From Nostoc sp. WHI (GTDB lineage Bacteria; Cyanobacteriota; Cyanobacteriia; Cyanobacteriales; Nostocaceae), in contig NZ_WBKM01000144.1 in assembly GCF_015714725.1 (NCBI RefSeq), forward strand, positions 1-64,000: a DNA stretch of 64,000 bases, written 5' to 3'. Within the stretch, counting starts at the first letter, position 1. Each line of letters opens with the position of its first letter. This document shows positions 1 to 64,000 of the stretch, in pieces. The notes beneath the pieces are model-generated. The model saw only the letters and a program-made list of their open reading frames with translations. It was not told where the DNA came from and searched no databases. The translations under genes were made by a program, and so were the position numbers.

Positions 1-10
1 ATTTTTTACT

Positions 11-45
11 ACTCCCTACTCCCTACTCCCTACTCCCTACTCCCT
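11..45. repeat. Heptamer tandem repeat (ACTCCCT)5
   Basis: Five exact head-to-tail copies of ACTCCCT. This is the short tandemly repeated repetitive sequence type typical of Nostoc and Anabaena. The last copy supplies two bases of the stop codon of the ABC ATPase gene that ends here on the minus strand, so the repeat touches the coding end. Related heptamer tracts occur after the RluA gene, inside ppsA and in the 3' end of the GNAT gene near 48.5 kb. Confidence 0.9.
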
Positions 46-1063
46 ATCTCATATTCTGCTTTTTCTCAGCTTTGGAATCGCGAGTTGCAACGGCTGCTAG
101 TTCTGCATCCATCAGTGTGCGTCCTGTAGCGGCGAGGTAAACGTCATCGAGACTAGGGCGAGATTGGGCAATGCCAAATATTGGCAAGTCAGCAGCATTT
201 AAAGCTTGCTGTACGTTAATCAGAACATCATTCTGAGGTGTTACCACTAAGTTGAGAGAATTACCTTGAGCGCTGTTGATGATTACTTCTTGCACAAATG
301 GCAAAGGTTGCAACACGTTCTTAGCTTTTTCGGCTTCCTCAATGGGGGAAAACTCGCGGATTCGCAAGGTAATGCGATCGCCCCCTACTTGATCTTTCAA
401 TTGTGAAGGTGTACCCTTTGCAATCACGATGCCACGATCTATAATTGCCACGCGATCGGCTAGTGCGTCAATTTCTTCTAAGTAATGGCTGGTAATTACT
501 ACCGTCGTTCCAGAGGCGCGTAATTTTCGCAGGAAATCCCAAACTACAAACCGGGTTTCTATGTCAAGTCCTACGGTTGGCTCATCCAATACCAAAACAT
601 CCGGTGAATGGAGCAACCCAGCAGCCAAGTCTAGACGCTTGCGTAAACCGCCAGAGTAGGTGCCTGTTTTTTTATTCGCGTATTCTTGCAAACCGAGTAA
701 ATCTAATACCGTTTCAATCCGCTGTTTGGCGATCGCGCCTGGGAGGTGATAAAGTGCTGCTTGTAATTGCAGCAGTTCTTTTCCAGTCAGCACCTTATCT
801 ATAGCAACTTCCTGAGCTACATAGCCTAGTCGTTGTCTTGCTAGTTTGGGATTATCCAACACAGAAATACCAGATACTTCGATTTTGCCAGCATCCGGTG
901 TGGTCAGTGTACACAAGGCACGCAAAGTGGTAGTTTTACCAGCACCATTGGGGCCTAGTAAACCAAAGATTTCTCCTGATTCTACCTCAAAGGAAACATC
1001 CTGGACGGCAACCACCGTGCCGTAGCGTTTTTGCAGATTTTGAATTAAAACGGCGGGAGCCAT
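44..1063 (-). CDS. DrrA-type ABC transporter ATP-binding protein
   Basis: Cytoplasmic ATPase subunit of an ABC-2 type exporter, 339 aa. Walker A (GPNGAGKTT) lies near residue 37, the signature YSGGLRKR near 137 and Walker B LVLDEPTVGLD near 157, followed by the H-loop in VVITSHYLEE. The roughly 100-residue C-terminal extension fits the daunorubicin-resistance (DrrA) family, which drives export of lipids, polyketides or drugs. The ATG follows a usual spacing from a non-coding upstream region. The membrane permease normally encoded next would lie to the left of the window, downstream on the minus strand, so the substrate cannot be inferred. The stop codon falls in a heptamer repeat, so the last residues may vary between strains. 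Confidence 0.92.
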   Translation of the reverse strand: MAPAVLIQNLQKRYGTVVAVQDVSFEVESGEIFGLLGPNGAGKTTTLRALCTLTTPDAGKIEVSGISVLDNPKLARQRLGYVAQEVAIDKVLTGKELLQLQAALYHLPGAIAKQRIETVLDLLGLQEYANKKTGTYSGGLRKRLDLAAGLLHSPDVLVLDEPTVGLDIETRFVVWDFLRKLRASGTTVVITSHYLEEIDALADRVAIIDRGIVIAKGTPSQLKDQVGGDRITLRIREFSPIEEAEKAKNVLQPLPFVQEVIINSAQGNSLNLVVTPQNDVLINVQQALNAADLPIFGIAQSRPSLDDVYLAATGRTLMDAELAAVATRDSKAEKKQNMR

Positions 1064-1318
1064 GACAGCTTATCCCCAACTATATAAATCTCAATAAAGT
1101 CTATCTTTATTGTATTAGGTGCAGAGCAAGGAAAGATTAAGCAATTCAAAATTCAAAAGGAACCAAGTCATGCCGGGTGCAAATTTTACTCAAATTTAAC
1201 TCTTCAGCCCCCTTCCCTACAAAGAAATCTACCGTGTACACACAAATCTTTTAAAGTTACTGCGTAATGTAGTGGCGTGGCAAGGCTAAAATGTTGCAAA
1301 AAAATTGTAGTTGCAAAA
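1064..1318. other. Intergenic region with dispersed GTGTACAC-type repeat
   Basis: No gene is visible. Bases 1229-1250 (accgtgtacacacaaatctt) match the arms of the inverted-repeat element at about 58.6-59.04 kb, so this is a dispersed repeat of the genome. A duplicated AAAAAATTGTAG(GT) motif follows at about 1300-1330. Confidence 0.5.
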
Positions 1319-1545
1319 AAATTGTAGGTTGGGTGGAGGCTTTGATCCAAGTATCACACACAGGTAAATATAAGTTGATTAGGTTGCTGCGTCCGCGTTC
1401 GTAGCGACGGCGAATAGTCTCTTCAGGGATGTTGTGACCGCCACTTTCTACACGTCTGCGTACCCGTGCGATCGCTAATTCGGCGGGTTATTCGCTGGCG
1501 TCTTGAGGGATCAAGTTTTCAGTGCATAAGTCCTGATTCTCAAAT
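1319..1545 (-). pseudogene. Relic of a zeta-toxin-like AAA ATPase (C-terminal part)
   Basis: Read on the minus strand, this stretch encodes ELAIARVRRRVESGGHNIP, then EETIRRRYERG and NLYLPVCDTW. This is the conserved C-terminal half of the zeta-toxin-like predicted ABC-type ATPases common in cyanobacteria. A TAA stop interrupts the frame just before that segment (about 1489), and neither the P-loop half nor a start codon remains. It is therefore a decayed fragment. The frame can be followed upstream to about 1545, but homology there is weak. Intact family members phosphorylate small molecules and are often encoded with small antitoxin-like proteins. None is present here. Confidence 0.6.
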
Positions 1546-1612
1546 AATCTTTCTTGCTGCCCCCCTGCGAGGACTAGAATTAGAATTGATGTGACGTTCT
1601 CTAATAGCCAAA

Positions 1613-3457
1613 GTGTCAGAATCTCTGCCATTGCGCGATCGCTATCTTGCCTTAATCGATGAAATTGTCGAAACCACCCTCAAGGGCAAAATTAGCTCTG
1701 TTGATATGGTGTATCAAATGCTGCTTAAAGGAATCACTTCCGGTACAGGGGAAGTGTTTGAGCTAGTTTTGAGCGATCGCTTGAATGCCCTCCAAAGCCA
1801 AGTAGATAGCGAAAAAGACGAATTCAAAACAGCTAAAGCGACTCGAAGTTTGAGAGCCATTAAGACTATCCAAAGTCAATGGCAACGTTGGCAAGAGCAA
1901 AACAAAGCCACAGAAGCGATCGCGGGAGCAGTTACAGAAATTACCACAGCCTCGGCAGATGAGCGTCTGGCGGCATTTTTACGGGTTACTGACCCCAATC
2001 AGAAGTATCCGCTAAATTCACAACAGCTACAGCAATTGTCAAAAGCATTACAGCAATTTGCTCAGGTAGATTCTGATTTACAACAATTTTCCGAAGGTAT
2101 TACCCGTGGTTTAGCTTCTTGGCAGCGATTGCAAGACAACTTGCTCAGTTGGATGTACGAGCAAAAAGAATCTTTGGGATTTGGTGGCGTACCGGGAGAA
2201 CGTGGCCCTTGGGCAAGTTGGGCGAAGCAACTCAATAGTGAGTTACCCAAAGCATTGCTTCGCACCTTGGCTATGGAAGAATCGGCAATTGATTTTGCCC
2301 AGCGACAACGGGGTATCACCCTGAGAGACTGGGTAGAAATGGCATTGATTTTACAGTATTTGCAACGGGGGCTAATTAACTGGTTTGACCAACAAGCTTA
2401 CGATGTTAAGGCGGGGCCAAAGTTGTCCATTTCCACTTTCTTGACCTTTGCAGTGATTTGGAGTCAGTTAGCAAGTGGTTTTCAGAGTATTGGAGTAAGG
2501 TACAGTGATGCCTGTTCTCAAATTATGCTTCAGATTTTGCGAACCTTTGCCCAGCGGCCATATTTTCCCTTTTACGGCGGGATTTTTGCCTCTTTTACCG
2601 GCACTTATTTACGAGATGCCCTAGATTATCTGGATGAACCACTACAAAGAGGCGAAGGAACCCAGGAAAAGGCCCGAATTTTAACACTTTTGGGCTATTC
2701 TCAACGTGCTTTAGGACAATATCAGCGATCGCTTGATTTTCATCAGCAAGCGTTAGAGATAGCTAGGAGGGCAGGCGATCGCCCCTGTGAAATTGCCAAT
2801 CTCAACCACCTCAGCCGCACCTACGTCCAACAGCAAAATTATGCTGAGGCGATTAACTACAGTCAACGAGCATTAATATTGAGTCGGCAAGCAGGCGATC
2901 AGACAGGAGAGGCAAACGCGCTGGTAAATTTAGGTTACAGCGAAGTTATGCAAGCTCAGGAACTAGAACAAATAGAACCAGAAACCTATGAAGCCGCAAT
3001 TAACTATTTAGAACAAGGTTTAAAATTATCCGAAAAATTAGGCGATATTCAAAGTAAAGCCTTATGTGTCAGCAGCTTAGGAATTGCCTATTTAGTAATT
3101 GGACAACACCAAACGGCAATTAAATATCTCGAAGATGGTTTTAAAACAGCACAAGTTTCCGGTGATTTGTATCTCCAAGGGCGAAACTTAGCTTATTTGG
3201 CAGAAGCTTATTATCATCTACAAAATTCTGAAAAAACTATTTACACTGGCTGCTTGGGAATGTATCTTTTAGAGCAAATTGCTTCTCGTGAATGGCGACA
3301 ACCAGCAGGGTTACTGACAATTTTACAGGGACAAATAGGGGCAGAAGCTTTTCATAACTTATTACAGCAACATCGCTCTAAAATGATTGCAGTTATCGGT
3401 ATGGATGGGTATGATCACATCCCGCAATTGTTAGAAGAATACAAGCAAGATATGTAA
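1613..3457 (+). CDS. Tetratricopeptide repeat protein
   Basis: 614 aa, starting at GTG; no better ATG is visible. The N-terminal 340 residues are helical with no family I recognise. From about residue 355 to 560 there are tandem tetratricopeptide repeats (for example GQYQRSLDFHQQALEIARRAGD, then AEAINYSQRALILSRQAGD and QTAIKYLEDGFKTAQVSGD), which form protein-protein interaction scaffolds. No signal peptide or membrane segment is seen, so it is probably cytoplasmic. Such long TPR proteins are frequent in filamentous cyanobacteria and usually lack an assigned role. It stands alone, between a gene relic and a convergent DUF2808 gene. Confidence 0.8.
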   Translation: MSESLPLRDRYLALIDEIVETTLKGKISSVDMVYQMLLKGITSGTGEVFELVLSDRLNALQSQVDSEKDEFKTAKATRSLRAIKTIQSQWQRWQEQNKATEAIAGAVTEITTASADERLAAFLRVTDPNQKYPLNSQQLQQLSKALQQFAQVDSDLQQFSEGITRGLASWQRLQDNLLSWMYEQKESLGFGGVPGERGPWASWAKQLNSELPKALLRTLAMEESAIDFAQRQRGITLRDWVEMALILQYLQRGLINWFDQQAYDVKAGPKLSISTFLTFAVIWSQLASGFQSIGVRYSDACSQIMLQILRTFAQRPYFPFYGGIFASFTGTYLRDALDYLDEPLQRGEGTQEKARILTLLGYSQRALGQYQRSLDFHQQALEIARRAGDRPCEIANLNHLSRTYVQQQNYAEAINYSQRALILSRQAGDQTGEANALVNLGYSEVMQAQELEQIEPETYEAAINYLEQGLKLSEKLGDIQSKALCVSSLGIAYLVIGQHQTAIKYLEDGFKTAQVSGDLYLQGRNLAYLAEAYYHLQNSEKTIYTGCLGMYLLEQIASREWRQPAGLLTILQGQIGAEAFHNLLQQHRSKMIAVIGMDGYDHIPQLLEEYKQDM

Positions 3458-3510
3458 CAAGCTCTAATCAGATGATTACGAATTACGAATTAGTAATGCT
3501 CCTATGGAAA

Positions 3511-4065
3511 TCACCAGCTGCTATTGCTGTAGAACTGCAACCGTCCAAAGCCAAGAAATTGCCCGTGGGATTTCTCACCCACCGGGAACGCTGTGACACC
3601 TAGTAAGTAAACACCAGAAATGCTGGGATTACTCAGGGGACGGAGGGCAATTGTAACTGTCTGTCCTGGAGTTAAAGGCGGTTCAAAGTTTACAGTAACC
3701 GTCTGTGTTTTGCGATCGCTTGTGACTGCGCCTAGTGTCAGCCGGAATTCTTGGCGATCGCGTGTTCCCACAAAAGCGCGGGTATCATTAAGATCGTAGC
3801 GGATGTTTTCTGCTCCCTCTTTCTGAGTAATTGTTACCTTCTGGAGGGATTCTCCAGCATTTTCCGGCACGTTGATAGTGAAATAGTAAATTGCGCCCCA
3901 AACATTCACATTTTCGTAAGTAGTCGTCGCGCTGACGAGTTTCGGCGGTTGAACAAAGTAGACTGTGCCATCTCTAAGTTGCACTGCTTGAGTCACCGGA
4001 ATGGCAACTCCGCCAATGCCTATTGCTAACGAAAGTGTTATCCCAAACAAAGTTGCAACGCGCAT
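3511..4065 (-). CDS. DUF2808 domain-containing exported protein
   Basis: 184 aa with a clear N-terminal signal peptide (hydrophobic core GITLSLAIGIGGVAI, likely cleavage after TQA). The rest fits the cyanobacterial DUF2808 family: VQLRDGTVYFVQPPKL at the start of the mature chain, a beta-rich centre and the closing GRLQFYS. Function is unknown; it is predicted to be periplasmic or outer-envelope associated. It is convergent with the TPR gene and stands alone. Confidence 0.85.
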   Translation of the reverse strand: MRVATLFGITLSLAIGIGGVAIPVTQAVQLRDGTVYFVQPPKLVSATTTYENVNVWGAIYYFTINVPENAGESLQKVTITQKEGAENIRYDLNDTRAFVGTRDRQEFRLTLGAVTSDRKTQTVTVNFEPPLTPGQTVTIALRPLSNPSISGVYLLGVTAFPVGEKSHGQFLGFGRLQFYSNSSW

Positions 4066-4141
4066 AGTTGAATATAGATAAATACAGTTCAGATAAGTTC
4101 AAAGCCCTCACTGTAGAGATGCGATAAATCGCGTCTTCTAG

Positions 4142-4564
4142 TTATCTGGAAATGATTGACTTGGGAATGATAGAAGCTTGTTTTTCCCAATCCGAAGATT
4201 TCGTGTACCACCAAGCCCAAGCAATTAAAACAGCTTGAAAGGGAAGTCTGACTACGTGTATCCAAGGAGAGTCTGGTATATTTTCTAGCTTAATATGATT
4301 AACCGCCATGTTGATATTGGCAGGGAAAACCGCAATAAAAAGAGCAATAAGTCCCCAAGCAGCAGCTTGACTTACAGGTGGCACTAATAATCCGATACCC
4401 CCCAAAATTTCATAAAAGCCACTCAGATAAACTAATTCTAAAGGATAAGGAAGTTGTGGTGGCACAATTTTGACAAATGGTTCTGGAGTCAGAAAGTGTG
4501 TCACTCCAACCACAATGATGGATATAGCAAGAACGACACGTAAGATTTCTTTATATTTGTTCAT
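4142..4564 (-). CDS. DoxX-like small integral membrane protein
   Basis: 140 aa with four predicted membrane segments (about 8-26, 46-64, 68-86 and 108-125). The pattern of small membrane protein, GFYEILGGIGLLVP and FPANINMAVNH fits the DoxX/COG4270 group. Family members sit in the inner membrane and have been linked to redox or quinone-related functions, but no reaction can be assigned from sequence. The gene is on the minus strand and is separated from the divergent methyltransferase gene by an A/T-rich spacer. Confidence 0.75.
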   Translation of the reverse strand: MNKYKEILRVVLAISIIVVGVTHFLTPEPFVKIVPPQLPYPLELVYLSGFYEILGGIGLLVPPVSQAAAWGLIALFIAVFPANINMAVNHIKLENIPDSPWIHVVRLPFQAVLIAWAWWYTKSSDWEKQASIIPKSIISR

Positions 4565-4733
4565 AGGTTTTGCCTCATTATATACTTGCCCCTATTACTT
4601 CAGTTTGATTGCTAAATGTTAATTTGCCTTGAGTCAATAGGGAGAAAAATCCTATGCATCTTCTTCATAGTATAATACTTGATTATTTAAAACTATCTCA
4701 TAAATATAATTAGATTATGAAATACTAACTAAA

Positions 4734-6596
4734 ATGTATCAACCAATAACACTATCTCTTTTTTCAGGAGCAGGCGGACTTGATATTGGCTTTCAAAAAG
4801 CTGGGTTTAAAATAGCAGCTTGTGTTGAAAAAGAAGAAATATTTTGTAAAACTCTAGAATTAAATTTAGGTCGATATTCAAAACATAATTGCCAAGTTTT
4901 ACACCGGGATATTCGATATTTACAACCGAGTGAAATTTCTCTTAATAAAGTTGATTTTATCATTGGTAGCCCACCCTGCCAAAGTTTCTCAGCTATTGGA
5001 AGACGTGCAGGAGGTATAGGTGGAATTCAAGATGAAAGAGGAAGTTTATTTGAGCATTATTGTCGCCTACTTAAGTATTACAAACCGAAGGGATTTCTAT
5101 TTGAAAATGTTAGGGGAATCTTAAGTGCTAATAAAGGAAAAGATTGGCAAGTTATAATCAATGCCTTTGAAAATATTGGATACAAACTTTACTATCGTGT
5201 TCTTGATTGTGCAGATTATGGAGTTCCCCAACACAGAGAACGCTTAATTTTGGTTGGTATGCAGGATGGTAAATTCAAGTTTCCTAGACCAATATATGGT
5301 TCAGACTCACCTAATAATCATTCTCATATTAGTGCGTTAGAAGCAATAGTTGATCTACAAGATCCCTCCGAAACGGAACACCAATATTCAGGTAAATATG
5401 GAAAACTTTTAACGGAAGTGCTTCCTGGCATGAATTATCACTACTTTACTAAAGAAATGGGATATCCAAACCCAATCTTTGCTTGGCGTTCAAGATTCTC
5501 TGATTTTCTGTATAAGGCTGATCCAGATAAACCAGTGAGGACAATCGTAGCACAAATTGGTGCATATTCAGGCCCTTTTCACTGGAAAAATCGCAAGTTT
5601 ACTTTACAGGAATTCAAACGTTTACAAACCTTTCCAGATGATTATGAATTTGCTGGGAGTCTAAACACAATTCTTAAGCAGATAGGTAATTCTGTTCCGC
5701 CTAAGTTTGCAGAAAAACTAGCAATGGCTGTTTTACAACAATTATTTGCAAGTGATTTAGATATGGATTTACTTGAGGAAGAAGAGCAATTATCTTTTGA
5801 TGCTCGCAAGTCGCAGCGAGCTAAATCCACAAGAGTTAAGCGCTTGAATAATACTGAATATCTCCACTTGAACTTGTTAGACTCTCCATCTGAATCTTAC
5901 TCAGTAAATAAAAAACAAGTTTTGTGCAATTTAGTTAATTATGATGATAGTATTTTGTTCCACTACTTATCTCCAAAATCTAGGATTAAGATAACGCAAC
6001 TTGCTCTTATCCAAACTGGAAATATCTATAAATTCCACTTTCAACGTGCTGGAGAAATATGCTCAATTTCTGTCTCACATTACCAAAACGAAAGTTTTAT
6101 AAATCCGCCTTTATTACAATATCAAGTTAAATTTGATCATCCAATTGGTGATGGTCTAAAAAAGATTATCTGTACACTACTATCAGACTCAGATAAAGAT
6201 ATACCGATAGCTTGGGATGCAATTGAAGATTGTTTAAGTCGGAGTTCAGGATATAAAACCATGATGGATGTTTATGGACATTTTACAGAGCCTCATCCAA
6301 CTTTCACGCTTAATTTGGATGTTTTTAATAAAACATCTTCTTTTCTGATACGGTTTATTAAAGAATTCAGCAAATTTGAATCTACAAAAAAAGTACTGCC
6401 AGAAGAATTGTTAAAAAATATCTACGCTTCAGACGAAAGCTTTGATTTAGCTGAAGTTGTTCGTGACTTGAGAGAATTGCGTTTTGATGTTAGAGTTCAT
6501 GAAACAAATAAAACAATTCCACCAGGATACTTCCGTTGCTGCTATCCATTTACTATCAATATAAATAAACAGGTTTCAGTAAAGTGGAAAAGTTAA
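4734..6596 (+). CDS. DNA (cytosine-5) methyltransferase with long C-terminal extension
   Basis: Transfers a methyl group from S-adenosylmethionine to C5 of cytosine in DNA. Motif I is LFSGAGGLDIGF (9-20), the catalytic PCQ loop SPPCQSFS has Cys82, motif VI ENV is at 124-126, motif VIII QHRERLILVG at 166-175, and the final IGNSVPPKFAEKLA lies near 320. The catalytic domain ends near residue 340, so about 275 further residues are not needed for methylation. The last part (LAEVVRDLRELRFDVRVH, then PPGYFRC) resembles the winged-helix specificity region of some restriction enzymes, but I place no firm domain there. No endonuclease gene is adjacent. The gene is visibly more A/T-rich than the ribosomal genes downstream, which suggests acquisition by transfer. 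Confidence 0.92.
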   Translation: MYQPITLSLFSGAGGLDIGFQKAGFKIAACVEKEEIFCKTLELNLGRYSKHNCQVLHRDIRYLQPSEISLNKVDFIIGSPPCQSFSAIGRRAGGIGGIQDERGSLFEHYCRLLKYYKPKGFLFENVRGILSANKGKDWQVIINAFENIGYKLYYRVLDCADYGVPQHRERLILVGMQDGKFKFPRPIYGSDSPNNHSHISALEAIVDLQDPSETEHQYSGKYGKLLTEVLPGMNYHYFTKEMGYPNPIFAWRSRFSDFLYKADPDKPVRTIVAQIGAYSGPFHWKNRKFTLQEFKRLQTFPDDYEFAGSLNTILKQIGNSVPPKFAEKLAMAVLQQLFASDLDMDLLEEEEQLSFDARKSQRAKSTRVKRLNNTEYLHLNLLDSPSESYSVNKKQVLCNLVNYDDSILFHYLSPKSRIKITQLALIQTGNIYKFHFQRAGEICSISVSHYQNESFINPPLLQYQVKFDHPIGDGLKKIICTLLSDSDKDIPIAWDAIEDCLSRSSGYKTMMDVYGHFTEPHPTFTLNLDVFNKTSSFLIRFIKEFSKFESTKKVLPEELLKNIYASDESFDLAEVVRDLRELRFDVRVHETNKTIPPGYFRCCYPFTININKQVSVKWKS

Positions 6597-6737
6597 GTTA
6601 AAGATAGTCGAGCAGCTTTTATAAATATATCCTTGGTGATAAAAGTAATATTTAGAACTCAGCGAGAGAGCGAAGTTCTAATGCACACACGCCAGCTAGT
6701 CTTGCTCAAAAAGAGCGCCATTATCTCTCTTATTCAC

Positions 6738-7057
6738 TTAAGGCAGTATGAATAAAACAGCCGCATTCATAGCAGCAAGGATAAAAGGGTTTAAATTGAT
6801 TGCACTAATTAAATGATTGAATCCAATCAATAAATCGGAATTAGAGAAAATCTTTATCCAGGGATAAATCAACCAAAATAGTAGGAGTGGTTGGAGGATT
6901 AGACGAAGATTATTTAAAGTATTCTTTCATCCAACTTTATTGTTTATGATTAGAAAAATCAATAGAACTATTTTCTTTTACCTGTGTTTCAATTTGACGA
7001 CATTGATTTAAAAATAAAAAAGCTTGGGAATTTAAACTAATCACTGTCAACCGTTAT
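6738..7057 (-). pseudogene. Possible relic of a small membrane protein
   Basis: Two minus-strand open stretches in different frames abut here. The first (about 7057-6937) reads TVISLNSQAFLFLNQCRQIE and further before a stop. The second (6926-6738) reads NNLRLILQPLLLFWLIYPWIK and continues with a second hydrophobic stretch NPFILAAMNAAVLFI. Neither has a convincing start or ribosome site, and a stop and frame change separate them. The composition looks like decayed coding sequence for a membrane protein. I recognise no family. Confidence 0.35.
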
Positions 7058-7078
7058 ATCCCTCTCGTTACTAACGAA

Positions 7079-7104
7079 TAGGGTGAGTAACAGTACTCAC
7101 CCTA
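7079..7104 (-). terminator. Stem-loop after rpmA
   Basis: A perfect 11-bp inverted repeat, TAGGGTGAGTA / TACTCACCCTA with a 4-base loop, lies just downstream of the rpmA stop codon. There is no clear T-run on the minus strand, so it may act as an mRNA 3' end or a weak terminator. Confidence 0.55.
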
Positions 7105-7109
7105 GTACT

Positions 7110-7391
7110 CTAACTTGCTACTGCCTCAGCAGCGACTACGGGTAAGTAAACACTAACTTTTTTACGGGTTTTGCCCTTTCTCTCAAACGTTACAACACCG
7201 TCGATTAAGGCAAATAGTGTGTCATCGCTACCAATACCGACGTTGTTACCAGGGTGAAATTTGGTGCCGCGCTGACGCACGAGAATGTTTCCTGCACGCA
7301 CAGCTTGACCGCCATAACGCTTAACACCCAGACGTTGGGCGTTAGAATCACGACCGTTGCGTGTACTACCTGTTCCTTTCTTGTGAGCCAT
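7110..7391 (-). CDS. rpmA: 50S ribosomal protein L27
   Basis: 93 aa, the normal length for bacterial L27. It begins [20 protein letters not shown] and carries the typical [19 protein letters not shown] and [10 protein letters not shown] segments. The extreme N terminus reaches toward the peptidyl-transferase centre of the large ribosomal subunit. The short spacer (34 bp) after rplU on the same strand indicates the usual rplU-rpmA operon. Confidence 0.98.
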
Positions 7392-7425
7392 GATTTCCTC
7401 TATTTATCTTGTATCTACTTCTTTA

Positions 7426-7833
7426 TTATTCAACAGCGATTTCAAATTCTTCGGCAGGAGTCTCATCTGCAACGGGAACTTCTTGCTCTGTTGCTCCTTG
7501 GGCAGCAAACACTGCACCATTAAGGGTGATGGAGTCAATCATAAGTCTGGTAATTTCCTGACGATGCCCCCGCTTTTTACGAGTTTTCTTTTTCGGCTTC
7601 ATTTTGTATACCAGGACTTTACGACCCCTAAAATGTCGCATTACAGTCCCTTCTACAGTCGCATTTGTCACTAGTGGCTGTCCTATGGTGACTTCGCCGT
7701 CGTGCTGCACGAGTAATACGGAATCTATTGTAACTTTTTCATCTGGTTCGGTCGTAAGCAGTTCAATGTCATAAAACCGTCCTGGCTCTACTCGTATTTG
7801 TTTGCCGCCAGTTTCAATAATTGCGTAGGTCAT
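7426..7833 (-). CDS. rplU: 50S ribosomal protein L21
   Basis: 135 aa when started at the ATG at 7833, giving MTYAIIETGGKQIRVEPGRF, the normal L21 N terminus; an AAGGACA ribosome site precedes it. An upstream in-frame ATG at 7908 would add 25 residues (MQKLAKASPQ...) not found in L21 proteins and is probably leader RNA. The conserved basic stretch KMKPKKKTRKKRGHRQ binds 23S rRNA. The acidic C-terminal tail (EVPVADETPAEEFEI) is typical of cyanobacterial L21. First gene of the rplU-rpmA pair. Confidence 0.96.
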   Translation of the reverse strand: MTYAIIETGGKQIRVEPGRFYDIELLTTEPDEKVTIDSVLLVQHDGEVTIGQPLVTNATVEGTVMRHFRGRKVLVYKMKPKKKTRKKRGHRQEITRLMIDSITLNGAVFAAQGATEQEVPVADETPAEEFEIAVE

Positions 7834-8274
7834 GGAATTGTCCTTGAGGTTGCCGTACAGGTAGCTGGTTTTTATCTCCTGTGGAGACGCTTTTGCCAGC
7901 TTTTGCAATATGTCTACCTGATCCGAGCAGGAATTAGACAGACAATCTAAAATTGTATTTTATTAACAGGTGTTAAGTCAAGCTTTTATTTTGCCAAGGT
8001 CGATCACCCATCCAAAAAATGTAAAGTGCATTTAGAATTCAGAATCAATACTTTTTAATTAAATACTGCTTCTATCTTAGGAATGACTTTTACAAACTAG
8101 CAGAAATATTTAGACTAAAACTTATATTTTCTTGTCAAAATCCACACATTTTTATTCTTTGTTTTAAAATTAGATTTACGCGCTTGATGTAAAAGTTTTC
8201 ACAGAATTTAGTGAATCCACAGCAGTCAAATTACTACATTCAAACCTGATATGTAAAATAGGAGATAGACTGTC
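7834..8274. other. Divergent intergenic region (rplU leader and nif11-like promoter)
   Basis: A/T-rich stretch between rplU (minus) and the Nif11-like gene (plus) with no credible gene. The rplU side (7834-7930) is probably its 5' leader. A good ribosome site (ATAGGAGATAG, about 8260-8270) precedes the ATG at 8275. I could not place promoters with confidence. Confidence 0.5.
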
Positions 8275-8508
8275 ATGACACAGCAAAATGCTACTCGACT
8301 TTTTCAAGCTGTAAAACAAGACCAAGCATTACAGCAAAGACTCAAAGCAACAGCTGATCCAAATACCTTCATCCAGATTGCTCAAGAGCGTGGCTATTAC
8401 TTTACTGCCGAAGAACTGGACAGTGAAATCAGCAAATTGTCTGAAGAAGATTTAGCCGCCATTGTCAATCCAGGATGGGGGACTAGACGCCACCTTAATC
8501 CTAGATAA
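8275..8508 (+). CDS. Nif11-like peptide (RiPP leader-type)
   Basis: 77 aa. The N-terminal 60 residues fit the Nif11 family: NATRLFQAVKQDQALQQRLK, then a helix ending SEEDLAAIVNPGWG. Nif11-like leaders guide modification and C39-type export of ribosomal peptides, and other short family members occur in nitrogen-fixing cyanobacteria with no known role. Here the usual Gly-Gly cleavage site is replaced by NPGWG and the tail is only about 15 residues (TRRHLNPR at the end) without Cys or Ser, so it is a poor substrate for lanthionine or heterocycle formation. A strong AGGAG site supports the start. There are no biosynthetic neighbours; the exporter locus lies about 47 kb away. Confidence 0.75.
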   Translation: MTQQNATRLFQAVKQDQALQQRLKATADPNTFIQIAQERGYYFTAEELDSEISKLSEEDLAAIVNPGWGTRRHLNPR

Positions 8509-8686
8509 TTTCTGTTCTAGGAAACCGAAAGTATAGGAACAACTGAATTGACAAGTTTTGCTCTTCAAGGGGATACCGTTGCATTATCTCCTTTAGGGGC
8601 ATTTCTGTTAAACTAAGCAACTCTGCTTCCCATATCCCTACCTGTTTAACTTATGAGTTAGGATGGCTATATTTTAATTGGGTGAT

Positions 8687-9775
8687 ATGCAAAGAATAGA
8701 AGTTGAACAAAGAACTATTTTAATTGGTTTGGCAGGTAGCCACGGCTATGGTTTAAATCGCCCTGATTCAGACTTTGATTATCGGGGAGTGTTTATTGCA
8801 CCCAAAAGGTACTATTTGGGATTTGATCGTATAGAACAAAAAGATGCTGGTTGGGATGAACTAGGAATATTTCCATTCCTGGATAGTAACAAAGACACAG
8901 TTATATATGAATTAAGAAAAATCCTCCAGTTATTAGCGGGCGCGAATCCCAATGTTTTAGAATTGCTTTGGTTAAATAACTATCCTTTTTTAAGCGCAGT
9001 AGGACAACATTTAATTAATCATAAACAGCTATTTCTGAGTAAGAAGGTAAAACATACTTACACTGGTTATGCCTTTGCCCAAATCAAAAAGATGGAAACT
9101 CATCGTAAATGGTTGTTGAAGCCACCGCAAAAAAAACCAATACCATCTGATTTCGCCATAGAAGACGAAGCACCCCTCAGCAAAGATGAACTAAATGCTT
9201 TCTTGGAGTATCTTTATAACTTAATCAGAGGACGGATTGAGTTTTTGGAAGAAGCTGAACAATTATACCAATTGCTGACGGCAGATATTGATTTTAAAGG
9301 AGTGTTAAAACAATATACTTTACCCGATGAAACTTTGGAATATACCCAAAAGTTAAGCAATAGCCGTAAAGATTTTATCCGCCTACTTCAGAAAAGTCAA
9401 AGTTATCAAATAGCTTTAAGAGAATGGAAGGCTTACTTATCTTGGCAGGAGAATAGAAATCCGGCTAGGGCAGAAATGGAAAGAAAGTCGGGTTTTGACC
9501 TCAAACATGGGATGCACTGCATTAGATTGTTACGCAGTGGAGTAGAAATATTGCGGCGAGGTGAAGTGATTGTAGATAGACGAATAGCTGGCGATTTTGA
9601 GGATTTAAAAGCCATTTTAAAGGGTGAGTATTCTTATGAGCAGGTGATGAAAATGGCAGAAGATTTGGTTGCCGAAATGGAAATTGTTTACGAACAATCT
9701 GCCCTACCTCACAAACCTGATTTGGAGCAAATTAATGAGTTGTGTATGGAATTGGTGGAAATGCAGAATTGGTAA
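8687..9775 (+). CDS. Predicted nucleotidyltransferase (COG3541 type)
   Basis: 362 aa from the ATG at 8687. A TTG nine bases upstream is possible but unlikely. The N terminus has the minimal nucleotidyltransferase signature: GLAGSHGYGLNRPDSDFDYRG, that is GS followed by two Asp that would bind metal, then a helical C-terminal two-thirds. Bacterial and phage proteins of this type are thought to transfer nucleotides, but the acceptor is unknown. It is a free-standing gene with no visible toxin-antitoxin partner. Confidence 0.8.
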   Translation: MQRIEVEQRTILIGLAGSHGYGLNRPDSDFDYRGVFIAPKRYYLGFDRIEQKDAGWDELGIFPFLDSNKDTVIYELRKILQLLAGANPNVLELLWLNNYPFLSAVGQHLINHKQLFLSKKVKHTYTGYAFAQIKKMETHRKWLLKPPQKKPIPSDFAIEDEAPLSKDELNAFLEYLYNLIRGRIEFLEEAEQLYQLLTADIDFKGVLKQYTLPDETLEYTQKLSNSRKDFIRLLQKSQSYQIALREWKAYLSWQENRNPARAEMERKSGFDLKHGMHCIRLLRSGVEILRRGEVIVDRRIAGDFEDLKAILKGEYSYEQVMKMAEDLVAEMEIVYEQSALPHKPDLEQINELCMELVEMQNW

Positions 9776-9787
9776 ATGCAAAAGGAG

Positions 9788-9807
9788 AGACGCGATTAAT
9801 CGCGTCT
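9788..9807. repeat. Dispersed palindrome AGACGCGATTAATCGCGTCT
   Basis: A perfect 20-bp palindrome just after the nucleotidyltransferase stop codon. A related arm (gtagagatgcgataaatcgcgtct) occurs at about 4113-4137 and another version at 60701-60730, so this is a dispersed hairpin repeat; it could double as a transcript end. Confidence 0.7.
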
Positions 9808-9857
9808 GTACATGAGTTAGGAGTTAATAAATCATAATTCAGCACTCATAACTAATT

Positions 9858-10157
9858 TTAGAAAGTGTATATTATTAAGTCAGCAAAGCCATAGAGGCTG
9901 ATGATGAGTAATAGAGATGCTGTTAGTTGGGTAATTCGCGTTTGAGGTGAGGGGGCGATCGCTTCCCGCACTAAGATGGAAATAGATGCCCCAACTACTA
10001 AGCTCAAGCCTAAGATGAAGTACGGTCTATCGGGTAAAATACTGGCTATTGCCAGCATAGCGATCGCTAATAAGAGCATCAATAATTCTACAAACCGGGG
10101 CGGGTTGTATTGGCTAGATAGAACAAAGCTGTTAAACCAAAAAGACCAAAATCTCAT
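9858..10157 (-). CDS. Small hypothetical membrane protein
   Basis: 99 aa with three predicted membrane helices: LLMLLLAIAMLAIASIL, YFILGLSLVVGASISIL and LTASLLLIISLYGFADLIIY. No family recognised. It lies 92 bp downstream of chlI on the same strand and may be co-transcribed, but the spacer carries a heptamer repeat tract (AAAATCC type, about 10215-10245), so read-through is uncertain. The start is the first ATG; a later start would remove the first 20 residues without harming the helices. Confidence 0.65.
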   Translation of the reverse strand: MRFWSFWFNSFVLSSQYNPPRFVELLMLLLAIAMLAIASILPDRPYFILGLSLVVGASISILVREAIAPSPQTRITQLTASLLLIISLYGFADLIIYTF

Positions 10158-10249
10158 AGTCAGTGTTGAGTAAAGAGTGCTGAGTTATACTCTGCCGATT
10201 TTGGATTTTTTCTTCAATTCAAAATCCAAAATCTAAAATCCAAAATTAA

Positions 10250-11374
10250 TTAACCCCTAGCCCCTAATTTTTGACTTGTGCCGTTTTTTTGTGTATTAGC
10301 ATCTTCTGGTAGTTCGACGCCAAAGACGCGACTAAAAGCTTTGGCAACTTTGTAGCCAGAATCAATCGATTCTAAGGGGTCTTTCCGCAGTCTGTGACGC
10401 AAGCATAGCGTAATCACGCGATGGATATCATCAACTGTAACTTCAGTGCGTCCTTCATACGCTGTTAAGGCTTTGGCGGCGCGGTTACTAACAATGTCAC
10501 CACGCAAACCATCTACATCCAGTTCTGAGCAGACTTCAGAAATTTTCACCCGCAGATCATAGTCAATTTTCACTTCTGGCAAAAGCTGTTGAGCATTGAC
10601 AATTTGCTCTTGCAATGCTTCTTGCTGGGTTTTGTAATTTTCGAGAAATACTGGCGGATTTTGGTCAAAATTCGCCCGTTGTTCCACAATTTGCACCCGC
10701 AAGATCGGTTCTTTTACTGTGTGAATTTCTGCGTGCATCCCAAAGCGATCGAGCAGTTGGGGACGCAATTCTCCTTCTTCTGGGTTTCCAGAACCTACAA
10801 GAACAAAACGCGCTGGGTGACGGATAGAAATACCTTCTCGTTCTACAGTGTTCCATCCACTAGCAGCAGAATCGAGTAGCACATCTACAAGGTGGTCATC
10901 AAGTAAGTTGACTTCATCCACGTAGAGAATGCCCCGGTTAGCTTTTGCCAGCAGTCCCGGTTCAAAAGCTTTGACACCTTCAGATAAAGCTTTTTCGATG
11001 TCGATTGTGCCGCAAACTCGGTCTTCTGTGGCTCCTAGTGGCAGGTCTACCATTTGGACTTTTTTCTGAGCAACAGGAATTTCTGCCCCTTGTTCTAATA
11101 GTTGGCGGACTTCATCGCTCATCAAATCGGGGTCGCTAGGATCACTACTGAAAGGGTCATTGGCAACCACGGAGATTTCTGGCAGTAGATCCGCCAGTGC
11201 CCGGATAGTTGTGGATTTCCCGGTGCCGCGATCGCCCATGATCATTACACCACCAATTTTGGGATCAATCACGTTCAATAGCAGCGCCAGTTTCATTTCT
11301 TCCTGTCCCACAATTGCCGTAAAAGGAAATACCACGCGACGCGTATTTGCCGTGGATTGAGCAGTTGGACTCAC
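10250..11374 (-). CDS. chlI: Magnesium chelatase ATPase subunit I
   Basis: 374 aa AAA+ ATPase. With ChlD and ChlH it inserts Mg2+ into protoporphyrin IX, the first committed step of chlorophyll synthesis. Walker A is GDRGTGKST (about 47-55), Walker [11 protein letters not shown], sensor [19 protein letters not shown], and the C-terminal helical lid has [13 protein letters not shown]. Length and sequence are typical for cyanobacterial ChlI. A single gene with its own upstream A/T-rich region; chlD and chlH are not in the window. Confidence 0.97.
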
Positions 11375-11617
11375 TAAATTACCTTAACAATATTTTTTTT
11401 ATTACAGTTTTCTATTGTTACACAGGTAGGGTGTGAAATAGCTTAGTAATTTTAAAAGTATTATTTAAAACATCCTCTTTAAGTATTAAAATAATAATCA
11501 TTTAGTTGATGAAAGATAATATATACATAATTTAGTGTCGCTGCAAAATCACTTAAAATTACTTAAGTCCTGAGAAAAGATTTGATCGTATTATTCTAAG
11601 TAATCCAGAGATATTTG

Positions 11618-12652
11618 ATGAAAAGTTTAAAAATATATAGAGGTATGAAAAAAAAATCTGAAGATGAAATAAAAAGCTCTTCACTTACAGTTTTAGACCT
11701 TTTTGCAGGTTGTGGAGGGTTATCTTTAGGCTTTCAAAATGCTGGATTTAATATTGTAGCAGCATTTGATAATTGGAAACCAGCTATAGATGTTTATCAA
11801 AAAAACTTTAGCCATGAAATTTTTGATTACGATCTTAGTAATTTGAGAAGAAATTATCAAATTTTTAGAGAAATGCGTCCTAACATTATTATTGGTGGCC
11901 CCCCGTGCCAAGACTTTTCTAGTGCCGGCAAACGTGATGAAGATTTAGGAAGAGGGGATTTAAGTATTGTATTTTCTGAGATAGTTACAAGTGTTCTTCC
12001 TCAGTGGTTTGTGATAGAGAACGTAGAACTATTTCGTAAAAGCAATAAATATAAAGAGACTAGACAAATCTTGAAAGCTGCTGGATATGGTTTAAGTGAA
12101 ATAATTTTGGATGCTAGTCTGTGTGGTGTACCTCAAAAGCGAAAAAGGTTTTTTTGCTTGGGAGAGTTACAAGGAAAAGACGAAAGTCTAGAACCTTACC
12201 TGAAAAAAAGGTTAGCAGATAAACCAATGACTGTTAGAGATTATCTGGAAAATAAATTAGAAATTCAATATTACTACAGACATCCAAGAAGTTACCAAAG
12301 AAGAGGAATTTTTAGTATTGATGAACCCAGCCCAACAGTAAGAGGAGTTAATCGTCCTATTCCTAAAACTTATAATAAACACCCTAAAGATCCAGTCGGC
12401 GTTACAGAAAAATTGCGCCCTTTGACTACAATTGAAAGAAGCTATTTGCAGACTTTTCCTGAAACATTTATTTTTGGGGGGACAAAAACAGACTTGGAAC
12501 AAATGATCGGAAACGCTGTTCCAGTCAAGCTTGCAGAGTATGTTGCTCAAAGTCTACTTGAGTATATTAAAGATAATTTAAATAAATCTATAATAATTAT
12601 AGAAAAAACTTATGTTTCAGAATTAAGTTTAAATAAACAAATTGAACATTAG
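11618..12652 (+). CDS. DNA (cytosine-5) methyltransferase
   Basis: 344 aa from the ATG at 11618 (a TTG directly before it is also in frame). Motif I LDLFAGCGGLSLGF (27-40), catalytic loop IGGPPCQDFSSAG with Cys97, ENV motif in VIENVELF, motif VIII QKRKRFFCLGEL and final motif X IGNAVPVKLAEYVAQSL. The compact length leaves one target recognition region between motifs VIII and IX. No restriction endonuclease is adjacent, so it looks solitary. The sequence is A/T-rich compared with chlI upstream, consistent with transfer. It is distinct from the methyltransferase at 4.7 kb: only the catalytic motifs agree. Confidence 0.93.
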   Translation: MKSLKIYRGMKKKSEDEIKSSSLTVLDLFAGCGGLSLGFQNAGFNIVAAFDNWKPAIDVYQKNFSHEIFDYDLSNLRRNYQIFREMRPNIIIGGPPCQDFSSAGKRDEDLGRGDLSIVFSEIVTSVLPQWFVIENVELFRKSNKYKETRQILKAAGYGLSEIILDASLCGVPQKRKRFFCLGELQGKDESLEPYLKKRLADKPMTVRDYLENKLEIQYYYRHPRSYQRRGIFSIDEPSPTVRGVNRPIPKTYNKHPKDPVGVTEKLRPLTTIERSYLQTFPETFIFGGTKTDLEQMIGNAVPVKLAEYVAQSLLEYIKDNLNKSIIIIEKTYVSELSLNKQIEH

Positions 12653-13134
12653 TTATCATAATAAATCACAACTTCGCCGCGCCATAAATTTTTTTCAAAT
12701 TCTGTGCTTATAATAGTATTGCTAATATAATTAGCTAAAAAAAGTTAGAGATCAGTTATTAAAATAAAATGGGAGATTCAATGTAATAGATTAAATCTCC
12801 CAAAGTGTTTTTACTTTAGTCATTAGTTTAACTCATATTTATCAAAGTTGTACATTAAGTTCTTAGCTCAACTTTCTGCATAAATCATTATCATTCCCAT
12901 ATCCTGGTGATTTTATTTTTTGGAAGTCCAAAAGGGAGATGGAGTATAACCAATGCCCAAAGCCTCATTCCCAATACCAAAGTCTATTGGACACTAATGA
13001 CTAATAACTACGTCAAGCATCTTATAACTCTGCTAAGTCTGTTTTAGTTTTTCTGGTGCAAAAGTTCCATAAGCAGGGAACGAATAACTACCAATTCATC
13101 ACTCTTGCAATAAGCATAAATACTTGTAGACTAT
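12653..13134. other. Intergenic region without recognised gene
   Basis: A/T-rich spacer holding the terminator at 12770-12802, scattered direct repeats of the TGACTAA type (about 12990-13010) common between Nostoc genes, and nothing coding that I can support. Confidence 0.5.
12770..12802 (+). terminator. Rho-independent-like terminator
   Basis: Perfect 9-bp stem TGGGAGATT / AATCTCCCA around a 15-base loop, followed by a T-rich run (gtttttacttt). It is placed 118 bp after the methyltransferase gene. Confidence 0.6.
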
Positions 13135-14403
13135 ATGGTTAGTAGATTCAATCATAAAAGCGAACAATGGCGTGTGTGGGTAGTTAATGCATCATTTAAA
13201 TCTATGAAATCACTTTTTCTTGTTTCAAGTTGGCGGCAATTGCTCAAGTCTTTTTTTCCGCTTCTTATTTTAATATCGTTTATTACTGTATTGCTGGTGG
13301 ACAGCTTTACTCCTAGCGCGATCGCACAGTTACCCCGTCAGGAAATTCGCGGGGTTTGGATGACTAATAATGATTTTGACATCCTCAAGAATCGCGCCAA
13401 AGTCCAGGATGCTGTGAGTCAATTACAACGGTTGAACTTCAATACAATTTATCCTGTGGTTTGGAATTCTGGCTATGTAATGTATCCCAGTGCTTTGGCA
13501 CAACGTGCAGGTATTCAACCTTTTGTCTACAGAGGTTTAGATGGGCATGATATTCTTGCAGACCTCATTACCCAAGCCCATCGCAAAGGACTGCTGGTAA
13601 TTCCTTGGTTTGAGTTTGGGTTCATGGCTCCCCCAACGTCAGAACTGGCACTAAATTATCCAGATTGGTTTACACAAAAGCGGGATGGTAGTCAAACTTC
13701 CATCGGTGCAGGGGGTGAGGTTATGTGGCTCAATCCCTTCCATCCAGAAGTGCAACGGTTCATTACCAATCTCGTGCTGGAAACTGTCACCCAATATGAT
13801 GCCGACGGTATTCAGTTTGACGATCACATGAGTTTGCCCTATGAATTTGGCTATGATCAATATACAGTTGCCTTGTACACTCAAGAAACTAATAATCCTC
13901 CCCCAAAGAATCCCCAAGATGCGGCATGGGTAAAGTGGCGGGCAGATAAACTTACGGCGTTCATGGTACAACTTAACCAAGCGGTGAAGCAGAGAAAGCC
14001 CCAGGTGATTTTCTCCGTTGCTCCTAATTATTATGATTTTGCTTACAAGTTTCAGTTACAAGACTGGCTGAGTTGGATGCGACAAAATGTTGTGGACGAG
14101 TTAATTGTGCAAATTTATCGTCCGAATTTGCAAAGTTTTGTGGCAAATATTTCCCGCCCAGAAATTCGAGAAGCGCAACAAATAATTCCAACTGGAATTG
14201 GCATTATGACAGGGTTACGAAATAATCCAGTTTCCATGCAGCAAATTAAGTCTCAGGTGCGGGCTACCCAAGAACGCGGTCTAGGCGTAACCTTCTTTTA
14301 TTATGAGAGCCTTTGGAACGATGCCCCAGAACCTTTAAATGAGCGGCAGGCTGGATTTGCAACTTTCTTTCCATCTCCCGCACTCCGCGCCAGAATTGAA
14401 TAA
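13135..14403 (+). CDS. GH10-like secreted glycoside hydrolase family protein (COG1649/YddW type)
   Basis: 422 aa. A hydrophobic signal or anchor segment lies at about residues 38-57 (FFPLLILISFITVLLV), with possible cleavage after SAIAQ. The remainder is a TIM-barrel glycosidase-like domain: EIRGVWMTNNDFD, then GLLVIPWFEFGFMAP, YDADGIQFDDHMSLP and the late QIYRPNL, all typical of the GHL10 (COG1649) group. Its substrate is unproven; family members are thought to act on peptidoglycan or other cell-wall glycans. A second in-frame ATG (residue 24) would give a more usual signal peptide and may be the true start. Stand-alone gene. Confidence 0.82.
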   Translation: MVSRFNHKSEQWRVWVVNASFKSMKSLFLVSSWRQLLKSFFPLLILISFITVLLVDSFTPSAIAQLPRQEIRGVWMTNNDFDILKNRAKVQDAVSQLQRLNFNTIYPVVWNSGYVMYPSALAQRAGIQPFVYRGLDGHDILADLITQAHRKGLLVIPWFEFGFMAPPTSELALNYPDWFTQKRDGSQTSIGAGGEVMWLNPFHPEVQRFITNLVLETVTQYDADGIQFDDHMSLPYEFGYDQYTVALYTQETNNPPPKNPQDAAWVKWRADKLTAFMVQLNQAVKQRKPQVIFSVAPNYYDFAYKFQLQDWLSWMRQNVVDELIVQIYRPNLQSFVANISRPEIREAQQIIPTGIGIMTGLRNNPVSMQQIKSQVRATQERGLGVTFFYYESLWNDAPEPLNERQAGFATFFPSPALRARIE

Positions 14404-14495
14404 CTTTTCTCTTTTTCAGACAAGTTTTTTAATATACGGAATTACTCAAGTATGGTAGAACTACCGACATAGTAATCACTTAGGAATTCCGTTCG

Positions 14496-15818
14496 ATGTA
14501 TAAAAATGGTAAAAAATTTACTGCTATTTTTCTGTTAGTGTTTCTGTTGGTTGTTTCTATCAACTTTGCTGCGATCGCTCAAGATACTTCAGATGTCCCT
14601 TTTGTGAATTTTGCATCGCCTCGAATTTGTTCAGTGCCTCCTACTCTCAAAACTCAACAAGCCATTGCCGACAATGGTCGTAACCAAGTTAAAATGGGCG
14701 ATCGCATCAGGGTGAGAGTTGAAGAATTATCAACAGCAGCCACAAGTGCAACGCCTCAAGGTAGTTCATTTGATCCTCGCCAATTAGTGTTGTACCTGAA
14801 TGGCTATCAGCTACAGGATGTCCACGCAGAACCAATCAGCGTCATGGTTCAGGGTGAAAATCAAAAGCAAATTCTTGATAATAATTGGTTAGCCTTTCGA
14901 CTTGAACGTACCGACTCGTCTGAAACTGCATGGAATGCGTTGCTTGGTGGAACAATCAAACCCAGTATTAATACGATAGTTGGGGTAGGCTGTCCTGGTA
15001 AATTAGCGATTCCGGTAAGCGATCCTCTGTCACCTCCTCAATTAAAAATAGTTCTATTTTCGTGGCGATTTTGGCTGTGCTTTCTTTTAGTTATAGCTAT
15101 TGTCTTGATATTTATTAGGTATGGTCGAGACAGTCTACGTAGCCCTGGAATAGAAGGGGTTTACTCTAGAAAAGAAGTAATCGGTGGTGAGGAAATGTTG
15201 ATACCAAAAGAGATTGGTATTAAACGAGAAAAACGCCAATGGCAAATTGCTCGGATTTTTCTTGGTTCAAAAGAATTGAATAGAAATCCATTCAGCCTAT
15301 CAATATCTCAACTTGCTTTCTGGACATTTCTAATTTTTGCTGCTTACCTAATGATCTACGGTATGACAGGAGATTACACCAATGTTTTGACTGGACAATC
15401 ACTAATTTTACTAGGAATTAATTCTGTAACGGCATTTGGTACTTCGTTAATTGATGGGCATGGTAATGAGAAAAACAAAAAAGGTAGTAAACGGATTTCT
15501 CAAGGTTTCTTGAACGATATATTGTCGGATATTAATGGAGTCAATTTTCAAAGGTTTCAAACATTCATCTGGACATCTGCGATCGGACTCTTCTTTGTTT
15601 GGGAGGTGATTAAAAATCTGGCGATGCCGGAATTTGATGATACACTTCTGACACTACAAGGAATCAGTGCCGCCACATATCTTGGACTTAGAGGGCAAGA
15701 GCATCATGGTATGCCAACCGAGCCGATTGGCTCTACGTCCCCAGAATCATTTGAAAACCAGATTATACCAGAACAAGACAAGCCACCGGAGAGCGATTTA
15801 TCGAGTCCTCCTAGCTAA
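14496..15818 (+). CDS. Membrane protein of unknown function with signal peptide
   Basis: 440 aa. Signal peptide at 8-28 (FLLVFLLVVSINFAAIA), then an extracytoplasmic beta-rich region of about 160 residues, a membrane helix (FWLCFLLVIAIVLIFI, about 190-206), a cytoplasmic loop and three more helices in the C-terminal third. The C-terminal block (SQLAFWTFLIFAAYLMIYGMTG, then GFLNDILSDINGVNFQRFQ and LQGISAATYLGLRG) recurs in uncharacterised bacterial membrane proteins I have seen, but I know no function for it. The tail is Pro/Glu/Ser-rich. Stands alone after the GH10-like gene. Confidence 0.7.
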   Translation: MYKNGKKFTAIFLLVFLLVVSINFAAIAQDTSDVPFVNFASPRICSVPPTLKTQQAIADNGRNQVKMGDRIRVRVEELSTAATSATPQGSSFDPRQLVLYLNGYQLQDVHAEPISVMVQGENQKQILDNNWLAFRLERTDSSETAWNALLGGTIKPSINTIVGVGCPGKLAIPVSDPLSPPQLKIVLFSWRFWLCFLLVIAIVLIFIRYGRDSLRSPGIEGVYSRKEVIGGEEMLIPKEIGIKREKRQWQIARIFLGSKELNRNPFSLSISQLAFWTFLIFAAYLMIYGMTGDYTNVLTGQSLILLGINSVTAFGTSLIDGHGNEKNKKGSKRISQGFLNDILSDINGVNFQRFQTFIWTSAIGLFFVWEVIKNLAMPEFDDTLLTLQGISAATYLGLRGQEHHGMPTEPIGSTSPESFENQIIPEQDKPPESDLSSPPS

Positions 15819-16012
15819 ATACTGGAGAGTCATCTGGTGCATAGACTTGCAATTAATCCTCAAGTCAACACCAGAATACTTTCTTGTTCGGTGTCCCCAA
15901 ACTGATTAATTGTGGTGTAATGGTTTCGCAAAATTTGTACAATTTTAGAGGTTGAAGAGTTACGAAAGATTTTTGTCTAAAATCAGTTTACAGGGATGCT
16001 ACAATTGACACT

Positions 16013-16440
16013 CCCCGACCTGAAGGTGCGGGGATTCTTGATTCAACGAGTCCACTTAGATTAGACCCCTTGCGGTATCTAAGCCTCCTTGTGGTTCTCT
16101 CCTCAAGCGTTAACTTTCCGAGTGCCCCTCGGTAGTTGGATGATTCCAAAATTTGTTTGATTGAAATTCTGATCGCCTAGTCCCCATGTTCGCAAAGCGT
16201 CTCGCAGAGAAGATTTTACCTATTCCTGGGCAGGAACTAGAACTATGGAATAGAACCCCATATCAACAAGAGTCAAGGAACAGAAAAGCCGCTAGGCATT
16301 TAGGTTTTTATACAGGTTGATTACCGTTCCTGTTAAAACCAATTTTACCAGAACGCGAAGTAAAGCGTAAACACCTCAAACCGTTTTCATCACGCAGCCT
16401 AAAGTACGTAATACGGCGCATAGCGCCTGTTACTCAAGGG
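16013..16440 (-). mobile_element. IS200/IS605-type right-end relic with possible omega-RNA region
   Basis: Bases 16013-16033 form the hairpin CCCCGACCTGAAGGTGCGGGG. On the minus strand this closes a stretch ending GGGGAGTGTCAA, the form I associate with the 3' end of tnpB-bearing IS605-type elements in Nostoc. The roughly 400 bases before it (minus strand) hold structured, non-coding sequence, including GAGGGGCACTCGG and AAGGAGGCTTAGATACCGCA. This is where the guide (omega) RNA of TnpB is encoded in intact elements. No transposase frame remains. Boundaries on the right are uncertain; it abuts the DUF433 gene. Confidence 0.45.
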
Positions 16441-16456
16441 TTTTCAACGAGTGTTT

Positions 16457-16666
16457 TTATAACTTTTTCTCACAATCTGCGGCAAAGGCAATGCAACCTT
16501 TGATATCTTCGGAAGTGAGTTCAGAAAAGTCTGACAAAATCTCTGCTTCTGTCATGCCGCTAGCAAGATATTCCAAAATGTCATATACCATGATTCGCAT
16601 TCCTCGAATGCATGGTTTACCACTGCGTTTGCCAGGTTCGATTGTGATAATTTCGTGGTAGTTCAT
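16457..16666 (-). CDS. DUF433 domain protein, orphan antitoxin-like
   Basis: 69 aa, full length for a short DUF433 protein: IITIEPGKRSGKPCIRGMRI, then DILEYLASGMTEAEILSDF and LTSEDIKGCIAFAAD. It has a helix-turn-helix-like fold and is usually the first gene of a pair whose second gene encodes a PIN-like DUF5615 protein (toxin-antitoxin type). Here the partner is missing: the downstream side on this strand runs straight into IS605-type sequence, which may have removed it. Compare the intact pair at about 40.3-41.1 kb. Confidence 0.8.
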   Translation of the reverse strand: MNYHEIITIEPGKRSGKPCIRGMRIMVYDILEYLASGMTEAEILSDFSELTSEDIKGCIAFAADCEKKL

Positions 16667-16723
16667 GAGTCAGCAGCGATTGTTACCTTACGTTAATAAT
16701 AGCGAAAGAAGAAGTCATATTTT

Positions 16724-18403
16724 ATGGTAATTATGCATTCGCTTTCAGATTTCATAGACTGCAATGCTATCAGAAATTCATCCCCCAGCTATTACTATGA
16801 AGGGTGTTGTCCTCAAAGGGGCGTAGGCGCAGCCCGTCGTAGACATCGCCTAAAATTACCCCGCAATGCAATGTCCGAAGCGATCGCCCACGGACTCATG
16901 CAACACCTTGCTAACAATGACTGTTATTCTCGTGAAGGTAAGATGTATGGAGTATTATTAGTTGAACTATCCAATGGCGAACAACGGGTACTCAAAGCCT
17001 TCTCCGGTCTTTTGAATGGTTGCAGCGTAGTTGAAGGCTGGATACCACCAATTCCGGGAAGAGACGGAGTTGCTTTAGAGGAAGCCAGCACTTTGGCACA
17101 GTTGGACGCGATCAAGCAAGAACTCCTTACTTTGAAACAACTGAACGAACGCCAGCAGTATGAAACCTTATGTCATGAGTTTGAGCAGCAATTGCAAGAA
17201 ATGAGCGATCGCCATCGTCATTGCAAACATCAACGACAGGAAAAACGTCAGCAAATCTGCAATACTTTTACTGGAGAAGCACTAACTCTTTCCCTTGAAC
17301 AACTCGATGAAGAAAGCCGTCAGCAGGGACTTGAGCGACGACAACTTAAACGCCAGCAAAATGCAGTATTACAGCCCCTCCAGCAGTTAATTACAGCTAC
17401 AGAGGCGCGAATTAGCGAACTGAAACAACAGCGTAAAATATTATCTCGTCAATTACAAGCTCAGATGCACGCTAGCTACAGCCTGACTAATTTTTCCGGG
17501 CGATCGCAATCGTTGCAGCAATTGATGCCAGAAGGCTTGCCCACTGGCACTGGAGATTGTTGTGCCCCAAAACTGCTCCATTATGCGGCAACGCATAACC
17601 TCAAACCACTGGCAATGGCAGAATTTTGGTGGGGAGCGTCTTCGATAAATCAGGACAAAATACCGGGAGAATTTTATGGAGCCTGTGCCGAGCGATGTCA
17701 GCCGTTGATGGGGTTTTTGCTCTCAGGGTTGAAACCTATTTCAATCATTAATAAAGATTTTTCCAAGGAAGAGATCCCCATTCTTTATCAAGATGAATGG
17801 CTGATTGCTGTAAACAAACCTGCTGGGCTGCTTTCGGTGCCTGGCCGTTACCGCGATCGCCAAGATAGTGTTTTGAGTCGCTTACGTCATCTGTTACCCG
17901 ATGGCATGGCGCTTGCATCTGTGCATCGCCTGGATCAGGAAACTTCTGGTATTTTGTTATTGGCACGCGATCGCCAAACCCATCGACAACTCAGCCAACA
18001 GTTTCAGCAACGGCAGATTCACAAGGTTTATGAAGCCATACTTGGCGGGGCTGCGACAGTTGACCAAGGTACAATTGATCTGCCATTGTGGGGAGATCCG
18101 CAAAATCGCCCTGAGCAAAAAGTTGATTGGCAGCGCGGTAAACCCAGCTTGACACACTTCCGGGTAATGGCGAGAGAAGGAGGAGACTACACCCGCATAG
18201 AATTTATACCGCTAACAGGACGCACTCATCAATTAAGGGTTCATGCAGCTGATGCGCGAGGACTTGGGGTAACTATTTTAGGCGATCGCTTTTATGGATG
18301 CTGTGCAGAAGCAAGTCGGTTACATCTGCACGCTAGAGAACTTCGTTTTGAGCATCCACAGACAGGCGAAACTCTTCACATCCACTCAGAAACGCAATTT
18401 TGA
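16724..18403 (+). CDS. RluA-family pseudouridine synthase with long N-terminal extension
   Basis: 559 aa. The C-terminal third (about 350-555) is an RluA-type synthase that isomerises uridine to pseudouridine in rRNA or tRNA: catalytic Asp404 in VHRLDQETSG, then RQIHKVYEAILGG and PLTGRTHQLRVH. The first 300 residues contain a long coiled coil (about 125-245, rich in Gln, Glu, Arg) seen in a subset of long RluA homologues. Residues about 33-43 are encoded by a short dispersed palindromic repeat (16820-16850) inserted in frame. It may start at 16724 or at the ATG nine bases later. A heptamer repeat follows the stop. Confidence 0.88.
   Translation: MVIMHSLSDFIDCNAIRNSSPSYYYEGCCPQRGVGAARRRHRLKLPRNAMSEAIAHGLMQHLANNDCYSREGKMYGVLLVELSNGEQRVLKAFSGLLNGCSVVEGWIPPIPGRDGVALEEASTLAQLDAIKQELLTLKQLNERQQYETLCHEFEQQLQEMSDRHRHCKHQRQEKRQQICNTFTGEALTLSLEQLDEESRQQGLERRQLKRQQNAVLQPLQQLITATEARISELKQQRKILSRQLQAQMHASYSLTNFSGRSQSLQQLMPEGLPTGTGDCCAPKLLHYAATHNLKPLAMAEFWWGASSINQDKIPGEFYGACAERCQPLMGFLLSGLKPISIINKDFSKEEIPILYQDEWLIAVNKPAGLLSVPGRYRDRQDSVLSRLRHLLPDGMALASVHRLDQETSGILLLARDRQTHRQLSQQFQQRQIHKVYEAILGGAATVDQGTIDLPLWGDPQNRPEQKVDWQRGKPSLTHFRVMAREGGDYTRIEFIPLTGRTHQLRVHAADARGLGVTILGDRFYGCCAEASRLHLHARELRFEHPQTGETLHIHSETQF
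16820..16850. repeat. Short dispersed repeat inside the RluA gene
   Basis: Bases 16823-16850 match the reverse complement of 54761-54788 with two differences (core GTAGGCGCAGCCCG). The copy at 54.7 kb is intergenic, inside a MITE. Here it sits within coding sequence and keeps the frame, adding Arg/Ala/Gly-rich residues. Confidence 0.75.
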
Positions 18404-18565
18404 CGATATAACCTTCCCCACTCCCCACTCATAGGAATACGCGGGATGCGGGAAACTCAGCGTCTTCAGACCTGAGAGGGAAGCGGCACGGGCGAACGCC
18501 ACTTGCTACAACGCTCTTAACCCGCGCAACGCAGTGGCTCCTTTAGTCGCAGTAGTATTTTTTTC

Positions 18566-18973
18566 TTAATTTGAGGCATGGTGAGGATCTTCAATATACT
18601 TTCTAACCGCCTCACTGCTTATGTTACCAGCAGTACTCACAAAATAACTACTTGTCCATAATGAAGGAAGTTTTAAAAGAGCAGGGAATTCTTTTCTCAG
18701 CAAATAGCTAGAGCGTCCTTTAAAAGCCTTAACTACTAAATGTGGAGTATCTGTAGGCTTGACGCTAACAAACAAGTGAACGTGGTCAGGAGCTATTTCT
18801 AAAGCGAGAATATCCCAATTTTTCTCTATAGCTAATTCAGCAAATATCTGTCTAATTTTAGTTGTCACTTCACCTACTAAAACTTTCTTTCGCCGTTTAG
18901 GGATAAACACAAAATGATAGTTAATCAAGTACTTGACATGGTTATGAGTATTATAATCTTGCTGAGTGAGCAT
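18566..18973 (-). CDS. tnpA: IS200/IS605-family Y1 transposase TnpA
   Basis: 135 aa, full length for the family. It is a single-strand DNA transposase with the HUH motif at His64-Val-His66 (PDHVHLFV) and catalytic Tyr126 in SEAVRKYIED. The N terminus NHVKYLINYHFVFIPKRRKK is typical. No frameshift or stop, so it is potentially active. It could also mobilise in trans the tnpB-only relic near 16 kb. Confidence 0.95.
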   Translation of the reverse strand: MLTQQDYNTHNHVKYLINYHFVFIPKRRKKVLVGEVTTKIRQIFAELAIEKNWDILALEIAPDHVHLFVSVKPTDTPHLVVKAFKGRSSYLLRKEFPALLKLPSLWTSSYFVSTAGNISSEAVRKYIEDPHHASN

Positions 18974-19045
18974 CCTAGATTAGTAGATATGTATTAATTT
19001 ATCTACTATAATCAATTACTATATGCAAAGCAACTAATCTTGTAG

Positions 19046-20377
19046 GTGCAAATAGTGGCAAAACCTAACAAAAGCATGGGTGTGCAACAAGTTTTGTTGT
19101 TCCCAAGGAATGAGACGAAAGCGCTATTAGAATATCTCTGCGAGCAATCAGGCAAGCTTTACAATACAGGGATTTATTTTGCACGACAAACTTTTTTTAA
19201 AACAAATAAACTGTTGACAGGCAAATTTGATTTAGCATTTGAGCCATCAATTGCAAAGTCAATGCTTGCTCAATCTCTGCCTTCTACGCCAATGCAACAA
19301 ACTCTAATGTCAGTTACAGAGGCGTTCAAGTCTTTCAAAGAATTGAGAGATTTGTATTTAAAAGGTGAACTACATTTCAGGCCGAAACCACCTAATTATC
19401 TAAAAGGGTTAAAGTTATTCAAAGTCGCCTATCCAAACTCAGGAGGTCAAAAACCAACATTAGTTAATGGACAACTTAGGTTTTCTCTGGGGTTGACAGT
19501 TAGGCGTTGGTTTGGTGTGTCTGAGTTCTTTCTGCCAATGCCGTCAAACATTGACTACTCAAAGGTTAAAGAGTTTACGATTCTACCTAAGAATGGTGCT
19601 TTTTATCTTGAGATGTCCTACGAAGTCGCCAAACAAAAGCACGATCTAGATACAAATCAGGCGTTGTCTATTGACCTTGGGACTGCTGATAATTTAGCTG
19701 CTTGTGTTGATACATTGGGTAATTCCCTGTTGATTGATGCCCGTGCAATGAAGGCGATGAATCAGCTATGGAATAAGAAAGTATCAACACGTAAGGAGGG
19801 TAAACCATCTTGCTATTGGGACAATTGGTTAGACCGTGTAACCCGTAAACGTAATCACCAGATGCGGGACGGGATTAACAAAGCAGCAAGATTAATTATT
19901 GACCACTGCCTTAAATATGGCGTTGGTACTTTAGTACTTGGGTGGAACGAGGGTTTTAAGTCTAATGCCAATATGGGTAGAGTGAACAATCAGAAGTTTG
20001 TTCAAATGCCTTTGGGTAAATTGAAAGACCGATTGAAACAACTGTGTGATTTGCACGGCATTAGATTTATTGAAACCGAGGAAGCCTACACGTCAAAAGC
20101 TAGCTTTCTAGATGGAGACTCCCTACCCAAATATGGTCAAAAACCTATTGGGTGGAAAGCATCTGGTAAGCGGATTAAAAGAGGTCTGTATCAGTCAGCA
20201 AATGGTTCAATTGTAAATGCAGATTTGAACGGCAGCGCGAATATTTTGCGAAAAGTAGCCAGCAATCTAAGCCTAGACTTAGGCTTACTGGGTAGGCGGG
20301 TCTTGACGACCGCAGCGAGAGTTAGACTTTGGATGCTACCTAAGTTTACTCTGTCCGCAGAATCTCAGTGTCTTTAG
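19046..20377 (+). CDS. tnpB: TnpB RNA-guided endonuclease, variant without zinc finger
   Basis: 443 aa. TnpB proteins cut DNA under guidance of an RNA made from the element's right end. The RuvC-like residues are visible: Asp210 in LSIDLGTADNL, a Glu in FIETEEAYTS, and the last Asp in NADLNGSANIL. The four-Cys zinc finger that usually lies between the last two motifs is absent: that stretch reads TSKASFLDGDSLP and KRGLYQSANG, a known zinc-less variant. Starts at GTG (a second GTG is nine bases downstream). The stop codon lies within the right-end hairpin. Confidence 0.9.
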   Translation: MQIVAKPNKSMGVQQVLLFPRNETKALLEYLCEQSGKLYNTGIYFARQTFFKTNKLLTGKFDLAFEPSIAKSMLAQSLPSTPMQQTLMSVTEAFKSFKELRDLYLKGELHFRPKPPNYLKGLKLFKVAYPNSGGQKPTLVNGQLRFSLGLTVRRWFGVSEFFLPMPSNIDYSKVKEFTILPKNGAFYLEMSYEVAKQKHDLDTNQALSIDLGTADNLAACVDTLGNSLLIDARAMKAMNQLWNKKVSTRKEGKPSCYWDNWLDRVTRKRNHQMRDGINKAARLIIDHCLKYGVGTLVLGWNEGFKSNANMGRVNNQKFVQMPLGKLKDRLKQLCDLHGIRFIETEEAYTSKASFLDGDSLPKYGQKPIGWKASGKRIKRGLYQSANGSIVNADLNGSANILRKVASNLSLDLGLLGRRVLTTAARVRLWMLPKFTLSAESQCL

Positions 20378-20443
20378 ACCTGAGAGTGTCAAAATATGAG
20401 AACATAAGTGAATTGTAGCTAAACACTTATATAGAGGTTTTAA

Positions 20444-21724
20444 GTGGATACTATTGCAATCCCTCCTTTGAATCGCCCAATAGATGCCACGGTAGAGATT
20501 CCTGGTTCTAAAAGTATTACCAATCGGGCGTTACTCGTTGCTGCTTTGGCGCAAGGCAACTCTATTTTAGAAAATGCCTTATTTAGTGACGACAGCGATT
20601 ATTTTGCTAAATGTTTAGAGCAATTGGGCATTCCCATTACTCTAAATCCTCATCTGGCTCAGATTCAAGTGGCAGGAAGGGGAGGCGAAATTCCAGCGAA
20701 GCAAGCAGATTTATTTGTGGGTTTAGCAGGTACAGCAGCAAGGTTTATCTCGGCGCTGGTGGCATTGGGTAACGGTGAATATCGCCTAGACGGTGTTCCT
20801 CGGATGCGAGAAAGACCGATGGGTGATTTGCTGACGGTGCTGCAAACAAGCGGAATAACCGTTAACTTCGAGGGAAATCCTGGGTTTATGCCTTACACCA
20901 TCTACGGTGGGCAGTTTTCTGGGGGAAATTTTCGTTTGCAAGCCAACCAAACAAGTCAGCAACTTTCGGCATTACTGATGATTGCGCCTTATGCTCAACA
21001 AGACACAATTATTGAAGTTGAGGGTACGCTGGTTTCTCAGTCTTACATCAAAATGACTTGTCGCCTGATGGCAGATTTTGGCGTAGAGGTGATTGAAATC
21101 GGTGAAAATCAATTTCAAATTAAAGCAGGTCAGCGTTACCAGGCTCGTCATTACACAATAGAACCTGATGCGTCAAATGCTTCTTACTTTTTTGCCGCCG
21201 CCGCCGTCACTGGTGGACGGGTGCGGGTTAAGCATTTGACCAAACAATCCTGTCAAGGTGATATTCTTTGGCTCGATGTCTTAGAACAGATGGGTTGCCA
21301 AATTCATGAATCCGATGATTACACCGAAGTAACAGGGCCAGAGCAATTGCTGGGTATCGATATTGATATGAACGATATGTCAGATTTGGTACAAACTTTA
21401 GGAGCGATCGCCCCCTTTGCCAGTTCACCTGTTACCATTCGCAATGTGGAACATATTCGCTATAAAGAAACCGACCGTATTCACGCGGTTGTTACCGAGT
21501 TGCGGCGCTTAGGAGTCCAGGTTGAAGAATTTGCCGATAGACTCAAGATTGAGCCTGGCCCCATTACTCCAGCTGCGATCGAAACTTATCATGATCATCG
21601 CATGGCAATGGCCTTTTCTGTCACTGGCTTAAAAGTTCCGGGGATTGTAATTAAAGACCCCGGTTGTACAGCGAAAACCTTTCCAGATTACTTTACCCGA
21701 TTTTTTCAAATGTTAGAACAATAA
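20444..21724 (+). CDS. aroA: 3-phosphoshikimate 1-carboxyvinyltransferase (EPSP synthase)
   Basis: 426 aa. It joins shikimate 3-phosphate and phosphoenolpyruvate in the shikimate pathway to aromatic amino acids. PGSKSITNRALLVAALA at the N terminus binds phosphate. GLAGTAARFISALVALG, DGVPRMRERPMGDL and the late RYKETDRIHAV and DHRMAMAF motifs are all present. Starts at GTG with an AGAGG site 8 bases before. Length matches the family. It lies right after the IS605-type element and is followed on the same strand by a small lipocalin-like gene 13 bp away. Confidence 0.96.
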   Translation: MDTIAIPPLNRPIDATVEIPGSKSITNRALLVAALAQGNSILENALFSDDSDYFAKCLEQLGIPITLNPHLAQIQVAGRGGEIPAKQADLFVGLAGTAARFISALVALGNGEYRLDGVPRMRERPMGDLLTVLQTSGITVNFEGNPGFMPYTIYGGQFSGGNFRLQANQTSQQLSALLMIAPYAQQDTIIEVEGTLVSQSYIKMTCRLMADFGVEVIEIGENQFQIKAGQRYQARHYTIEPDASNASYFFAAAAVTGGRVRVKHLTKQSCQGDILWLDVLEQMGCQIHESDDYTEVTGPEQLLGIDIDMNDMSDLVQTLGAIAPFASSPVTIRNVEHIRYKETDRIHAVVTELRRLGVQVEEFADRLKIEPGPITPAAIETYHDHRMAMAFSVTGLKVPGIVIKDPGCTAKTFPDYFTRFFQMLEQ

Positions 21725-21737
21725 AAGGTGATTTAAC

Positions 21738-22187
21738 ATGGTTTCTAATATTCTAGAAGGAATGCCCGTGCTGGCTCGTCATGAGGGTGATTGGGTAGGA
21801 ACTTATACATTAATTGACACAGCAGGAAAAATTCTTGACAGCCATGAGTCTTACTTAACTTGTCAATTCCCAGAAAATGGACTTTATCCCTACTACCAAA
21901 TAAATCGTTACAAGTGGTCTGATGGTAAAAAAGAAGAGTATGAGTTTCCCGGAATCTATAAAGATAATAAGCTATGGTTTGACAGCGATCGCATTCAAGG
22001 TAAAGCTTGGGAAGTTGATGATTCTGTCGTGATTTTGTGGTTTGCTTACAAGACAAACCCAGAAATGAGCTTATATGAAATGATCTACATTAGTCCAGAC
22101 AGTAACAATCGTGCCCGCACTTGGCATTGGTTTAAAAACAATCAAATCTTTCAACGCACCTTAATTCAAGAACAACGGCTAAGATAA
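21738..22187 (+). CDS. Lipocalin-like protein (DUF3598-type)
   Basis: 149 aa, mostly beta structure: VLARHEGDWVGTYTLIDTAG, then YYQINRYKWSDGKKEEYEFPG and the closing ARTWHWFKNNQIFQRTLI. It fits cyanobacterial lipocalin-like proteins annotated as DUF3598, a barrel fold related to bilin lyases, but no ligand is known. The AAGGTG ribosome site is in the 13-bp gap after aroA, so the two genes are probably co-transcribed. Confidence 0.65.
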   Translation: MVSNILEGMPVLARHEGDWVGTYTLIDTAGKILDSHESYLTCQFPENGLYPYYQINRYKWSDGKKEEYEFPGIYKDNKLWFDSDRIQGKAWEVDDSVVILWFAYKTNPEMSLYEMIYISPDSNNRARTWHWFKNNQIFQRTLIQEQRLR

Positions 22188-22268
22188 AACAATCGGCGTT
22201 GCTGAGTCAAAAGATGAATTAGCTTCATTTAGCAACGCCAAACAAGTTCAACTTGGTAAGGTACACGC

Positions 22269-23657
22269 ATGGCCAAAGGTGACAAAATAAACTTTTCTAC
22301 TCCTAGCGGTTTCCCAGAATTTTTGCCTAGCGAAAAGCGTTTAGAATTATATTTGCTAGATATCATCCGTAGAGTTTTTGAAAGCTATGGATTTACACCT
22401 ATTGAAACACCTGCGGTAGAACGTTTAGAAGTACTCCAAGCTAAAGGCAACCAAGGCGACAATATCATTTATGGAATTGATCCTATTCTGCCACCAAATC
22501 GACAAGCTGAGAGAGATAAGTCAGGTGAAACTGGTTCAGAAGCAAGAGCTTTAAAGTTTGACCAAACAGTTCCTCTAGCGGCGTATATTGCTCGTCATCT
22601 CAATGAATTGACCTTTCCCTTTGCTCGTTACCAAATGGATATGGTTTTTCGGGGAGAACGGGCAAAAGATGGGCGTTTTCGTCAATTCCGTCAGTGCGAT
22701 ATCGATGTAGTCGCTCGTCGTGAACTCAGCTTGCTCTATGATGCTCAAATGCCTGCAATTATCACTGAGATATTTGAAGCAATTAATATTGGCGATTTTC
22801 TGATTCGCATCAATAATCGCAAAATTCTGACAGGTTTTTTTAAATCTGTGGGAATTACTGAAAATCAAATTAAATCTTGTATTGGCATCGTTGATACCTT
22901 AGAAAAAATTGGTGAAGCCAAGGTAAAACAGGATTTAGAAAAAGAGGGTATTCTAGCAGAACAAGCTCAGAAAGTTATTGATTTTATTAAAATTGATGGT
23001 TCGGTTGATGAAATATTAGATAAACTCAAGCACCTTACACAAAATCTACCAGAAACCGAGCACTTGAGCCTGGGAATTGCTGAAATAGAAACAGTAATTG
23101 CAGGTGTTCGCAATCTGGGAGTTGCCGAAAATCGTTTTTGTATTGATTTATCTATTGCGCGTGGTCTTAATTACTATACTGGCACAGTTTACGAAACAAC
23201 TCTATTAGGACATGAAGCATTAGGTAGTATTTGTTCTGGTGGCAGATATGAAGAATTAGTTGGGGTGTTTTTGGGCGAAAAAATGCCAGGTGTCGGCATT
23301 TCTATAGGCTTAACTCGTTTAATTAGCCGGTTGCTCAAAGCTGGTATTCTTAATACATTAGCTGCTACACCAGCCCAGGTGATGGTAGTAAATATGCAAG
23401 ATGATTTAATGCCCACTTATTTAAAAGTTTCTCAACATCTGCGTCAGACAGGAATTAATGTTATAACTAGCTTTGATAAGCGTCCCTTGGGTAAACAATT
23501 TCAGCTAGCAGACAAACAGGGAATTCAATTCTGTGTAATTATTGGTTCTGAAGAAGCAGCCGCACAAAAATCCTCACTCAAAGATTTAAAAACAGGCGAC
23601 CAAGTAGAAGTTTTACTAGAAAATTTGGCTGAGGAAGTTAAAAAAAGACTTGCCTAA
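22269..23657 (+). CDS. hisS: Histidine--tRNA ligase
   Basis: 462 aa class II aminoacyl-tRNA synthetase that charges tRNA-His. Motif 1 region follows PSGFPEFLPSEKRLE, motif 2 is MVFRGERAKDGRFRQFRQCD, and the histidine-binding loop ARGLNYYTGTVYET and motif 3 GVGISIGLTRL are clear. The C-terminal anticodon-binding domain begins near 370 (QVMVVNMQDDL). The sequence is complete with no odd features. ATG at 22269. Confidence 0.96.
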   Translation: MAKGDKINFSTPSGFPEFLPSEKRLELYLLDIIRRVFESYGFTPIETPAVERLEVLQAKGNQGDNIIYGIDPILPPNRQAERDKSGETGSEARALKFDQTVPLAAYIARHLNELTFPFARYQMDMVFRGERAKDGRFRQFRQCDIDVVARRELSLLYDAQMPAIITEIFEAINIGDFLIRINNRKILTGFFKSVGITENQIKSCIGIVDTLEKIGEAKVKQDLEKEGILAEQAQKVIDFIKIDGSVDEILDKLKHLTQNLPETEHLSLGIAEIETVIAGVRNLGVAENRFCIDLSIARGLNYYTGTVYETTLLGHEALGSICSGGRYEELVGVFLGEKMPGVGISIGLTRLISRLLKAGILNTLAATPAQVMVVNMQDDLMPTYLKVSQHLRQTGINVITSFDKRPLGKQFQLADKQGIQFCVIIGSEEAAAQKSSLKDLKTGDQVEVLLENLAEEVKKRLA

Positions 23658-23797
23658 AAGTTGATTTATCTCTTCCTTCTTTTCCTTTGCGTTCTTCTCT
23701 ACGAGACGCTACGCGAATGCATCCTTAGCGTTGGATCATTTATTTATTTGTTGAAAGTCCCTTAACTAAATTGAACAACTTTATAGGTACTAGAAAT

Positions 23798-24451
23798 ATG
23801 ACGCAACTCACTTTGGTAATTGGTAATAAGAATTATTCATCTTGGTCACTTCGTCCCTGGCTAGCGATGAAGCAATTTGGTTTGGAATTCAATGAGATTC
23901 GGATTCCTCTTTACTGCCCAGACTATTTATTAAAAACTCGGCAATACTCACCATCAGGAAAAGTACCTGTACTATTGCACGATACACAAACTGTATGGGA
24001 TTCTCTGGCTATTTGTGAATACCTAGCTGAAGCATTTCCGACTAGGCAATGGTGGCCAGAAGATAAGGCAGCAAGGGCATTAGCTCGTTCCATTACTGCG
24101 GAAATGCATTCAGGGTTTCAAAATTTGCGTCAGAATATGCCGATGAACTGCCGTAAGAAATATCCTGGTAAAGGTTTAGCATCCGGTGTACAACAAGACA
24201 TTGACTATATTACCAACATCTGGCGAGAATCTCGTCAAAAATTTGGGGCTGGCGGTAATCTATTATTTGGTAATTTCACAATTGCTGATGCGTTTTTTGC
24301 TCCAGTTATCTTGCGCTTTATAACCTATGATGTGCAGTTAGATACTGTTTCTAAAGATTATGTTGAGGCAGTTTTGGCACTTCCAGCAATGCAAGAGTGG
24401 ATAAAGGCAGCACAGAATGAAACAGAAATTATTCCCAAATACGAATTTTAA
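23798..24451 (+). CDS. Glutathione S-transferase family protein
   Basis: 217 aa from the ATG at 23798. A TTG 27 bases upstream is in frame but lacks a ribosome site. The N-terminal thioredoxin-like domain contains NKNYSSWSLRPWLAMKQFG (catalytic Ser region) and SGKVPVLLHDTQTVWDSLAI with the conserved cis-Pro and glutathione-binding Asp-Ser. The C-terminal helical domain has FTIADAFFAPV. It belongs to the zeta/YfcF-like GST group; its substrate is unknown. Cytoplasmic. Confidence 0.88.
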   Translation: MTQLTLVIGNKNYSSWSLRPWLAMKQFGLEFNEIRIPLYCPDYLLKTRQYSPSGKVPVLLHDTQTVWDSLAICEYLAEAFPTRQWWPEDKAARALARSITAEMHSGFQNLRQNMPMNCRKKYPGKGLASGVQQDIDYITNIWRESRQKFGAGGNLLFGNFTIADAFFAPVILRFITYDVQLDTVSKDYVEAVLALPAMQEWIKAAQNETEIIPKYEF

Positions 24452-24469
24452 GGAAATAGTAAAAAGAAG

Positions 24470-24757
24470 ATGATTAGTACAAATATTTCAGTTCGAGATG
24501 CCAACAAGAGAGACATTGCTGCCATTATGGAATTAATCTATTTGAAAGCTGAATTTGATGGTTGTCCTGAATCTGTAGAAGCAACTCCGAAAAAGTTAGA
24601 AATGGATTTATTTGGAGAAAAGCCCCTTGCTTTCGTTCTTTTAGCTGAGGTTGATAGAAATCCTATTGGGTTGGCGACCTATCACTTTATCTATTCGACT
24701 TTTTTAGCAAAACCTGGAATTTGGCTTGATGATTTAACAGTAGGGTGGGCATTGTAA
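24470..24757 (+). pseudogene. GNAT acetyltransferase, 3' end lost to a MITE
   Basis: 95 aa. The N-terminal half of a GNAT domain is intact (ISVRDANKRDIAAIMELI, then GLATYHFIYSTFLAKPGIWL), but just after WLDDL the frame enters a 234-bp inverted-repeat element and stops. The acetyl-CoA-binding motif that should follow (Q/R-x-x-G-x-G/A) is absent and is not found beyond the element, so the rest was deleted or never retained. It sits 18 bp after the GST gene and was probably co-transcribed with it. Confidence 0.8.
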
Positions 24758-24973
24758 TGCATTGGTGTCAACTTAACGTAAAAACCAGTCTAGACAATGC
24801 TTTTAGAGATTGTCTCGTTCCCAGTCTCCGACTGGGAATGCCTAACGGGAGGCTCCGCCTCAAGACTTGCGGCAGAGCCGCGATGAGCAGCATTTCTAGC
24901 CAGAGGCTAGAAACGAGATTTAAAAGGGATTTTGGCTTAAGTTGACACCAATGCATTGTAATGCCTACCCTAC
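24740..24973. mobile_element. MITE with about 37-bp terminal inverted repeats
   Basis: The left end GTAGGGTGGGCATTGTAATG and the right end (reverse complement GTAGGGTAGGCATTACAATG) agree over about 37 bp with three differences. The inside has a second hairpin layer (TCGTTCCCAGTCTCCGACTGGGA). No transposase is encoded. It interrupts the GNAT gene on its left and abuts the convergent GNAT gene on its right. No clear target duplication was found. Confidence 0.8.
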
Positions 24974-24976
24974 AAG

Positions 24977-25486
24977 CTAATAAAAATCAATTTTCATTTT
25001 GAAAGAGATTCCGCTAACTCGGTTAATTGTTTCGCTTCCAGCAACCACTTCAAAACCTAATCGTTTATATAAACCTAAAGCTGGATTAGTCTCTCTGATG
25101 CTGAGTGATACTGATGGGTAAAATGTTTTGGCTACTGCTAACAAATGCGTTAGTAACTGCGTTCCTATGCCCTGATTTCTATATTGGGGAAGAATAGCTA
25201 TTGCTAATTCAGGAGTTTGATCATTAAGATAACCATATCCTTTATTTTCACCCATCAGTAAACGCAGCCATGCTGCTCCTACTGGCTGATTATTAGTTTT
25301 CAAAATAGCGATGAAACCAATATCATCTTTAAGTCCCCAATTTTTAACATATTTTGCTAAATCAGGATGATTCATCGCATCTTGCATTGTTAAATTACCT
25401 TCTTCTGCCATGTGCGCCGCCTCGTACAGCATTTGCCATAGAAAAAGCTCGTCTTGCTGTGTCAGTAAACGAGTAAAATAATCCAT
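24977..25486 (-). CDS. GNAT family N-acetyltransferase
   Basis: 169 aa, full-length GNAT domain: YFTRLLTQQDELFLWQMLYE at the start, the acetyl-CoA pyrophosphate-binding motif ILPQYRNQGIGTQLLTHLL, and late ETNPALGLYKRLGFEVV. It transfers an acetyl group to an unknown amine. The last codons are only a few bases from the MITE, but the sequence is complete. Confidence 0.88.
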   Translation of the reverse strand: MDYFTRLLTQQDELFLWQMLYEAAHMAEEGNLTMQDAMNHPDLAKYVKNWGLKDDIGFIAILKTNNQPVGAAWLRLLMGENKGYGYLNDQTPELAIAILPQYRNQGIGTQLLTHLLAVAKTFYPSVSLSIRETNPALGLYKRLGFEVVAGSETINRVSGISFKMKIDFY

Positions 25487-25522
25487 AACTTCTGCTCAAA
25501 AGTCCGTTTGTGTCAAACAAAT

Positions 25523-26077
25523 TTAGAGTAATTTACTCAGTGGAGTTGCTAAACCATCAAGGCTGACGAGATTTTTCTGTTGTTGATACTCTCGAACTCC
25601 CTCTTCACCTCTTTTACTAGCCCAGTTTACTAATATCTGGCGCTGACCTTGATATTCATAAAGTGGTACGCCAAAACCACAGGAGGTCTGTACTTTTTGG
25701 ATATCAGCGACGATAATTTGACGATTCCCAGGTATTGGCGAAAACAGAGAATACAGAGAGTTCCAGTCTGGAGAATTCGGTAAAATTGTGTTTCCTTGAC
25801 CGTAGAGACGTAGAATACATGGGGGTTCTGCAAAAGCGCAAAACATGAAGGTTATCCGCCCATTTTCTTGCAAGTGGGCTGAGGTTTCGTTACCACTGCC
25901 TGTGAGATCGAGGTAAGCTACTTGGTTAGGGGAGAGGATACGAAAGCAGTCAAAACCTTTAGGAGAGAGGTTAACATGACCCGTAGGACTCAAGGGTGCA
26001 GAGCCAACAAAGAAAAGCTGTTGGGCAGCAATAAAGTCTTGCAGTTCCTCAGTAATACAGTCAAAAATTTTAGCCAT
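25523..26077 (-). CDS. Pyridoxamine 5'-phosphate oxidase-like FMN-binding protein
   Basis: 184 aa. Split-barrel flavin-binding fold of the PNPOx-like superfamily: FFVGSAPLSPTGHVNLSPKG, then YLDLTGSGNETSAHLQENGR and FCAFAEPPCILRLYG. Such proteins bind FMN or F420 and reduce or oxidise small molecules; true PdxH motifs are not evident. Encoded 36 bp upstream of the GNAT gene on the same strand, so probably one transcript. Confidence 0.85.
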   Translation of the reverse strand: MAKIFDCITEELQDFIAAQQLFFVGSAPLSPTGHVNLSPKGFDCFRILSPNQVAYLDLTGSGNETSAHLQENGRITFMFCAFAEPPCILRLYGQGNTILPNSPDWNSLYSLFSPIPGNRQIIVADIQKVQTSCGFGVPLYEYQGQRQILVNWASKRGEEGVREYQQQKNLVSLDGLATPLSKLL

Positions 26078-26206
26078 AGACTGTCTGACTTAATATTTGC
26101 AAATATACTATCTTCTCAGCCTATGTCTTAGCTAAATATCTAGCAAGTCCTAATTGCCGATGTCTTAGGACGAGCGGTTTATCATCAGAGAGTGGGAAGA
26201 AAATTA

Positions 26207-26731
26207 TTACCGTCTTATATGTTGACTAGCCATGTGGATGGCATCAGCGATATCGACATCACCATCGCCGTCAGCATCTAAGAAGGAATTGAGTACAGAA
26301 TTACCACCAGTTTGGGGATTTTGGGCATTGGCACCTGATTGCAAAAACTTAAGTACCAAAGGTACTGCTACTGGCAGCAATTGTTGAACTATACCAGCAT
26401 CTAGCCCAGTGCGTTGGGCAGCAACTTCAGCTACCTGCTGTTGTATGTCAGGAGAAAACAGCGAATCGACAGCTTGGGAGTTGGAAGAAGTACCAGCATA
26501 TTGATTTACTAGAGTTTGTGCGGCTTCATTACCATCTGTGGCTTGCTTTTGTTGTAAAGCAGAACGCACTTGGCCACCCACAATTGACAAAACTGATTGG
26601 ATGGTAGAGGGGTTTGCGCCACTTTGATCGCTCATCTGCTGTACAGTGTTAACAATACTTCCTAGTTGACCTAAGCTACCTTGTTGATTAGGATTAGCGA
26701 CGGCACCGAGAATTTGATCGAAAAGTCCCAT
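26207..26731 (-). CDS. DUF937 domain-containing protein with EF-hand-like motif
   Basis: 174 aa from the ATG at 26731 (GLFDQILGAVANPNQQ); an in-frame ATG 24 bases upstream is less likely. GGAG sits about 12 bases before the chosen start. The Gln/Asn/Ser-rich body and helices (PDIQQQVAEVAAQRTG, then LLPVAVPLVLKFLQSGA) fit DUF937. The C terminus carries DADGDGDVDIADAI, an EF-hand or dockerin-like calcium-binding loop. Function is unknown. Confidence 0.78.
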   Translation of the reverse strand: MGLFDQILGAVANPNQQGSLGQLGSIVNTVQQMSDQSGANPSTIQSVLSIVGGQVRSALQQKQATDGNEAAQTLVNQYAGTSSNSQAVDSLFSPDIQQQVAEVAAQRTGLDAGIVQQLLPVAVPLVLKFLQSGANAQNPQTGGNSVLNSFLDADGDGDVDIADAIHMASQHIRR

Positions 26732-26884
26732 AAGTTTGTTTCTCCGTTTGTTCACAAAAAGCTGGCGAAAATTGGCTTGAAGTGTTTGAATAGGCGTTTC
26801 GTAAGTCTACCAAAAGATTTAAACACGCCACCTTTTACTTGCTGCTGACTATTATGAAAAAATTAACTTTTAAAAGCTAGGATC

Positions 26885-28585
26885 TTAAGGGTGAGAAATC
26901 GGTAGAGCGATTGCAAATTCTGTACCTCGATTTAACTCAGACTGACAAGTAATCTTACCTTGATGTTTTTCTACCACAATCTGATATGCGATCGCTAGCC
27001 CCAAACCTGTACCAACGCCTCGTGGTTTGGTGGTGAAAAAGGTTTCAAATATCTTCTGCTGATGTTCTGGTGATATACCAGAGCCGTTGTCTGCAATTCG
27101 CACCACTACCAAATCATTCTGCCAGCATTCTGTGATAATAGTGATTTCAGGGATAAATTCGGGATTCTCAGTCGATTTTTCTTCTAAAGCATCAATGGCA
27201 TTGCTAAGAAGATTCATAAATACCTGATAAAGTAAACCTGTGTAGCCTGGAATCGGTGGAATATCCCCATATTTGCGAACAAGGTTAATACTATTTTTCA
27301 GGCGATCGTTCAGAATCAACAGTGTACTATCTATACAAGCGTGTAGCTCTACTAATTGCATTTCCGCCTCATCTAAACGAGAGAAATCTTTCAAACTTCG
27401 GACAATTTCTCGTGTGCGGTCAGCGCCAACTGTCATTGAGTTAAAGAGTTTTGGCAAATCTTTTTCTAGAAACTCCAAATCAATTTCTTCTACTAAAGTT
27501 TGCAGAGCAGTGGAAGGCTGAGAAACTTCGGCTTTGTATGTTTCTAGTAGTCTTAATAAGTCGTCAGTATAGGTTTTGGCGTGTATAAGATTACCAGAGA
27601 TAAAATTTACAGGATTATTAATTTCATGGGCAACACCAGCCAGCATCCGTCCCAAACTAGACATTTTCTCACTTTCAATTAATCGGACTTGAGCCTCGGC
27701 TTGTTGTTCTTCTAAAAGGCGCTTTACCTGTTGGATTAGCTGGTTAAGGGAGCTAGCTAATGCACCAACTTCATCTTCTGTAGTTACAGGCGCTTGCAAA
27801 TCAAAATTGGCTTCTTGGGTAACTCTTTGAGCGATATTCGTCACCGCGTTAATGGGATAAGCGATGATTCTACTTGTGTAGAAAGCAAGCATGGCAGCGA
27901 TCGCTACTGACAGCAGCATACTACCAATAATAATTTCAGCTTGGATTAACGCAGCCCGTTCTTGGGCTATACCAGCCTCCTCTTGGCGTTCTTGAACTGT
28001 TTTGGCAAACTCGGTTAACTCATGGGCAAATTCATAAAACTTCAGAGCATCCTGACTTTGACTAAATTGCAAGATTAATTGCTCCGCTTTTAGTGCTCCC
28101 TCTGGCTGTGAACTTAATGGCAAAATTTGCTGAATTAGCGATCTAAGTTGCTGAAAATATACAGTGATCGTGCTGTCATGCTTTGTGAGCAAAGTTTGTA
28201 AATCTGCTTGCAAATTGGTTTGACTAAATTCCTCCATCTGAAAAAGCAACGTTTCAGTTTCCGCCAAATCGCTTTTGAAATGAGAAATTCCCCTTTGCAA
28301 CGCTTGTGGCTGTTGCAAATAAGGCAGTATTTCTTGCTGGTGGGTCTGTATTTTCAACATTTCTCCTTGCAAACTACTTAACAAGCTTCCTTGCTCATCT
28401 GCCAGTATCCTCTGTTGTCTAGCTTGTTGGAAATAGCGATCGCCTATTATCAATCCTGCCGTTGTTCCCAAAACTGCAATTCCCAAAGCCAGACTATACC
28501 CAAAAAAAATTTTTTGCCGAATACTAAGCCGATGAAATCTTTGTTGAACCCAGTTAAAGTATCTTAATTCAGGTGTTGCAGTCAT
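26885..28585 (-). CDS. Membrane sensor histidine kinase with HAMP domain
   Basis: 566 aa. Membrane helices near residues 25-46 and 212-235 flank an extracytoplasmic helical sensor of about 165 residues with no recognised ligand motif. Then a HAMP linker (ITTEDEVGALASSLNQ region), the phosphoacceptor His in GVAHEINNPVNFISGN, and a complete ATPase domain: NLLSNAIDAL (N box), RIADNGSGISPEH (G1), GVGTGLGLAIAYQIV (G2). No response regulator is adjacent, so it is an orphan kinase. Transcribed away from the tandem repeat at 28.8 kb. Confidence 0.9.
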   Translation of the reverse strand: MTATPELRYFNWVQQRFHRLSIRQKIFFGYSLALGIAVLGTTAGLIIGDRYFQQARQQRILADEQGSLLSSLQGEMLKIQTHQQEILPYLQQPQALQRGISHFKSDLAETETLLFQMEEFSQTNLQADLQTLLTKHDSTITVYFQQLRSLIQQILPLSSQPEGALKAEQLILQFSQSQDALKFYEFAHELTEFAKTVQERQEEAGIAQERAALIQAEIIIGSMLLSVAIAAMLAFYTSRIIAYPINAVTNIAQRVTQEANFDLQAPVTTEDEVGALASSLNQLIQQVKRLLEEQQAEAQVRLIESEKMSSLGRMLAGVAHEINNPVNFISGNLIHAKTYTDDLLRLLETYKAEVSQPSTALQTLVEEIDLEFLEKDLPKLFNSMTVGADRTREIVRSLKDFSRLDEAEMQLVELHACIDSTLLILNDRLKNSINLVRKYGDIPPIPGYTGLLYQVFMNLLSNAIDALEEKSTENPEFIPEITIITECWQNDLVVVRIADNGSGISPEHQQKIFETFFTTKPRGVGTGLGLAIAYQIVVEKHQGKITCQSELNRGTEFAIALPISHP

Positions 28586-28784
28586 GGTATAACTCGCTAT
28601 TGAATTTTTTTAGTCGGCGGTTTTTCATCAAAAACAACGAATCTAGCCGCAAGTGAGTGAAAGCAAATTTGATCCAAAATGCGCTCTCAGTCTATCAAAA
28701 GTTGCTTTTTTCTACCCTAGTTAAAAATACTGAAGCTATAAAGATTAGAAGTATTGGGTAGTGAAAAGTTAGAACTTAAAGTTT

Positions 28785-29013
28785 CACCCTCAAAGGCTCA
28801 ACCTCCACCCTCAAAGGCTCAACTTCCACCCTCAAAGGCTCAACTTCCATCCTCAAAGGCTCAACTTCCATCCTCAAAGGCTCAACTTCCACCTTCAGAG
28901 GCTCAACTTCCACCCTCAGAGGCTCAACTTCCACCCTCAGAGGCTCAACTTCCACCCTCAGAGGCTCAACTTCCACCCTCAGAGGCTCAACTTCCACCCT
29001 CAGAGGCTCAAAC
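28785..29013. repeat. 21-bp tandem repeat, about 11 copies (CCCTCAAAGGCTCAACTTCCA type)
   Basis: About eleven units of 21 bp. The first five have CTCAAAGG, the later ones CTCAGAGG. Because 21 is a multiple of three there are no stops in several frames on both strands, giving apparent reading frames of 70-100 codons (PSKAQLP or PSEAQLP repeats). I see no ribosome site or homology to support translation. It lies between the histidine kinase and GTPase genes. Confidence 0.9.
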
Positions 29014-29122
29014 TTTAGCCTCGTTGATTAAAAGCTGCTTCTTACTACTCTGGTAAAAAATACTGAAACTATTAAGATCAGAAGCATCTGCTTACTTAAA
29101 TACCCACTAATTTATCCCAGCC

Positions 29123-30682
29123 ATGCCTCTGTCACGCATAATAACGCTGATTGTTGGTCTGATCGTCATTTTGGGGCTAGCCCTATGGCTAATTGATTCC
29201 CTATCACGGCTTTACTGGCAATTGTCCTATTCGCCGTTGCTAGGCAATCTGCTGTTGTTGCTGCTGATTGTGCTTATAGGAGCTTTGGTTGCTGCTTTTG
29301 TCTATTATGTAGTGGTGATTCGGGCTGGGGAAAAGCGATCGCGCCGCAACCCTAAGCGAGTGACTGCGGCGCAAATTCCGGCTGGCAAATCTGACGCTGC
29401 TTCTACAACTCTCCAGGCTGTGCGGCAACAGGTAGGGCAAATTCAAGATGAGGTAGCACGCCAAGCTTTATTAAGTCGCTCGCGGGAGATTGAGGCAAAT
29501 TTAGCCCGGGGTGAAATTCAAGTAGTGGTATTTGGTACGGGAAGTGCTGGTAAAACTTCCCTAGTTAATGCGATTATGGGGCGGATGGTTGGTCAGGTGG
29601 ATGCACCGATGGGTACAACCCAAGTTGGGGAAACCTATTGTCTGCGGTTAAAGGGATTAGAACGCAAGATTTTAATTACAGATACGCCGGGGATTTTAGA
29701 AGCGGGTGTGGCGGGGACAGAACGGGAACAAATGGCGCGAGAACTGGCAACAGAAGCAGATTTACTGTTGTTTGTGGTCGATAATGATTTACGTCGCTCA
29801 GAATATGAGCCGTTGCGGGGGTTGGCAGAAATTGGTAAGCGATCGCTCTTAGTTCTCAATAAAACTGATTTATATACAGATGAAGATAAAGAAGCTATCC
29901 TCGCTAGATTGCGTCAACGGGTACGGGGATTTATTGCTACTAATGATGTGGTGGCGATCGCTGCTAATCCCCAATCTGTACAACTAGAAACTGGCGAAAC
30001 CTTCCAGCCGGAACCAGATATTGTTCCTTTGCTGCGGCGCACAGCTACTGTTTTACGCGCCGAGGGTGAAGACTTGGTGGCGGATAACATTCTTTTGCAA
30101 TCTCTGCGATTGGGAGACGAGGCGCGAAAACTCATTGATGGCCAACGTCGCCGTCAAGCTGACAAAATCGTGGAGCGGTTTCAGTGGATTGGTGCTGGGG
30201 TGGTATCAGTCACGCCTATACCAGTCGTAGATTTATTAGCAACAGCCGCAGTTAATGCTCAAATGGTTGTGGAAATTGGGAGAGTTTACGGCTGTGAATT
30301 GAATATGGAACGGGGACGAGAGTTAGCCCTTTCTTTAGCGAAAACCATCGCTAGTTTAGGCATTGTCAAGGGAGCAATTCAATTATTATCTACAGCTTTG
30401 CAGCTCAATGTTGCTACTTTTATTATTGGTAGAGCGATTCAAGGCGTGACAGCAGCTTATTTAACACGAATTGCTGGTAAAAGTTTTATCGAATATTTTC
30501 GTCATGACCAAGATTGGGGTGATGGTGGAATGACGGAAGTTGTGCAGCGACAGTTTCAAATTAATCGCCGAGATGAATTTATTAAAGCTTTTATTCAGGA
30601 AGCGATCGCGCGAGTAGTGAAACCTTTACAAGATAAATCCGAGGCTATAGAGGAACAAGAAAGCAGAGAAAAATCTCAATAA
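29123..30682 (+). CDS. Membrane-associated GTPase with DUF697 domain
   Basis: 519 aa. Two N-terminal membrane helices (about 6-26 and 37-60) are followed by an Era-like G domain: P-loop FGTGSAGKTSLVNAI, switch II DTPG in ILITDTPGILEAG, and NKTD specificity motif in LLVLNKTDLY. The C-terminal region (about 340-470) matches DUF697, a hydrophobic helical domain seen in YcjF-like proteins. Common in cyanobacteria; the role is unknown, perhaps linked to membrane or thylakoid organisation. Single gene, complete. Confidence 0.88.
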   Translation: MPLSRIITLIVGLIVILGLALWLIDSLSRLYWQLSYSPLLGNLLLLLLIVLIGALVAAFVYYVVVIRAGEKRSRRNPKRVTAAQIPAGKSDAASTTLQAVRQQVGQIQDEVARQALLSRSREIEANLARGEIQVVVFGTGSAGKTSLVNAIMGRMVGQVDAPMGTTQVGETYCLRLKGLERKILITDTPGILEAGVAGTEREQMARELATEADLLLFVVDNDLRRSEYEPLRGLAEIGKRSLLVLNKTDLYTDEDKEAILARLRQRVRGFIATNDVVAIAANPQSVQLETGETFQPEPDIVPLLRRTATVLRAEGEDLVADNILLQSLRLGDEARKLIDGQRRRQADKIVERFQWIGAGVVSVTPIPVVDLLATAAVNAQMVVEIGRVYGCELNMERGRELALSLAKTIASLGIVKGAIQLLSTALQLNVATFIIGRAIQGVTAAYLTRIAGKSFIEYFRHDQDWGDGGMTEVVQRQFQINRRDEFIKAFIQEAIARVVKPLQDKSEAIEEQESREKSQ

Positions 30683-30708
30683 CTATAAACTTTTTTTACA
30701 AATTAGTT

Positions 30709-30999
30709 AGGACTTACGTAAAACCACACGCTGTAGGGGCAATTCATAAATTGCCTCTATTAAAAATAAGGGTTTCGGCTATTGTTGGCATCACCGTGCC
30801 AAAAAAGGTTTTTTGTACGCTAAGACAAATTCAAGTGCCTGAAACGACGATTTTTCGTTCAAACTCGATCAAAACTAGCAGCATAATCATAGTTTTTTCA
30901 CCAAAAAGCGCTTCTTGAAAGGCTTACCTCATCTTACTTTCAGCCTTAGAGTACAATTAACCCGGTTTGGCACGGTGATGCCTTGTTTGCGTGAGTCCT
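30709..30999. mobile_element. MITE-like element, AGGACTTACG family, copy 1
   Basis: Ends AGGACTTACG and CGTGAGTCCT form imperfect terminal inverted repeats. Inside, GGCATCACCGTGCCAAA (30787-30803) and TTTGGCACGGTGATGCC (30966-30982) are perfect 17-bp inverted repeats. The internal gcctgaaacgac..tttttcgtt motif (about 30838) is shared with the copy at 54.7 kb. Non-coding. It fills most of the gap between the GTPase gene and the PEP-CTERM gene. Confidence 0.7.
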
Positions 31000-31011
31000 G
31001 CTAGTGTCAAA

Positions 31012-31039
31012 AATGCTCTTGCTTTTTTGCAAGAGCATT
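31012..31039. terminator. Bidirectional rho-independent terminator
   Basis: Perfect 11-bp stem AATGCTCTTGC / GCAAGAGCATT with a T6 loop. It is followed by ATTTTTTT on the plus strand and a T-run on the minus strand (GCATTTTTGAC). It separates the GTPase region from the convergent PEP-CTERM gene. Confidence 0.8.
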
Positions 31040-31092
31040 AACATTTTTTTAGGAAAAAATACTTTTTTGGACAGACATCAAATTAGATTAGT

Positions 31093-31794
31093 TTATAGAG
31101 CTTGGAACGCTTTTCTTTTGCGCTTTAGCCACCAACCCGTAATACCAGCAAGTGTTATACCGCTAAGAGTGGCAGGTTCTGGAACAGGGACTAAATCGGC
31201 ATCAACCACAAGTATCGCAGACGAATCACCACTAGCTCCAAATAGAACCTGAACCTGGTCTTCAGTTTCAAGAACACCCAGAAGCGCACCTCCAATTGAG
31301 AAAAATTTCCCGCTTCTAGCATTAATATCTGCAATAGCGTCCGAGTTGAGAACAAAATTTAGGATTTCGTCTGAATTGCCAAAAGTGTTGGTGACATTAA
31401 AGGTTCCATAGTTTTTCCCACTTCCCAAATCGTTATAAATATTGATATCTGGGTTATTAACTTTTTGACTAAGTACATCAGCAGATGTTTCAACATCAAA
31501 AAAACCTAGAGTCGTTGTTGGATTTACTGAACCTTCATATCGTTGAACTTGTAAAGTTGCTGTGGAGACTCTAGCTAGAGTACCAAGATCGAATGTAAAA
31601 AAGCTACGAAAACCTTCGATGCCGAGATTTCCAGTTATATAGTTTTCGTTCTGATTCTGGTTACTCCTATCCGTACTCCACCAACCTTGATTTGAACTAG
31701 TCAAACTAACAGTTGCTGCTTGCGCTACGTTCAGCGTTCCTAATCCGAATCCAACAATAGCAGCCGTAATTGCCAATTTGTAACAGTTTTTCAT
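31093..31794 (-). CDS. PEP-CTERM sorting domain exported protein
   Basis: 233 aa. Signal peptide (LAITAAIVGFGLGTLNVAQA), beta-rich body, then the C-terminal sorting signal: VPEPATLSGITLAG, a hydrophobic helix and the basic end KRKRKAF. Proteins with this tail are exported and processed by an exosortase and end up at the cell surface or in exopolysaccharide. The function of the body is unknown. The long A/T-rich upstream region suggests an independent promoter. Confidence 0.88.
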   Translation of the reverse strand: MKNCYKLAITAAIVGFGLGTLNVAQAATVSLTSSNQGWWSTDRSNQNQNENYITGNLGIEGFRSFFTFDLGTLARVSTATLQVQRYEGSVNPTTTLGFFDVETSADVLSQKVNNPDINIYNDLGSGKNYGTFNVTNTFGNSDEILNFVLNSDAIADINARSGKFFSIGGALLGVLETEDQVQVLFGASGDSSAILVVDADLVPVPEPATLSGITLAGITGWWLKRKRKAFQAL

Positions 31795-32334
31795 GGAATA
31801 TCCCTCTAAATTTGAATCGGTTTAAGTGAAAATCACAAAAATTTTTCCTGTGCAATTACTGATTTTCAAAGGACACAGTTGCTCCACAATCAGAGTAACT
31901 AAGCATAGTGAAAAATTCAGTATTGAACTAGGGTTGTATTAGCACTGTAAATTATGTATTAGATTAAACAATGCTGTTAGTAACATGATACTATAGAATA
32001 CCATCGTAAGTAAAAACATATAAACTTTATACAGTTTTTATGGCTTCTCCATTTTTCCCCTTCAAATTACGTGTAATCTCTTGCAAAAAGACAAAAAATA
32101 GCTTTTAAGTTTGAGATTTTTTATTAGTTATATAAAAAAATATCGTGATATTAATATTTAATAATTATAATAACCTTTGATAAATTAAAATACTATTTTT
32201 TTAAGTAAAAATACTGAAAGAAATCAAGTTTGTATTTTAGTATTAATGTTCTGGAAATCTATTCTTCAATGATTCCGGAAACACGAAGGAATGTCAGAAA
32301 AACTAAATAAAAGGACTTACTGAGTAACCAGGTC
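31795..32334. other. A/T-rich divergent promoter region
   Basis: 540 bp between the divergent PEP-CTERM and Ser/Thr kinase genes with no gene visible. It presumably holds both promoters. Several TATAAT-like boxes (for example TACTATAGAAT near 31990) are present, but A/T-richness makes any single choice unreliable. Confidence 0.5.
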
Positions 32335-34068
32335 ATGAGCCAGCACATAATCGGTAAATTACTACAAGGGCGTTACGAAATTGTCCAAAGCCTGAGTGCA
32401 GGGGTATTTGGACAAACATACATTGCTATAGATGTAGATTATCCACATAATCCCAAATGCGTTGTTAAGCAGATAAAAGTTAGCAGTTCTGAATCCGGCT
32501 ACTTGGAGATGCTGAGGTCACTGTTTCTGACTGAAACCCAAACCCTCAAGCTGCTGGGAAGCCATCACCAAATTCCAGAATTCATCGCCTGCTTTGAAGA
32601 AAACGAGCGATTTTATTTAGTGCAAGAGTGGATTGAAGGACATACGCTGACTGCGGAATTGCCCATCAATCAAGAGTGGGGGTGTCTGTGGAGTGAAAGC
32701 AAAGTTGTAGAATTCTTGATAGATGTCTTAGGTATTCTGGAATTTGTTCACTCTCAAGGCATTATCCATTGCGATATTAAACCAGAAAACTTGATTAGAC
32801 GTAATGGCGAAGCCCTACGTAAGTTAGTATTGATTGACTTTGGTTCAATCCAGTCTATCGATTTTGGCATAGGTGCGGAATTGCCAATTTATAGAATTCC
32901 CGTCACTTCATTGGGGTATATACCGCCAGAACAATTTATTGGTAAAACACAACCCAACAGTGATATTTATGCTTTGGGTATGATTGCCATCCAAGCTTTA
33001 ACTGGGTTAGAACCACTACAATTAAAGGCTGATCCTTATACTAATGAAATTTTTTGGCGATCGCAAAACACACCAGTTAACGATTATCTAGCTGCTGTTC
33101 TCAGCCAAATGATCCGCTATGATTGCGAAGATCGCTTTCAGTCTGCGGGTGAGGTACTGCGAGTACTTAAACAAATAATCTGGGAAACTCAGCCACCAGA
33201 AATATTAGAAGTAGATGATTACTTTCCTATAGAAGCGGCGATTGAAGATGATAATTCTGAAAATCCTACATATAGGAAATCATCGACGTTATTAACAGGA
33301 ATGAAAGTAGGGCTGGCGGCTAACTCTTTATTGATGGGATTTGGTGTATATTCCTTAATTAATACTTCACCCGCGTACTCAGAAACAGACGCTTTATATC
33401 AAGCAAAAAAAGAATATCAAGCAGGGGATTTGCAAGAAGCGATCGCACTGGTTAAATCAATTCCCTCTCACAGCAATGTTTATCCAGAAGCTCAAGCCAC
33501 AATGGGAGAATGGCAACAGCAATGGCAAGTAGCCGCACAGGAATATCAAATAGCTGAAACAGCTTTTAATGAGAGCAGATGGTCGGATGTTCTTCAGGCA
33601 TCGGCTAAAGTTCCAGATATTTTGTATTGGCAATCTAAAACAAATAAATTAGTTCAGCAAGCATACGTCAACATTGAAGCCCAGACGGAAAATTTATTAC
33701 TAAAAGCTTACGAAAGAGCTAGGAAAAAAGACTTTTCTGCTGCCTTAAATTATCTGCGTCAAATTCCTCAAGAAAGTTCCGCAGGTGCTTTAATTCAAGA
33801 CAAGTTGGCCGAATACAGTCGAAAGCGGCAGATCAGAGCAGCATATTTTTTACAGAAAGCGTATAAAAAAGCATCTATTGGTGATTTTAATAGTGCTGTG
33901 AAACTTCTCCGAAATATTCCCAAAGATACTCTAGTTTACGCTCAAGCTCAAGTCAAACTGAATGAATATATTCAAAAGCAACGCCTGGTAGCTGAACATC
34001 AAAAAGTAGCTTCCATCTCTGTTAAGAGTTCCTTGTTACCACCCCGGAGGGGCTTGATTCTTCACTAA
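32335..34068 (+). CDS. Eukaryotic-type serine/threonine protein kinase
   Basis: 577 aa. Kinase domain at about 10-285: glycine-rich loop LSAGVFGQTY, Lys in CVVKQIKV, catalytic IIHCDIKPENL (HCD in place of HRD, usual in cyanobacterial kinases), DFG in LIDFGSIQS and YIPPEQF. A membrane helix follows at about 326-345 (GLAANSLLMGFGVYSLI), then a helical, TPR-like C-terminal part (QAGDLQEAIALVKSIPSHS and repeats). The helix would place the repeats outside the cytoplasm. Substrates unknown. Complete gene, ATG start. Confidence 0.9.
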   Translation: MSQHIIGKLLQGRYEIVQSLSAGVFGQTYIAIDVDYPHNPKCVVKQIKVSSSESGYLEMLRSLFLTETQTLKLLGSHHQIPEFIACFEENERFYLVQEWIEGHTLTAELPINQEWGCLWSESKVVEFLIDVLGILEFVHSQGIIHCDIKPENLIRRNGEALRKLVLIDFGSIQSIDFGIGAELPIYRIPVTSLGYIPPEQFIGKTQPNSDIYALGMIAIQALTGLEPLQLKADPYTNEIFWRSQNTPVNDYLAAVLSQMIRYDCEDRFQSAGEVLRVLKQIIWETQPPEILEVDDYFPIEAAIEDDNSENPTYRKSSTLLTGMKVGLAANSLLMGFGVYSLINTSPAYSETDALYQAKKEYQAGDLQEAIALVKSIPSHSNVYPEAQATMGEWQQQWQVAAQEYQIAETAFNESRWSDVLQASAKVPDILYWQSKTNKLVQQAYVNIEAQTENLLLKAYERARKKDFSAALNYLRQIPQESSAGALIQDKLAEYSRKRQIRAAYFLQKAYKKASIGDFNSAVKLLRNIPKDTLVYAQAQVKLNEYIQKQRLVAEHQKVASISVKSSLLPPRRGLILH

Positions 34069-34174
34069 ACAATAAAGATTTCAGACTTTTGCATCACTAC
34101 ATGTTTACCACTGCCGGGATTGCTATATGCTTTCAGTAATTAGACTGAAATCAACCCTCAACCGGTAAAGTAAC

Positions 34175-35686
34175 GTGAATCTCCCATTGATTACTCGTGC
34201 TGAAAAACACAATGAGAAAATAGCGATTCTCGTTCCGAGAGGCTGCGCCAACGCTACAACAGTCGGAGCATTTACCTATGGGGATTTGCTCTATGCCTCT
34301 AGTCAAATAGCGACAAATTTGCTTAAGAATACTGAAGATTTACAGGAGCAGCGAGTTGCTTTTCTGATCCCGCCTGGGTTTGAGTATGTAGCTACTCAGT
34401 GGGGGATTTGGCGTGCTGGTGGCATCGCTGTACCTCTGTGTATTTCCCACCCGCGACCAGAACTAGAGTATGTCATTACAAATTCTGGAGCAGCGATTAT
34501 CGTTGCCCATCCCAATTTTGAGGCTATACTGCGAGCGATCGCAACTGAACAAAATTTGCGATTTATCCTCACCTCAGAAACGCTTCCATCTGATATTGCT
34601 CCACTCCCAGATGTAGATATCACTAGACGCGCTTTAATTCTCTACACTAGCGGTACAACAGGTAAACCCAAGGGTGTGGTTACGACTCATCAAAATATTC
34701 AAGCGCAAGTAACTAGCTTGACCACCGTTTGGGAATGGACATCTAGCGATCGCATTTTACATGTATTACCATTACATCATATTCATGGGATTGTCAACGT
34801 ATTGACTTGTGCTTTATGGGCTGGGGCACAGTGCCATCTGTTGAGCAAGTTCGATGCCGAAATTGTTTGGAACCGAATTTGTGATGGTGACTTAACCCTA
34901 TTTATGGCAGTACCGACAATTTATGTGAAGCTGATTGCAGCTTGGGAAGCTGCTTCAAGCGAACGCCAAAAAAGTATGTCAGCAGGCTGTGCTAAAATGC
35001 GCCTGATGGTTTCTGGCTCGGCAGCGTTACCAGTTCAAGTTTTAGAAAAGTGGCAGACTATCAGCGGCCATTTTCTGCTTGAGCGCTATGGGATGACGGA
35101 AATAGGCATGGCGCTATCGAACCCTTTACACGGTCAACGGTGGTCAGGATATGTGGGGAAGCCCCTGCCTGAAGTTGAAGTGAGATTAGTAGATGAGAAC
35201 GGGGAGTTAGTCTCAACACGAACACCAGGAGAGATCCAAGTTAAAAGCCCTGGAGTGTTTCTAGAATATTGGCAAAATCCCCAAGCAACCGCCAAAGCCT
35301 TCCAAGATGGCTGGTTCTGCACTGGAGATACTGCCGTAGTCGAGAATGGCAACTACCGCATTTTGGGACGGATGAGCGTGGATATCATCAAAACAGGAGG
35401 GTATAAAGTTTCTGCTTTGGAAATTGAAGAAGTGTTGCGATCGCATCCAGATATTCAAGAATGTGCAGTAGTTGGGGTTGCAGATATAGAGTGGGGTGAG
35501 CGGGTCTGTGCGGCGTTAGTATTGCAAAGCTCACAAACTTTAACATTAGAATCTTTTAGGAGTTGGGTAAAAGAGCGATTGGCTGTTTATAAAGTGCCAA
35601 CCCAAATTTTGACGCTTGAAGAATTACCACGCAACGCTATGGGGAAAGTTATTAAGCCGACGGTGGTTGAACTATTTCGATTATAG
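34175..35686 (+). CDS. MatB/ACSF3-like acyl-CoA synthetase (AMP-forming)
   Basis: 503 aa adenylate-forming enzyme that activates a carboxylic acid with ATP and CoA. ATP-binding motif ILYTSGTTGKPKGVV, then ERYGMTEIGMALSNP and GYVGKPLPEVEVRLVDENGE, which resemble malonyl-CoA synthetases, CTGDTA and the C-terminal catalytic Lys region LPRNAMGKVIK. Malonate is thus the likely substrate but not proven. Starts at GTG. About residues 20-28 (VPRGCANAT) are encoded by a short dispersed palindromic repeat (34233-34257) inserted in frame near the N terminus, probably tolerated because it precedes the core fold. Confidence 0.88.
   Translation: MNLPLITRAEKHNEKIAILVPRGCANATTVGAFTYGDLLYASSQIATNLLKNTEDLQEQRVAFLIPPGFEYVATQWGIWRAGGIAVPLCISHPRPELEYVITNSGAAIIVAHPNFEAILRAIATEQNLRFILTSETLPSDIAPLPDVDITRRALILYTSGTTGKPKGVVTTHQNIQAQVTSLTTVWEWTSSDRILHVLPLHHIHGIVNVLTCALWAGAQCHLLSKFDAEIVWNRICDGDLTLFMAVPTIYVKLIAAWEAASSERQKSMSAGCAKMRLMVSGSAALPVQVLEKWQTISGHFLLERYGMTEIGMALSNPLHGQRWSGYVGKPLPEVEVRLVDENGELVSTRTPGEIQVKSPGVFLEYWQNPQATAKAFQDGWFCTGDTAVVENGNYRILGRMSVDIIKTGGYKVSALEIEEVLRSHPDIQECAVVGVADIEWGERVCAALVLQSSQTLTLESFRSWVKERLAVYKVPTQILTLEELPRNAMGKVIKPTVVELFRL
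34233..34257. repeat. Short dispersed repeat in the acyl-CoA synthetase gene
   Basis: TTCCGAGAGGCTGCGCCAAC plus five bases belongs to the family of short G/C-rich palindromic repeats scattered in Nostoc (compare 16820, 23700, 54761). It is in frame and close to the 5' end of the gene. Confidence 0.5.
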
Positions 35687-35802
35687 CGATCGTTAAGCCC
35701 TAATTAAACCTAGAGTTTCAAACCTTGTAACCCCTTAAACTTAAGTCAATATAATTAACTTTATCAAGCCTGGGAGTCCGAAAAATGAGGTAAAATCGAC
35801 CG

Positions 35803-36106
35803 ATGAGTGACTTAGTTTTCCTACCCGCCCATCAACTTGCTCAGATGATTTGCGATCGCCAAGTCTCTGCTGTCGAAGTGTTTGATGGGCAAATCCTATC
35901 CTTATGTGGTGGCAAATGGATCTTACACCATGCCATTTAATCTCAGTGGTCATCCGGCGGTGGTGATTCCCATAGGACAAACTTACAATGGCTTACCGAT
36001 TGGAATGCAAATTGTGGGCAAGCGATGGCGCGAGATGGAGTTGCTAGCGATCGCTCAAGAACTTGACAAAGTGGTTGGTGATTTCCGGCATCCATTGGGC
36101 TATTGA
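35803..36106 (+). pseudogene. Amidase gene with internal deletion
   Basis: The first 26 codons read MSDLVFLPAHQLAQMICDRQ and on to SAVEV, the N terminus of cyanobacterial amidases (amidase-signature family). Then, in another frame, comes the extreme C terminus of the same family: YPYVVANGSYTMPFNLSGHP, PIGQTYNGLPIGMQIVGKRW and the closing HPLGY. About 350 central codons, including the Ser-Ser-Lys catalytic centre, are gone, and the joint changes frame. It is dead. Confidence 0.85.
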
Positions 36107-36147
36107 GGAATGGCATCAATTAAAATTCACTGTTATTGCCAACTCAT

Positions 36148-36179
36148 AGTTAGGGAAAAGCGATCGCTTTTCCCTAACT
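36148..36179 (+). terminator. Palindromic terminator with HIP1 core
   Basis: A perfect 32-bp palindrome, AGTTAGGGAAAAGCGA / TCGCTTTTCCCTAACT, with GCGATCGC at its centre and followed by GGTTTTTTATCC. It would end transcripts of the former amidase gene. Confidence 0.75.
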
Positions 36180-36191
36180 GGTTTTTTATCC

Positions 36192-36220
36192 GTATAGCAT
36201 AGAATTAGTTTTCAGAGGAG
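36192..36220. repeat. 29-bp direct repeat, left copy
   Basis: Matches 40300-40328 over 29 bp with two differences; the last 22 bp, ATAGAATTAGTTTTCAGAGGAG, minus its first two bases being the 20-mer AGAATTAGTTTTCAGAGGAG, are identical. The right copy contains the ribosome site of the DUF433 gene. The pair brackets the ATPase gene. Confidence 0.85.
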
Positions 36221-36225
36221 ATAGC

Positions 36226-36404
36226 GGGACTTAAACATTTTTGAGTAAAAAACAAGCCTCAAACCCATGAAGGGTAAAGGAAATACACTAAATGCTCAAA
36301 GATGGCTGAAACCCAGATATATCAATAAATTAAGCACAAAGATGTCAAAGTCTCTCTGTATATACATTTGAGGCTATTTTATAGTTTTTTTTTGTTTAAG
36401 TCCC
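36226..36404. mobile_element. MITE-like element upstream of the ATPase gene
   Basis: Begins GGGACTTAAACA and ends TGTTTAAGTCCC (12-bp exact inverted ends). The arms extend to about 38 bp, with AAGCCTCAAA pairing with TTTGAGGCTA near the inner ends. At 179 bp it is too short to encode a transposase. It separates the left 29-bp repeat from the ATPase start and may supply its promoter. Confidence 0.65.
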
Positions 36405-36423
36405 AATAACAGAGATATTTGCA

Positions 36424-39400
36424 ATGACAGAAAAACGATTTCTTGAAAATCTAACCCACAATAATTCAGATTACAACAATCCTGAATTGGCTATTACTAC
36501 TGCAAATCTCTGTAATACAATTTCAAGAGATATAAATACCGATAGTCAGCGTTTTATTTATGAACTTCTTCAAAATGCTGATGATGCAAGCAATCAAAAT
36601 AATAGGCTTGATGCTCAAATAGATTTCGTAGGTGATTATCTGATAGTTTCACATAAGGGAGAGCCTTTTTCAAAAATTGACATTGAAAGCATATCGAGTG
36701 CGGGTGACGGAACAAAAACAGGAGATAACAATAAAACAGGCTTTAAAGGAATTGGCTTTAAGTCTGTTTTCTCTCATTCTAATTTTGTAATTATTAAAAG
36801 CAAAAATTTCTGTTTTCGATATGATAGAAACTATTGGCAAGACTATTGGAATAGCAAGTGGAGCAGTAAAAGTGCTTGGCAGAATGAAAGACGAGCCAAG
36901 CATAAAGATGAACAGCCAAAAATGCCTTGGCAAGTTATTCCGATTTGGACAGAATTACCTCCAGAATTAAAACAGCTTTCTGTTTTTCGGGATTTTAACG
37001 TTTCAACAGTTATCAAATACGATAAGGTTGAAAAACTTAAAAAAGATTTAGCTAATTTACTTTCTAATACACAAATTGTCCTTTTTCTGCGTAGTGAAAA
37101 AGTTTTAATAACAGTAAATAGCAGCGAAGAACTAATAATTGAAAAAACAAAAGAAGAAATTACTCTATTAAAAAGAAACGGTAATACACAAAGCGAATGG
37201 CTTATTAAAACAGAACATTTTGATATTCCCTTAGATGTACGAAAACAAATAAATGATGATGAAAAATCACCAAAAAAGCTAAAAGATGCATTGCGTACAG
37301 AAATTTCGTTTGCCATTCAATTAAAAGAAAATAGATTGAAGGCTATTGATAAAGAAAATCGTTTAATATTTACTTATTTGCCGACTTCTATTAATTACAG
37401 TTTTCCATTTTTGGTTAATGCAAGTTTTTTGACTGATGCAGGAAGAGAACATTTGCATCAAGATGTTTTTTGGAATCAGTGGATTTTTAGACAAATTCCT
37501 TTAAAGTTCTTTGCGTGGGTTGCCGAACTTGCAAGTAAATCAAGCAAATACAATAAGCAGTTTTTGAGTATTTTACCTCATAAATTGGATGGTTCTAGTG
37601 CATTAGAGCAAAGTTTTAACCAAGGCTATAAAGAAGCACTTGAAACGATTGCGTTTATTCCAAATTTAAGCTGTGACTTGTTAAAAGTTAGCCAAGTTAT
37701 TTTTGATAAAACAAATATTTCCGATTTTATTGATAAGCAAACACTTATCAGTTATGTTAATCAAAAATTATCAACAAGTTTTACTATTGATTCTTTTGTG
37801 CCTTATCTAGAACCTATTAGCACTTTGGGTAAAATAGGCGTTAAAATGTTTGATATTGATGATCTAGAAGGATTTCTTGCTTCTGATATTTTTGTAAGTG
37901 AACACAAATTGGAAGAAAACTTTAAACTTATTTCATTTCTCTATAAACAAGCCGAACGTTCAAAAAATGACGAAAGAAATACTTGGAATGAAAAGTTAAG
38001 ATATACGCCTTTTATTTTAGATGAAACTCAAAAACCGAAAACCCCCAAACACATTTATTTTCCTTCAGTTGAATTTTCAGATAGTTTTAGTTCGGATATT
38101 AGCATAATTCACAATAGCGTAGTAGAAAAAATCAATCAAAATCAATTTATCAGAAATTGGCTTGAAATTTTGGGTGTAAGTGAGCCTTCAGATTTGAGCT
38201 TTATTGAAAAAAATATTATTGCCCAAGTTGATACATATATTACAAAAGATAATGCCTTACAAATTGGTAGATACCTTTTTAATGCTCATAAAAAAGGTAC
38301 ATTGCAAGAGCAACATTATGAAGAATTACAAAAATTTAAAATTATAACCAAAGAAAAAAATTTAATTACTGCTGAAAGTACATATTTATCTGATTTTTAC
38401 GAGCCTGAGTTACGTATCGAAACCGTTTATAAAAACGATTTTTATGTTTCTGACACCTATTTTGAAAGCAAAGATTTCAAAAGTGAATGGAAAACTTTTT
38501 TCCTGAAAATTGGTGTAAATGAAAATATCGAATTGCAATATATAAAAGTCAATCGCAGTAATGATTTAGATAAAATTGAACTTGAATATTTTGAAGAAGT
38601 TGGAGCAGAAGCCAATAAAGGTCACAGATATCCTACTTTGGTAAATTCTTATAATTCAGTCTACATAAATAAAATAGCATATTCTGAACTTGCTAGAGAA
38701 AGTATAAATTTTGCTCGGTTATTTTGGAAACAAGCCTTTTTAGGTATTAGCATTAATTCAGTTGAGAAGTTAGCTTCGATGCCTTGGGGACATTATGGAA
38801 GTAAAGTAGATGTTAAAAATTACTTTTTTTGGAGTTTGGAAAACTCTAAATTCATTCCTACTACTCAAGAAACCTGCTTAAAAGCCTCAGAAGTTTTTAG
38901 CAGTGATATACCCAAAATCAAAGAAATGGTAGGGAAATATTTACCTATTTTTGATTATAATGAGCCTATTCCACCCGATTGGTTAAATTATCTGAATTTT
39001 AAACGGGATTTGGGAGTAAGCGACTACCTGCAAGTACTTGCAAGCATATCGCAAAATATAACTATAAGCGAGGAAGAACAGAAGGATAATGAAAAACGAA
39101 TAAGGCTAATCTATGAAAAATTAGCCTCAATAAATTTGCATAGTTCAGACAAAGAAAAAATCAACATTTGGGGTACAGAAAATAAGCTTTTGTCCAAAGA
39201 CGGAAGTATATTTTTCTATCCCAAAGATTTATCTATTGTTACTGTTGAAGGTTTTAGGGCTTCAAAGTTGGCATACACTGAAAAACTAACTCCTGAAATT
39301 ATTGAATTGTTGCGTTTGTTTGGGGTAGCAATTATTGATAAAGTAACAGTCTCTATTCCAAACAGCAAAGTAGAAATCAAAGACCTAAAAAACAAACTTG

Positions 39401-40224
39401 TGCATATTTCTCCATTGGTTGCAGTTATATCTGTTGAAAAATCAAAAAATCCTAAAGAGTGGGAATTAGAATATGAACGAATAAACAAGAAGCTCAAAAA
39501 CATTTGTTTTTTTGAAACTTCTGAAATTTATCTGTCTTATGGCAATGAAGATGATAAACAAAAACGAAGTTCTTGGGCAGAAGAAAATAATTTTTACTAT
39601 GTCGGTAATTGGTATAGTCCAAGAGTTTTAGATGGATTGGTTGAGCCTTTAGGTAAATTTTTAGGTATACGATATGCTGAAAGACTTTTGATTGTGTTGC
39701 TTTTAGAAACTTTTGCAACCGGAGTAGAGTATTTAAACGAGAAAGGCTATGATATTAACCTTATTCCTGAAAATTTTTTAAATCCAAAAGAGCCTGAAAG
39801 TGTTGCAATTAACCAAGGAAACAGACCTTACAACCAATCTGATGAAGATTTGGGTAGAAAAGGTGAGTTGTTTGTGTATGAAGAACTAAAACGTATTTAC
39901 AGCCAAAAATACAGCAGACGACCTCTTCAAAAAACAAAAACTGGTTTCAAAATAGGAAATTTTGTAGAGGTGTTTTGGCGTAATATTTTAGAAAATACAA
40001 CTGAGGATCACGATTTTAAAATTGTGGAGAATGGAAAAGAAATATACATTGACAGTAAAGCAACACCACATAGCAAAAATGTAGAGAAAGTCGCTTTCTT
40101 TATTTCACCAAATGAGTTTGCTCTAATGGAAATAGCAGATAAATATCTAATCGCAAGAGTTTTTAATGTTACAACAAATCCAACAATGGAACTCATAAAA
40201 TTAGAAGTAGATAATCTTAACTAA
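36424..40224 (+). CDS. Sacsin-like GHKL ATPase with C-terminal DUF3883 nuclease-like domain
   Basis: 1266 aa. The N terminus is an Hsp90-like (sacsin N-terminal) ATPase: [10 protein letters not shown] (N box, Glu47 and Asn51), GDGTKTG and the glycine-rich lid [17 protein letters not shown] (104-120). The middle 900 residues are unassigned and largely helical. The last 130 residues fit DUF3883 ([18 protein letters not shown], then DHDF and YIDSKAT), where D...DxK is a PD-(D/E)xK nuclease-like arrangement. Proteins pairing these ends are predicted anti-phage or restriction factors, without proof here. The gene is far more A/T-rich than its neighbours and is bracketed by a 29-bp direct repeat, so it was acquired by transfer. 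Confidence 0.85.
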
Positions 40225-40299
40225 CTGAAAATGAATAAATAAGTTCTATTTGCCTATAAACTGGGAGTTCGGGTGGACACCAGAAGAGGTTTTGCAGAG

Positions 40300-40328
40300 G
40301 TGTAGTATAGAATTAGTTTTCAGAGGAG
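40300..40328. repeat. 29-bp direct repeat, right copy
   Basis: Second copy of the repeat at 36192-36220. It ends in GAGGAG, the Shine-Dalgarno sequence of the DUF433 gene that starts at 40337. This suggests the ancestral locus ran directly from the amidase terminator into this 5' region. Confidence 0.85.
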
Positions 40329-40336
40329 CTAATGAT

Positions 40337-40711
40337 ATGACTCTGGCATCAAGTGGACAAACAGCCATTATCCGCACAGAGCGCGGACTGACGATCGCAG
40401 GAACCCGTATCACCCTCTATGATGTTATGGATTACGTGACTGCCCAGTACCCTCCTAAATTTATTCGCTCCTTGTTTGACCTGACTGAAGAACAAATCGA
40501 CGCTGCGCTCTCTTACATAGAGAGACATCGGGCTGAAATTGAAGCCGAGTACCAAGTTGTTCTTAAGGAAGCTGAGGAACTTCGGCAGTACTATGAAGAA
40601 CAAAATCGTGAGCGCGTTGCCCAGATTGCAACCCTACCACCACCACCTGGACTAGAAGCCGCCTGGGAAAAACTTCAGGCATCGAAGGCACGACATCAGT
40701 CCCAGTCATGA
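40337..40711 (+). CDS. DUF433 protein, antitoxin-like partner
   Basis: 124 aa from the ATG at 40337, preceded by a near-perfect GAGGAG site; an upstream TTG (40250) is in frame but would reach into the direct repeat. DUF433 core: IRTERGLTIAGTRITLYDVM, then KFIRSLFDLTEEQIDAAL. A long helical tail (about 60-124) is rich in Glu and Arg. Its stop overlaps the next start (ATGA), so the two products are made together. By family knowledge it should bind DNA and neutralise the PIN-like partner. Confidence 0.82.
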   Translation: MTLASSGQTAIIRTERGLTIAGTRITLYDVMDYVTAQYPPKFIRSLFDLTEEQIDAALSYIERHRAEIEAEYQVVLKEAEELRQYYEEQNRERVAQIATLPPPPGLEAAWEKLQASKARHQSQS

Positions 40712-41103
40712 TTTTTTTAGTTGATCATAACCTCAAGGGACATGCACGAATCCTTCTTGGGAGTATTGCAAGCCTTGGTTGGCTTGATTCTGTCCCAATT
40801 CGTTTTGTCACCTTTGAAGAGATGGGATTGTCAATTGATAGCAGCGATAGAGTAGTCTGGAGGCTGGCTCAAAAGAATCAAATGATTTTACTTACAGCAA
40901 ATCGAAGCATGAAAGATGAAGACTCACTTGAACAAGTCATGCGTGAAGAAAATACCCCGAACTCATTACCTGTGGTAACAATTGGTAATGCTGATCGAGT
41001 GTTAACTGACTCCAGTTATCGAGAAGATTGTGTTGATCGTCTGGTTGAAATTGTGCTTTACATTGGGAACTACATAGGTGCAAGGAGAGTTTTCATTCCG
41101 TAA
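40708..41103 (+). CDS. PIN-like protein, DUF5615/Mut7-C type (toxin candidate)
   Basis: 131 aa. Starts MIFLVDHNLKGHARILLG, with the first acidic residue of a PIN-like active site, and continues VVWRLAQKNQMILLTANR and SLPVVTIGNADRV. The small PIN-like proteins encoded after DUF433 genes are predicted RNases of toxin-antitoxin pairs. Homologues are sometimes mislabelled as acyl-carrier-protein malonyltransferase, for which there is no support in this sequence. Translationally coupled to the DUF433 gene by a 4-base overlap. Confidence 0.72.
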   Translation: MIFLVDHNLKGHARILLGSIASLGWLDSVPIRFVTFEEMGLSIDSSDRVVWRLAQKNQMILLTANRSMKDEDSLEQVMREENTPNSLPVVTIGNADRVLTDSSYREDCVDRLVEIVLYIGNYIGARRVFIP

Positions 41104-41187
41104 GGTCTGGAGTCCTGAGCGTAAGCGTAGGCCGCCGCAGGTCTTACCCTGAGCCTGCGTCGAAGGGCATTGCCCCTATCCAATTTC

Positions 41188-43467
41188 TCACTCCTTCGGA
41201 GGATTCGGCGGGCACCAAAAGAGGTTTTTACTGGACACATCAAGGGATTTCAGAATTTGGCGCATTACCTCTGTGCAGTACATCCAGTGTCCCAAATCGT
41301 CATACATCAGATCGGGATTAAACTCAACATTATAATGCAGCACATTGGGAAGGTTTAAAAACTCATCATCGCTTTGGGGAGAAAGGATCAAAAGTTGAAA
41401 TGGTTTCCCCTGGCATTGTTTTTGCAATTTGTCAACCAGATCAATCACACCAGCCCGATCGCTAATTCCTGTGCGAACGAAAAGTACTTTGTCGCAGTGC
41501 CGCAGTGCATACCAAAACCTTTCAGAGCGTGCTGTGTATCGAACGCGCATTCGTTCATGGACGGGAGACATATTATTAAGAGGGTCATCTGTCTCCTCGA
41601 CTTCATGGGCAAAGGACAGACCCGACCACTTACTATGATAGATTCTGCCTGCATCTTGACTGTAGTGCAGGAAGGCAGGGTTCCACATGTCATCAAAACC
41701 GTTTTTGATCGCATCGGCAACATCTCCAATATTGGTGGTGCGCGTCAGATCAAACGGAAAAGCGGGGCCGTCGTACTCCATTTTATACAACATCATGCGG
41801 ACGGCACAGCGATCGCCAAGGGGGAGAATGGCAACACGGCTGATATCCGTTAATTTACACTTGTATTGAAACAACATAGCAGACTTGGGCGGCGCTTTCA
41901 CCCGGCTTTCTAGCCCATTGTTGCCAATCATCATGGTACGAAAGGGAGCATTGGGAGCAAGTGGATCTTCATAGACGCCCGATGGCATGGCTTTCAGTGC
42001 GTTGCAAACTTCCTGCCACATCGGCTGGATATTATACTCATTCTCTGATTCGTTGATCACCCAGAGGTTGCGTTCGTCCGATTGTAAAATCCCCAGATCC
42101 CCGTCATAGAACAAAACTTGTGAGTTGTTCGGCGAAAAGAGATTGAAGGTGGCTCTATATTCTAGGTCAGCATCAGGGGGGATGTTTATTGTGGTTGCGA
42201 TCGCGCCATCCTCTTGCACGGCAAAGAAGGGGGGTGTCCCTTCCTTGACAGACTTGGCAATGTAAATGCCCGGTATCAATCCTGCCTTACTTTGCAGTGC
42301 AGTTTGTAGTTCCTGCCAATAGGGAGCGATCGTGTAACTGTATTGTGATAAATTGGTGATCCGTAAACGCTTTTCTTCGATATGAGCAAAGACATGGAAG
42401 CCCCCATTGTCAAGGTAGATGGGGACTTCATTCCTCTGTCGAAAGCGTTGCTCTTCTCTTGCCAATTCATTTTTGTCAATCTGGAACAAATGCAGATTGA
42501 TCGCTTCATACATGAGGCGATGACCGATTGTGTTGGGGTGAGCCGGGTCGAAGGATATCCCCGCTTTCCAGCGTCCTTGTCCATTATCGACTGCTGCTAA
42601 CCAATCCAGTACGGGCAAGCCCCAATTCAGCATCCGGTTGTGTGTCTCCTTTAGCAGCAAATAATGTTCTGACTCATAGTTGTTATTGGGATAGACCCCA
42701 CCCAGAATCGGATATGCTCCTATTTCGCGCGTCATTTTGACAAGCAGCTGCAAGCCACTTTCAAACCGTCGCTGTATTGCCCGGCGTTGGTGAGGGGCAC
42801 ACTGGGCTAACCCTTCGTTGCCCAGAGACAGGGTAATAATGACCACATCCGGTTGTTCTGGGGTGACATCTGAGATAAAACGGGCGATCGTTCTGCTGAC
42901 ATTTGTCCCCGCCTCAGATATATTTACGAGTTGGTGTCCGTATTTTTGCTGCAAAGCCTCTCCCAAAAGCGAGACCCAACCTTTAAATAGCCAGGCTTTA
43001 TGACCAAATGCAACAGAACTGCCAATGACTGCAATTTTGAGCCTCTCAGACTCTTCGTTCAGGGGCATTTTGACAGTAGGCTCTTCAACGTATCCGAATG
43101 GATAAGGCTGCAAATAACCGAATGCGCCATCATCAACAACAATAGTATTGGACTCGTCAGGATTGATCGGCACCCAGCGGTTTGAACCTAAAGCTTCCCA
43201 TCGCGCGCCGCCATTTGAATCGAGACGTATATATTTATATTCAATTTTCTGGTGTAGATACGGAGTGGCTTGTTGTGAGACATCATCTGACTCCAGAGAT
43301 GGCTGAATGGCGATTTTTGTCTCTGTCCACCATAAAGGATAGCGAGCGGCATTTGTACGAAGGCGGACACATTTTTTAATGTCCCACAGTCCCAATTCGG
43401 GGGTAGAACCGACGATACCGATGGATTCACCTATTTGCGTGGATGCGCTGATCTGGAATCGATACAT
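41188..43467 (-). CDS. CBM20 - SGNH hydrolase - DUF1796 fusion protein
   Basis: 759 aa with three parts. Residues 1-110 are a CBM20 starch-binding domain (FQISASTQIGESIGIVGSTP, then GLWDIKKCVRL and KIEYKYIRLD). Residues about 140-330 are an SGNH/GDSL hydrolase: IAVIGSSVAFGHKAW (Ser block), TLSLGNEGLA (Asn block) and FDPAHPNTIG (Asp-x-x-His). After a beta-rich spacer, residues about 530-745 fit DUF1796, a putative papain-like cysteine peptidase family: VAILPLGDRCAVRMMLYKME, then FPFDLTRTTNIGDV. No signal peptide, so cytoplasmic as read. The hydrolase would act on an ester; the combination suggests glycan or glucoside-linked substrates. Stand-alone. Confidence 0.8.
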   Translation of the reverse strand: MYRFQISASTQIGESIGIVGSTPELGLWDIKKCVRLRTNAARYPLWWTETKIAIQPSLESDDVSQQATPYLHQKIEYKYIRLDSNGGARWEALGSNRWVPINPDESNTIVVDDGAFGYLQPYPFGYVEEPTVKMPLNEESERLKIAVIGSSVAFGHKAWLFKGWVSLLGEALQQKYGHQLVNISEAGTNVSRTIARFISDVTPEQPDVVIITLSLGNEGLAQCAPHQRRAIQRRFESGLQLLVKMTREIGAYPILGGVYPNNNYESEHYLLLKETHNRMLNWGLPVLDWLAAVDNGQGRWKAGISFDPAHPNTIGHRLMYEAINLHLFQIDKNELAREEQRFRQRNEVPIYLDNGGFHVFAHIEEKRLRITNLSQYSYTIAPYWQELQTALQSKAGLIPGIYIAKSVKEGTPPFFAVQEDGAIATTINIPPDADLEYRATFNLFSPNNSQVLFYDGDLGILQSDERNLWVINESENEYNIQPMWQEVCNALKAMPSGVYEDPLAPNAPFRTMMIGNNGLESRVKAPPKSAMLFQYKCKLTDISRVAILPLGDRCAVRMMLYKMEYDGPAFPFDLTRTTNIGDVADAIKNGFDDMWNPAFLHYSQDAGRIYHSKWSGLSFAHEVEETDDPLNNMSPVHERMRVRYTARSERFWYALRHCDKVLFVRTGISDRAGVIDLVDKLQKQCQGKPFQLLILSPQSDDEFLNLPNVLHYNVEFNPDLMYDDLGHWMYCTEVMRQILKSLDVSSKNLFWCPPNPPKE

Positions 43468-43583
43468 AGATTTCTTCCTGATTTAGAGCTACGATACCAA
43501 ACAGCAAAGCTGAATTCTCAAAACTGCTTAGACAATATCACATAAAACTCTTAAGAGCGATTCAAAATCCAAAACATTAGGAG

Positions 43584-43829
43584 ATGTTATCCCGTAACTT
43601 TGAGTTTTTATTAGTCCACGGAGATGGACTCAAGAAAAGCGAAGCCAGCGAACTGTTCAACTTCAGCCGCAACACGATCAACCTATGGTTGCAGCGCAAA
43701 GCTGAAACCGGAGATATTCTGCCGTTGCCTAACCATCCGCCTGGAAACAACCACAAAATCACAGACTGGGATGAATTTCGGGCTTTTGCTAAATCTCATG
43801 GTATTGAAGGAGGCAGAAGGAGTAAATAG
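43584..43829 (+). pseudogene. IS630-family transposase, 5' fragment
   Basis: Encodes an 81-residue N-terminal helix-turn-helix domain: GLKKSEASELFNFSRNTINL, then WLQRKAETGDILPLPNHPPG and KITDWDEFRAFAKSHG. The reading frame ends at TAG in inserted sequence. The frame of the same transposase resumes at 44105 with TQVEMAQLWEGDISDGTISR. The DDE catalytic half is missing altogether. Confidence 0.8.
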
Positions 43830-43849
43830 TAGGGGATTCGACCCCTACT
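43828..43849. repeat. Perfect 8-bp stem-loop after the transposase fragment
   Basis: AGTAGGGG / CCCCTACT around ATTCGA. It resembles a T-arm but has no tRNA body on either side, so it is read as a small hairpin at the junction of the insertion. Confidence 0.55.
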
Positions 43850-43892
43850 GATTTAGAGCCACTGAACGAGAGTTCAGTGTTCTTGTCTTAAA

Positions 43893-44039
43893 CCTGACTT
43901 TTCACGTTATGTGGATAAGTCCACGAAAACCTAACCCCCTAACCCCCTTCCCGTGTCGGGAAGGGGGAAAATTCAAAGTCTCTCTCCTTTTAGGAGAGAG
44001 ATTTAGAGAGAGGTTTTTCAGATACCGTGAAAAGTCAGG
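43893..44039. mobile_element. MITE with 7-bp target duplication
   Basis: Ends CCTGACTTTTCACGTTAT and its inverted partner ATACCGTGAAAAGTCAGG (18 bp, one difference). It is flanked on both sides by TCTTAAA (43886-43892 and 44040-44046), a 7-bp target duplication, which shows insertion by transposition. The interior has two further stem-loops (CCCTTCCCGTGTCGGGAAGGG; CTCTCTCCTTTTAGGAGAGAG). No coding capacity. It lies in the gap between the two IS630 fragments. Confidence 0.88.
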
Positions 44040-44054
44040 TCTTAAACCCAAGAC

Positions 44055-44100
44055 CCCATTTTTCCTCCTGCCTCCTGCCCTCTGCCTCCTGCCTTCCTGG
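44055..44100. repeat. Heptamer repeat tract, CCTCCTG type
   Basis: Degenerate head-to-tail heptamers (CCTCCTG, CCTCCTG, CCCTCTG, CCTCCTG) next to the MITE and just before the second IS630 fragment. Confidence 0.7.
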
Positions 44101-44104
44101 ATAA

Positions 44105-44191
44105 AACCCAGGTAGAGATGGCTCAACTGTGGGAGGGCGACATCAGCGATGGCACAATCTCACGAGGGTTGAAGAAAATTGGGTTCACGCA
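44105..44191 (+). pseudogene. IS630-family transposase, internal fragment
   Basis: Continues the helix-turn-helix region of the fragment at 43584: TQVEMAQLWEGDISDGTISR and GLKKIGFTQ, then loses similarity in the 21-bp repeat tract. Together the two pieces show one transposase gene split by about 275 bp of repeats. Confidence 0.75.
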
Positions 44192-44198
44192 GCATGAT

Positions 44199-44293
44199 TT
44201 AGTTACAAAAGTCGTGATGTTAGTCATGAAAGTCGCTATGTTATGACAAAAATTGCGATGTTGTCACGAAAATCGCAATGTTAGTCACAAAAG
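44199..44293. repeat. 20-21 bp tandem repeat, about 4.6 copies (TTAGTCACAAAAGTCGCGATG type)
   Basis: Units at 44199-44219, 44220-44240, 44241-44260, 44261-44280 and a partial copy to 44293, diverged in places. It directly follows the IS630 fragment. The remaining 250 bp to ppsA (to 44545) hold no gene and presumably include the ppsA promoter. Confidence 0.8.
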
Positions 44294-44545
44294 TTTCTCT
44301 AAACCAATATAAATCAAGTGGTACAAACAAAACCTTACGTTTATTTATGATATCGGTTTCCGTGACATAAATACTCTTAAGGAGTTATGTGTTTAGGGTA
44401 ACCAAATTATTTTTCTTTATCCTGTAAAAAGTCAAAATTTAGCTACTTTACCCTACCCTGCAACACAGTTGCTACAAGCACTAAAATTAAACAGGAGAAA
44501 AATATACTAGCAATTACGTATTTACGACTTTAGAAGGTAATATTT

Positions 44546-47047
44546 ATGGCTACAGTATCTAAAAGCACTTTATCTCAATTTTCCCAAGAGCGATCGCTCA
44601 TTCTGTGGTTTGATGAAGTTGGCATTGCTGATATCCCTATAGTTGGTGGGAAAAATGCCTCACTGGGGGAAATGATTCAACAGCTAACGCCCAAAGGTAT
44701 TAACGTTCCCACTGGATTTGCTACCACTGCCTACGCTTATCGTAATTTTATTCAATCAGCAGGGTTAGAAGCCAAACTCCGCAAACTCTTTGCCGACTTG
44801 GATGTTGAAGATGTCAAAAATTTACGAGAACGGGGAAAAAAAGCGCGATCGCTATTAATCCACACTCCATTTCCGGTAGAATTGCGAGAAGCGATCGCCA
44901 CAGCTTACCAAAGTCTTTGTGAAAAATACCATGCAGAGACAGATGTTGCAGTCCGTTCCAGCGCCACTGCTGAGGATCTGCCCGATGCTAGTTTTGCCGG
45001 ACAGCAGGAAACTTATCTTAACGTTGTCGGTGCTGAGGGAGTTTTAGCAGCTTGTCATAAATGCTTTGCTTCCATATTTACCGATCGCGCTATTTCTTAT
45101 CGCCACACCAAAGGATTTGACCACTTTAGCATTGCTCTAGCTGTGGGTGTGCAAAAAATGGTGCGATCTGACTTAGCAACCTCTGGGGTGATGTTTTCCA
45201 TTGACACAGAAACCGGTTTTAAAGATGCAGCATTGATTACAGCTGCTTATGGTTTAGGAGAAAATGTTGTACAGGGGTCTGTAAATCCCGATGAATACTA
45301 TGTTTTTAAACCAACTTTAAAAGCAGGCTTTCGTCCAATTATTGATAAGAAGTTGGGCAGCAAAGAATTAAAAATGGTTTATGATGACGGCTCCAAATTA
45401 ACGAAAAATGTAACTGTTTCAACCAGTGAAAGAGGCAAATTCGCCCTGAGTGATCAAGAGATTTTACAATTAGCAAATTGGGCGTGTTTAATTGAAGACC
45501 ATTATTCTCAAGTTCACGGCATTTACACCCCAATGGACATTGAGTGGGCGAAAGATGGCATTACTAACCAACTTTTTATCGTCCAAGCGCGTCCCGAAAC
45601 CGTCCAGTCGCAGAAAACGGGAAATATATTGCGGAGTTATCGCTTGTTATTGGAGACTGGAAATTGGGGACTAGGAACTGGCGAAAAATCTTCCCACTCC
45701 CCACTCCCGACTCCCGACTCCCTACTCCCCCTTGTTACTGGACGTGCTATTGGAGAAGCCATTAGTCAAGGAAAAGCCCGCTTAATTTTAGATGTTCAGA
45801 AACTCGGACAGTTCCAAGTTGGGGAAGTTTTGGTGACAGAGAGAACTGATCCCGATTGGGAGCCGATTATGAAACGCGCCAGTGCAATTGTCACAAATTC
45901 TGGTGGCAGAACGTGTCATGCAGCGATTATTGCGCGAGAATTGGGTGTACCTGCGATCGTCGGATGCGGCAATGCTACGGAAATCTTGAAACCTGGTCAA
46001 GAGGTTACAATTTCTTGCGCTGAAGGCGAAGAAGGAAAAGTTTATGCAGGCTTATTACCTTTTGAAGTTCAAGAAGTCCCATTAGAAAACTTACCCCGTA
46101 CCCGCACTCAAATTTTAATGAATGTGGGTAATCCTCAAGAAGCATTGAGTTTATCAGCAATTCCCAACGATGGCGTAGGTTTAGCACGAACAGAATTTAT
46201 CATCGCTAACCAAATCCAAATTCATCCAATGGCGTTGATTCACTATGACTTGTTAAAAGATGAATTTGTGAAAGCTAAAATTGCTCAGATTACTGCACTT
46301 TATGACGATAAATCTCAATATTTTGTAGATAAATTAGCCCAAGGTGTAGGCAGAATTGCGGCGGCATTTTATCCCAAGCCTGTGATTGTGCGAATGTCAG
46401 ATTTTAAAAGTAATGAATATGCCAACTTATTAGGTGGGCGACAGTTTGAACCCCATGAAGAAAACCCCATGCTGGGTTGGCGGGGAGCGGCGCGTTACTA
46501 TGATGAAGGCTACAGAGAAGCTTTCGCTTTGGAGTGTCATGCCCTAAAGCGGGTACGAGAAGATATGGGTTTGATTAATGTCATCCCGATGATTCCCTTT
46601 TGCCGTACTCCTGATGAGGGGCGTTTGGTTTTGGCAGAGATGGCAAAAAATGGCTTACAGCAGGGTGTTAATGGTTTGCAAGTTTACGTAATGTGCGAGT
46701 TGCCCAGTAATGTCATCTTGGCTGAAGAGTTTGCTAAAGTATTTGATGGCTTTTCCATTGGTTCCAATGATTTAACTCAGTTGACATTAGGAATAGATCG
46801 GGATTCGGCATTAGTGGCGCGGTTATTTGATGAGCGCAGTGAGAGTGTGAAGCAAATGGTCAAAATGGCGATACAAGCGGCGAAAAAATGCGATCGCAAA
46901 ATCGGCATTTGTGGACAAGCACCCAGTGATTACCCAGAATTTGCCAAATTTTTAGTTGAAGAGGGAATTGACTCGATTAGTCTGAATCCAGATTCGGTTT
47001 TAAAGACAATGCTGGAAGTTGCGAAAGTTGAGAGTAGTAATTCGTAA
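44546..47047 (+). CDS. ppsA: Phosphoenolpyruvate synthase with repeat-derived insertion
   Basis: 833 aa. Makes phosphoenolpyruvate from pyruvate and ATP for gluconeogenesis. The ATP-grasp domain (about 20-350) begins VGGKNASLGEMIQQL. The swivelling domain has the phosphohistidine in SGGRTCHAAIIARELG (near residue 457). The C-terminal barrel ends with GICGQAPSDYPEFAKFLVEEG and GIDSISLNPDSV. Between ATP-grasp and swivelling domains about 27 residues (about 369-395, Ser/Pro/Leu-rich) are encoded by a heptamer repeat tract, absent from usual PpsA. Frame is kept. The gene appears intact and is followed 12 bp on by xisH. Confidence 0.94.
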   Translation: MATVSKSTLSQFSQERSLILWFDEVGIADIPIVGGKNASLGEMIQQLTPKGINVPTGFATTAYAYRNFIQSAGLEAKLRKLFADLDVEDVKNLRERGKKARSLLIHTPFPVELREAIATAYQSLCEKYHAETDVAVRSSATAEDLPDASFAGQQETYLNVVGAEGVLAACHKCFASIFTDRAISYRHTKGFDHFSIALAVGVQKMVRSDLATSGVMFSIDTETGFKDAALITAAYGLGENVVQGSVNPDEYYVFKPTLKAGFRPIIDKKLGSKELKMVYDDGSKLTKNVTVSTSERGKFALSDQEILQLANWACLIEDHYSQVHGIYTPMDIEWAKDGITNQLFIVQARPETVQSQKTGNILRSYRLLLETGNWGLGTGEKSSHSPLPTPDSLLPLVTGRAIGEAISQGKARLILDVQKLGQFQVGEVLVTERTDPDWEPIMKRASAIVTNSGGRTCHAAIIARELGVPAIVGCGNATEILKPGQEVTISCAEGEEGKVYAGLLPFEVQEVPLENLPRTRTQILMNVGNPQEALSLSAIPNDGVGLARTEFIIANQIQIHPMALIHYDLLKDEFVKAKIAQITALYDDKSQYFVDKLAQGVGRIAAAFYPKPVIVRMSDFKSNEYANLLGGRQFEPHEENPMLGWRGAARYYDEGYREAFALECHALKRVREDMGLINVIPMIPFCRTPDEGRLVLAEMAKNGLQQGVNGLQVYVMCELPSNVILAEEFAKVFDGFSIGSNDLTQLTLGIDRDSALVARLFDERSESVKQMVKMAIQAAKKCDRKIGICGQAPSDYPEFAKFLVEEGIDSISLNPDSVLKTMLEVAKVESSNS
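45653..45731. repeat. Heptamer repeat tract within ppsA
   Basis: Degenerate heptamers of the ACTCCCC/ACTCCCG type (CCCACTCCCCACTCCCGACT region at about 45691-45731, preceded by a related GGGGACTAGGAACTGG arm) lie inside the ppsA coding sequence without breaking its frame. Confidence 0.8.
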
Positions 47048-47059
47048 TTTGAGTAATGT

Positions 47060-47497
47060 ATGCCAGCTAAAGACCGCTACCACAATAACTTAAAGAATGC
47101 GCTGATCAAAGATGGCTGGATTGTTACTGATGACCCCTTTCATCTAAAGTGGGGAAAAAAGGATCTTTACGTGGATTTGGCAGCCGAAAAGTTGCTCATA
47201 GCAGAAAAAGGAACGCAGAAAATTGCTGTTGAAATCAAAACTTTCAGTGGTGACTCAGAAGTGGCGAACCTCGAACAGGCAATTGGTCAGTACTTTACTT
47301 ACCTTGCTGTAATGTCCCGCAATTATCCAGAGAGGGTTTTGTATATTGCTGTTCACGAGGATATTTTTAATGACGTTTTTGAGGAAGAACCCCTTGGTAA
47401 ACTTATATTGGAAGATTACAAAATTCCTCTCATTGTTTTCAATCCAAAGCGGGAGATTATAGTCCGATGGATACTCTGGAACAATACAGACAGATAA
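47060..47497 (+). CDS. xisH: XisH-type protein (fdxN element excision controlling factor family)
   Basis: 145 aa, full length for XisH: starts AKDRYHNNLKNALIKDGWIV and has DLYVDLAAEKLLIAEKG and AVEIKTFSGDSEVANLEQAI. The D...EIK pattern is that of a PD-(D/E)xK nuclease-like fold. In Anabaena, xisH and xisI are required with xisF for excision of the fdxN element in heterocysts. Many genomes carry extra copies away from any element, so the role here is unproven. Overlaps xisI by 31 bp. Confidence 0.92.
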   Translation: MPAKDRYHNNLKNALIKDGWIVTDDPFHLKWGKKDLYVDLAAEKLLIAEKGTQKIAVEIKTFSGDSEVANLEQAIGQYFTYLAVMSRNYPERVLYIAVHEDIFNDVFEEEPLGKLILEDYKIPLIVFNPKREIIVRWILWNNTDR

Positions 47498-47826
47498 TTT
47501 GCACCCTTCTTACTGAACACACGAAAATTCCTTACTCTTACGGTAATATTCAGCATGAAACTATTTTTGATAAAGAACAGGATCGATATTTAGTGATGAT
47601 TCTTGGTCGAGAACCAGTACCTGAACTTTCCGTAACTGCAACCCGCCGCGTTCACGGCTGTCTGATTCACATTGATATTATTGATAACAAAATTTGGATT
47701 CAACGTGATGGCACTGAGGAGGGGCTAGCAACAGAATTAGTTAGGGCAGGTGTAGCAAAGGATCGGATTGTATTGGGATTCCGGTCTGAGGAACTGAGAG
47801 AAAATTCAGAATTTGCGATTACCTAG
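47467..47826 (+). CDS. xisI: XisI-type protein (fdxN element excision controlling factor family)
   Basis: 119 aa, full length: DTLEQYRQIICTLLTEHTKI, then DRYLVMILGREPVPELSVTA and the closing IVLGFRSEELRENSEFAI. It starts inside the 3' end of xisH in another frame, so the two are translationally coupled. XisI is required with XisH for fdxN-element excision; its biochemical function is not known. Confidence 0.92.
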   Translation: MDTLEQYRQIICTLLTEHTKIPYSYGNIQHETIFDKEQDRYLVMILGREPVPELSVTATRRVHGCLIHIDIIDNKIWIQRDGTEEGLATELVRAGVAKDRIVLGFRSEELRENSEFAIT

Positions 47827-47973
47827 CCAACGGTAGTTATATTTCTGGATAATTGCCCATAGCATAGCGATCGCTATATTTTGTTTGTGTAATTGTCTAC
47901 AAAACTTTTGACTGCTCAACCATAAGTATCTTACTATTTTGCAGAATGGCGATTTAGTTTAGCCAAAAGCAAG

Positions 47974-48540
47974 ATGACAAATCTTTTAGAAACCGAACGC
48001 TTGATCATTCGCAGTTGGATACCCGAAAGCGATGCCGAACAAGCGTTTGTAATTTATAATGACCCTGAAGTTACGCACTTTCTCGGCTCTCGCGTCACAA
48101 GTGTTGAGTCACAACGTCTGCGCTTAATTAACGAAAATGGTAATGGATCTTGGGCAATTGTCGAAAAAGAAACTACAACAATTGTGGGAACTATCCTTCT
48201 CGAACAATTGCCTGACAAAGATGGTTTACTCACTCAAGATTATGAGGTAGGCTGGCACTTACGGCGAGCTTCTTGGGGTAAAGGGTATGCAACAGAAGCA
48301 GGACGAGCTATGCTCAACTACGGATTTAGTGTTTTGAGCTTGCCAGTGATTTATGCCGTAGTGAAGCCAGGACATCATGCTTCAATCCGTGTAACTGAAC
48401 GATTGAGTATGAAACCAATAGGGCGGACAAACAAGTATTACGGCATTGAACTACTTCTGTTTAAACTAGATGCACCTGAAGAGTGGAGGGTAAGTAGGGA
48501 GCAGGGAGTAGGGGGAGCAGGGGGAGATGAGGGAGAGTAA
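47974..48540 (+). CDS. RimJ/RimL-type GNAT acetyltransferase
   Basis: 188 aa. LLETERLIIRSWIPESDAEQ at the N terminus, acetyl-CoA-binding motif LRRASWGKGYATEAGRAML, then VKPGHHASIRVTERLSMKPI. Such enzymes acetylate ribosomal-protein N termini or small substrates. The natural domain ends near EEWR. The last 16 or so residues (VSREQGVGGAGGDEGE) are encoded by a heptamer repeat (GGGAGCA/GGGAGTA type) that also runs past the stop, so the tail is repeat-derived. Confidence 0.88.
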   Translation: MTNLLETERLIIRSWIPESDAEQAFVIYNDPEVTHFLGSRVTSVESQRLRLINENGNGSWAIVEKETTTIVGTILLEQLPDKDGLLTQDYEVGWHLRRASWGKGYATEAGRAMLNYGFSVLSLPVIYAVVKPGHHASIRVTERLSMKPIGRTNKYYGIELLLFKLDAPEEWRVSREQGVGGAGGDEGE

Positions 48541-48560
48541 GGGACTAAGGGAATAGGGGA
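48505..48560. repeat. Heptamer repeat overlapping the GNAT 3' end
   Basis: Degenerate GGGAGCA, GGGAGTA, GGGGGAG units begin in the coding sequence and continue past the TAA at 48538-48540 to about 48560. They are followed by intergenic heptamers such as TGACTAA near 48612-48625. Confidence 0.75.
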
Positions 48561-48619
48561 TAATTCTTGACTCTTAACTCAGCACTCTTATTGGACTTTG
48601 GACAAATAACAAATGACTA

Positions 48620-50107
48620 ATGACTAAAAAGTGGTTCCGAATTGGGGTGGTGAGTATATTTATTCTCTCAGTTGCCTTGCGATTTTGGGGATTGGAGCGA
48701 TTCAATACTCTGGTATTTGATGAAGTTTACTTTGCTAAATTCGGTAATAATTATCTCACGCATACACCATTTTTTAATGCTCATCCGCCGCTAAGTCAAT
48801 ATATTATTGGTATCGGCATTTGGATTGGTAGTCACATTCCTTTTTGGCACGATACGGTAAATGGGCTGACAGGTTCATTGCGATCGCCTTGGACTTATCG
48901 GTGGTTAAATGCCCTCACCGGCTCATTTATTCCTTTAATTGTGGCTGCGATCGCTTATCAATTAAGTTATCGTCGTAGCTTTGCAATGCTTGCAGGTTTA
49001 TTCACAGCTTGTGATGGCATCTTTCTAGTTGAGTCTCGCTATGCTTTAAGTAATATTTATATCGTCATTTTTGGTTTATTAGGACACTGGTTTTTATTAT
49101 TGGCATTAGATAACCAACATCGGCAACGTTCTTTTTGGTTAGTTCTTGCTGGCATTGCTTTTGGTGCGTCAGTCGGGACTAAGTGGAATGGTTTATGGTT
49201 CCTGTCAGGTGCTTATCTCATTTGGATAACAGCATGGATAATTCAGGGAATGTATTCTCTTCCTAACTCCAAACTTCTTTTTATATCCCCCTCATTGAAG
49301 GAGGCAGGAGTTAGTAATTATTCTCCTTCATCTCAGACACCACTACAAAACCTGACTCAGCTAAATGTTTTCCAAATGTTGTTTTATCTAGGACTAATTC
49401 CAGCTTTTATCTACAGCATCATTTGGATTCCCCACCTTCAACTAGATAAAACTTATGGATTTATTGCAGTACATCAGCAAATTTTAAAGTTTCACTTACA
49501 GCTAGGTGGCAATAGTCCTAACGTGCATCCTTATTGTGCCGCCTGGTACAAATGGCCTTTGATGATTCGACCAATGGCATATTATTATCAAATGGCTGAA
49601 AGTATCACTGCTCCATTACCTGTGATGGGGCCGCCTTTACCTGCTGGTGCTGGGAAAGTTATTTATGATGTTCATGCAATGGGCAATCCCTTTTTGTGGT
49701 GGTTTGGTGTTGCTGCCATGTTGTTTTTAACAGGGATGCTGGTATCAAAAGTTGTGATTAATTTGGTAAAGCAAAAGCGTTTTTCTGTGCCTGAAACTCT
49801 TGGTGTCGATAGTTGGATTGCCTTATATTTAATTTTAAATTATGCCGCAAACTTAGTACCTTGGATGAAGGTAACGAGGTGCGTTTTTATCTACCATTAT
49901 ATGTGTGCAGTAGTGTTTGTATTTTTAGCGATCGCTTGGTTTGTCGATCAGTGTCTTCGCAGTTATTATCAACAACTCCGGGCGCTAGGTATCACCATTA
50001 CTTTTATCATTCTGGCTGCTTTTATTTTCTGGATGCCTGTATATTTGGCTTTACCCCTGTCCCCTGAGGGCTATAAACTGCGAATGTGGTTCAACTCTTG
50101 GATCTGA
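48620..50107 (+). CDS. PMT-family phospholipid carrier-dependent glycosyltransferase
   Basis: 495 aa with about ten membrane helices. The first luminal loop has the family signature LVFDEVYFAKFGNNYLTHTP and HPPLSQYIIGIGI, with the acidic pair used by protein O-mannosyltransferases. Later motifs include FLVESRYALSNIY, GTKWNGLWFLSG and a MIRPMAYYY loop. It should transfer a sugar from a polyprenyl-phosphate carrier to protein or glycan on the outer face of the plasma membrane. The substrate is unknown. Complete, free-standing gene. Confidence 0.9.
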   Translation: MTKKWFRIGVVSIFILSVALRFWGLERFNTLVFDEVYFAKFGNNYLTHTPFFNAHPPLSQYIIGIGIWIGSHIPFWHDTVNGLTGSLRSPWTYRWLNALTGSFIPLIVAAIAYQLSYRRSFAMLAGLFTACDGIFLVESRYALSNIYIVIFGLLGHWFLLLALDNQHRQRSFWLVLAGIAFGASVGTKWNGLWFLSGAYLIWITAWIIQGMYSLPNSKLLFISPSLKEAGVSNYSPSSQTPLQNLTQLNVFQMLFYLGLIPAFIYSIIWIPHLQLDKTYGFIAVHQQILKFHLQLGGNSPNVHPYCAAWYKWPLMIRPMAYYYQMAESITAPLPVMGPPLPAGAGKVIYDVHAMGNPFLWWFGVAAMLFLTGMLVSKVVINLVKQKRFSVPETLGVDSWIALYLILNYAANLVPWMKVTRCVFIYHYMCAVVFVFLAIAWFVDQCLRSYYQQLRALGITITFIILAAFIFWMPVYLALPLSPEGYKLRMWFNSWI

Positions 50108-50455
50108 TTAAAGAAGGTATGGGAACATTGAGCAGTTTTCTCAACTTAACATAACGTCAGTTTGAACTTTTCTTTAAGTCTGTCCCTTTCCGAGTCGGAG
50201 AGAAACGGTTTGACGTGAAAAAGCAGTGACATCACATTTATTATCATTATGTAGCTTTATTTACTGTTAGACTGTTAAAAGCCCAAGCCGATGATATTAA
50301 AACTACAAAACACAAGATTAGAGCATATTAAATTATATACTAAGGTAAAAATAATAAATGAGAAATTATAAAATTTTTTACATTGATGATTCTTCGTTAT
50401 TAATAAATATTCTAGTTTTGATACTCCCCCACAATAAAGGAGGATCGTCATCAAA
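50108..50455. other. Promoter-containing spacer before the phytochrome cluster
   Basis: No gene is visible. A strong ribosome site AAAGGAGG (about 50436-50443) precedes the ATG at 50456. The A/T-rich stretch 50320-50420 is the probable promoter zone. Confidence 0.5.
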
Positions 50456-52747
50456 ATGAACTTAGAACTGCCAGTTATTAATTTAATTAGCTTGAAAGAG
50501 GCATCAATTCATCTTTCTAGTGAAATTCAGCCTCATGGTATCCTGTTAGTCTTAGAGGAACCTGAGTTAAAAATATTACAAGTTAGCACTAATACATTAA
50601 AGATTTTCGGGATCACTCCCGAAAGTATGTTGCAGAAAAAACTAGAAGATTTACTCGACCCATTCCAAATAGAGAGAATTCAAACAGGGCTATGCGGGGT
50701 AGATATTGATTTCATCAATTCCACCAAAGTTTGGGTGCGAAAAAAAGGTGATACTTACATAGTATTTGATGCAGTATTTCACCGCAATCAAGAGAAATTT
50801 TTGATTTTGGAATTAGAACCTGCTATTACTCAGGAAAAGATTCCATTTTTAAGCTTCTATCATCTAGTTCAATCCTCGATAAATCAACTCCAAAAAACAT
50901 CAAATCTCCGTGAGTTTGGTCAAGTTATCGTTCAAGAAATTCGGAAAATAACGGAATTTGACAGGGTAATGTTATATAAATTTGATGATGATGGACATGG
51001 TTCCGTCGTCGCAGAAGACAAACTAGAAATCCTAGAACCATACTTAGGATTGCATTACCCAGAGTCAGATATTCCCAAACCAGCTAAAAAATTATTTGTT
51101 GCCAATTCCATTAGAATCATCCCGGATTCTTCTTCTGAACCAGTAACAATTTTTCCTATTAATAATCCAATTAGCGATCGCCCCATTGATTTAACCAACT
51201 CTATTCTCAGAAGTGCTGCTCCCTGTCATATAGAGTACTTGCATAATATGAGTGTTGGTGCAACGCTGACTATCTCTTTAATTAAAGACCAAAAACTCTG
51301 GGGGCTTATTGCTTGCCATCATCAATCTCCTAAATATATCTCCTACGAATTGCGTAAAGCTTGCGAATTTTTGGGGCGAGTAATATTTGCCGAAATCTCA
51401 GCTAGAGAAGAGACACAAGACTACGATCATCGGATAAATCTGACACATATTCAATTAGTCTTGATTGAATATATGTCTCAAGAAGAAAACTTTATTGATG
51501 GTTTAGTTAAAAACCCGCAGCATTTTTTAGATTTGGCTAGCGCTCAAGGCGCAGCCGTGTGTTACAGGGGAAAATGCACGGTAGTTGGTGAAACGCCGAA
51601 AGAAGAAGACCTGAATTTTTTAGTGCAATGGCTCAAAAATAACGTTGAAGAAGAAATATTCTATACAGATTCTTTGCCCCAGATTTATCCAGATGCCGAA
51701 AATTTTAAAAATGTCGCTAGCGGTTTATTAGCTATTTCCATTGCCAAACGAAATTATGTTTTATGGTTTCGACCGGAAGTAATTCAAACTGTAAACTGGG
51801 GTGGCGATCCTAATCAGGCGTTTGAAGTTAGCGAGTCAGAAGGAAATGTCAGTTTATGTCCACGTAAATCATTTGAACTGTGGAAAGAAACTGTTCGCTT
51901 AACATCTTTGCCTTGGAAAGATGTAGAAGTTAAAGCAGTATTGGAACTGCGGAAAGCAATTATCAATATTGTGCTGCGTCAAGCCGATGAACTTGCCCAG
52001 TTAGCGCAGGATTTAGAACGTTCTAACGCAGACTTGAAAAAGTTTGCCTATGTCGCCTCCCATGACTTACAAGAACCTCTTAATCAAGTTGTGAATTACG
52101 TGCAGCTGTTAGAGATGCGCTATGGCAAACAACTCGACAAAGATGCCCAGGAGTTTATCAGCTACGCTGTAGAGGGAGTTACCCTAATGCAGACTTTAAT
52201 TGATGACGTGCTGGCATACTCGAAAGTGGATATGCAGGCGATCGCATTTCAAATGATCGAGGTAAAAACACCCTTAGATCGGGCGCTGGGCAATTTGCGT
52301 CAACGCATTGATGAAAGTGGGGCTACTATCACCCACGACCCCTTACCAACGGTGATGGCTGACAGCACCCAACTGATGCAGCTATTCCAAAACCTGATCG
52401 GTAACGCCATTAAATTCCACAGTCACCAGCCGCCACAAATTCATGTGGGAGCAAAAAGGATAGAAGATGCCTGGCTGTTCTCAGTTCGGGATAATGGTAT
52501 TGGCATTGACCCACAATTTAGCGATCGCATTTTCGTCATCTTTCAGCGCCTACATACACGGGATGAATATATCGGTACAGGTATAGGTTTAGCGATATGT
52601 AAGAAGATTGTCGAATGCCACCGAGGGCGGATTTGGGTAGAGTCAGAACAGAGTGAAGGCGTAACCTTCTACTTTACGATTCCAGTTGGAGGACATGAAC
52701 TTGAACGGAGAAACAGGAGAAAAACACAAAACTATCTTTTTGGTTGA
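50456..52747 (+). CDS. Cph1-like phytochrome histidine kinase
   Basis: 763 aa red/far-red photoreceptor kinase. PAS-like domain with SSEIQPHGILLVLEEPEL (about 20-40), GAF domain with YPESDIPKPAKKLF and bilin-attaching Cys257 in SAAPCHIEYLHNM, then PHY domain to about 500, phosphoacceptor His536 in YVASHDLQEPLNQVV, and ATPase motifs LIGNAIKFH, DNGIGID and GTGIGLAICKK. Bacteriophytochromes use an N-terminal Cys instead; that Cys is absent here, so phycocyanobilin on Cys257 is expected. Overlaps the response regulator gene by 53 bp. Confidence 0.93.
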   Translation: MNLELPVINLISLKEASIHLSSEIQPHGILLVLEEPELKILQVSTNTLKIFGITPESMLQKKLEDLLDPFQIERIQTGLCGVDIDFINSTKVWVRKKGDTYIVFDAVFHRNQEKFLILELEPAITQEKIPFLSFYHLVQSSINQLQKTSNLREFGQVIVQEIRKITEFDRVMLYKFDDDGHGSVVAEDKLEILEPYLGLHYPESDIPKPAKKLFVANSIRIIPDSSSEPVTIFPINNPISDRPIDLTNSILRSAAPCHIEYLHNMSVGATLTISLIKDQKLWGLIACHHQSPKYISYELRKACEFLGRVIFAEISAREETQDYDHRINLTHIQLVLIEYMSQEENFIDGLVKNPQHFLDLASAQGAAVCYRGKCTVVGETPKEEDLNFLVQWLKNNVEEEIFYTDSLPQIYPDAENFKNVASGLLAISIAKRNYVLWFRPEVIQTVNWGGDPNQAFEVSESEGNVSLCPRKSFELWKETVRLTSLPWKDVEVKAVLELRKAIINIVLRQADELAQLAQDLERSNADLKKFAYVASHDLQEPLNQVVNYVQLLEMRYGKQLDKDAQEFISYAVEGVTLMQTLIDDVLAYSKVDMQAIAFQMIEVKTPLDRALGNLRQRIDESGATITHDPLPTVMADSTQLMQLFQNLIGNAIKFHSHQPPQIHVGAKRIEDAWLFSVRDNGIGIDPQFSDRIFVIFQRLHTRDEYIGTGIGLAICKKIVECHRGRIWVESEQSEGVTFYFTIPVGGHELERRNRRKTQNYLFG

Positions 52748-53147
52748 GGACAATAAAGCCGACATTCGCTTAATTCAAGAAGCGTTAAAAAATAGTTCAG
52801 TGCCATACGAGGTGGTCACAGTCAGGGATGGCATAGATGCTATGGCTTATTTACGCCAAGAAGGCGAATATGCTAATGTACCGCGCCCTGACCTCATCCT
52901 CCTGGATTTGAATTTGCCCAAGAAAGATGGTAGAGAAGTGCTAGCGGAAATTAAAACTGACCCAGCATTAAAATGTATTCCAGTCATTGTGTTAACAACC
53001 TCAAAAAATGAGGATGACATTTTTGACAGCTACAACTTGCATGTGAATTGCTATATCACTAAATCCCGCAACCTTAACCAGCTATTCCAAATCGTCAAGA
53101 GTATTGTAGATTTTTGGCTCTGTACTGTCACGCTACCATCGGAGTGA
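52695..53147 (+). CDS. Rcp1-like single-domain response regulator
   Basis: 150 aa from the ATG at 52695 (GGAGG lies just before it; a TTG nine bases upstream is unlikely). A receiver domain alone: KTIFLVEDNKADIRLIQEAL with acidic pocket, phosphoacceptor Asp in PDLILLDLNLPKKDGREVL, and Thr and Lys in VLTTSKNEDD and CYITKSRN. It is the cognate partner of the phytochrome kinase and is translationally coupled to it. No output domain, so it probably relays phosphate. Confidence 0.93.
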   Translation: MNLNGETGEKHKTIFLVEDNKADIRLIQEALKNSSVPYEVVTVRDGIDAMAYLRQEGEYANVPRPDLILLDLNLPKKDGREVLAEIKTDPALKCIPVIVLTTSKNEDDIFDSYNLHVNCYITKSRNLNQLFQIVKSIVDFWLCTVTLPSE

Positions 53148-53164
53148 GGGATGCTCGCAAATAA

Positions 53165-53272
53165 TAGCCAAAACCCTTATTTTTGGGTAGGGGCAATACC
53201 CTGCGGGAAGCCGCTTTGCGTCTACATGAATTGCCCCTACCTCGTGTAGTTTTGCGTAAATCCTAATACAAT
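53165..53272. repeat. Partial copy of the AGGACTTACG MITE family
   Basis: The reverse complement (ATTAGGATTTACGCAAAACT, then GTAGGGGCAATTCATG and the distal ATAAGGGTTTT) matches the left half of the element at 30.7 kb, with a short G/C-rich repeat (GCGGGAAGCCGCTTTGCG) inserted. Confidence 0.55.
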
Positions 53273-53393
53273 GTTTAATTAAATTTAGATATGTAAACTA
53301 GATGTGGAACAGCTTGATGAATAGGAGACTCACCTTAACAGGGCTAATCCTAACTCACCACTCAAAAATTTCCAGGGGTGAAACCCGAAAATT

Positions 53394-54557
53394 ATGGTTG
53401 TAAGCTACTCAGTAAAAATCCTGTTAATTGAAGATAATCTAGCAGAAGCTAGGTTGTTACAAGAGTTTTTGATGCAAGCCCAGTCCCAAGAATTTACTTT
53501 GGTTCATGTGAAGCGATTGGGAGAAGCACTTCAGCAACTAACTCAGTGTAATTACGATGTTATTTTGTTAGATTTAACTCTACCTGACAGTGAAGGATTG
53601 TCATCTCTGCCTCTTCTGATTGATCTAGCCCCAAGCATAGCGATTGTTGTCCTAACCAATACAAATGATGAAGAACTGGCAATTGAGGCAGTGCGGCGGG
53701 GGGCACAAGATTATCTAATCAAGCGCCAGGTAAATTCAGATGTATTGGTTCGCTCCCTGCGTCATGCGATCGAGCGCAAACAGGTTTTAGAATCATTACG
53801 CACGGTCAATGAAACGTTACAAATCCGAGTTGAAGAACGAACTGCTGAACTGATGAAAGCCAATGAACTCAACCAGTTCAAATCTGAATTTGTCTCAATG
53901 CTCTCTCATGACATTCGTAGTCCCCTAAATACTATTCTCTTGGCTGCTGGATTGCTACAAAACTACGACGAAAAATTGACCAAAGAGAAAAAACAGAATC
54001 ATTTGCAAATGATTGGCTCGGCGATTAAAAACATGGCGCAGCTATTAGATGAAGTTTCATTCATCAGTAAAGCTGATTCTGGTAAACTGCCATTTGAACT
54101 CATCTGCTTAGATTTAGAAGCTTTTTGCCACCAACTAATCGAAGAAGTTCAATTAATGGCAGATGAGAAACATCTGACTTTGGTATTCGCCACTTTTGGG
54201 CAATTAGGCGAAGCATTATGGGATAAAAGTTTACTGCGGCACATTCTGGGCAATTTACTTAGCAATGCTATTAAGTATTCACTACCGGGTGGCATAGTGC
54301 GCTTTGAACTAATTAGTCAGGAAAAAACAGTTATTTTCCGAATTCAAGATTGGGGAATTGGCATTCCGAAAGAAGACCAAAAGCGACTGTTTCAGCCTTT
54401 CCAACGTGCGGACAATGTGGGAAGCATTCCTGGTACCGGTTTGGGGCTAGCGATCGCTAAAAAGTCTGTCGAAGCATACGGAGGCGAAATTACAGTCAAT
54501 AGTCAAGTTGGAGTGGGCACAACATTTACTGTTAGTCTCCCTTTGCTTGAAGTTTAA
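53394..54557 (+). CDS. Response regulator - histidine kinase hybrid
   Basis: 387 aa. Receiver domain at 1-130 (KILLIEDNLAEARLLQEFLM, phosphoacceptor Asp in YDVILLDLTLPDSEG, Lys in QDYLIKRQVN), a short coiled coil, then phosphoacceptor His in FVSMLSHDIRSPLNT and ATPase motifs LLSNAIKYS, IQDWGIGIPKEDQ and GTGLGLAIAKK. No sensor or membrane domain, so it is a cytoplasmic relay kinase that probably takes input from the phytochrome/Rcp1 pair encoded 246 bp upstream. Confidence 0.9.
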   Translation: MVVSYSVKILLIEDNLAEARLLQEFLMQAQSQEFTLVHVKRLGEALQQLTQCNYDVILLDLTLPDSEGLSSLPLLIDLAPSIAIVVLTNTNDEELAIEAVRRGAQDYLIKRQVNSDVLVRSLRHAIERKQVLESLRTVNETLQIRVEERTAELMKANELNQFKSEFVSMLSHDIRSPLNTILLAAGLLQNYDEKLTKEKKQNHLQMIGSAIKNMAQLLDEVSFISKADSGKLPFELICLDLEAFCHQLIEEVQLMADEKHLTLVFATFGQLGEALWDKSLLRHILGNLLSNAIKYSLPGGIVRFELISQEKTVIFRIQDWGIGIPKEDQKRLFQPFQRADNVGSIPGTGLGLAIAKKSVEAYGGEITVNSQVGVGTTFTVSLPLLEV

Positions 54558-54680
54558 CCTGTCAGGCAAATAGTAACTAAAGTAAAATTCGATATAGTTG
54601 AGAAGATAGATCAAGAGACTGTCTGGATAAAACTTAACTATATATCCTGAAAATATTTATACTTGTAAATCAAATATCTT

Positions 54681-54878
54681 AGGACTTACGCATTGACAGG
54701 GGAAACTAAATATGAGGTATGGATTTCAGGCATTAAACCTTGATTTTTCGGCACTTTTTAGGCGATGCCTACGGCGGGCTGCGCCTACACTATTTATTGA
54801 AGGATAATTGATAAAAGCCTGAAACGACATATTTTCGTTGATGCACAAGATAATAAATTTTTACAGCGCGTAAGTCCT
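54681..54878. mobile_element. MITE-like element, AGGACTTACG family, copy 2
   Basis: Terminal inverted repeats AGGACTTACG / CGTAAGTCCT, extended by TT and AA outside. The interior shares the gcctgaaacgac..attttcgtt motif with the 30.7 kb copy. A short dispersed repeat (54761-54788) is nested within. Non-coding; it occupies the spacer between the hybrid kinase and the export locus. Confidence 0.75.
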
Positions 54879-55069
54879 AATATAGTAATTATACGCAATT
54901 AGCGTATTTAGCCAATATTTCATCAAAATTTATATAGCCCTTAATCTTCGGAATTTACAACAGATGACTTGTAGCTTGATATATACATAATAAAATACAT
55001 AAAATAATGTGCGCTATTAGTGTAATAATTTGTACGTGTAAACACTCATTTGGAAGTGCTTGACAAATC

Positions 55070-55849
55070 ATGCATCAAGTACAGGGCATTTGTGGATCTA
55101 TAAAACTAGCAAATTCTACGTATATGTCCGACTGCCAAGCAAAACCTGAAACTAAGTACTTAAGTGCATCTGGTGGTAAGTGTTTAACACCGTTTCAACG
55201 GAAACTGCTACTACAAAGTTTGCACAATAGTTTACCTGAATCCTACCGCCAACGAATTGAAATCATGTTATTGGCAGATGAAGGGGAAACTCAAACAGAT
55301 ATCTGTCAAACCTTGGGATGTTGTGCAGCAACAGCACGACATTGGACACACATAGCCCGGACTGGGATGGCGCACCAATGGCAAGATTGCCCCATTGGTC
55401 GCCCGAAGGCTGTGAATGATCAGTATTTAGAGCGTTTGAAGGAATTAGTTAACAGTAGTCCTCGCGATCATGGCTATGCTTTTCGACGCTGGACAGCAAA
55501 CTGGCTTGCGAAACATCTAGCAAAGGAATTTGGCATTGAGGTAAGCGATCGCCATATCAAGCGGCTACTCAAACAGATGGGATTATCCACACTACCAAAA
55601 CCCAATAATGTTGAACAAAACAGTAATGAACAGGCTCAGGGTTCCAAAATTTTGATTTGTGACCTCAAATCGGCAGCTATTCCAGATGATTCCGAATTTT
55701 TACCTATTAACTTTGCAAAATTAGGAAAACATTTAGACATTCATGGCGCAAAATATATCTGCTCAGTTGCTTACTCTGCAACAGTTCAACAATACTCTGG
55801 GTTATTCTCTTTCAACAGAGGAATTTCAACACTGTCTTCAACAAGTTAA
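55070..55849 (+). CDS. Helix-turn-helix protein preceding the exporter
   Basis: 259 aa; may begin instead at the in-frame ATG at 55124 (MSDCQAKPETKYL). A transposase-like helix-turn-helix segment is visible: YRQRIEIMLLADEGETQTDI and CQTLGCCAATARHW, followed by a winged-helix-like half with ANWLAKHLAKEFGIEVSDRH and IKRLLKQMGLS. Proteins of this type commonly precede C39-peptidase ABC exporters in filamentous cyanobacteria, so a regulatory role is inferred. No DDE catalytic domain is present. Its 3' end overlaps the exporter gene by 107 bp in another frame, implying co-expression. Confidence 0.78.
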   Translation: MHQVQGICGSIKLANSTYMSDCQAKPETKYLSASGGKCLTPFQRKLLLQSLHNSLPESYRQRIEIMLLADEGETQTDICQTLGCCAATARHWTHIARTGMAHQWQDCPIGRPKAVNDQYLERLKELVNSSPRDHGYAFRRWTANWLAKHLAKEFGIEVSDRHIKRLLKQMGLSTLPKPNNVEQNSNEQAQGSKILICDLKSAAIPDDSEFLPINFAKLGKHLDIHGAKYICSVAYSATVQQYSGLFSFNRGISTLSSTS

Positions 55850-58463
55850 ATTTATCAATCCAAAAGTCGGCAAATTCTGGCAAGGAACTGATGCTAAAGC
55901 GGGTATATATATTGCGATCGCTGGCAAAGCAAGGTTACTAGATAGCGCCGATGAGTTAATCGCTACTTTGGAGGCGGGAGACTCATTTGGGGAATTTACC
56001 TTGTTTAAGGAGAATGACTTCAGACCTTATGCAGCAAGGGCTTCAGTCAACTTGCAACTGTGCTTTATTCCGGGTGAAGTGTTATGGCCATTGATGGCTA
56101 AATATCCCCAAATTCAGGAGCATTTGTGGGCTAAGGCACTATCCCGTAACCCCCAACACCTGGACTCAGATCAGCCTCTATCGGATTCAAAACTGCTGCA
56201 TGAAACGAAGATTTTGTCAACACCAGCAGTAGAGCCACGCGAGAAAAAGATTAGCAAAGCCTATTTTCCCAACTCCACGCAGCGAGTCGGGCATTTATTA
56301 CAACGTGCGATTCGGCGCTATCCGTTTTTTGCCCAACAGAGTGGATCAGATTGCGGTGCAGCTTGTTTAGTGATGGTGTCTCGCTATTGGGGGAAAAACT
56401 TTAGTGTAAATCGCCTGCGGGATATCGCCAATGTTGACCGTAATGGCTCATCGCTGCGGGGGTTATCGACGGCGGCGGAAAGTATTGGGTTTGCTACACG
56501 ACCGGTGAAAGCGAGTATTGACCAATTGGCAAAGCAAAAATTGCCTGCGATCGCCCACTGGGAGGGTAAGCATTACATCGTTGTCTATGAAATCACCCCA
56601 AAACAGGTAATTGTGGCAGATCCTGGTATTGGTCAGCGCACCCTCAGCCACCAGGAATTTAAAGCCAACTGGACTGGCTATACACTGCTGCTGCAACCCA
56701 CAGCCTGGTTGAAGGATGCCAAAGAGACTACAACTCCCTTTTGGCAGTTCTTTGAGTTAATGAAGCCTCACTCTTTAGTAATGCTGGAAGTGTTTGTCGC
56801 TTCCTTATTTATCCAGATTTTTGGACTCGTTACCCCCCTATTCACGCAGTTAATTTTAGACCGAGTGGTGGTGCAGCGATCTGAACTAACCTTAACGGCG
56901 GTAGGGTTAGGGTTACTGATTTTTAGTTTATTTCGTGTGGCGATGACGGGATTACGGCAATATCTGTTAGACCACACGGCGAATAAGCTCGATTTAGCAC
57001 TGATTGTGGGATTTATTCGCCATACCCTGCGGCTACCCTTGAGTTACTTTGAGTCCCGTTATGTGGGGGATATTATCTCTCGTGTACAGGAAAACCGCAA
57101 AATTCAACGCTTCCTCTCCGGTGAGGCGTTGTCCATCCTGTTGGATTTAGTCACTGTCTTTATCTATTTAGGATTGATGTTTTGGTACAGTTGGAAAATG
57201 GCGTTGCTAGTGTTGGTGATTGTACCGCCTTTTTTCCTGCTGGCAGTGATTGCCACACCTTTTTTACAAAAGATTTCTAGGGAAATCTTTAATGCTGTTG
57301 CTAATGAAAGTAGCTATCTAATTGAAGCCCTTTCTGGTGTGCGAACAGTTAAATCCACAGCAGTGGAGCAGACAGTGCGTTGGCATTGGGAAGAGTTATT
57401 AAGTAAGGAAATAAAAACTAACTTTTCCGGGCAAATTATCAGCAATCGTCTGCAAATATTCAGCAACACAATTGAAGCAGTGGTAACTACTATGTTGCTG
57501 TGGTTCGGGGCGTACCAAGTAATTCACAACCAGCTAACCATTGGTCAATTGGTAGCATTTAATATGTTGCTGGGAAATATTATTAGACCCTTCCAACGAT
57601 TAACAATTTTGTGGAATCAATTGCAAGAAGTGGTGATTGCCGTGGAACGCATTAATGATGTGTTGGATGCGGAACCAGAAGAGGATTTGCAGCACCAGGC
57701 GCGACAATCTTTACCACCCATTCAAGGTAACATTCGCTTTGACAACGTGACGTTTCGCTATCACCCTGAAAGCGATATCAATGTTTTGGAAAATCTCAGT
57801 TTTGAAATACAAAGCGGGCAAATGGTTGCCTTGGTGGGACGGAGTGGTTCGGGGAAAACCACGATTTCTAAGCTGGTTTTGGGGTTATATCCTCCCACAA
57901 ATGGCAAGGTGTTGATTGATGGTCACGATATTACCAGTCTTTCGTTGCGTTCTCTACGCGAGCAAGTTGGGGTAGTTGACCAAGATACCTTTTTGTTTGG
58001 CGGAACTATTCGGGAAAATATTAGCTTGGCACATCCTGGGGCAACTTTAGCAGAGATCATTGAGGCGGCGCGATTGGCGGGTGCTGATGAGTTTATTAAA
58101 AAGTTACCTATGGGTTATGAAACCCAGATTGGTGAAGGAGGGGGGATGTTGTCTGGAGGACAGCGACAAAGAATTGCGATCGCTAAAGCGTTGTTAGGCA
58201 ATCCTAAACTGTTGATTTTAGATGAGGCGACTTCCCATCTGGATGCAGAATCAGAAAGGATTATTCAGACGAATTTAAACACAATTCTCAAAGGCAGAAC
58301 CACCTTAGTAATTGCCCATCGCCTTTCAACTGTACGAAATGCAGATTTAATTTTGGTGCTAGATCGCGGCGTGTTGATTGAGAGTGGAACTCACCAAGAG
58401 TTGATGGCGAAGCGGGGACATTATTTTTATCTCAATCATCAGCAGTTGGATGTTGCGGGGTGA
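55743..58463 (+). CDS. cNMP-domain / C39 peptidase / ABC exporter (PCAT, HetC-like)
   Basis: 906 aa. Residues about 35-130 are a cyclic-nucleotide-binding-like domain (AGDSFGEFTLFKENDFRPYA). Residues about 190-325 are a C39 peptidase with Cys204 (GSDCGAACLVM), His277 (GKHYIVVYEI) and Asp293 (VADPGIG) all in place, so cleavage of a leader peptide is expected. Six membrane helices follow (about 345-620), then the ATPase: GRSGSGKTTISKL, LSGGQRQRIAIAKAL, LLILDEATSHLD. Such proteins cut double-glycine-type leaders and export the product. The layout matches HetC-like exporters. Adaptor (HlyD) and isomerase genes lie downstream. Confidence 0.94.
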   Translation: MAQNISAQLLTLQQFNNTLGYSLSTEEFQHCLQQVKFINPKVGKFWQGTDAKAGIYIAIAGKARLLDSADELIATLEAGDSFGEFTLFKENDFRPYAARASVNLQLCFIPGEVLWPLMAKYPQIQEHLWAKALSRNPQHLDSDQPLSDSKLLHETKILSTPAVEPREKKISKAYFPNSTQRVGHLLQRAIRRYPFFAQQSGSDCGAACLVMVSRYWGKNFSVNRLRDIANVDRNGSSLRGLSTAAESIGFATRPVKASIDQLAKQKLPAIAHWEGKHYIVVYEITPKQVIVADPGIGQRTLSHQEFKANWTGYTLLLQPTAWLKDAKETTTPFWQFFELMKPHSLVMLEVFVASLFIQIFGLVTPLFTQLILDRVVVQRSELTLTAVGLGLLIFSLFRVAMTGLRQYLLDHTANKLDLALIVGFIRHTLRLPLSYFESRYVGDIISRVQENRKIQRFLSGEALSILLDLVTVFIYLGLMFWYSWKMALLVLVIVPPFFLLAVIATPFLQKISREIFNAVANESSYLIEALSGVRTVKSTAVEQTVRWHWEELLSKEIKTNFSGQIISNRLQIFSNTIEAVVTTMLLWFGAYQVIHNQLTIGQLVAFNMLLGNIIRPFQRLTILWNQLQEVVIAVERINDVLDAEPEEDLQHQARQSLPPIQGNIRFDNVTFRYHPESDINVLENLSFEIQSGQMVALVGRSGSGKTTISKLVLGLYPPTNGKVLIDGHDITSLSLRSLREQVGVVDQDTFLFGGTIRENISLAHPGATLAEIIEAARLAGADEFIKKLPMGYETQIGEGGGMLSGGQRQRIAIAKALLGNPKLLILDEATSHLDAESERIIQTNLNTILKGRTTLVIAHRLSTVRNADLILVLDRGVLIESGTHQELMAKRGHYFYLNHQQLDVAG

Positions 58464-58576
58464 AACAAGAGGACAAGCAGGAAGCTTTTTTTGTCTCCCC
58501 ACTCCCAATACCGTTCGGATAAGATTGATCCCCCGCCTGCGGCGACCCCTTTAAAAAACAGGTAAATAGGAGACTA

Positions 58577-59043
58577 AGCCCCCCTTTTTTAAGGCTACGG
58601 TGTACACACAAGTCTGAAATTGTTCAAGAATCTGGGTTTTACCTCACCCTAACCACTGCTTGAATTCAATAAACGACCACCCGAATTCAATAAACGACCA
58701 CCCGAATTCAATAAACAACCACCCGAATTCAATAAACGACCACCCGAATTCAATAAACGACCACCCGAATTCAATAAACAACCACCCGAATTCAATAAAC
58801 GACCACCCGAATTCAATAAACGACCACCCGAAATCAATAAACGACCACCCGAAATCAATAAATGACCACCCGAAATCAATATATTTATTGCATAAATTCT
58901 TAAAACCTCACCTGAAACCTGATTTACTAAGGTTTTAGCTTTAGTTTTACCCCACCCTAACCATCACTGCGATTAAGTAGGTAATCTTTGGGATTTAAGA
59001 AGAAATTCGACTTGTGTGTACACGGTAGCTTTTTTAAGGGGGG
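58577..59043. repeat. Inverted-repeat-bounded element carrying the 21-bp repeat
   Basis: The left arm CTACGGTGTACACACAAGTC (from about 58597) pairs with GACTTGTGTGTACACGGTAG (about 59010-59029) with one difference, and outer CCCCCCTTTTTTAA pairs with TTTTTTAAGGGGGG. Inside these, CTCACCCTAACCACTGC and CCCACCCTAACCATCACTGC are related direct copies. The right arm overlaps an alternative upstream start of the HlyD gene. Confidence 0.65.
58662..58881. repeat. 21-bp tandem repeat, ten full copies (GAATTCAATAAACGACCACCC type)
   Basis: Ten full 21-bp units from 58662 to 58871 plus a partial one. Variants have ACAACC in place of ACGACC (units 3 and 6) and GAAATC in place of GAATTC (the last three). 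Period divisible by three, hence open frames on both strands, but no coding evidence. Confidence 0.93.
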
Positions 59044-59129
59044 TTGGGGGGGATCTCCGAGAGCCAAACATATTAACCGAACCGTATTGTCCCCACTCTC
59101 AAAATCAAAAATTGATATCAGGAAAAATC

Positions 59130-60653
59130 ATGCCAAACACATTGAATGGAAAGGTTCAAACCCAAATCTATGAGGTAGAACAGCGCGAGGAAATTTTAAA
59201 AGAACAAACACCAGCTAGATCAACTGATGATTGGGCTGACGCGACCAAGGATTTACTTGATAGCTTGCCCCAGGTTTGGACAAGGGGATTGCTATATTTT
59301 TTGGTAGTGTTTGTGTCGATCATTTTACCTTGGGCGATGCTATCTAAGGTAGATGAAACAGGTACGGCAAGAGGGCGACTTGAGCCAAAGGGAAAGACGG
59401 TTAGGCTGGATGCGGCTGTGGCTGGTACTGTTGCCGAAATTCGGGTAAAAGAGGGTGATTCGGTTAAAGTTGGGCAGACTTTGTTGGTATTGGAATCAGA
59501 ATTAGTTAAGGCGGAATTACGACAGGCACAGGATAAGTTAGAGGGACAATTAAATCGACTTTCTCAGTTAAATTTATCTACAAGTCAGTTAGTTGTATCT
59601 TTGACAACGCAACAGCAACAAAATCAATCTCAACAGTTGGAAAAGCAGTCTCAAATTGACCAAGCGCGACAGAATATGAATGCTCTTAGGAATTCCTATG
59701 ACTTACAAAAAGACGAAAAATTGGCTCAAGTCAATCAGGCACGACAAACTCTTGAGCATAGTCAAACTGCTAATAAATTAGTAAACAGTAGTTTGGCGAG
59801 TAACAAGCGGGAAGTTGAACGCTATCGCAGTCTTTGGCAGTCAGGGGTTATTCCAGAAATTAATGTTGTGGAAAAGCAAGATATAGCTAAAGATAAGCAA
59901 CAGTTATACGAACAAAATCAGTCAGATATTCAGCAGGCTAAACTACGTTTGGTAGAACAACAGAGTAGTTATGAGCGGACTATTCGGCAAGCAAATGCAG
60001 ATATTGAGCAGGCACAGTTGCGACTGAAAGAACAGGAAAGGAGTTATCAGACCTTGACTCGTTCTAGTAAGCTAGCTCTGCTAAGAATCGACGAGCAACA
60101 GAAGAATTTGGAGACAGAAATTACTACGCTTCAGGCAGAAATTGCTCAAAGTAAGAGTCAAATTGTTTCGTTAAAGTTTCAGTTAGGACAACGAGAGTTA
60201 AGAGCCACCGTCAATGGTAGATTGTTTCTGTTACCAATACAACGGGCTGGGTCTGTAGTGCAACCAGGAACAATGATTGCGGAGATTGCACCGCAAGGTT
60301 CGCCTTTAATAATTCGGGCGCAAATGGCGACAACTGAGAGTGGTTCTTTGCGAAAAAGATTGCCAGTCAAGTTAAAGTTTGATGCTTATCCGTTTCAGGA
60401 TTATGGAGTACTAGAAGGAGAATTGTTAGACATTTCTCCTACTACTATAGAGGTAGAAACATCTAATGGAAAGGTGGCAGCTTATGACTTGGAAATTGCC
60501 CTAAACCAAAATTGTATTCCCTCGGCTAATAAGTGTATTGCCTTGCGTCCTGGGGATACGGCGACAGCTGAGGTAATTGTACGCCAGCGTCGGATTATTG
60601 ATTTTCTGCTTGATCCGTTTAAGCAGTTGCAACAGGGTGGGGTGAAATTGTAG
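59130..60653 (+). CDS. HlyD-family membrane fusion protein
   Basis: 507 aa from the ATG at 59130; the frame is open 38 codons further up, but that part lies in the inverted repeat and has no ribosome site. One membrane helix near 60-80 (LLYFLVVFVSIILPWAML), lipoyl-like half GTARGRLEPKGKTVRLDAAV and VAGTVAEIRVKEGDSVKVGQ, a long coiled coil (about 135-345), then the second lipoyl half and beta-barrel (ELRATVNGRLFLLPIQ). It bridges the inner-membrane exporter and the outer envelope in type I secretion. Confidence 0.9.
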   Translation: MPNTLNGKVQTQIYEVEQREEILKEQTPARSTDDWADATKDLLDSLPQVWTRGLLYFLVVFVSIILPWAMLSKVDETGTARGRLEPKGKTVRLDAAVAGTVAEIRVKEGDSVKVGQTLLVLESELVKAELRQAQDKLEGQLNRLSQLNLSTSQLVVSLTTQQQQNQSQQLEKQSQIDQARQNMNALRNSYDLQKDEKLAQVNQARQTLEHSQTANKLVNSSLASNKREVERYRSLWQSGVIPEINVVEKQDIAKDKQQLYEQNQSDIQQAKLRLVEQQSSYERTIRQANADIEQAQLRLKEQERSYQTLTRSSKLALLRIDEQQKNLETEITTLQAEIAQSKSQIVSLKFQLGQRELRATVNGRLFLLPIQRAGSVVQPGTMIAEIAPQGSPLIIRAQMATTESGSLRKRLPVKLKFDAYPFQDYGVLEGELLDISPTTIEVETSNGKVAAYDLEIALNQNCIPSANKCIALRPGDTATAEVIVRQRRIIDFLLDPFKQLQQGGVKL

Positions 60654-60700
60654 AAAACTTAACCCCCTTCCTTGTGTCCAAGGGACATAGGAATTGGAAA

Positions 60701-60730
60701 TGTAGAGACGTTACATGTAATGTCTCTACA
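60701..60730. repeat. Dispersed palindrome between HlyD and PpiC genes
   Basis: TGTAGAGACGTTACA / TGTAATGTCTCTACA is a near-perfect 30-bp palindrome of the same general type as those at 4.1 and 9.8 kb; it could form an mRNA hairpin between the two genes. Confidence 0.7.
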
Positions 60731-60790
60731 TCTAGCCAATAAGTCATGCTCTCATGTTTAATTTTGCTAACCAAATTTAGGAGAAATATA

Positions 60791-61537
60791 ATGCTACAAA
60801 CTATCACTATTACTAACAAAGATATTCTTCAGCAAGTTAAGTTATCTTACAAAATTCCTGAAATAGTTGAGCAGATTATTAGCCGCAAAGTGATTAGAAC
60901 TGCTGCGGAAGAAGCTGGGATAAAAATAGATACAGAAGAATTACAAAAAACAGCAGACTTATTCCGCTTAATAAATAAACTCACAAGTGCTGAAGAGACT
61001 TGGGAATGGCTAGAAAAATATGGGTTGTCCTTAGATGACTTTGAAGAAATCGTATATAACAGTATTCTTATTAGTAAGTTAAGCCAACATCTATTCATAG
61101 ATAAAATCGAACCTTATTTTTTTGAACATCAGCTAGACTATGCTGGTGTGGTAATGTATGAGGTTGTGTTGGATGATGAAGACTTAGCGCTAGAACTTTT
61201 CTATGCTATTAAAGAAGGTGAGATGAGTTTCTATGATGTTGGTCATAAATACATTCAGGATACAGAGTTACGCCGTTCTGGAGGATATAAAGGAATGGTG
61301 TTCCGCGACTCACTGAAGCCAGAAATTTCTGCTGCTGTTTTTACTGCTAAACCACCGGAGCTTATCAAACCAATTTTGACTTCTAAGGGAGTACACTTGA
61401 TTTTAGTTGAGGAGATTACTCAATCGCAATTGAATGACAAGTTGTACCAAGAAATTTATTCACATCTGTTTTCTGAATGGTTAAAGCAACAAATTGCAAA
61501 AATTGAGGTTATTAAGCACTGGAACGACCTTAGCTGA
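60791..61537 (+). CDS. PpiC-type peptidyl-prolyl isomerase
   Basis: 248 aa from the ATG at 60791, preceded by AGGAG; an upstream in-frame ATG (60746) gives an unlikely hydrophobic extension. The N-terminal 120 residues are helical and SurA-like, and a parvulin domain follows (about 130-225): FYDVGHKYIQDTELRRSGGY, KGMVFRDSLKPEIS and ILTSKGVHLILVEEI. No signal peptide, so it acts in the cytoplasm as read. Prolyl isomerases of this kind are regularly encoded with C39-ABC exporters and HlyD in cyanobacteria, perhaps as chaperones for exported peptides. Confidence 0.88.
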   Translation: MLQTITITNKDILQQVKLSYKIPEIVEQIISRKVIRTAAEEAGIKIDTEELQKTADLFRLINKLTSAEETWEWLEKYGLSLDDFEEIVYNSILISKLSQHLFIDKIEPYFFEHQLDYAGVVMYEVVLDDEDLALELFYAIKEGEMSFYDVGHKYIQDTELRRSGGYKGMVFRDSLKPEISAAVFTAKPPELIKPILTSKGVHLILVEEITQSQLNDKLYQEIYSHLFSEWLKQQIAKIEVIKHWNDLS

Positions 61538-61592
61538 GTTCTTATCTTAAAGTTGAACCTTGAGTTTTATTGAGTTTAACAGCTCTATTGGC

Positions 61593-61626
61593 TTACACAC
61601 CATTGGATGTAAACAATGGTGTGTAA
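61593..61626. terminator. Bidirectional hairpin in the HopA1 gene 3' end
   Basis: Perfect 13-bp stem TTACACACCATTG / CAATGGTGTGTAA with an 8-base loop. It lies between the convergent isomerase and HopA1 genes and includes the stop codon and last ten codons of the HopA1 gene. No long T-run on either side, so it may be a transcript end or an mRNA-stabilising structure. Confidence 0.6.
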
Positions 61627-62651
61627 ATATCTTCAGAATTAGGATTGAGATAGGGACTCTCGAGGTCAATTTCCAGATCCTTGAAATGCTGGCGTATGTA
61701 TTTCATTCTAGCCTCTGGAGATTCATCACTATTGTTATGAGCGTCGAGCAAGGCATTGGCAACAATTTTGCAGCGGTTCATGCCAAAATCTTCCAGAAAT
61801 CTAAATTCTTTTTCAGGTCTTTCTGCTAAAGCCAGCCCTGGCGCAAGCACTTTAGTGAATATAGGAACATGAGTTTGAAAGTGGGATTCATTTTCTGCGT
61901 AAACAGTCTGTAGTACTTGCCGAACTACTTCGTAGCTATCCTTATTAATTCGTAAAATTCCTGAGTTATATCGCCCATAGCTAGAGGGATTGTACAAGGC
62001 ATTGAAGTCGAAAGGAATCTTAATTGCATTTAATTGCTTTGTTAGATGTCCCATTAGTGCAACTGCACCTTTAGGACTGAAGTTAAAGTAGATATACACT
62101 GATGGATAACTCCAAGTATAAACTAAGTCCCCATAAGCTATATAAAATTGATTTCTGATGTGACTAGATGGCCTAGGTATTGACACCATATCACCTATCG
62201 CAGCTGATTGCTCTTCTAACCTAAGATGATGGTCTCGCTGGATGTGTATTGTAATACCTTTCTTTTCAACTGCGAGACTGCCATCAGCTTCCTGTCTTAG
62301 GACACGAAAGTTTGGATTCCAAGAACCTTTACCGTAATTGTTTTTATGTAGTTTGTCACAGAATTCCCAGTCTACTTCGCAAGGGGTATCCTCTAATCCA
62401 ATTTCATAATTTATCTGTGTTAATTGATTTTTTTTTAGTAAAGATTCTCCACTGTAGTAAATGCCAAAGATTAATTTTTGCAGAAGTGATATAAGGTACT
62501 CATCTTGAACATTTTGAGGCAGTTTTTGAAGCTGTGCCAGAACATCAGCAGGTATTTTTTGCTGCTGAAACTTAGGATGAATGACCACAAAATTATAAGA
62601 TTCAATTTCAATTTGACTGGCAAGCTCTTGAAGTATTTGTAGCACTTGCAT
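61593..62651 (-). CDS. HopA1-family protein (putative phospho-Ser/Thr lyase partner)
   Basis: 352 aa. Fits the type III effector HopA1 family found in many bacterial peptide gene clusters: FRVLRQEADGSLAVEKKGIT, AAIGDMVSIPRPSSHIRNQF and FYIAYGD, then YIYFNFSPKGAVALMGHLTK, TKVLAPGLALAERP and FGMNRCKIVANALLDAH. In thioviridamide-type and class V lanthipeptide pathways a HopA1-like protein works with a phosphotransferase-like kinase to dehydrate Ser/Thr, presumably by eliminating phosphate. Second gene of a minus-strand operon, 87 bp after the kinase. No secretion signal; this organism has no visible type III system here, so an effector role is unlikely. Confidence 0.82.
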   Translation of the reverse strand: MQVLQILQELASQIEIESYNFVVIHPKFQQQKIPADVLAQLQKLPQNVQDEYLISLLQKLIFGIYYSGESLLKKNQLTQINYEIGLEDTPCEVDWEFCDKLHKNNYGKGSWNPNFRVLRQEADGSLAVEKKGITIHIQRDHHLRLEEQSAAIGDMVSIPRPSSHIRNQFYIAYGDLVYTWSYPSVYIYFNFSPKGAVALMGHLTKQLNAIKIPFDFNALYNPSSYGRYNSGILRINKDSYEVVRQVLQTVYAENESHFQTHVPIFTKVLAPGLALAERPEKEFRFLEDFGMNRCKIVANALLDAHNNSDESPEARMKYIRQHFKDLEIDLESPYLNPNSEDIYTPLFTSNGV

Positions 62652-62738
62652 GACTATTAATCCTGATGTTATTTAACTGTTTCAATATGCTTTTACCCAT
62701 AAACTGGTCAAAATTTTGAACCGTAACCTAGCCAGAAG

Positions 62739-63935
62739 TTAAGGTAATTTCAAAGCTTTTAGCCAATCAGCTTCCGTCATCCCAAAAATAGAGCTAAATG
62801 ATTTTTCTGGTTGGCATAGCAACCTTTTAGCCAATTGAAGTATGCAAATTTGCCTATGATCAAATGCTTCAAATGACTGAATTCTTGCTATAATTTTGTA
62901 GAGTAAGGCAAGACCAGTAAACTGGACAACTCGACTAAGGAAATCAGGAAATTCCTCTAGAACTTTGGGGAAACTACTAATGTAAGAGCTAGTGAGGGTG
63001 ACAACTGAAGGTTGAACCGCTTCTAAAGGTATTATAGCTAGCTTAAGAGATTCCTCCAATTTAATAGCAGGATGAATAATTAAACTTTCCAGCCATAACA
63101 ACAAATAACCAGCGATCGCTGTCCCTACATCAAAAGCTGGATCGCCCCAGCTACATTTATCCCAGTTAATAAGCTTAATAATCCTCTCATTAGACCTCTC
63201 AATTTTAGACAAAATTCCCTCACCTGACCGGGGAATTAAAATGTTATTTAACTCATACCCGTTATGAGTTAGGCAGTAGTGATTATGAGTAGCTACAAGC
63301 TCTGTAACTGTAGATTGTAAGTTTTCACAGTTGTGATAAAAAGACATAAATATATTGCCTTCTGGGGGATACTCTTGAGTTAAAATCTCTGGCTTAAGTC
63401 TACCTAATAAATGACTTGGATGAGGAAATTGATAGTAACATTTGCCATCAACTGCTTCCTCATTTAGGAAATCACAGCAATTCTGGCAATTTAAAGTTTC
63501 GCGATGTAAGTTTGCTAGAGTAATACCCATTAACTCTGCTATTGCTATAGGAAAGCTTTTGTTTTTTTTGTAATGACTTTCTAAATTAATGTAGTTATCT
63601 GATTGTTTGTAAATTAGAATAGAATTGATATCATCAAAATGAAGTATTTCTAATAACAAAGAATAAATTTGAGATAAATTTGGCAAAGATTGCAAAAATT
63701 TATGAAGCCGCCACTCACAATTAATTATGTTGGTTTTTTTATTATCGTAGTGATGAGAATCCTGCTTAACAAATAGTTGTTGACCACTGGGTAGATGGAT
63801 CGTTAAAAAAATTAAATTATTGCTGCCTTGGCTACATTTAGGTTTAATATTAATTAATTCTATATCCTGTTCTTCGGAAAGACTAACCTCAAGTAAGTAT
63901 TGAGATACATTGTTAGAGTTTAGCTTAGTTGTCAT
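62739..63935 (-). CDS. Aminoglycoside-phosphotransferase-like kinase, altered active site
   Basis: 398 aa from the ATG at 63935 (AGG site before it); a TTG at 63968 is in frame. Kinase-like fold: Lys57 in QQLFVKQD, a Glu in NCEWRLHKFLQSL, catalytic-loop equivalent LTHNGYELNNILI and metal-loop equivalent IKLINWDKCSWGDPAFDVG. In active phosphotransferases these read HGD and (I)DWE. Here they are His224-Asn225-Gly226 and Asn257-Trp-Asp259, so the catalytic Asp and the first metal Asp are changed, while Asn231 and GDPAFD are kept. With HopA1 it should act on Ser/Thr of a precursor peptide; activity is uncertain. First gene of the operon. Confidence 0.75.
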   Translation of the reverse strand: MTTKLNSNNVSQYLLEVSLSEEQDIELINIKPKCSQGSNNLIFLTIHLPSGQQLFVKQDSHHYDNKKTNIINCEWRLHKFLQSLPNLSQIYSLLLEILHFDDINSILIYKQSDNYINLESHYKKNKSFPIAIAELMGITLANLHRETLNCQNCCDFLNEEAVDGKCYYQFPHPSHLLGRLKPEILTQEYPPEGNIFMSFYHNCENLQSTVTELVATHNHYCLTHNGYELNNILIPRSGEGILSKIERSNERIIKLINWDKCSWGDPAFDVGTAIAGYLLLWLESLIIHPAIKLEESLKLAIIPLEAVQPSVVTLTSSYISSFPKVLEEFPDFLSRVVQFTGLALLYKIIARIQSFEAFDHRQICILQLAKRLLCQPEKSFSSIFGMTEADWLKALKLP

Positions 63936-64000
63936 GATAAACCTACTTTTTCTGCTATTGAATATCAATAAGATTGTAAATAATATGTTAAGATTTTACC

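Follow-up and report, generated by a model that had tools for sequence, protein, structure and literature searches.

The kinase and HopA1 genes at the end of the stretch analysed here encode a dehydratase-like pair in which both partners have lost catalytic residues, and their position next to a second, working-looking pair hints at an enzyme complex that has been reused in a non-catalytic form. The stretch, which we call the window, covers the first 64,000 bases of contig C311 (75,685 bases), part of an 8.6 Mb Nostoc genome that was assembled into 390 contigs and is 99.49% complete; coordinates past 64,000 run on from the window numbering. We denote the window proteins KINw and HopA1w (the w type) and the intact proteins outside the window KINb and HopA1b (the b type). 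An earlier note on this DNA had taken the window pair for the dehydrating one, a reading that is not supported, because its catalytic residues are gone here and in every orthologue row examined, and the intact pair lies outside the window. Taken as a whole, the locus is, we are confident, a class V-type (LanK/LanY) peptide cluster of cyanobacteria that brings its own exporter to cleave the leader (Table 1).

Table 1 Features of the cluster on contig C311 and the matches or residues that characterise them.
Feature	Position	Strand	Basis
HTH protein, IS630-like DNA-binding part only	55070..55849	+	Pfam HTH_32/HTH_33
cNMP-C39-ABC exporter / leader peptidase	55743..58463	+	Pfam domains, C39 triad
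HlyD adaptor	59130..60653	+	HlyD_3, Biotin_lipoyl_2; longest ORF from GTG at 59016
PpiC-type protein related to TIGR04500 peptide maturation proteins	60746..61537	+	Rotamase
HopA1w, pseudo-LanY	61593..62651	-	PF17914; R, K, Y of lyase site replaced by Y, N, R
KINw, pseudo-LanK	62739..63935	-	HND to HNG, IDW to INW; ATP-binding Lys present
Double-Gly precursor, 57 aa, core RASGVQVTVVASCACQAQR	64,291-64,464	-	leader and leader model match
HopA1b (second HopA1)	65,856-66,938	-	PF17914, 218.7 bits
KINb (second kinase)	66,966-68,177	-	LxmK 82.1 bits, APH 40.6 bits
66-aa ORF	68,140-68,340	-	no family match; adjoins PlpX-type radical SAM gene
Radical SAM protein	68,342-69,664	-	TIGR04103 838.7 bits against a cut-off of 725
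Two Nif11 precursors with PYG, LYG, MYG motifs	69,709-70,008 + 70,163-70,495	-	
72-aa peptide, core without Cys	71,944-72,162	-	leader model match; one of further short peptides

Open reading frames and Pfam matches agree with the arrangement first described for the window, in which an exporter with intact Cys204, His277 and Asp293, an HlyD adaptor and a PpiC protein face minus-strand kinase and HopA1 genes. The exporter contains Peptidase_C39 (E 4.7e-42), ABC_membrane, ABC_tran and an N-terminal cNMP-binding domain, thus combining the Cys-His-Asp triad with the membrane and ATPase domains that define C39 peptidase exporters. The PpiC protein matches Rotamase (E 2.2e-8) and scores 71.3 bits against TIGR04500, below the cut-off of 180. 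The locus delimited in the note began at 55070; the reading frame at 55070-55849, which overlaps that of the exporter, is a separate HTH gene and does not belong to the exporter. It matches positions 1-134 only of the 299-position IS630 model. We considered an insertion-sequence remnant and rejected this, since a homologue lies immediately upstream of the exporter in 38 of the 39 named exporters with room for one. Judging from this conservation, the gene probably encodes a domesticated DNA-binding protein that regulates the exporter operon.

The earlier note found no precursor gene in the gaps of the window and expected one beyond position 64,000 or unlinked; the forecast of a site past 64,000 proved right. 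A leader model of the precursor family, run over the 477 window reading frames of at least 30 amino acids, reached a best E of 0.84, and a double-Gly precursor was found 0.3 kb past the window edge. Across the genome the precursor profile detected no further site with E below 0.1, apart from a second contig whose first 20 kb are an identical, reversed copy of the end of C311. The precursor core places Ser/Thr residues upstream of two cysteines. It ends in CACQAQR and so lacks the C-terminal core Cys (the LanD substrate) of class Va, and the Pfam matches of the cluster genes scanned include no cysteine decarboxylase (LanD). For the LanC cyclase of class Vb, we detected no PF05147 match in the genome at its stated completeness. 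The same cluster contains a PlpX-type radical SAM gene (TIGR04103) and Nif11 precursors with XYG motifs, the combination expected of a spliceotide locus; we read the cassette in this way because PlpXY of Pleurocapsa acts at XYG motifs, naturally MYG and LYG, according to the accessible text of PMC10533398. Maturase and precursor type are shared with that pathway; unlike PlpXY, the cassette here sits in one cluster with LanK/LanY-type genes.

The pair beyond the window edge looks fully equipped. In an alignment of HopA1b with the solved LxmY (PDB 9dk1 chain B, E 9e-12) the Lys, Arg and Tyr coincide, and a KINb-type profile matches its HxD and DW aspartates to those of LxmK (9dk1 chain A); a PDB sequence search with KINb alone did not recover LxmK. 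KINb has the catalytic Asp and the metal-binding residues of a class V LanK, and HopA1b has the Arg, Lys, Arg and Tyr of a class V LanY. Among the described pairs CaoK-CaoY, LxmK-LxmY and RosK-RosY (PMC9486802, PMC12291118, as far as the text seen describes them), the outside pair thus shares the kinase and lyase residues of LxmK and LxmY. Unlike these systems, the cluster here has C39-ABC-HlyD export genes, its KINb falls below the NCBIfam LxmK equivalog cut-off (82.1 against 315 bits), and no product is known for it.

In the window pair the corresponding residues are replaced. HopA1w reads YNRR where HopA1b reads RKRY, and KINw reads HNG and INW where KINb reads HND and IDW, so that three of the four lyase residues and the catalytic Asp of the kinase (HNG) are missing, and neither window protein has the residue set of a class V LanY or LanK. 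At the family level, HopA1w matches PF17914 (E 9e-56), in line with the note; KINw gives no Pfam match at E 1e-3 and a weak class V LxmK match of 36.5 bits against the NCBIfam cut-off of 315. KINw is 40% identical to KINb, the local LanK, over 382 aligned columns. A tblastn search of plasmids with the window kinase returned three records at 22-38% identity.

These losses recur in orthologues. A first survey found both aspartates in 79/79 KINb and RKRY in 81/81 HopA1b, against the catalytic Asp in 0/10 KINw and the first Arg or the Tyr in 0/10 HopA1w, two of the ten w rows coming from one genome. We then used a non-redundant set of 12, from which L093, L117 and L042 were dropped as duplicate or truncated, and L123, L124, L125, L126, L129 and L136 as divergent. 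Here the catalytic Asp was absent from 12/12 KINw (D237N in 11/12, Gly in the window kinase), and Asp237 was present in all 81 b-type kinase rows of the same alignment. HopA1w lacked the Arg in 12/12 and the Tyr in 12/12, with Y251 replaced by R, Q or K throughout. Further near-uniform kinase changes are Y166C (11/12) and S292H (10/12); the w-specific Cys and His are residues 164 and 299 of the window kinase. In each protein, 13 positions invariant in the b type are absent from every w row, indicating losses that go beyond the active sites. The ATP-binding Lys K70 is present in at least 90% of the 12 KINw rows, and its retention would allow ATP binding; it aligns with Lys66 of LxmK in a weak stretch of the alignment. 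Loss of lyase residues is not unique to the w context, since it also occurs outside the w clade in L125, L129 and L136 and in KINc/HopA1c pairs; in one locus set, seven of ten rows labelled HopA1b have RKRY, and L125, L129 and L136 lack it.

In quick, unrooted trees KINw forms one side of a single branch (SH-aLRT 98), as does HopA1w (SH-aLRT 100). Across five locus pairs, the w genes gave dN/dS values of 0.25-0.38 and the b genes 0.14-0.23 by the Nei-Gojobori method, with several dS values above 1. Judged from these ratios, the w pair is shown to be under purifying selection, conserved rather than decaying. An order survey of 388 genomes with the w-kinase profile placed KINw in at least six, a lower bound since only 30 returned loci were classified. 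An intact HopA1 lies on the same contig within ~12 kb in 6/6 of these genomes, and an intact kinase is also on that contig in 5/6; in the sixth (G360) the contig ends before the kinase. Named genomes with the w pair belong to Komarekiella, Roholtiella, Calothrix, Moorena, Mastigocoleus and Brasilonema. The pair seems, from its scatter in the b-kinase tree, to come and go as a module, because its presence there needs seven changes. In four of six w genomes, that of the window included, no LanC-like match was found (one of the four is 87% complete); the remaining two encode LANC proteins of LanM size, on other contigs.

The linkage of kinase, HopA1, exporter and precursor, whose conservation the earlier note suggested checking, recurs in a survey of 80 named loci. 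With the intact HopA1 as reference, 356 matches were confirmed and the best 80 taken, so the sample is biased towards close relatives and each locus has a b-type HopA1 by construction. Among them, 79/80 have a kinase beside HopA1, 50/80 the complete PpiC-HlyD-C39 trio and 74/80 at least one family precursor; for loci in this sample with full 10-kb flanks, the respective counts are 47/47, 38/47 and 45/47. As a control, eight KINc/HopA1c loci contained no precursor among 1,071 reading frames and no HlyD or PpiC match (8/8), with a short, weak ABC match in two. The b pair and the exporter are separated by a slot that can be filled by alternative tailoring genes: the w pair, a class II LanM (TIGR03897, 962.9 bits), an NHL-repeat protein, or a second PpiC together with an aldo/keto reductase.

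Occupancy of this slot by the w pair goes together with cysteine in the precursor core. A precursor was counted as w-linked if it lay in the interval from the intact HopA1 to KINw or, in the case of L042, no more than 1.5 kb upstream of KINw; cores under eight amino acids or with masked bases (one masked precursor in L113) were excluded. Cys is present in 10/10 distinct w-linked cores, against 59/163 in loci with neither w pair nor LanM (Fisher p 6.7e-5), and at least two Cys occur in 8/10 against 14/163 (p 7e-7). Three later loci (L167, L168, L170) added Cys in 4/4 cores, three of them with at least two, giving 14/14 distinct readable cores. Per locus, any Cys is found in 12/12 w loci against 31/55 (p 0.003) and at least two in 10/12 against 9/55 (p 1.8e-5). 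The 12 w loci behind the ten distinct cores include one contig present twice (L117 is L064), and L092 and L093 come from a single genome; only distinct cores entered that count. A contrast is visible within one cluster, L042 (its contig is apparently that of L169), with two Cys in the core next to the w pair and none or one in those beside the reductase module. LanM-linked cores contain at least two Cys in 21/21 cases. More distant precursors in w loci, which include Cys-free ones (such as one in L064 and one in the window cluster), did not count as w-linked; a looser tally that takes in every w-locus precursor as far as the exporter gives 18 with Cys and three without. A phylogeny-controlled sign test was not significant, with three independent pairs and thus little power; like the per-locus comparison, it excluded LanM loci as well as any locus lacking a usable core, and took for L042 only the core beside KINw. 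The association of Cys with the w pair, whatever its cause, is suggestive.

The spacing of residues in these cores was dropped as w-specific evidence. A Ser/Thr-x2-4-Cys pattern occurs in 14/14 w-linked cores, with 8.6 expected by shuffling, and in 51/62 Cys-bearing cores without the w pair, with 29 expected. Since the bias is equally marked without the w pair, the live pair may make rings unaided.

As a whole, this system is of a known kind, given the descriptions by Eyles (2021), Liang (2022), Kloosterman (2020) and Wang (2011), which we cite from the accessible portions of these papers. Family 1A of Eyles (PMC8153245) comprises 570 peptides in 183 clusters, from cyanobacteria only, whose leaders end in double Gly and whose genes adjoin HopA1 and a phosphotransferase; Liang lists type-B putative LanA reading frames, all cyanobacterial (PMC9486802), and Kloosterman mentions distant cyanobacterial pairs (PMC7794033). 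Kinase-HopA1 dehydration chemistry in cyanobacteria had already been proposed (PMC8153245, PMC9486802). Matched on the published description, our cluster has the Family 1A and type-B hallmarks, a HopA1-phosphotransferase pair and short double-Gly peptides; like Family 1A, it combines kinase and HopA1 with a conserved double-Gly leader, variable cores and several precursors per cluster. Family 1A cores are described as having no conserved Ser, Thr or Cys, whereas here Cys accompanies the degenerate pair, and the text seen mentions no degenerate second pair. The exporter-HlyD-SurA clusters of Wang (PMC3140520), cyanobacterial bacteriocin clusters with C39 transporter, HlyD, SurA/rotamase and double-Gly peptides, resemble the export half. 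In the literature seen, mostly open-access main texts, we found no mention of a dead LanK/LanY (kinase-HopA1) pair, and the accessible parts of PMC13060382 and PMC13060819 hold nothing bearing on such a pair. As far as these sources go, the cluster type is therefore already in print and the degenerate pair is the new part.

How might a pair without catalytic residues act? On balance, we lean towards a chain in which the live pair dehydrates, the w pair is a non-catalytic partner and the exporter trims and exports, with ring closure left open. KINb-HopA1b (65,856-68,177) would phosphorylate core Ser/Thr of the 64,291-64,464 precursor and eliminate the phosphate to give dehydro-residues, as its intact residues suggest. 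The w pair, a paralogue with its catalytic residues lost, would be kept as a non-catalytic complex for Cys-containing cores; it may bind the same leader as the live pair and steer Cys-bearing cores, since it is a paralogue of a complex whose relative RosK-RosY binds the leader best as a complex (PMC12291118, in the passages accessible). Most likely within this step, it would hold the dehydrated core as a Cys thiol adds to an upstream dehydro-residue, replacing a LanC cyclase. Finally, going by its domains, the C39 peptidase would cut after Gly-Gly and ABC-HlyD would export the product, with PpiC as a folding aid. That the w pair is a functional non-catalytic partner of some kind we consider probable; that, as one form of such partnership, it acts in ring closure is a tentative proposal. 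A more specific version is doubtful, namely that a duplicated dehydratase with both partners non-catalytic has been kept across cyanobacterial families as a dedicated, LanC-free ring closer for Cys peptides, possibly with a new site containing Cys164 and His299.

Both halves of this proposal have precedent in the accessible passages on rosin biosynthesis (PMC12291118), where lanthionine closure is moderately accelerated by RosK-RosY, and the AviMeCys ring is controlled by RosX, which is kinase-like, lacks catalytic residues and is ~17% identical to LxmK; a dead lyase partner appears in neither passage. Like the LanX cyclases RosX, TvaE and ThoE, KINw has a kinase fold without the catalytic Asp, an adjacent live kinase-lyase pair and Cys-containing peptides. 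Unlike them, it is a close paralogue of the local LanK, retains the ATP-binding Lys that LanX proteins lack and has a dead lyase partner.

A partner role need not involve ring closure. The dead pair could assist the live one as a chaperone or allosteric subunit, affecting how the leader is bound, which sites are chosen or in what order they are phosphorylated, as might be expected from the constant company of the intact pair or its HopA1 in the order-survey genomes (6/6), from the enhanced leader binding of the RosK-RosY complex (PMC12291118, accessible text) and from the many fold residues retained, with 46/125 b-invariant kinase positions and 48/121 HopA1 positions kept in at least 90% of w rows. 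Most b pairs, however, do without KINw, which is absent from the stretch covered in 70/80 named loci (among the best 80 of 356), and the Cys link would be left unexplained; we regard this alternative as unlikely. It is highly unlikely that the w pair still dehydrates with unusual residues, perhaps acting on a second precursor class. Purifying selection, the retained ATP-binding Lys and a lyase Lys still present in 5/10 HopA1w rows of the first survey are compatible with activity, but the HxD Asp is gone from every KINw row and the lyase Arg and Tyr from every HopA1w row examined. In CaoY, moreover, phosphate elimination is lost, nearly lost or slowed when Lys219, Arg187 or Arg229 is altered, and Tyr236 is an additional conserved residue (PMC9486802, from the portion available).

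Faster evolution of the w genes, with dN/dS 1.3 to 2.5 times that of the b genes in the five locus pairs and longer branches in the kinase tree, might instead mark a decaying duplicate on its way to a pseudogene. This is very hard to credit given open frames in several families, one group per tree, near-uniform replacements and dN/dS well under 1. A different objection concerns the cluster rather than the pair, namely that exporter trio and kinase-HopA1 genes adjoin as independent modules and the trio serves many unrelated double-Gly peptides. The two sets of genes are indeed convergent and, from the reading-frame map, not co-transcribed; the words kinase and HopA1 are both absent from the main text of Wang (2011), which describes exporter-HlyD-SurA clusters, and a splicease and other peptides share the cluster here. 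We nevertheless find such independence distinctly unlikely, as the trio recurs within 10 kb in most full-flank loci, and the KINc/HopA1c loci lack HlyD and PpiC matches.

A non-catalytic w pair would matter beyond this cluster. Class V ring closure without LanC is only partly known; in the accessible literature it involves substrate control and help from the kinase-lyase pair, with RosX for AviMeCys. A conserved complex whose kinase and lyase are both non-catalytic would separate the binding role from the chemistry, making the question of LanC-free ring closure directly testable. The w pair would likewise be a natural example of a paired pseudoenzyme, and may offer a handle for finding Cys-bearing cyanobacterial peptides.

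Directly upstream of the exporter of the window lies a helix-turn-helix (HTH) gene whose product derives from the DNA-binding part of a transposase, and a gene of this kind occupies the same position in 38 of the 39 named exporters with room for one; the protein is probably a domesticated regulator of the export operon. Downstream, the exporter and HlyD genes are separated by a tandem repeat array, in which several reading frames are open; none of these frames resembles the precursor, the short double-Gly-leader peptide of the family found beside the intact kinase-HopA1 pair.

Features at and around the kinase-HopA1 loci
Feature	Sequence	Position	Strand	Remarks
HTH protein	window	55070-55849		from DNA-binding part of IS630-type transposase
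Tandem array	window	58662-58881		10.5 copies of a 21-bp unit at 96% match; in the exporter-HlyD gap
Two short ORFs	L005 (contig C311)	4986-5859	+	178 and 135 aa; between both kinase-HopA1 pairs
Spliceotide cassette	C311 (L005)	68140-70495 (8140-10495)		PlpX-type maturase and XYG Nif11 precursors
KINc/HopA1c pair	L007 (genome contig C192)	5623-8029		Nostocaceae; further rows L118-L121, L132-L135
Luciferase-like oxidoreductase	L064	4699-5628		downstream of HopA1w; family match
Luciferase-like oxidoreductase	L113	15374-16300		downstream of HopA1w; family match
Long ORF	L127	7916-10402		829 aa; distant cyanobacterium
Long ORF	L128	9754-12210		819 aa; distant cyanobacterium

The spliceotide cassette forms one cluster with the LanK/LanY-type genes on C311, the contig of the window, and a PlpX ORF of >300 aa is present in 15 of the 80 named HopA1 loci, which are the best 80 of 356 matches. 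The slot filled by the two short ORFs of this contig also holds ORFs of about their size in three other loci (L042, L046 and L050), and we would guess that the two are possibly a toxin-antitoxin pair.

Of the two long ORFs, that of L128 matches both kinase and HopA1, and is therefore a kinase-lyase fusion; that of L127 encodes HopA1 together with a long additional region, and its neighbour is a separate kinase. In the related KINc/HopA1c pair, the HND motif is present in all nine KINc rows, with the second Asp missing in two (L121 and L133), and the catalytic Lys of HopA1c is replaced by Gln or Glu throughout (9/9). A search of the neighbourhood of these loci found neither a precursor nor the PpiC-HlyD-C39 exporter trio. 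KINc ends in a conserved C-terminal tail (for example YYEKTRLRGC), which might itself be a substrate or a docking peptide.

Two loci carrying a pair of the window's type (w), whose HopA1w lacks catalytic residues, encode the luciferase-like oxidoreductase. A dehydro-residue reductase occurs in lexapeptide-type pathways, and by this comparison the oxidoreductase could serve the same role. Alongside the intact pair, a LanM-sized ORF (~1,075 aa) is found in seven loci (L055, L056, L075, L077, L079, L085 and L122); that of L056, the sole one tested, is a class II LanM. In these loci the ORF and the intact pair have one precursor leader family in common, and the clusters apparently each hold two dehydration systems.
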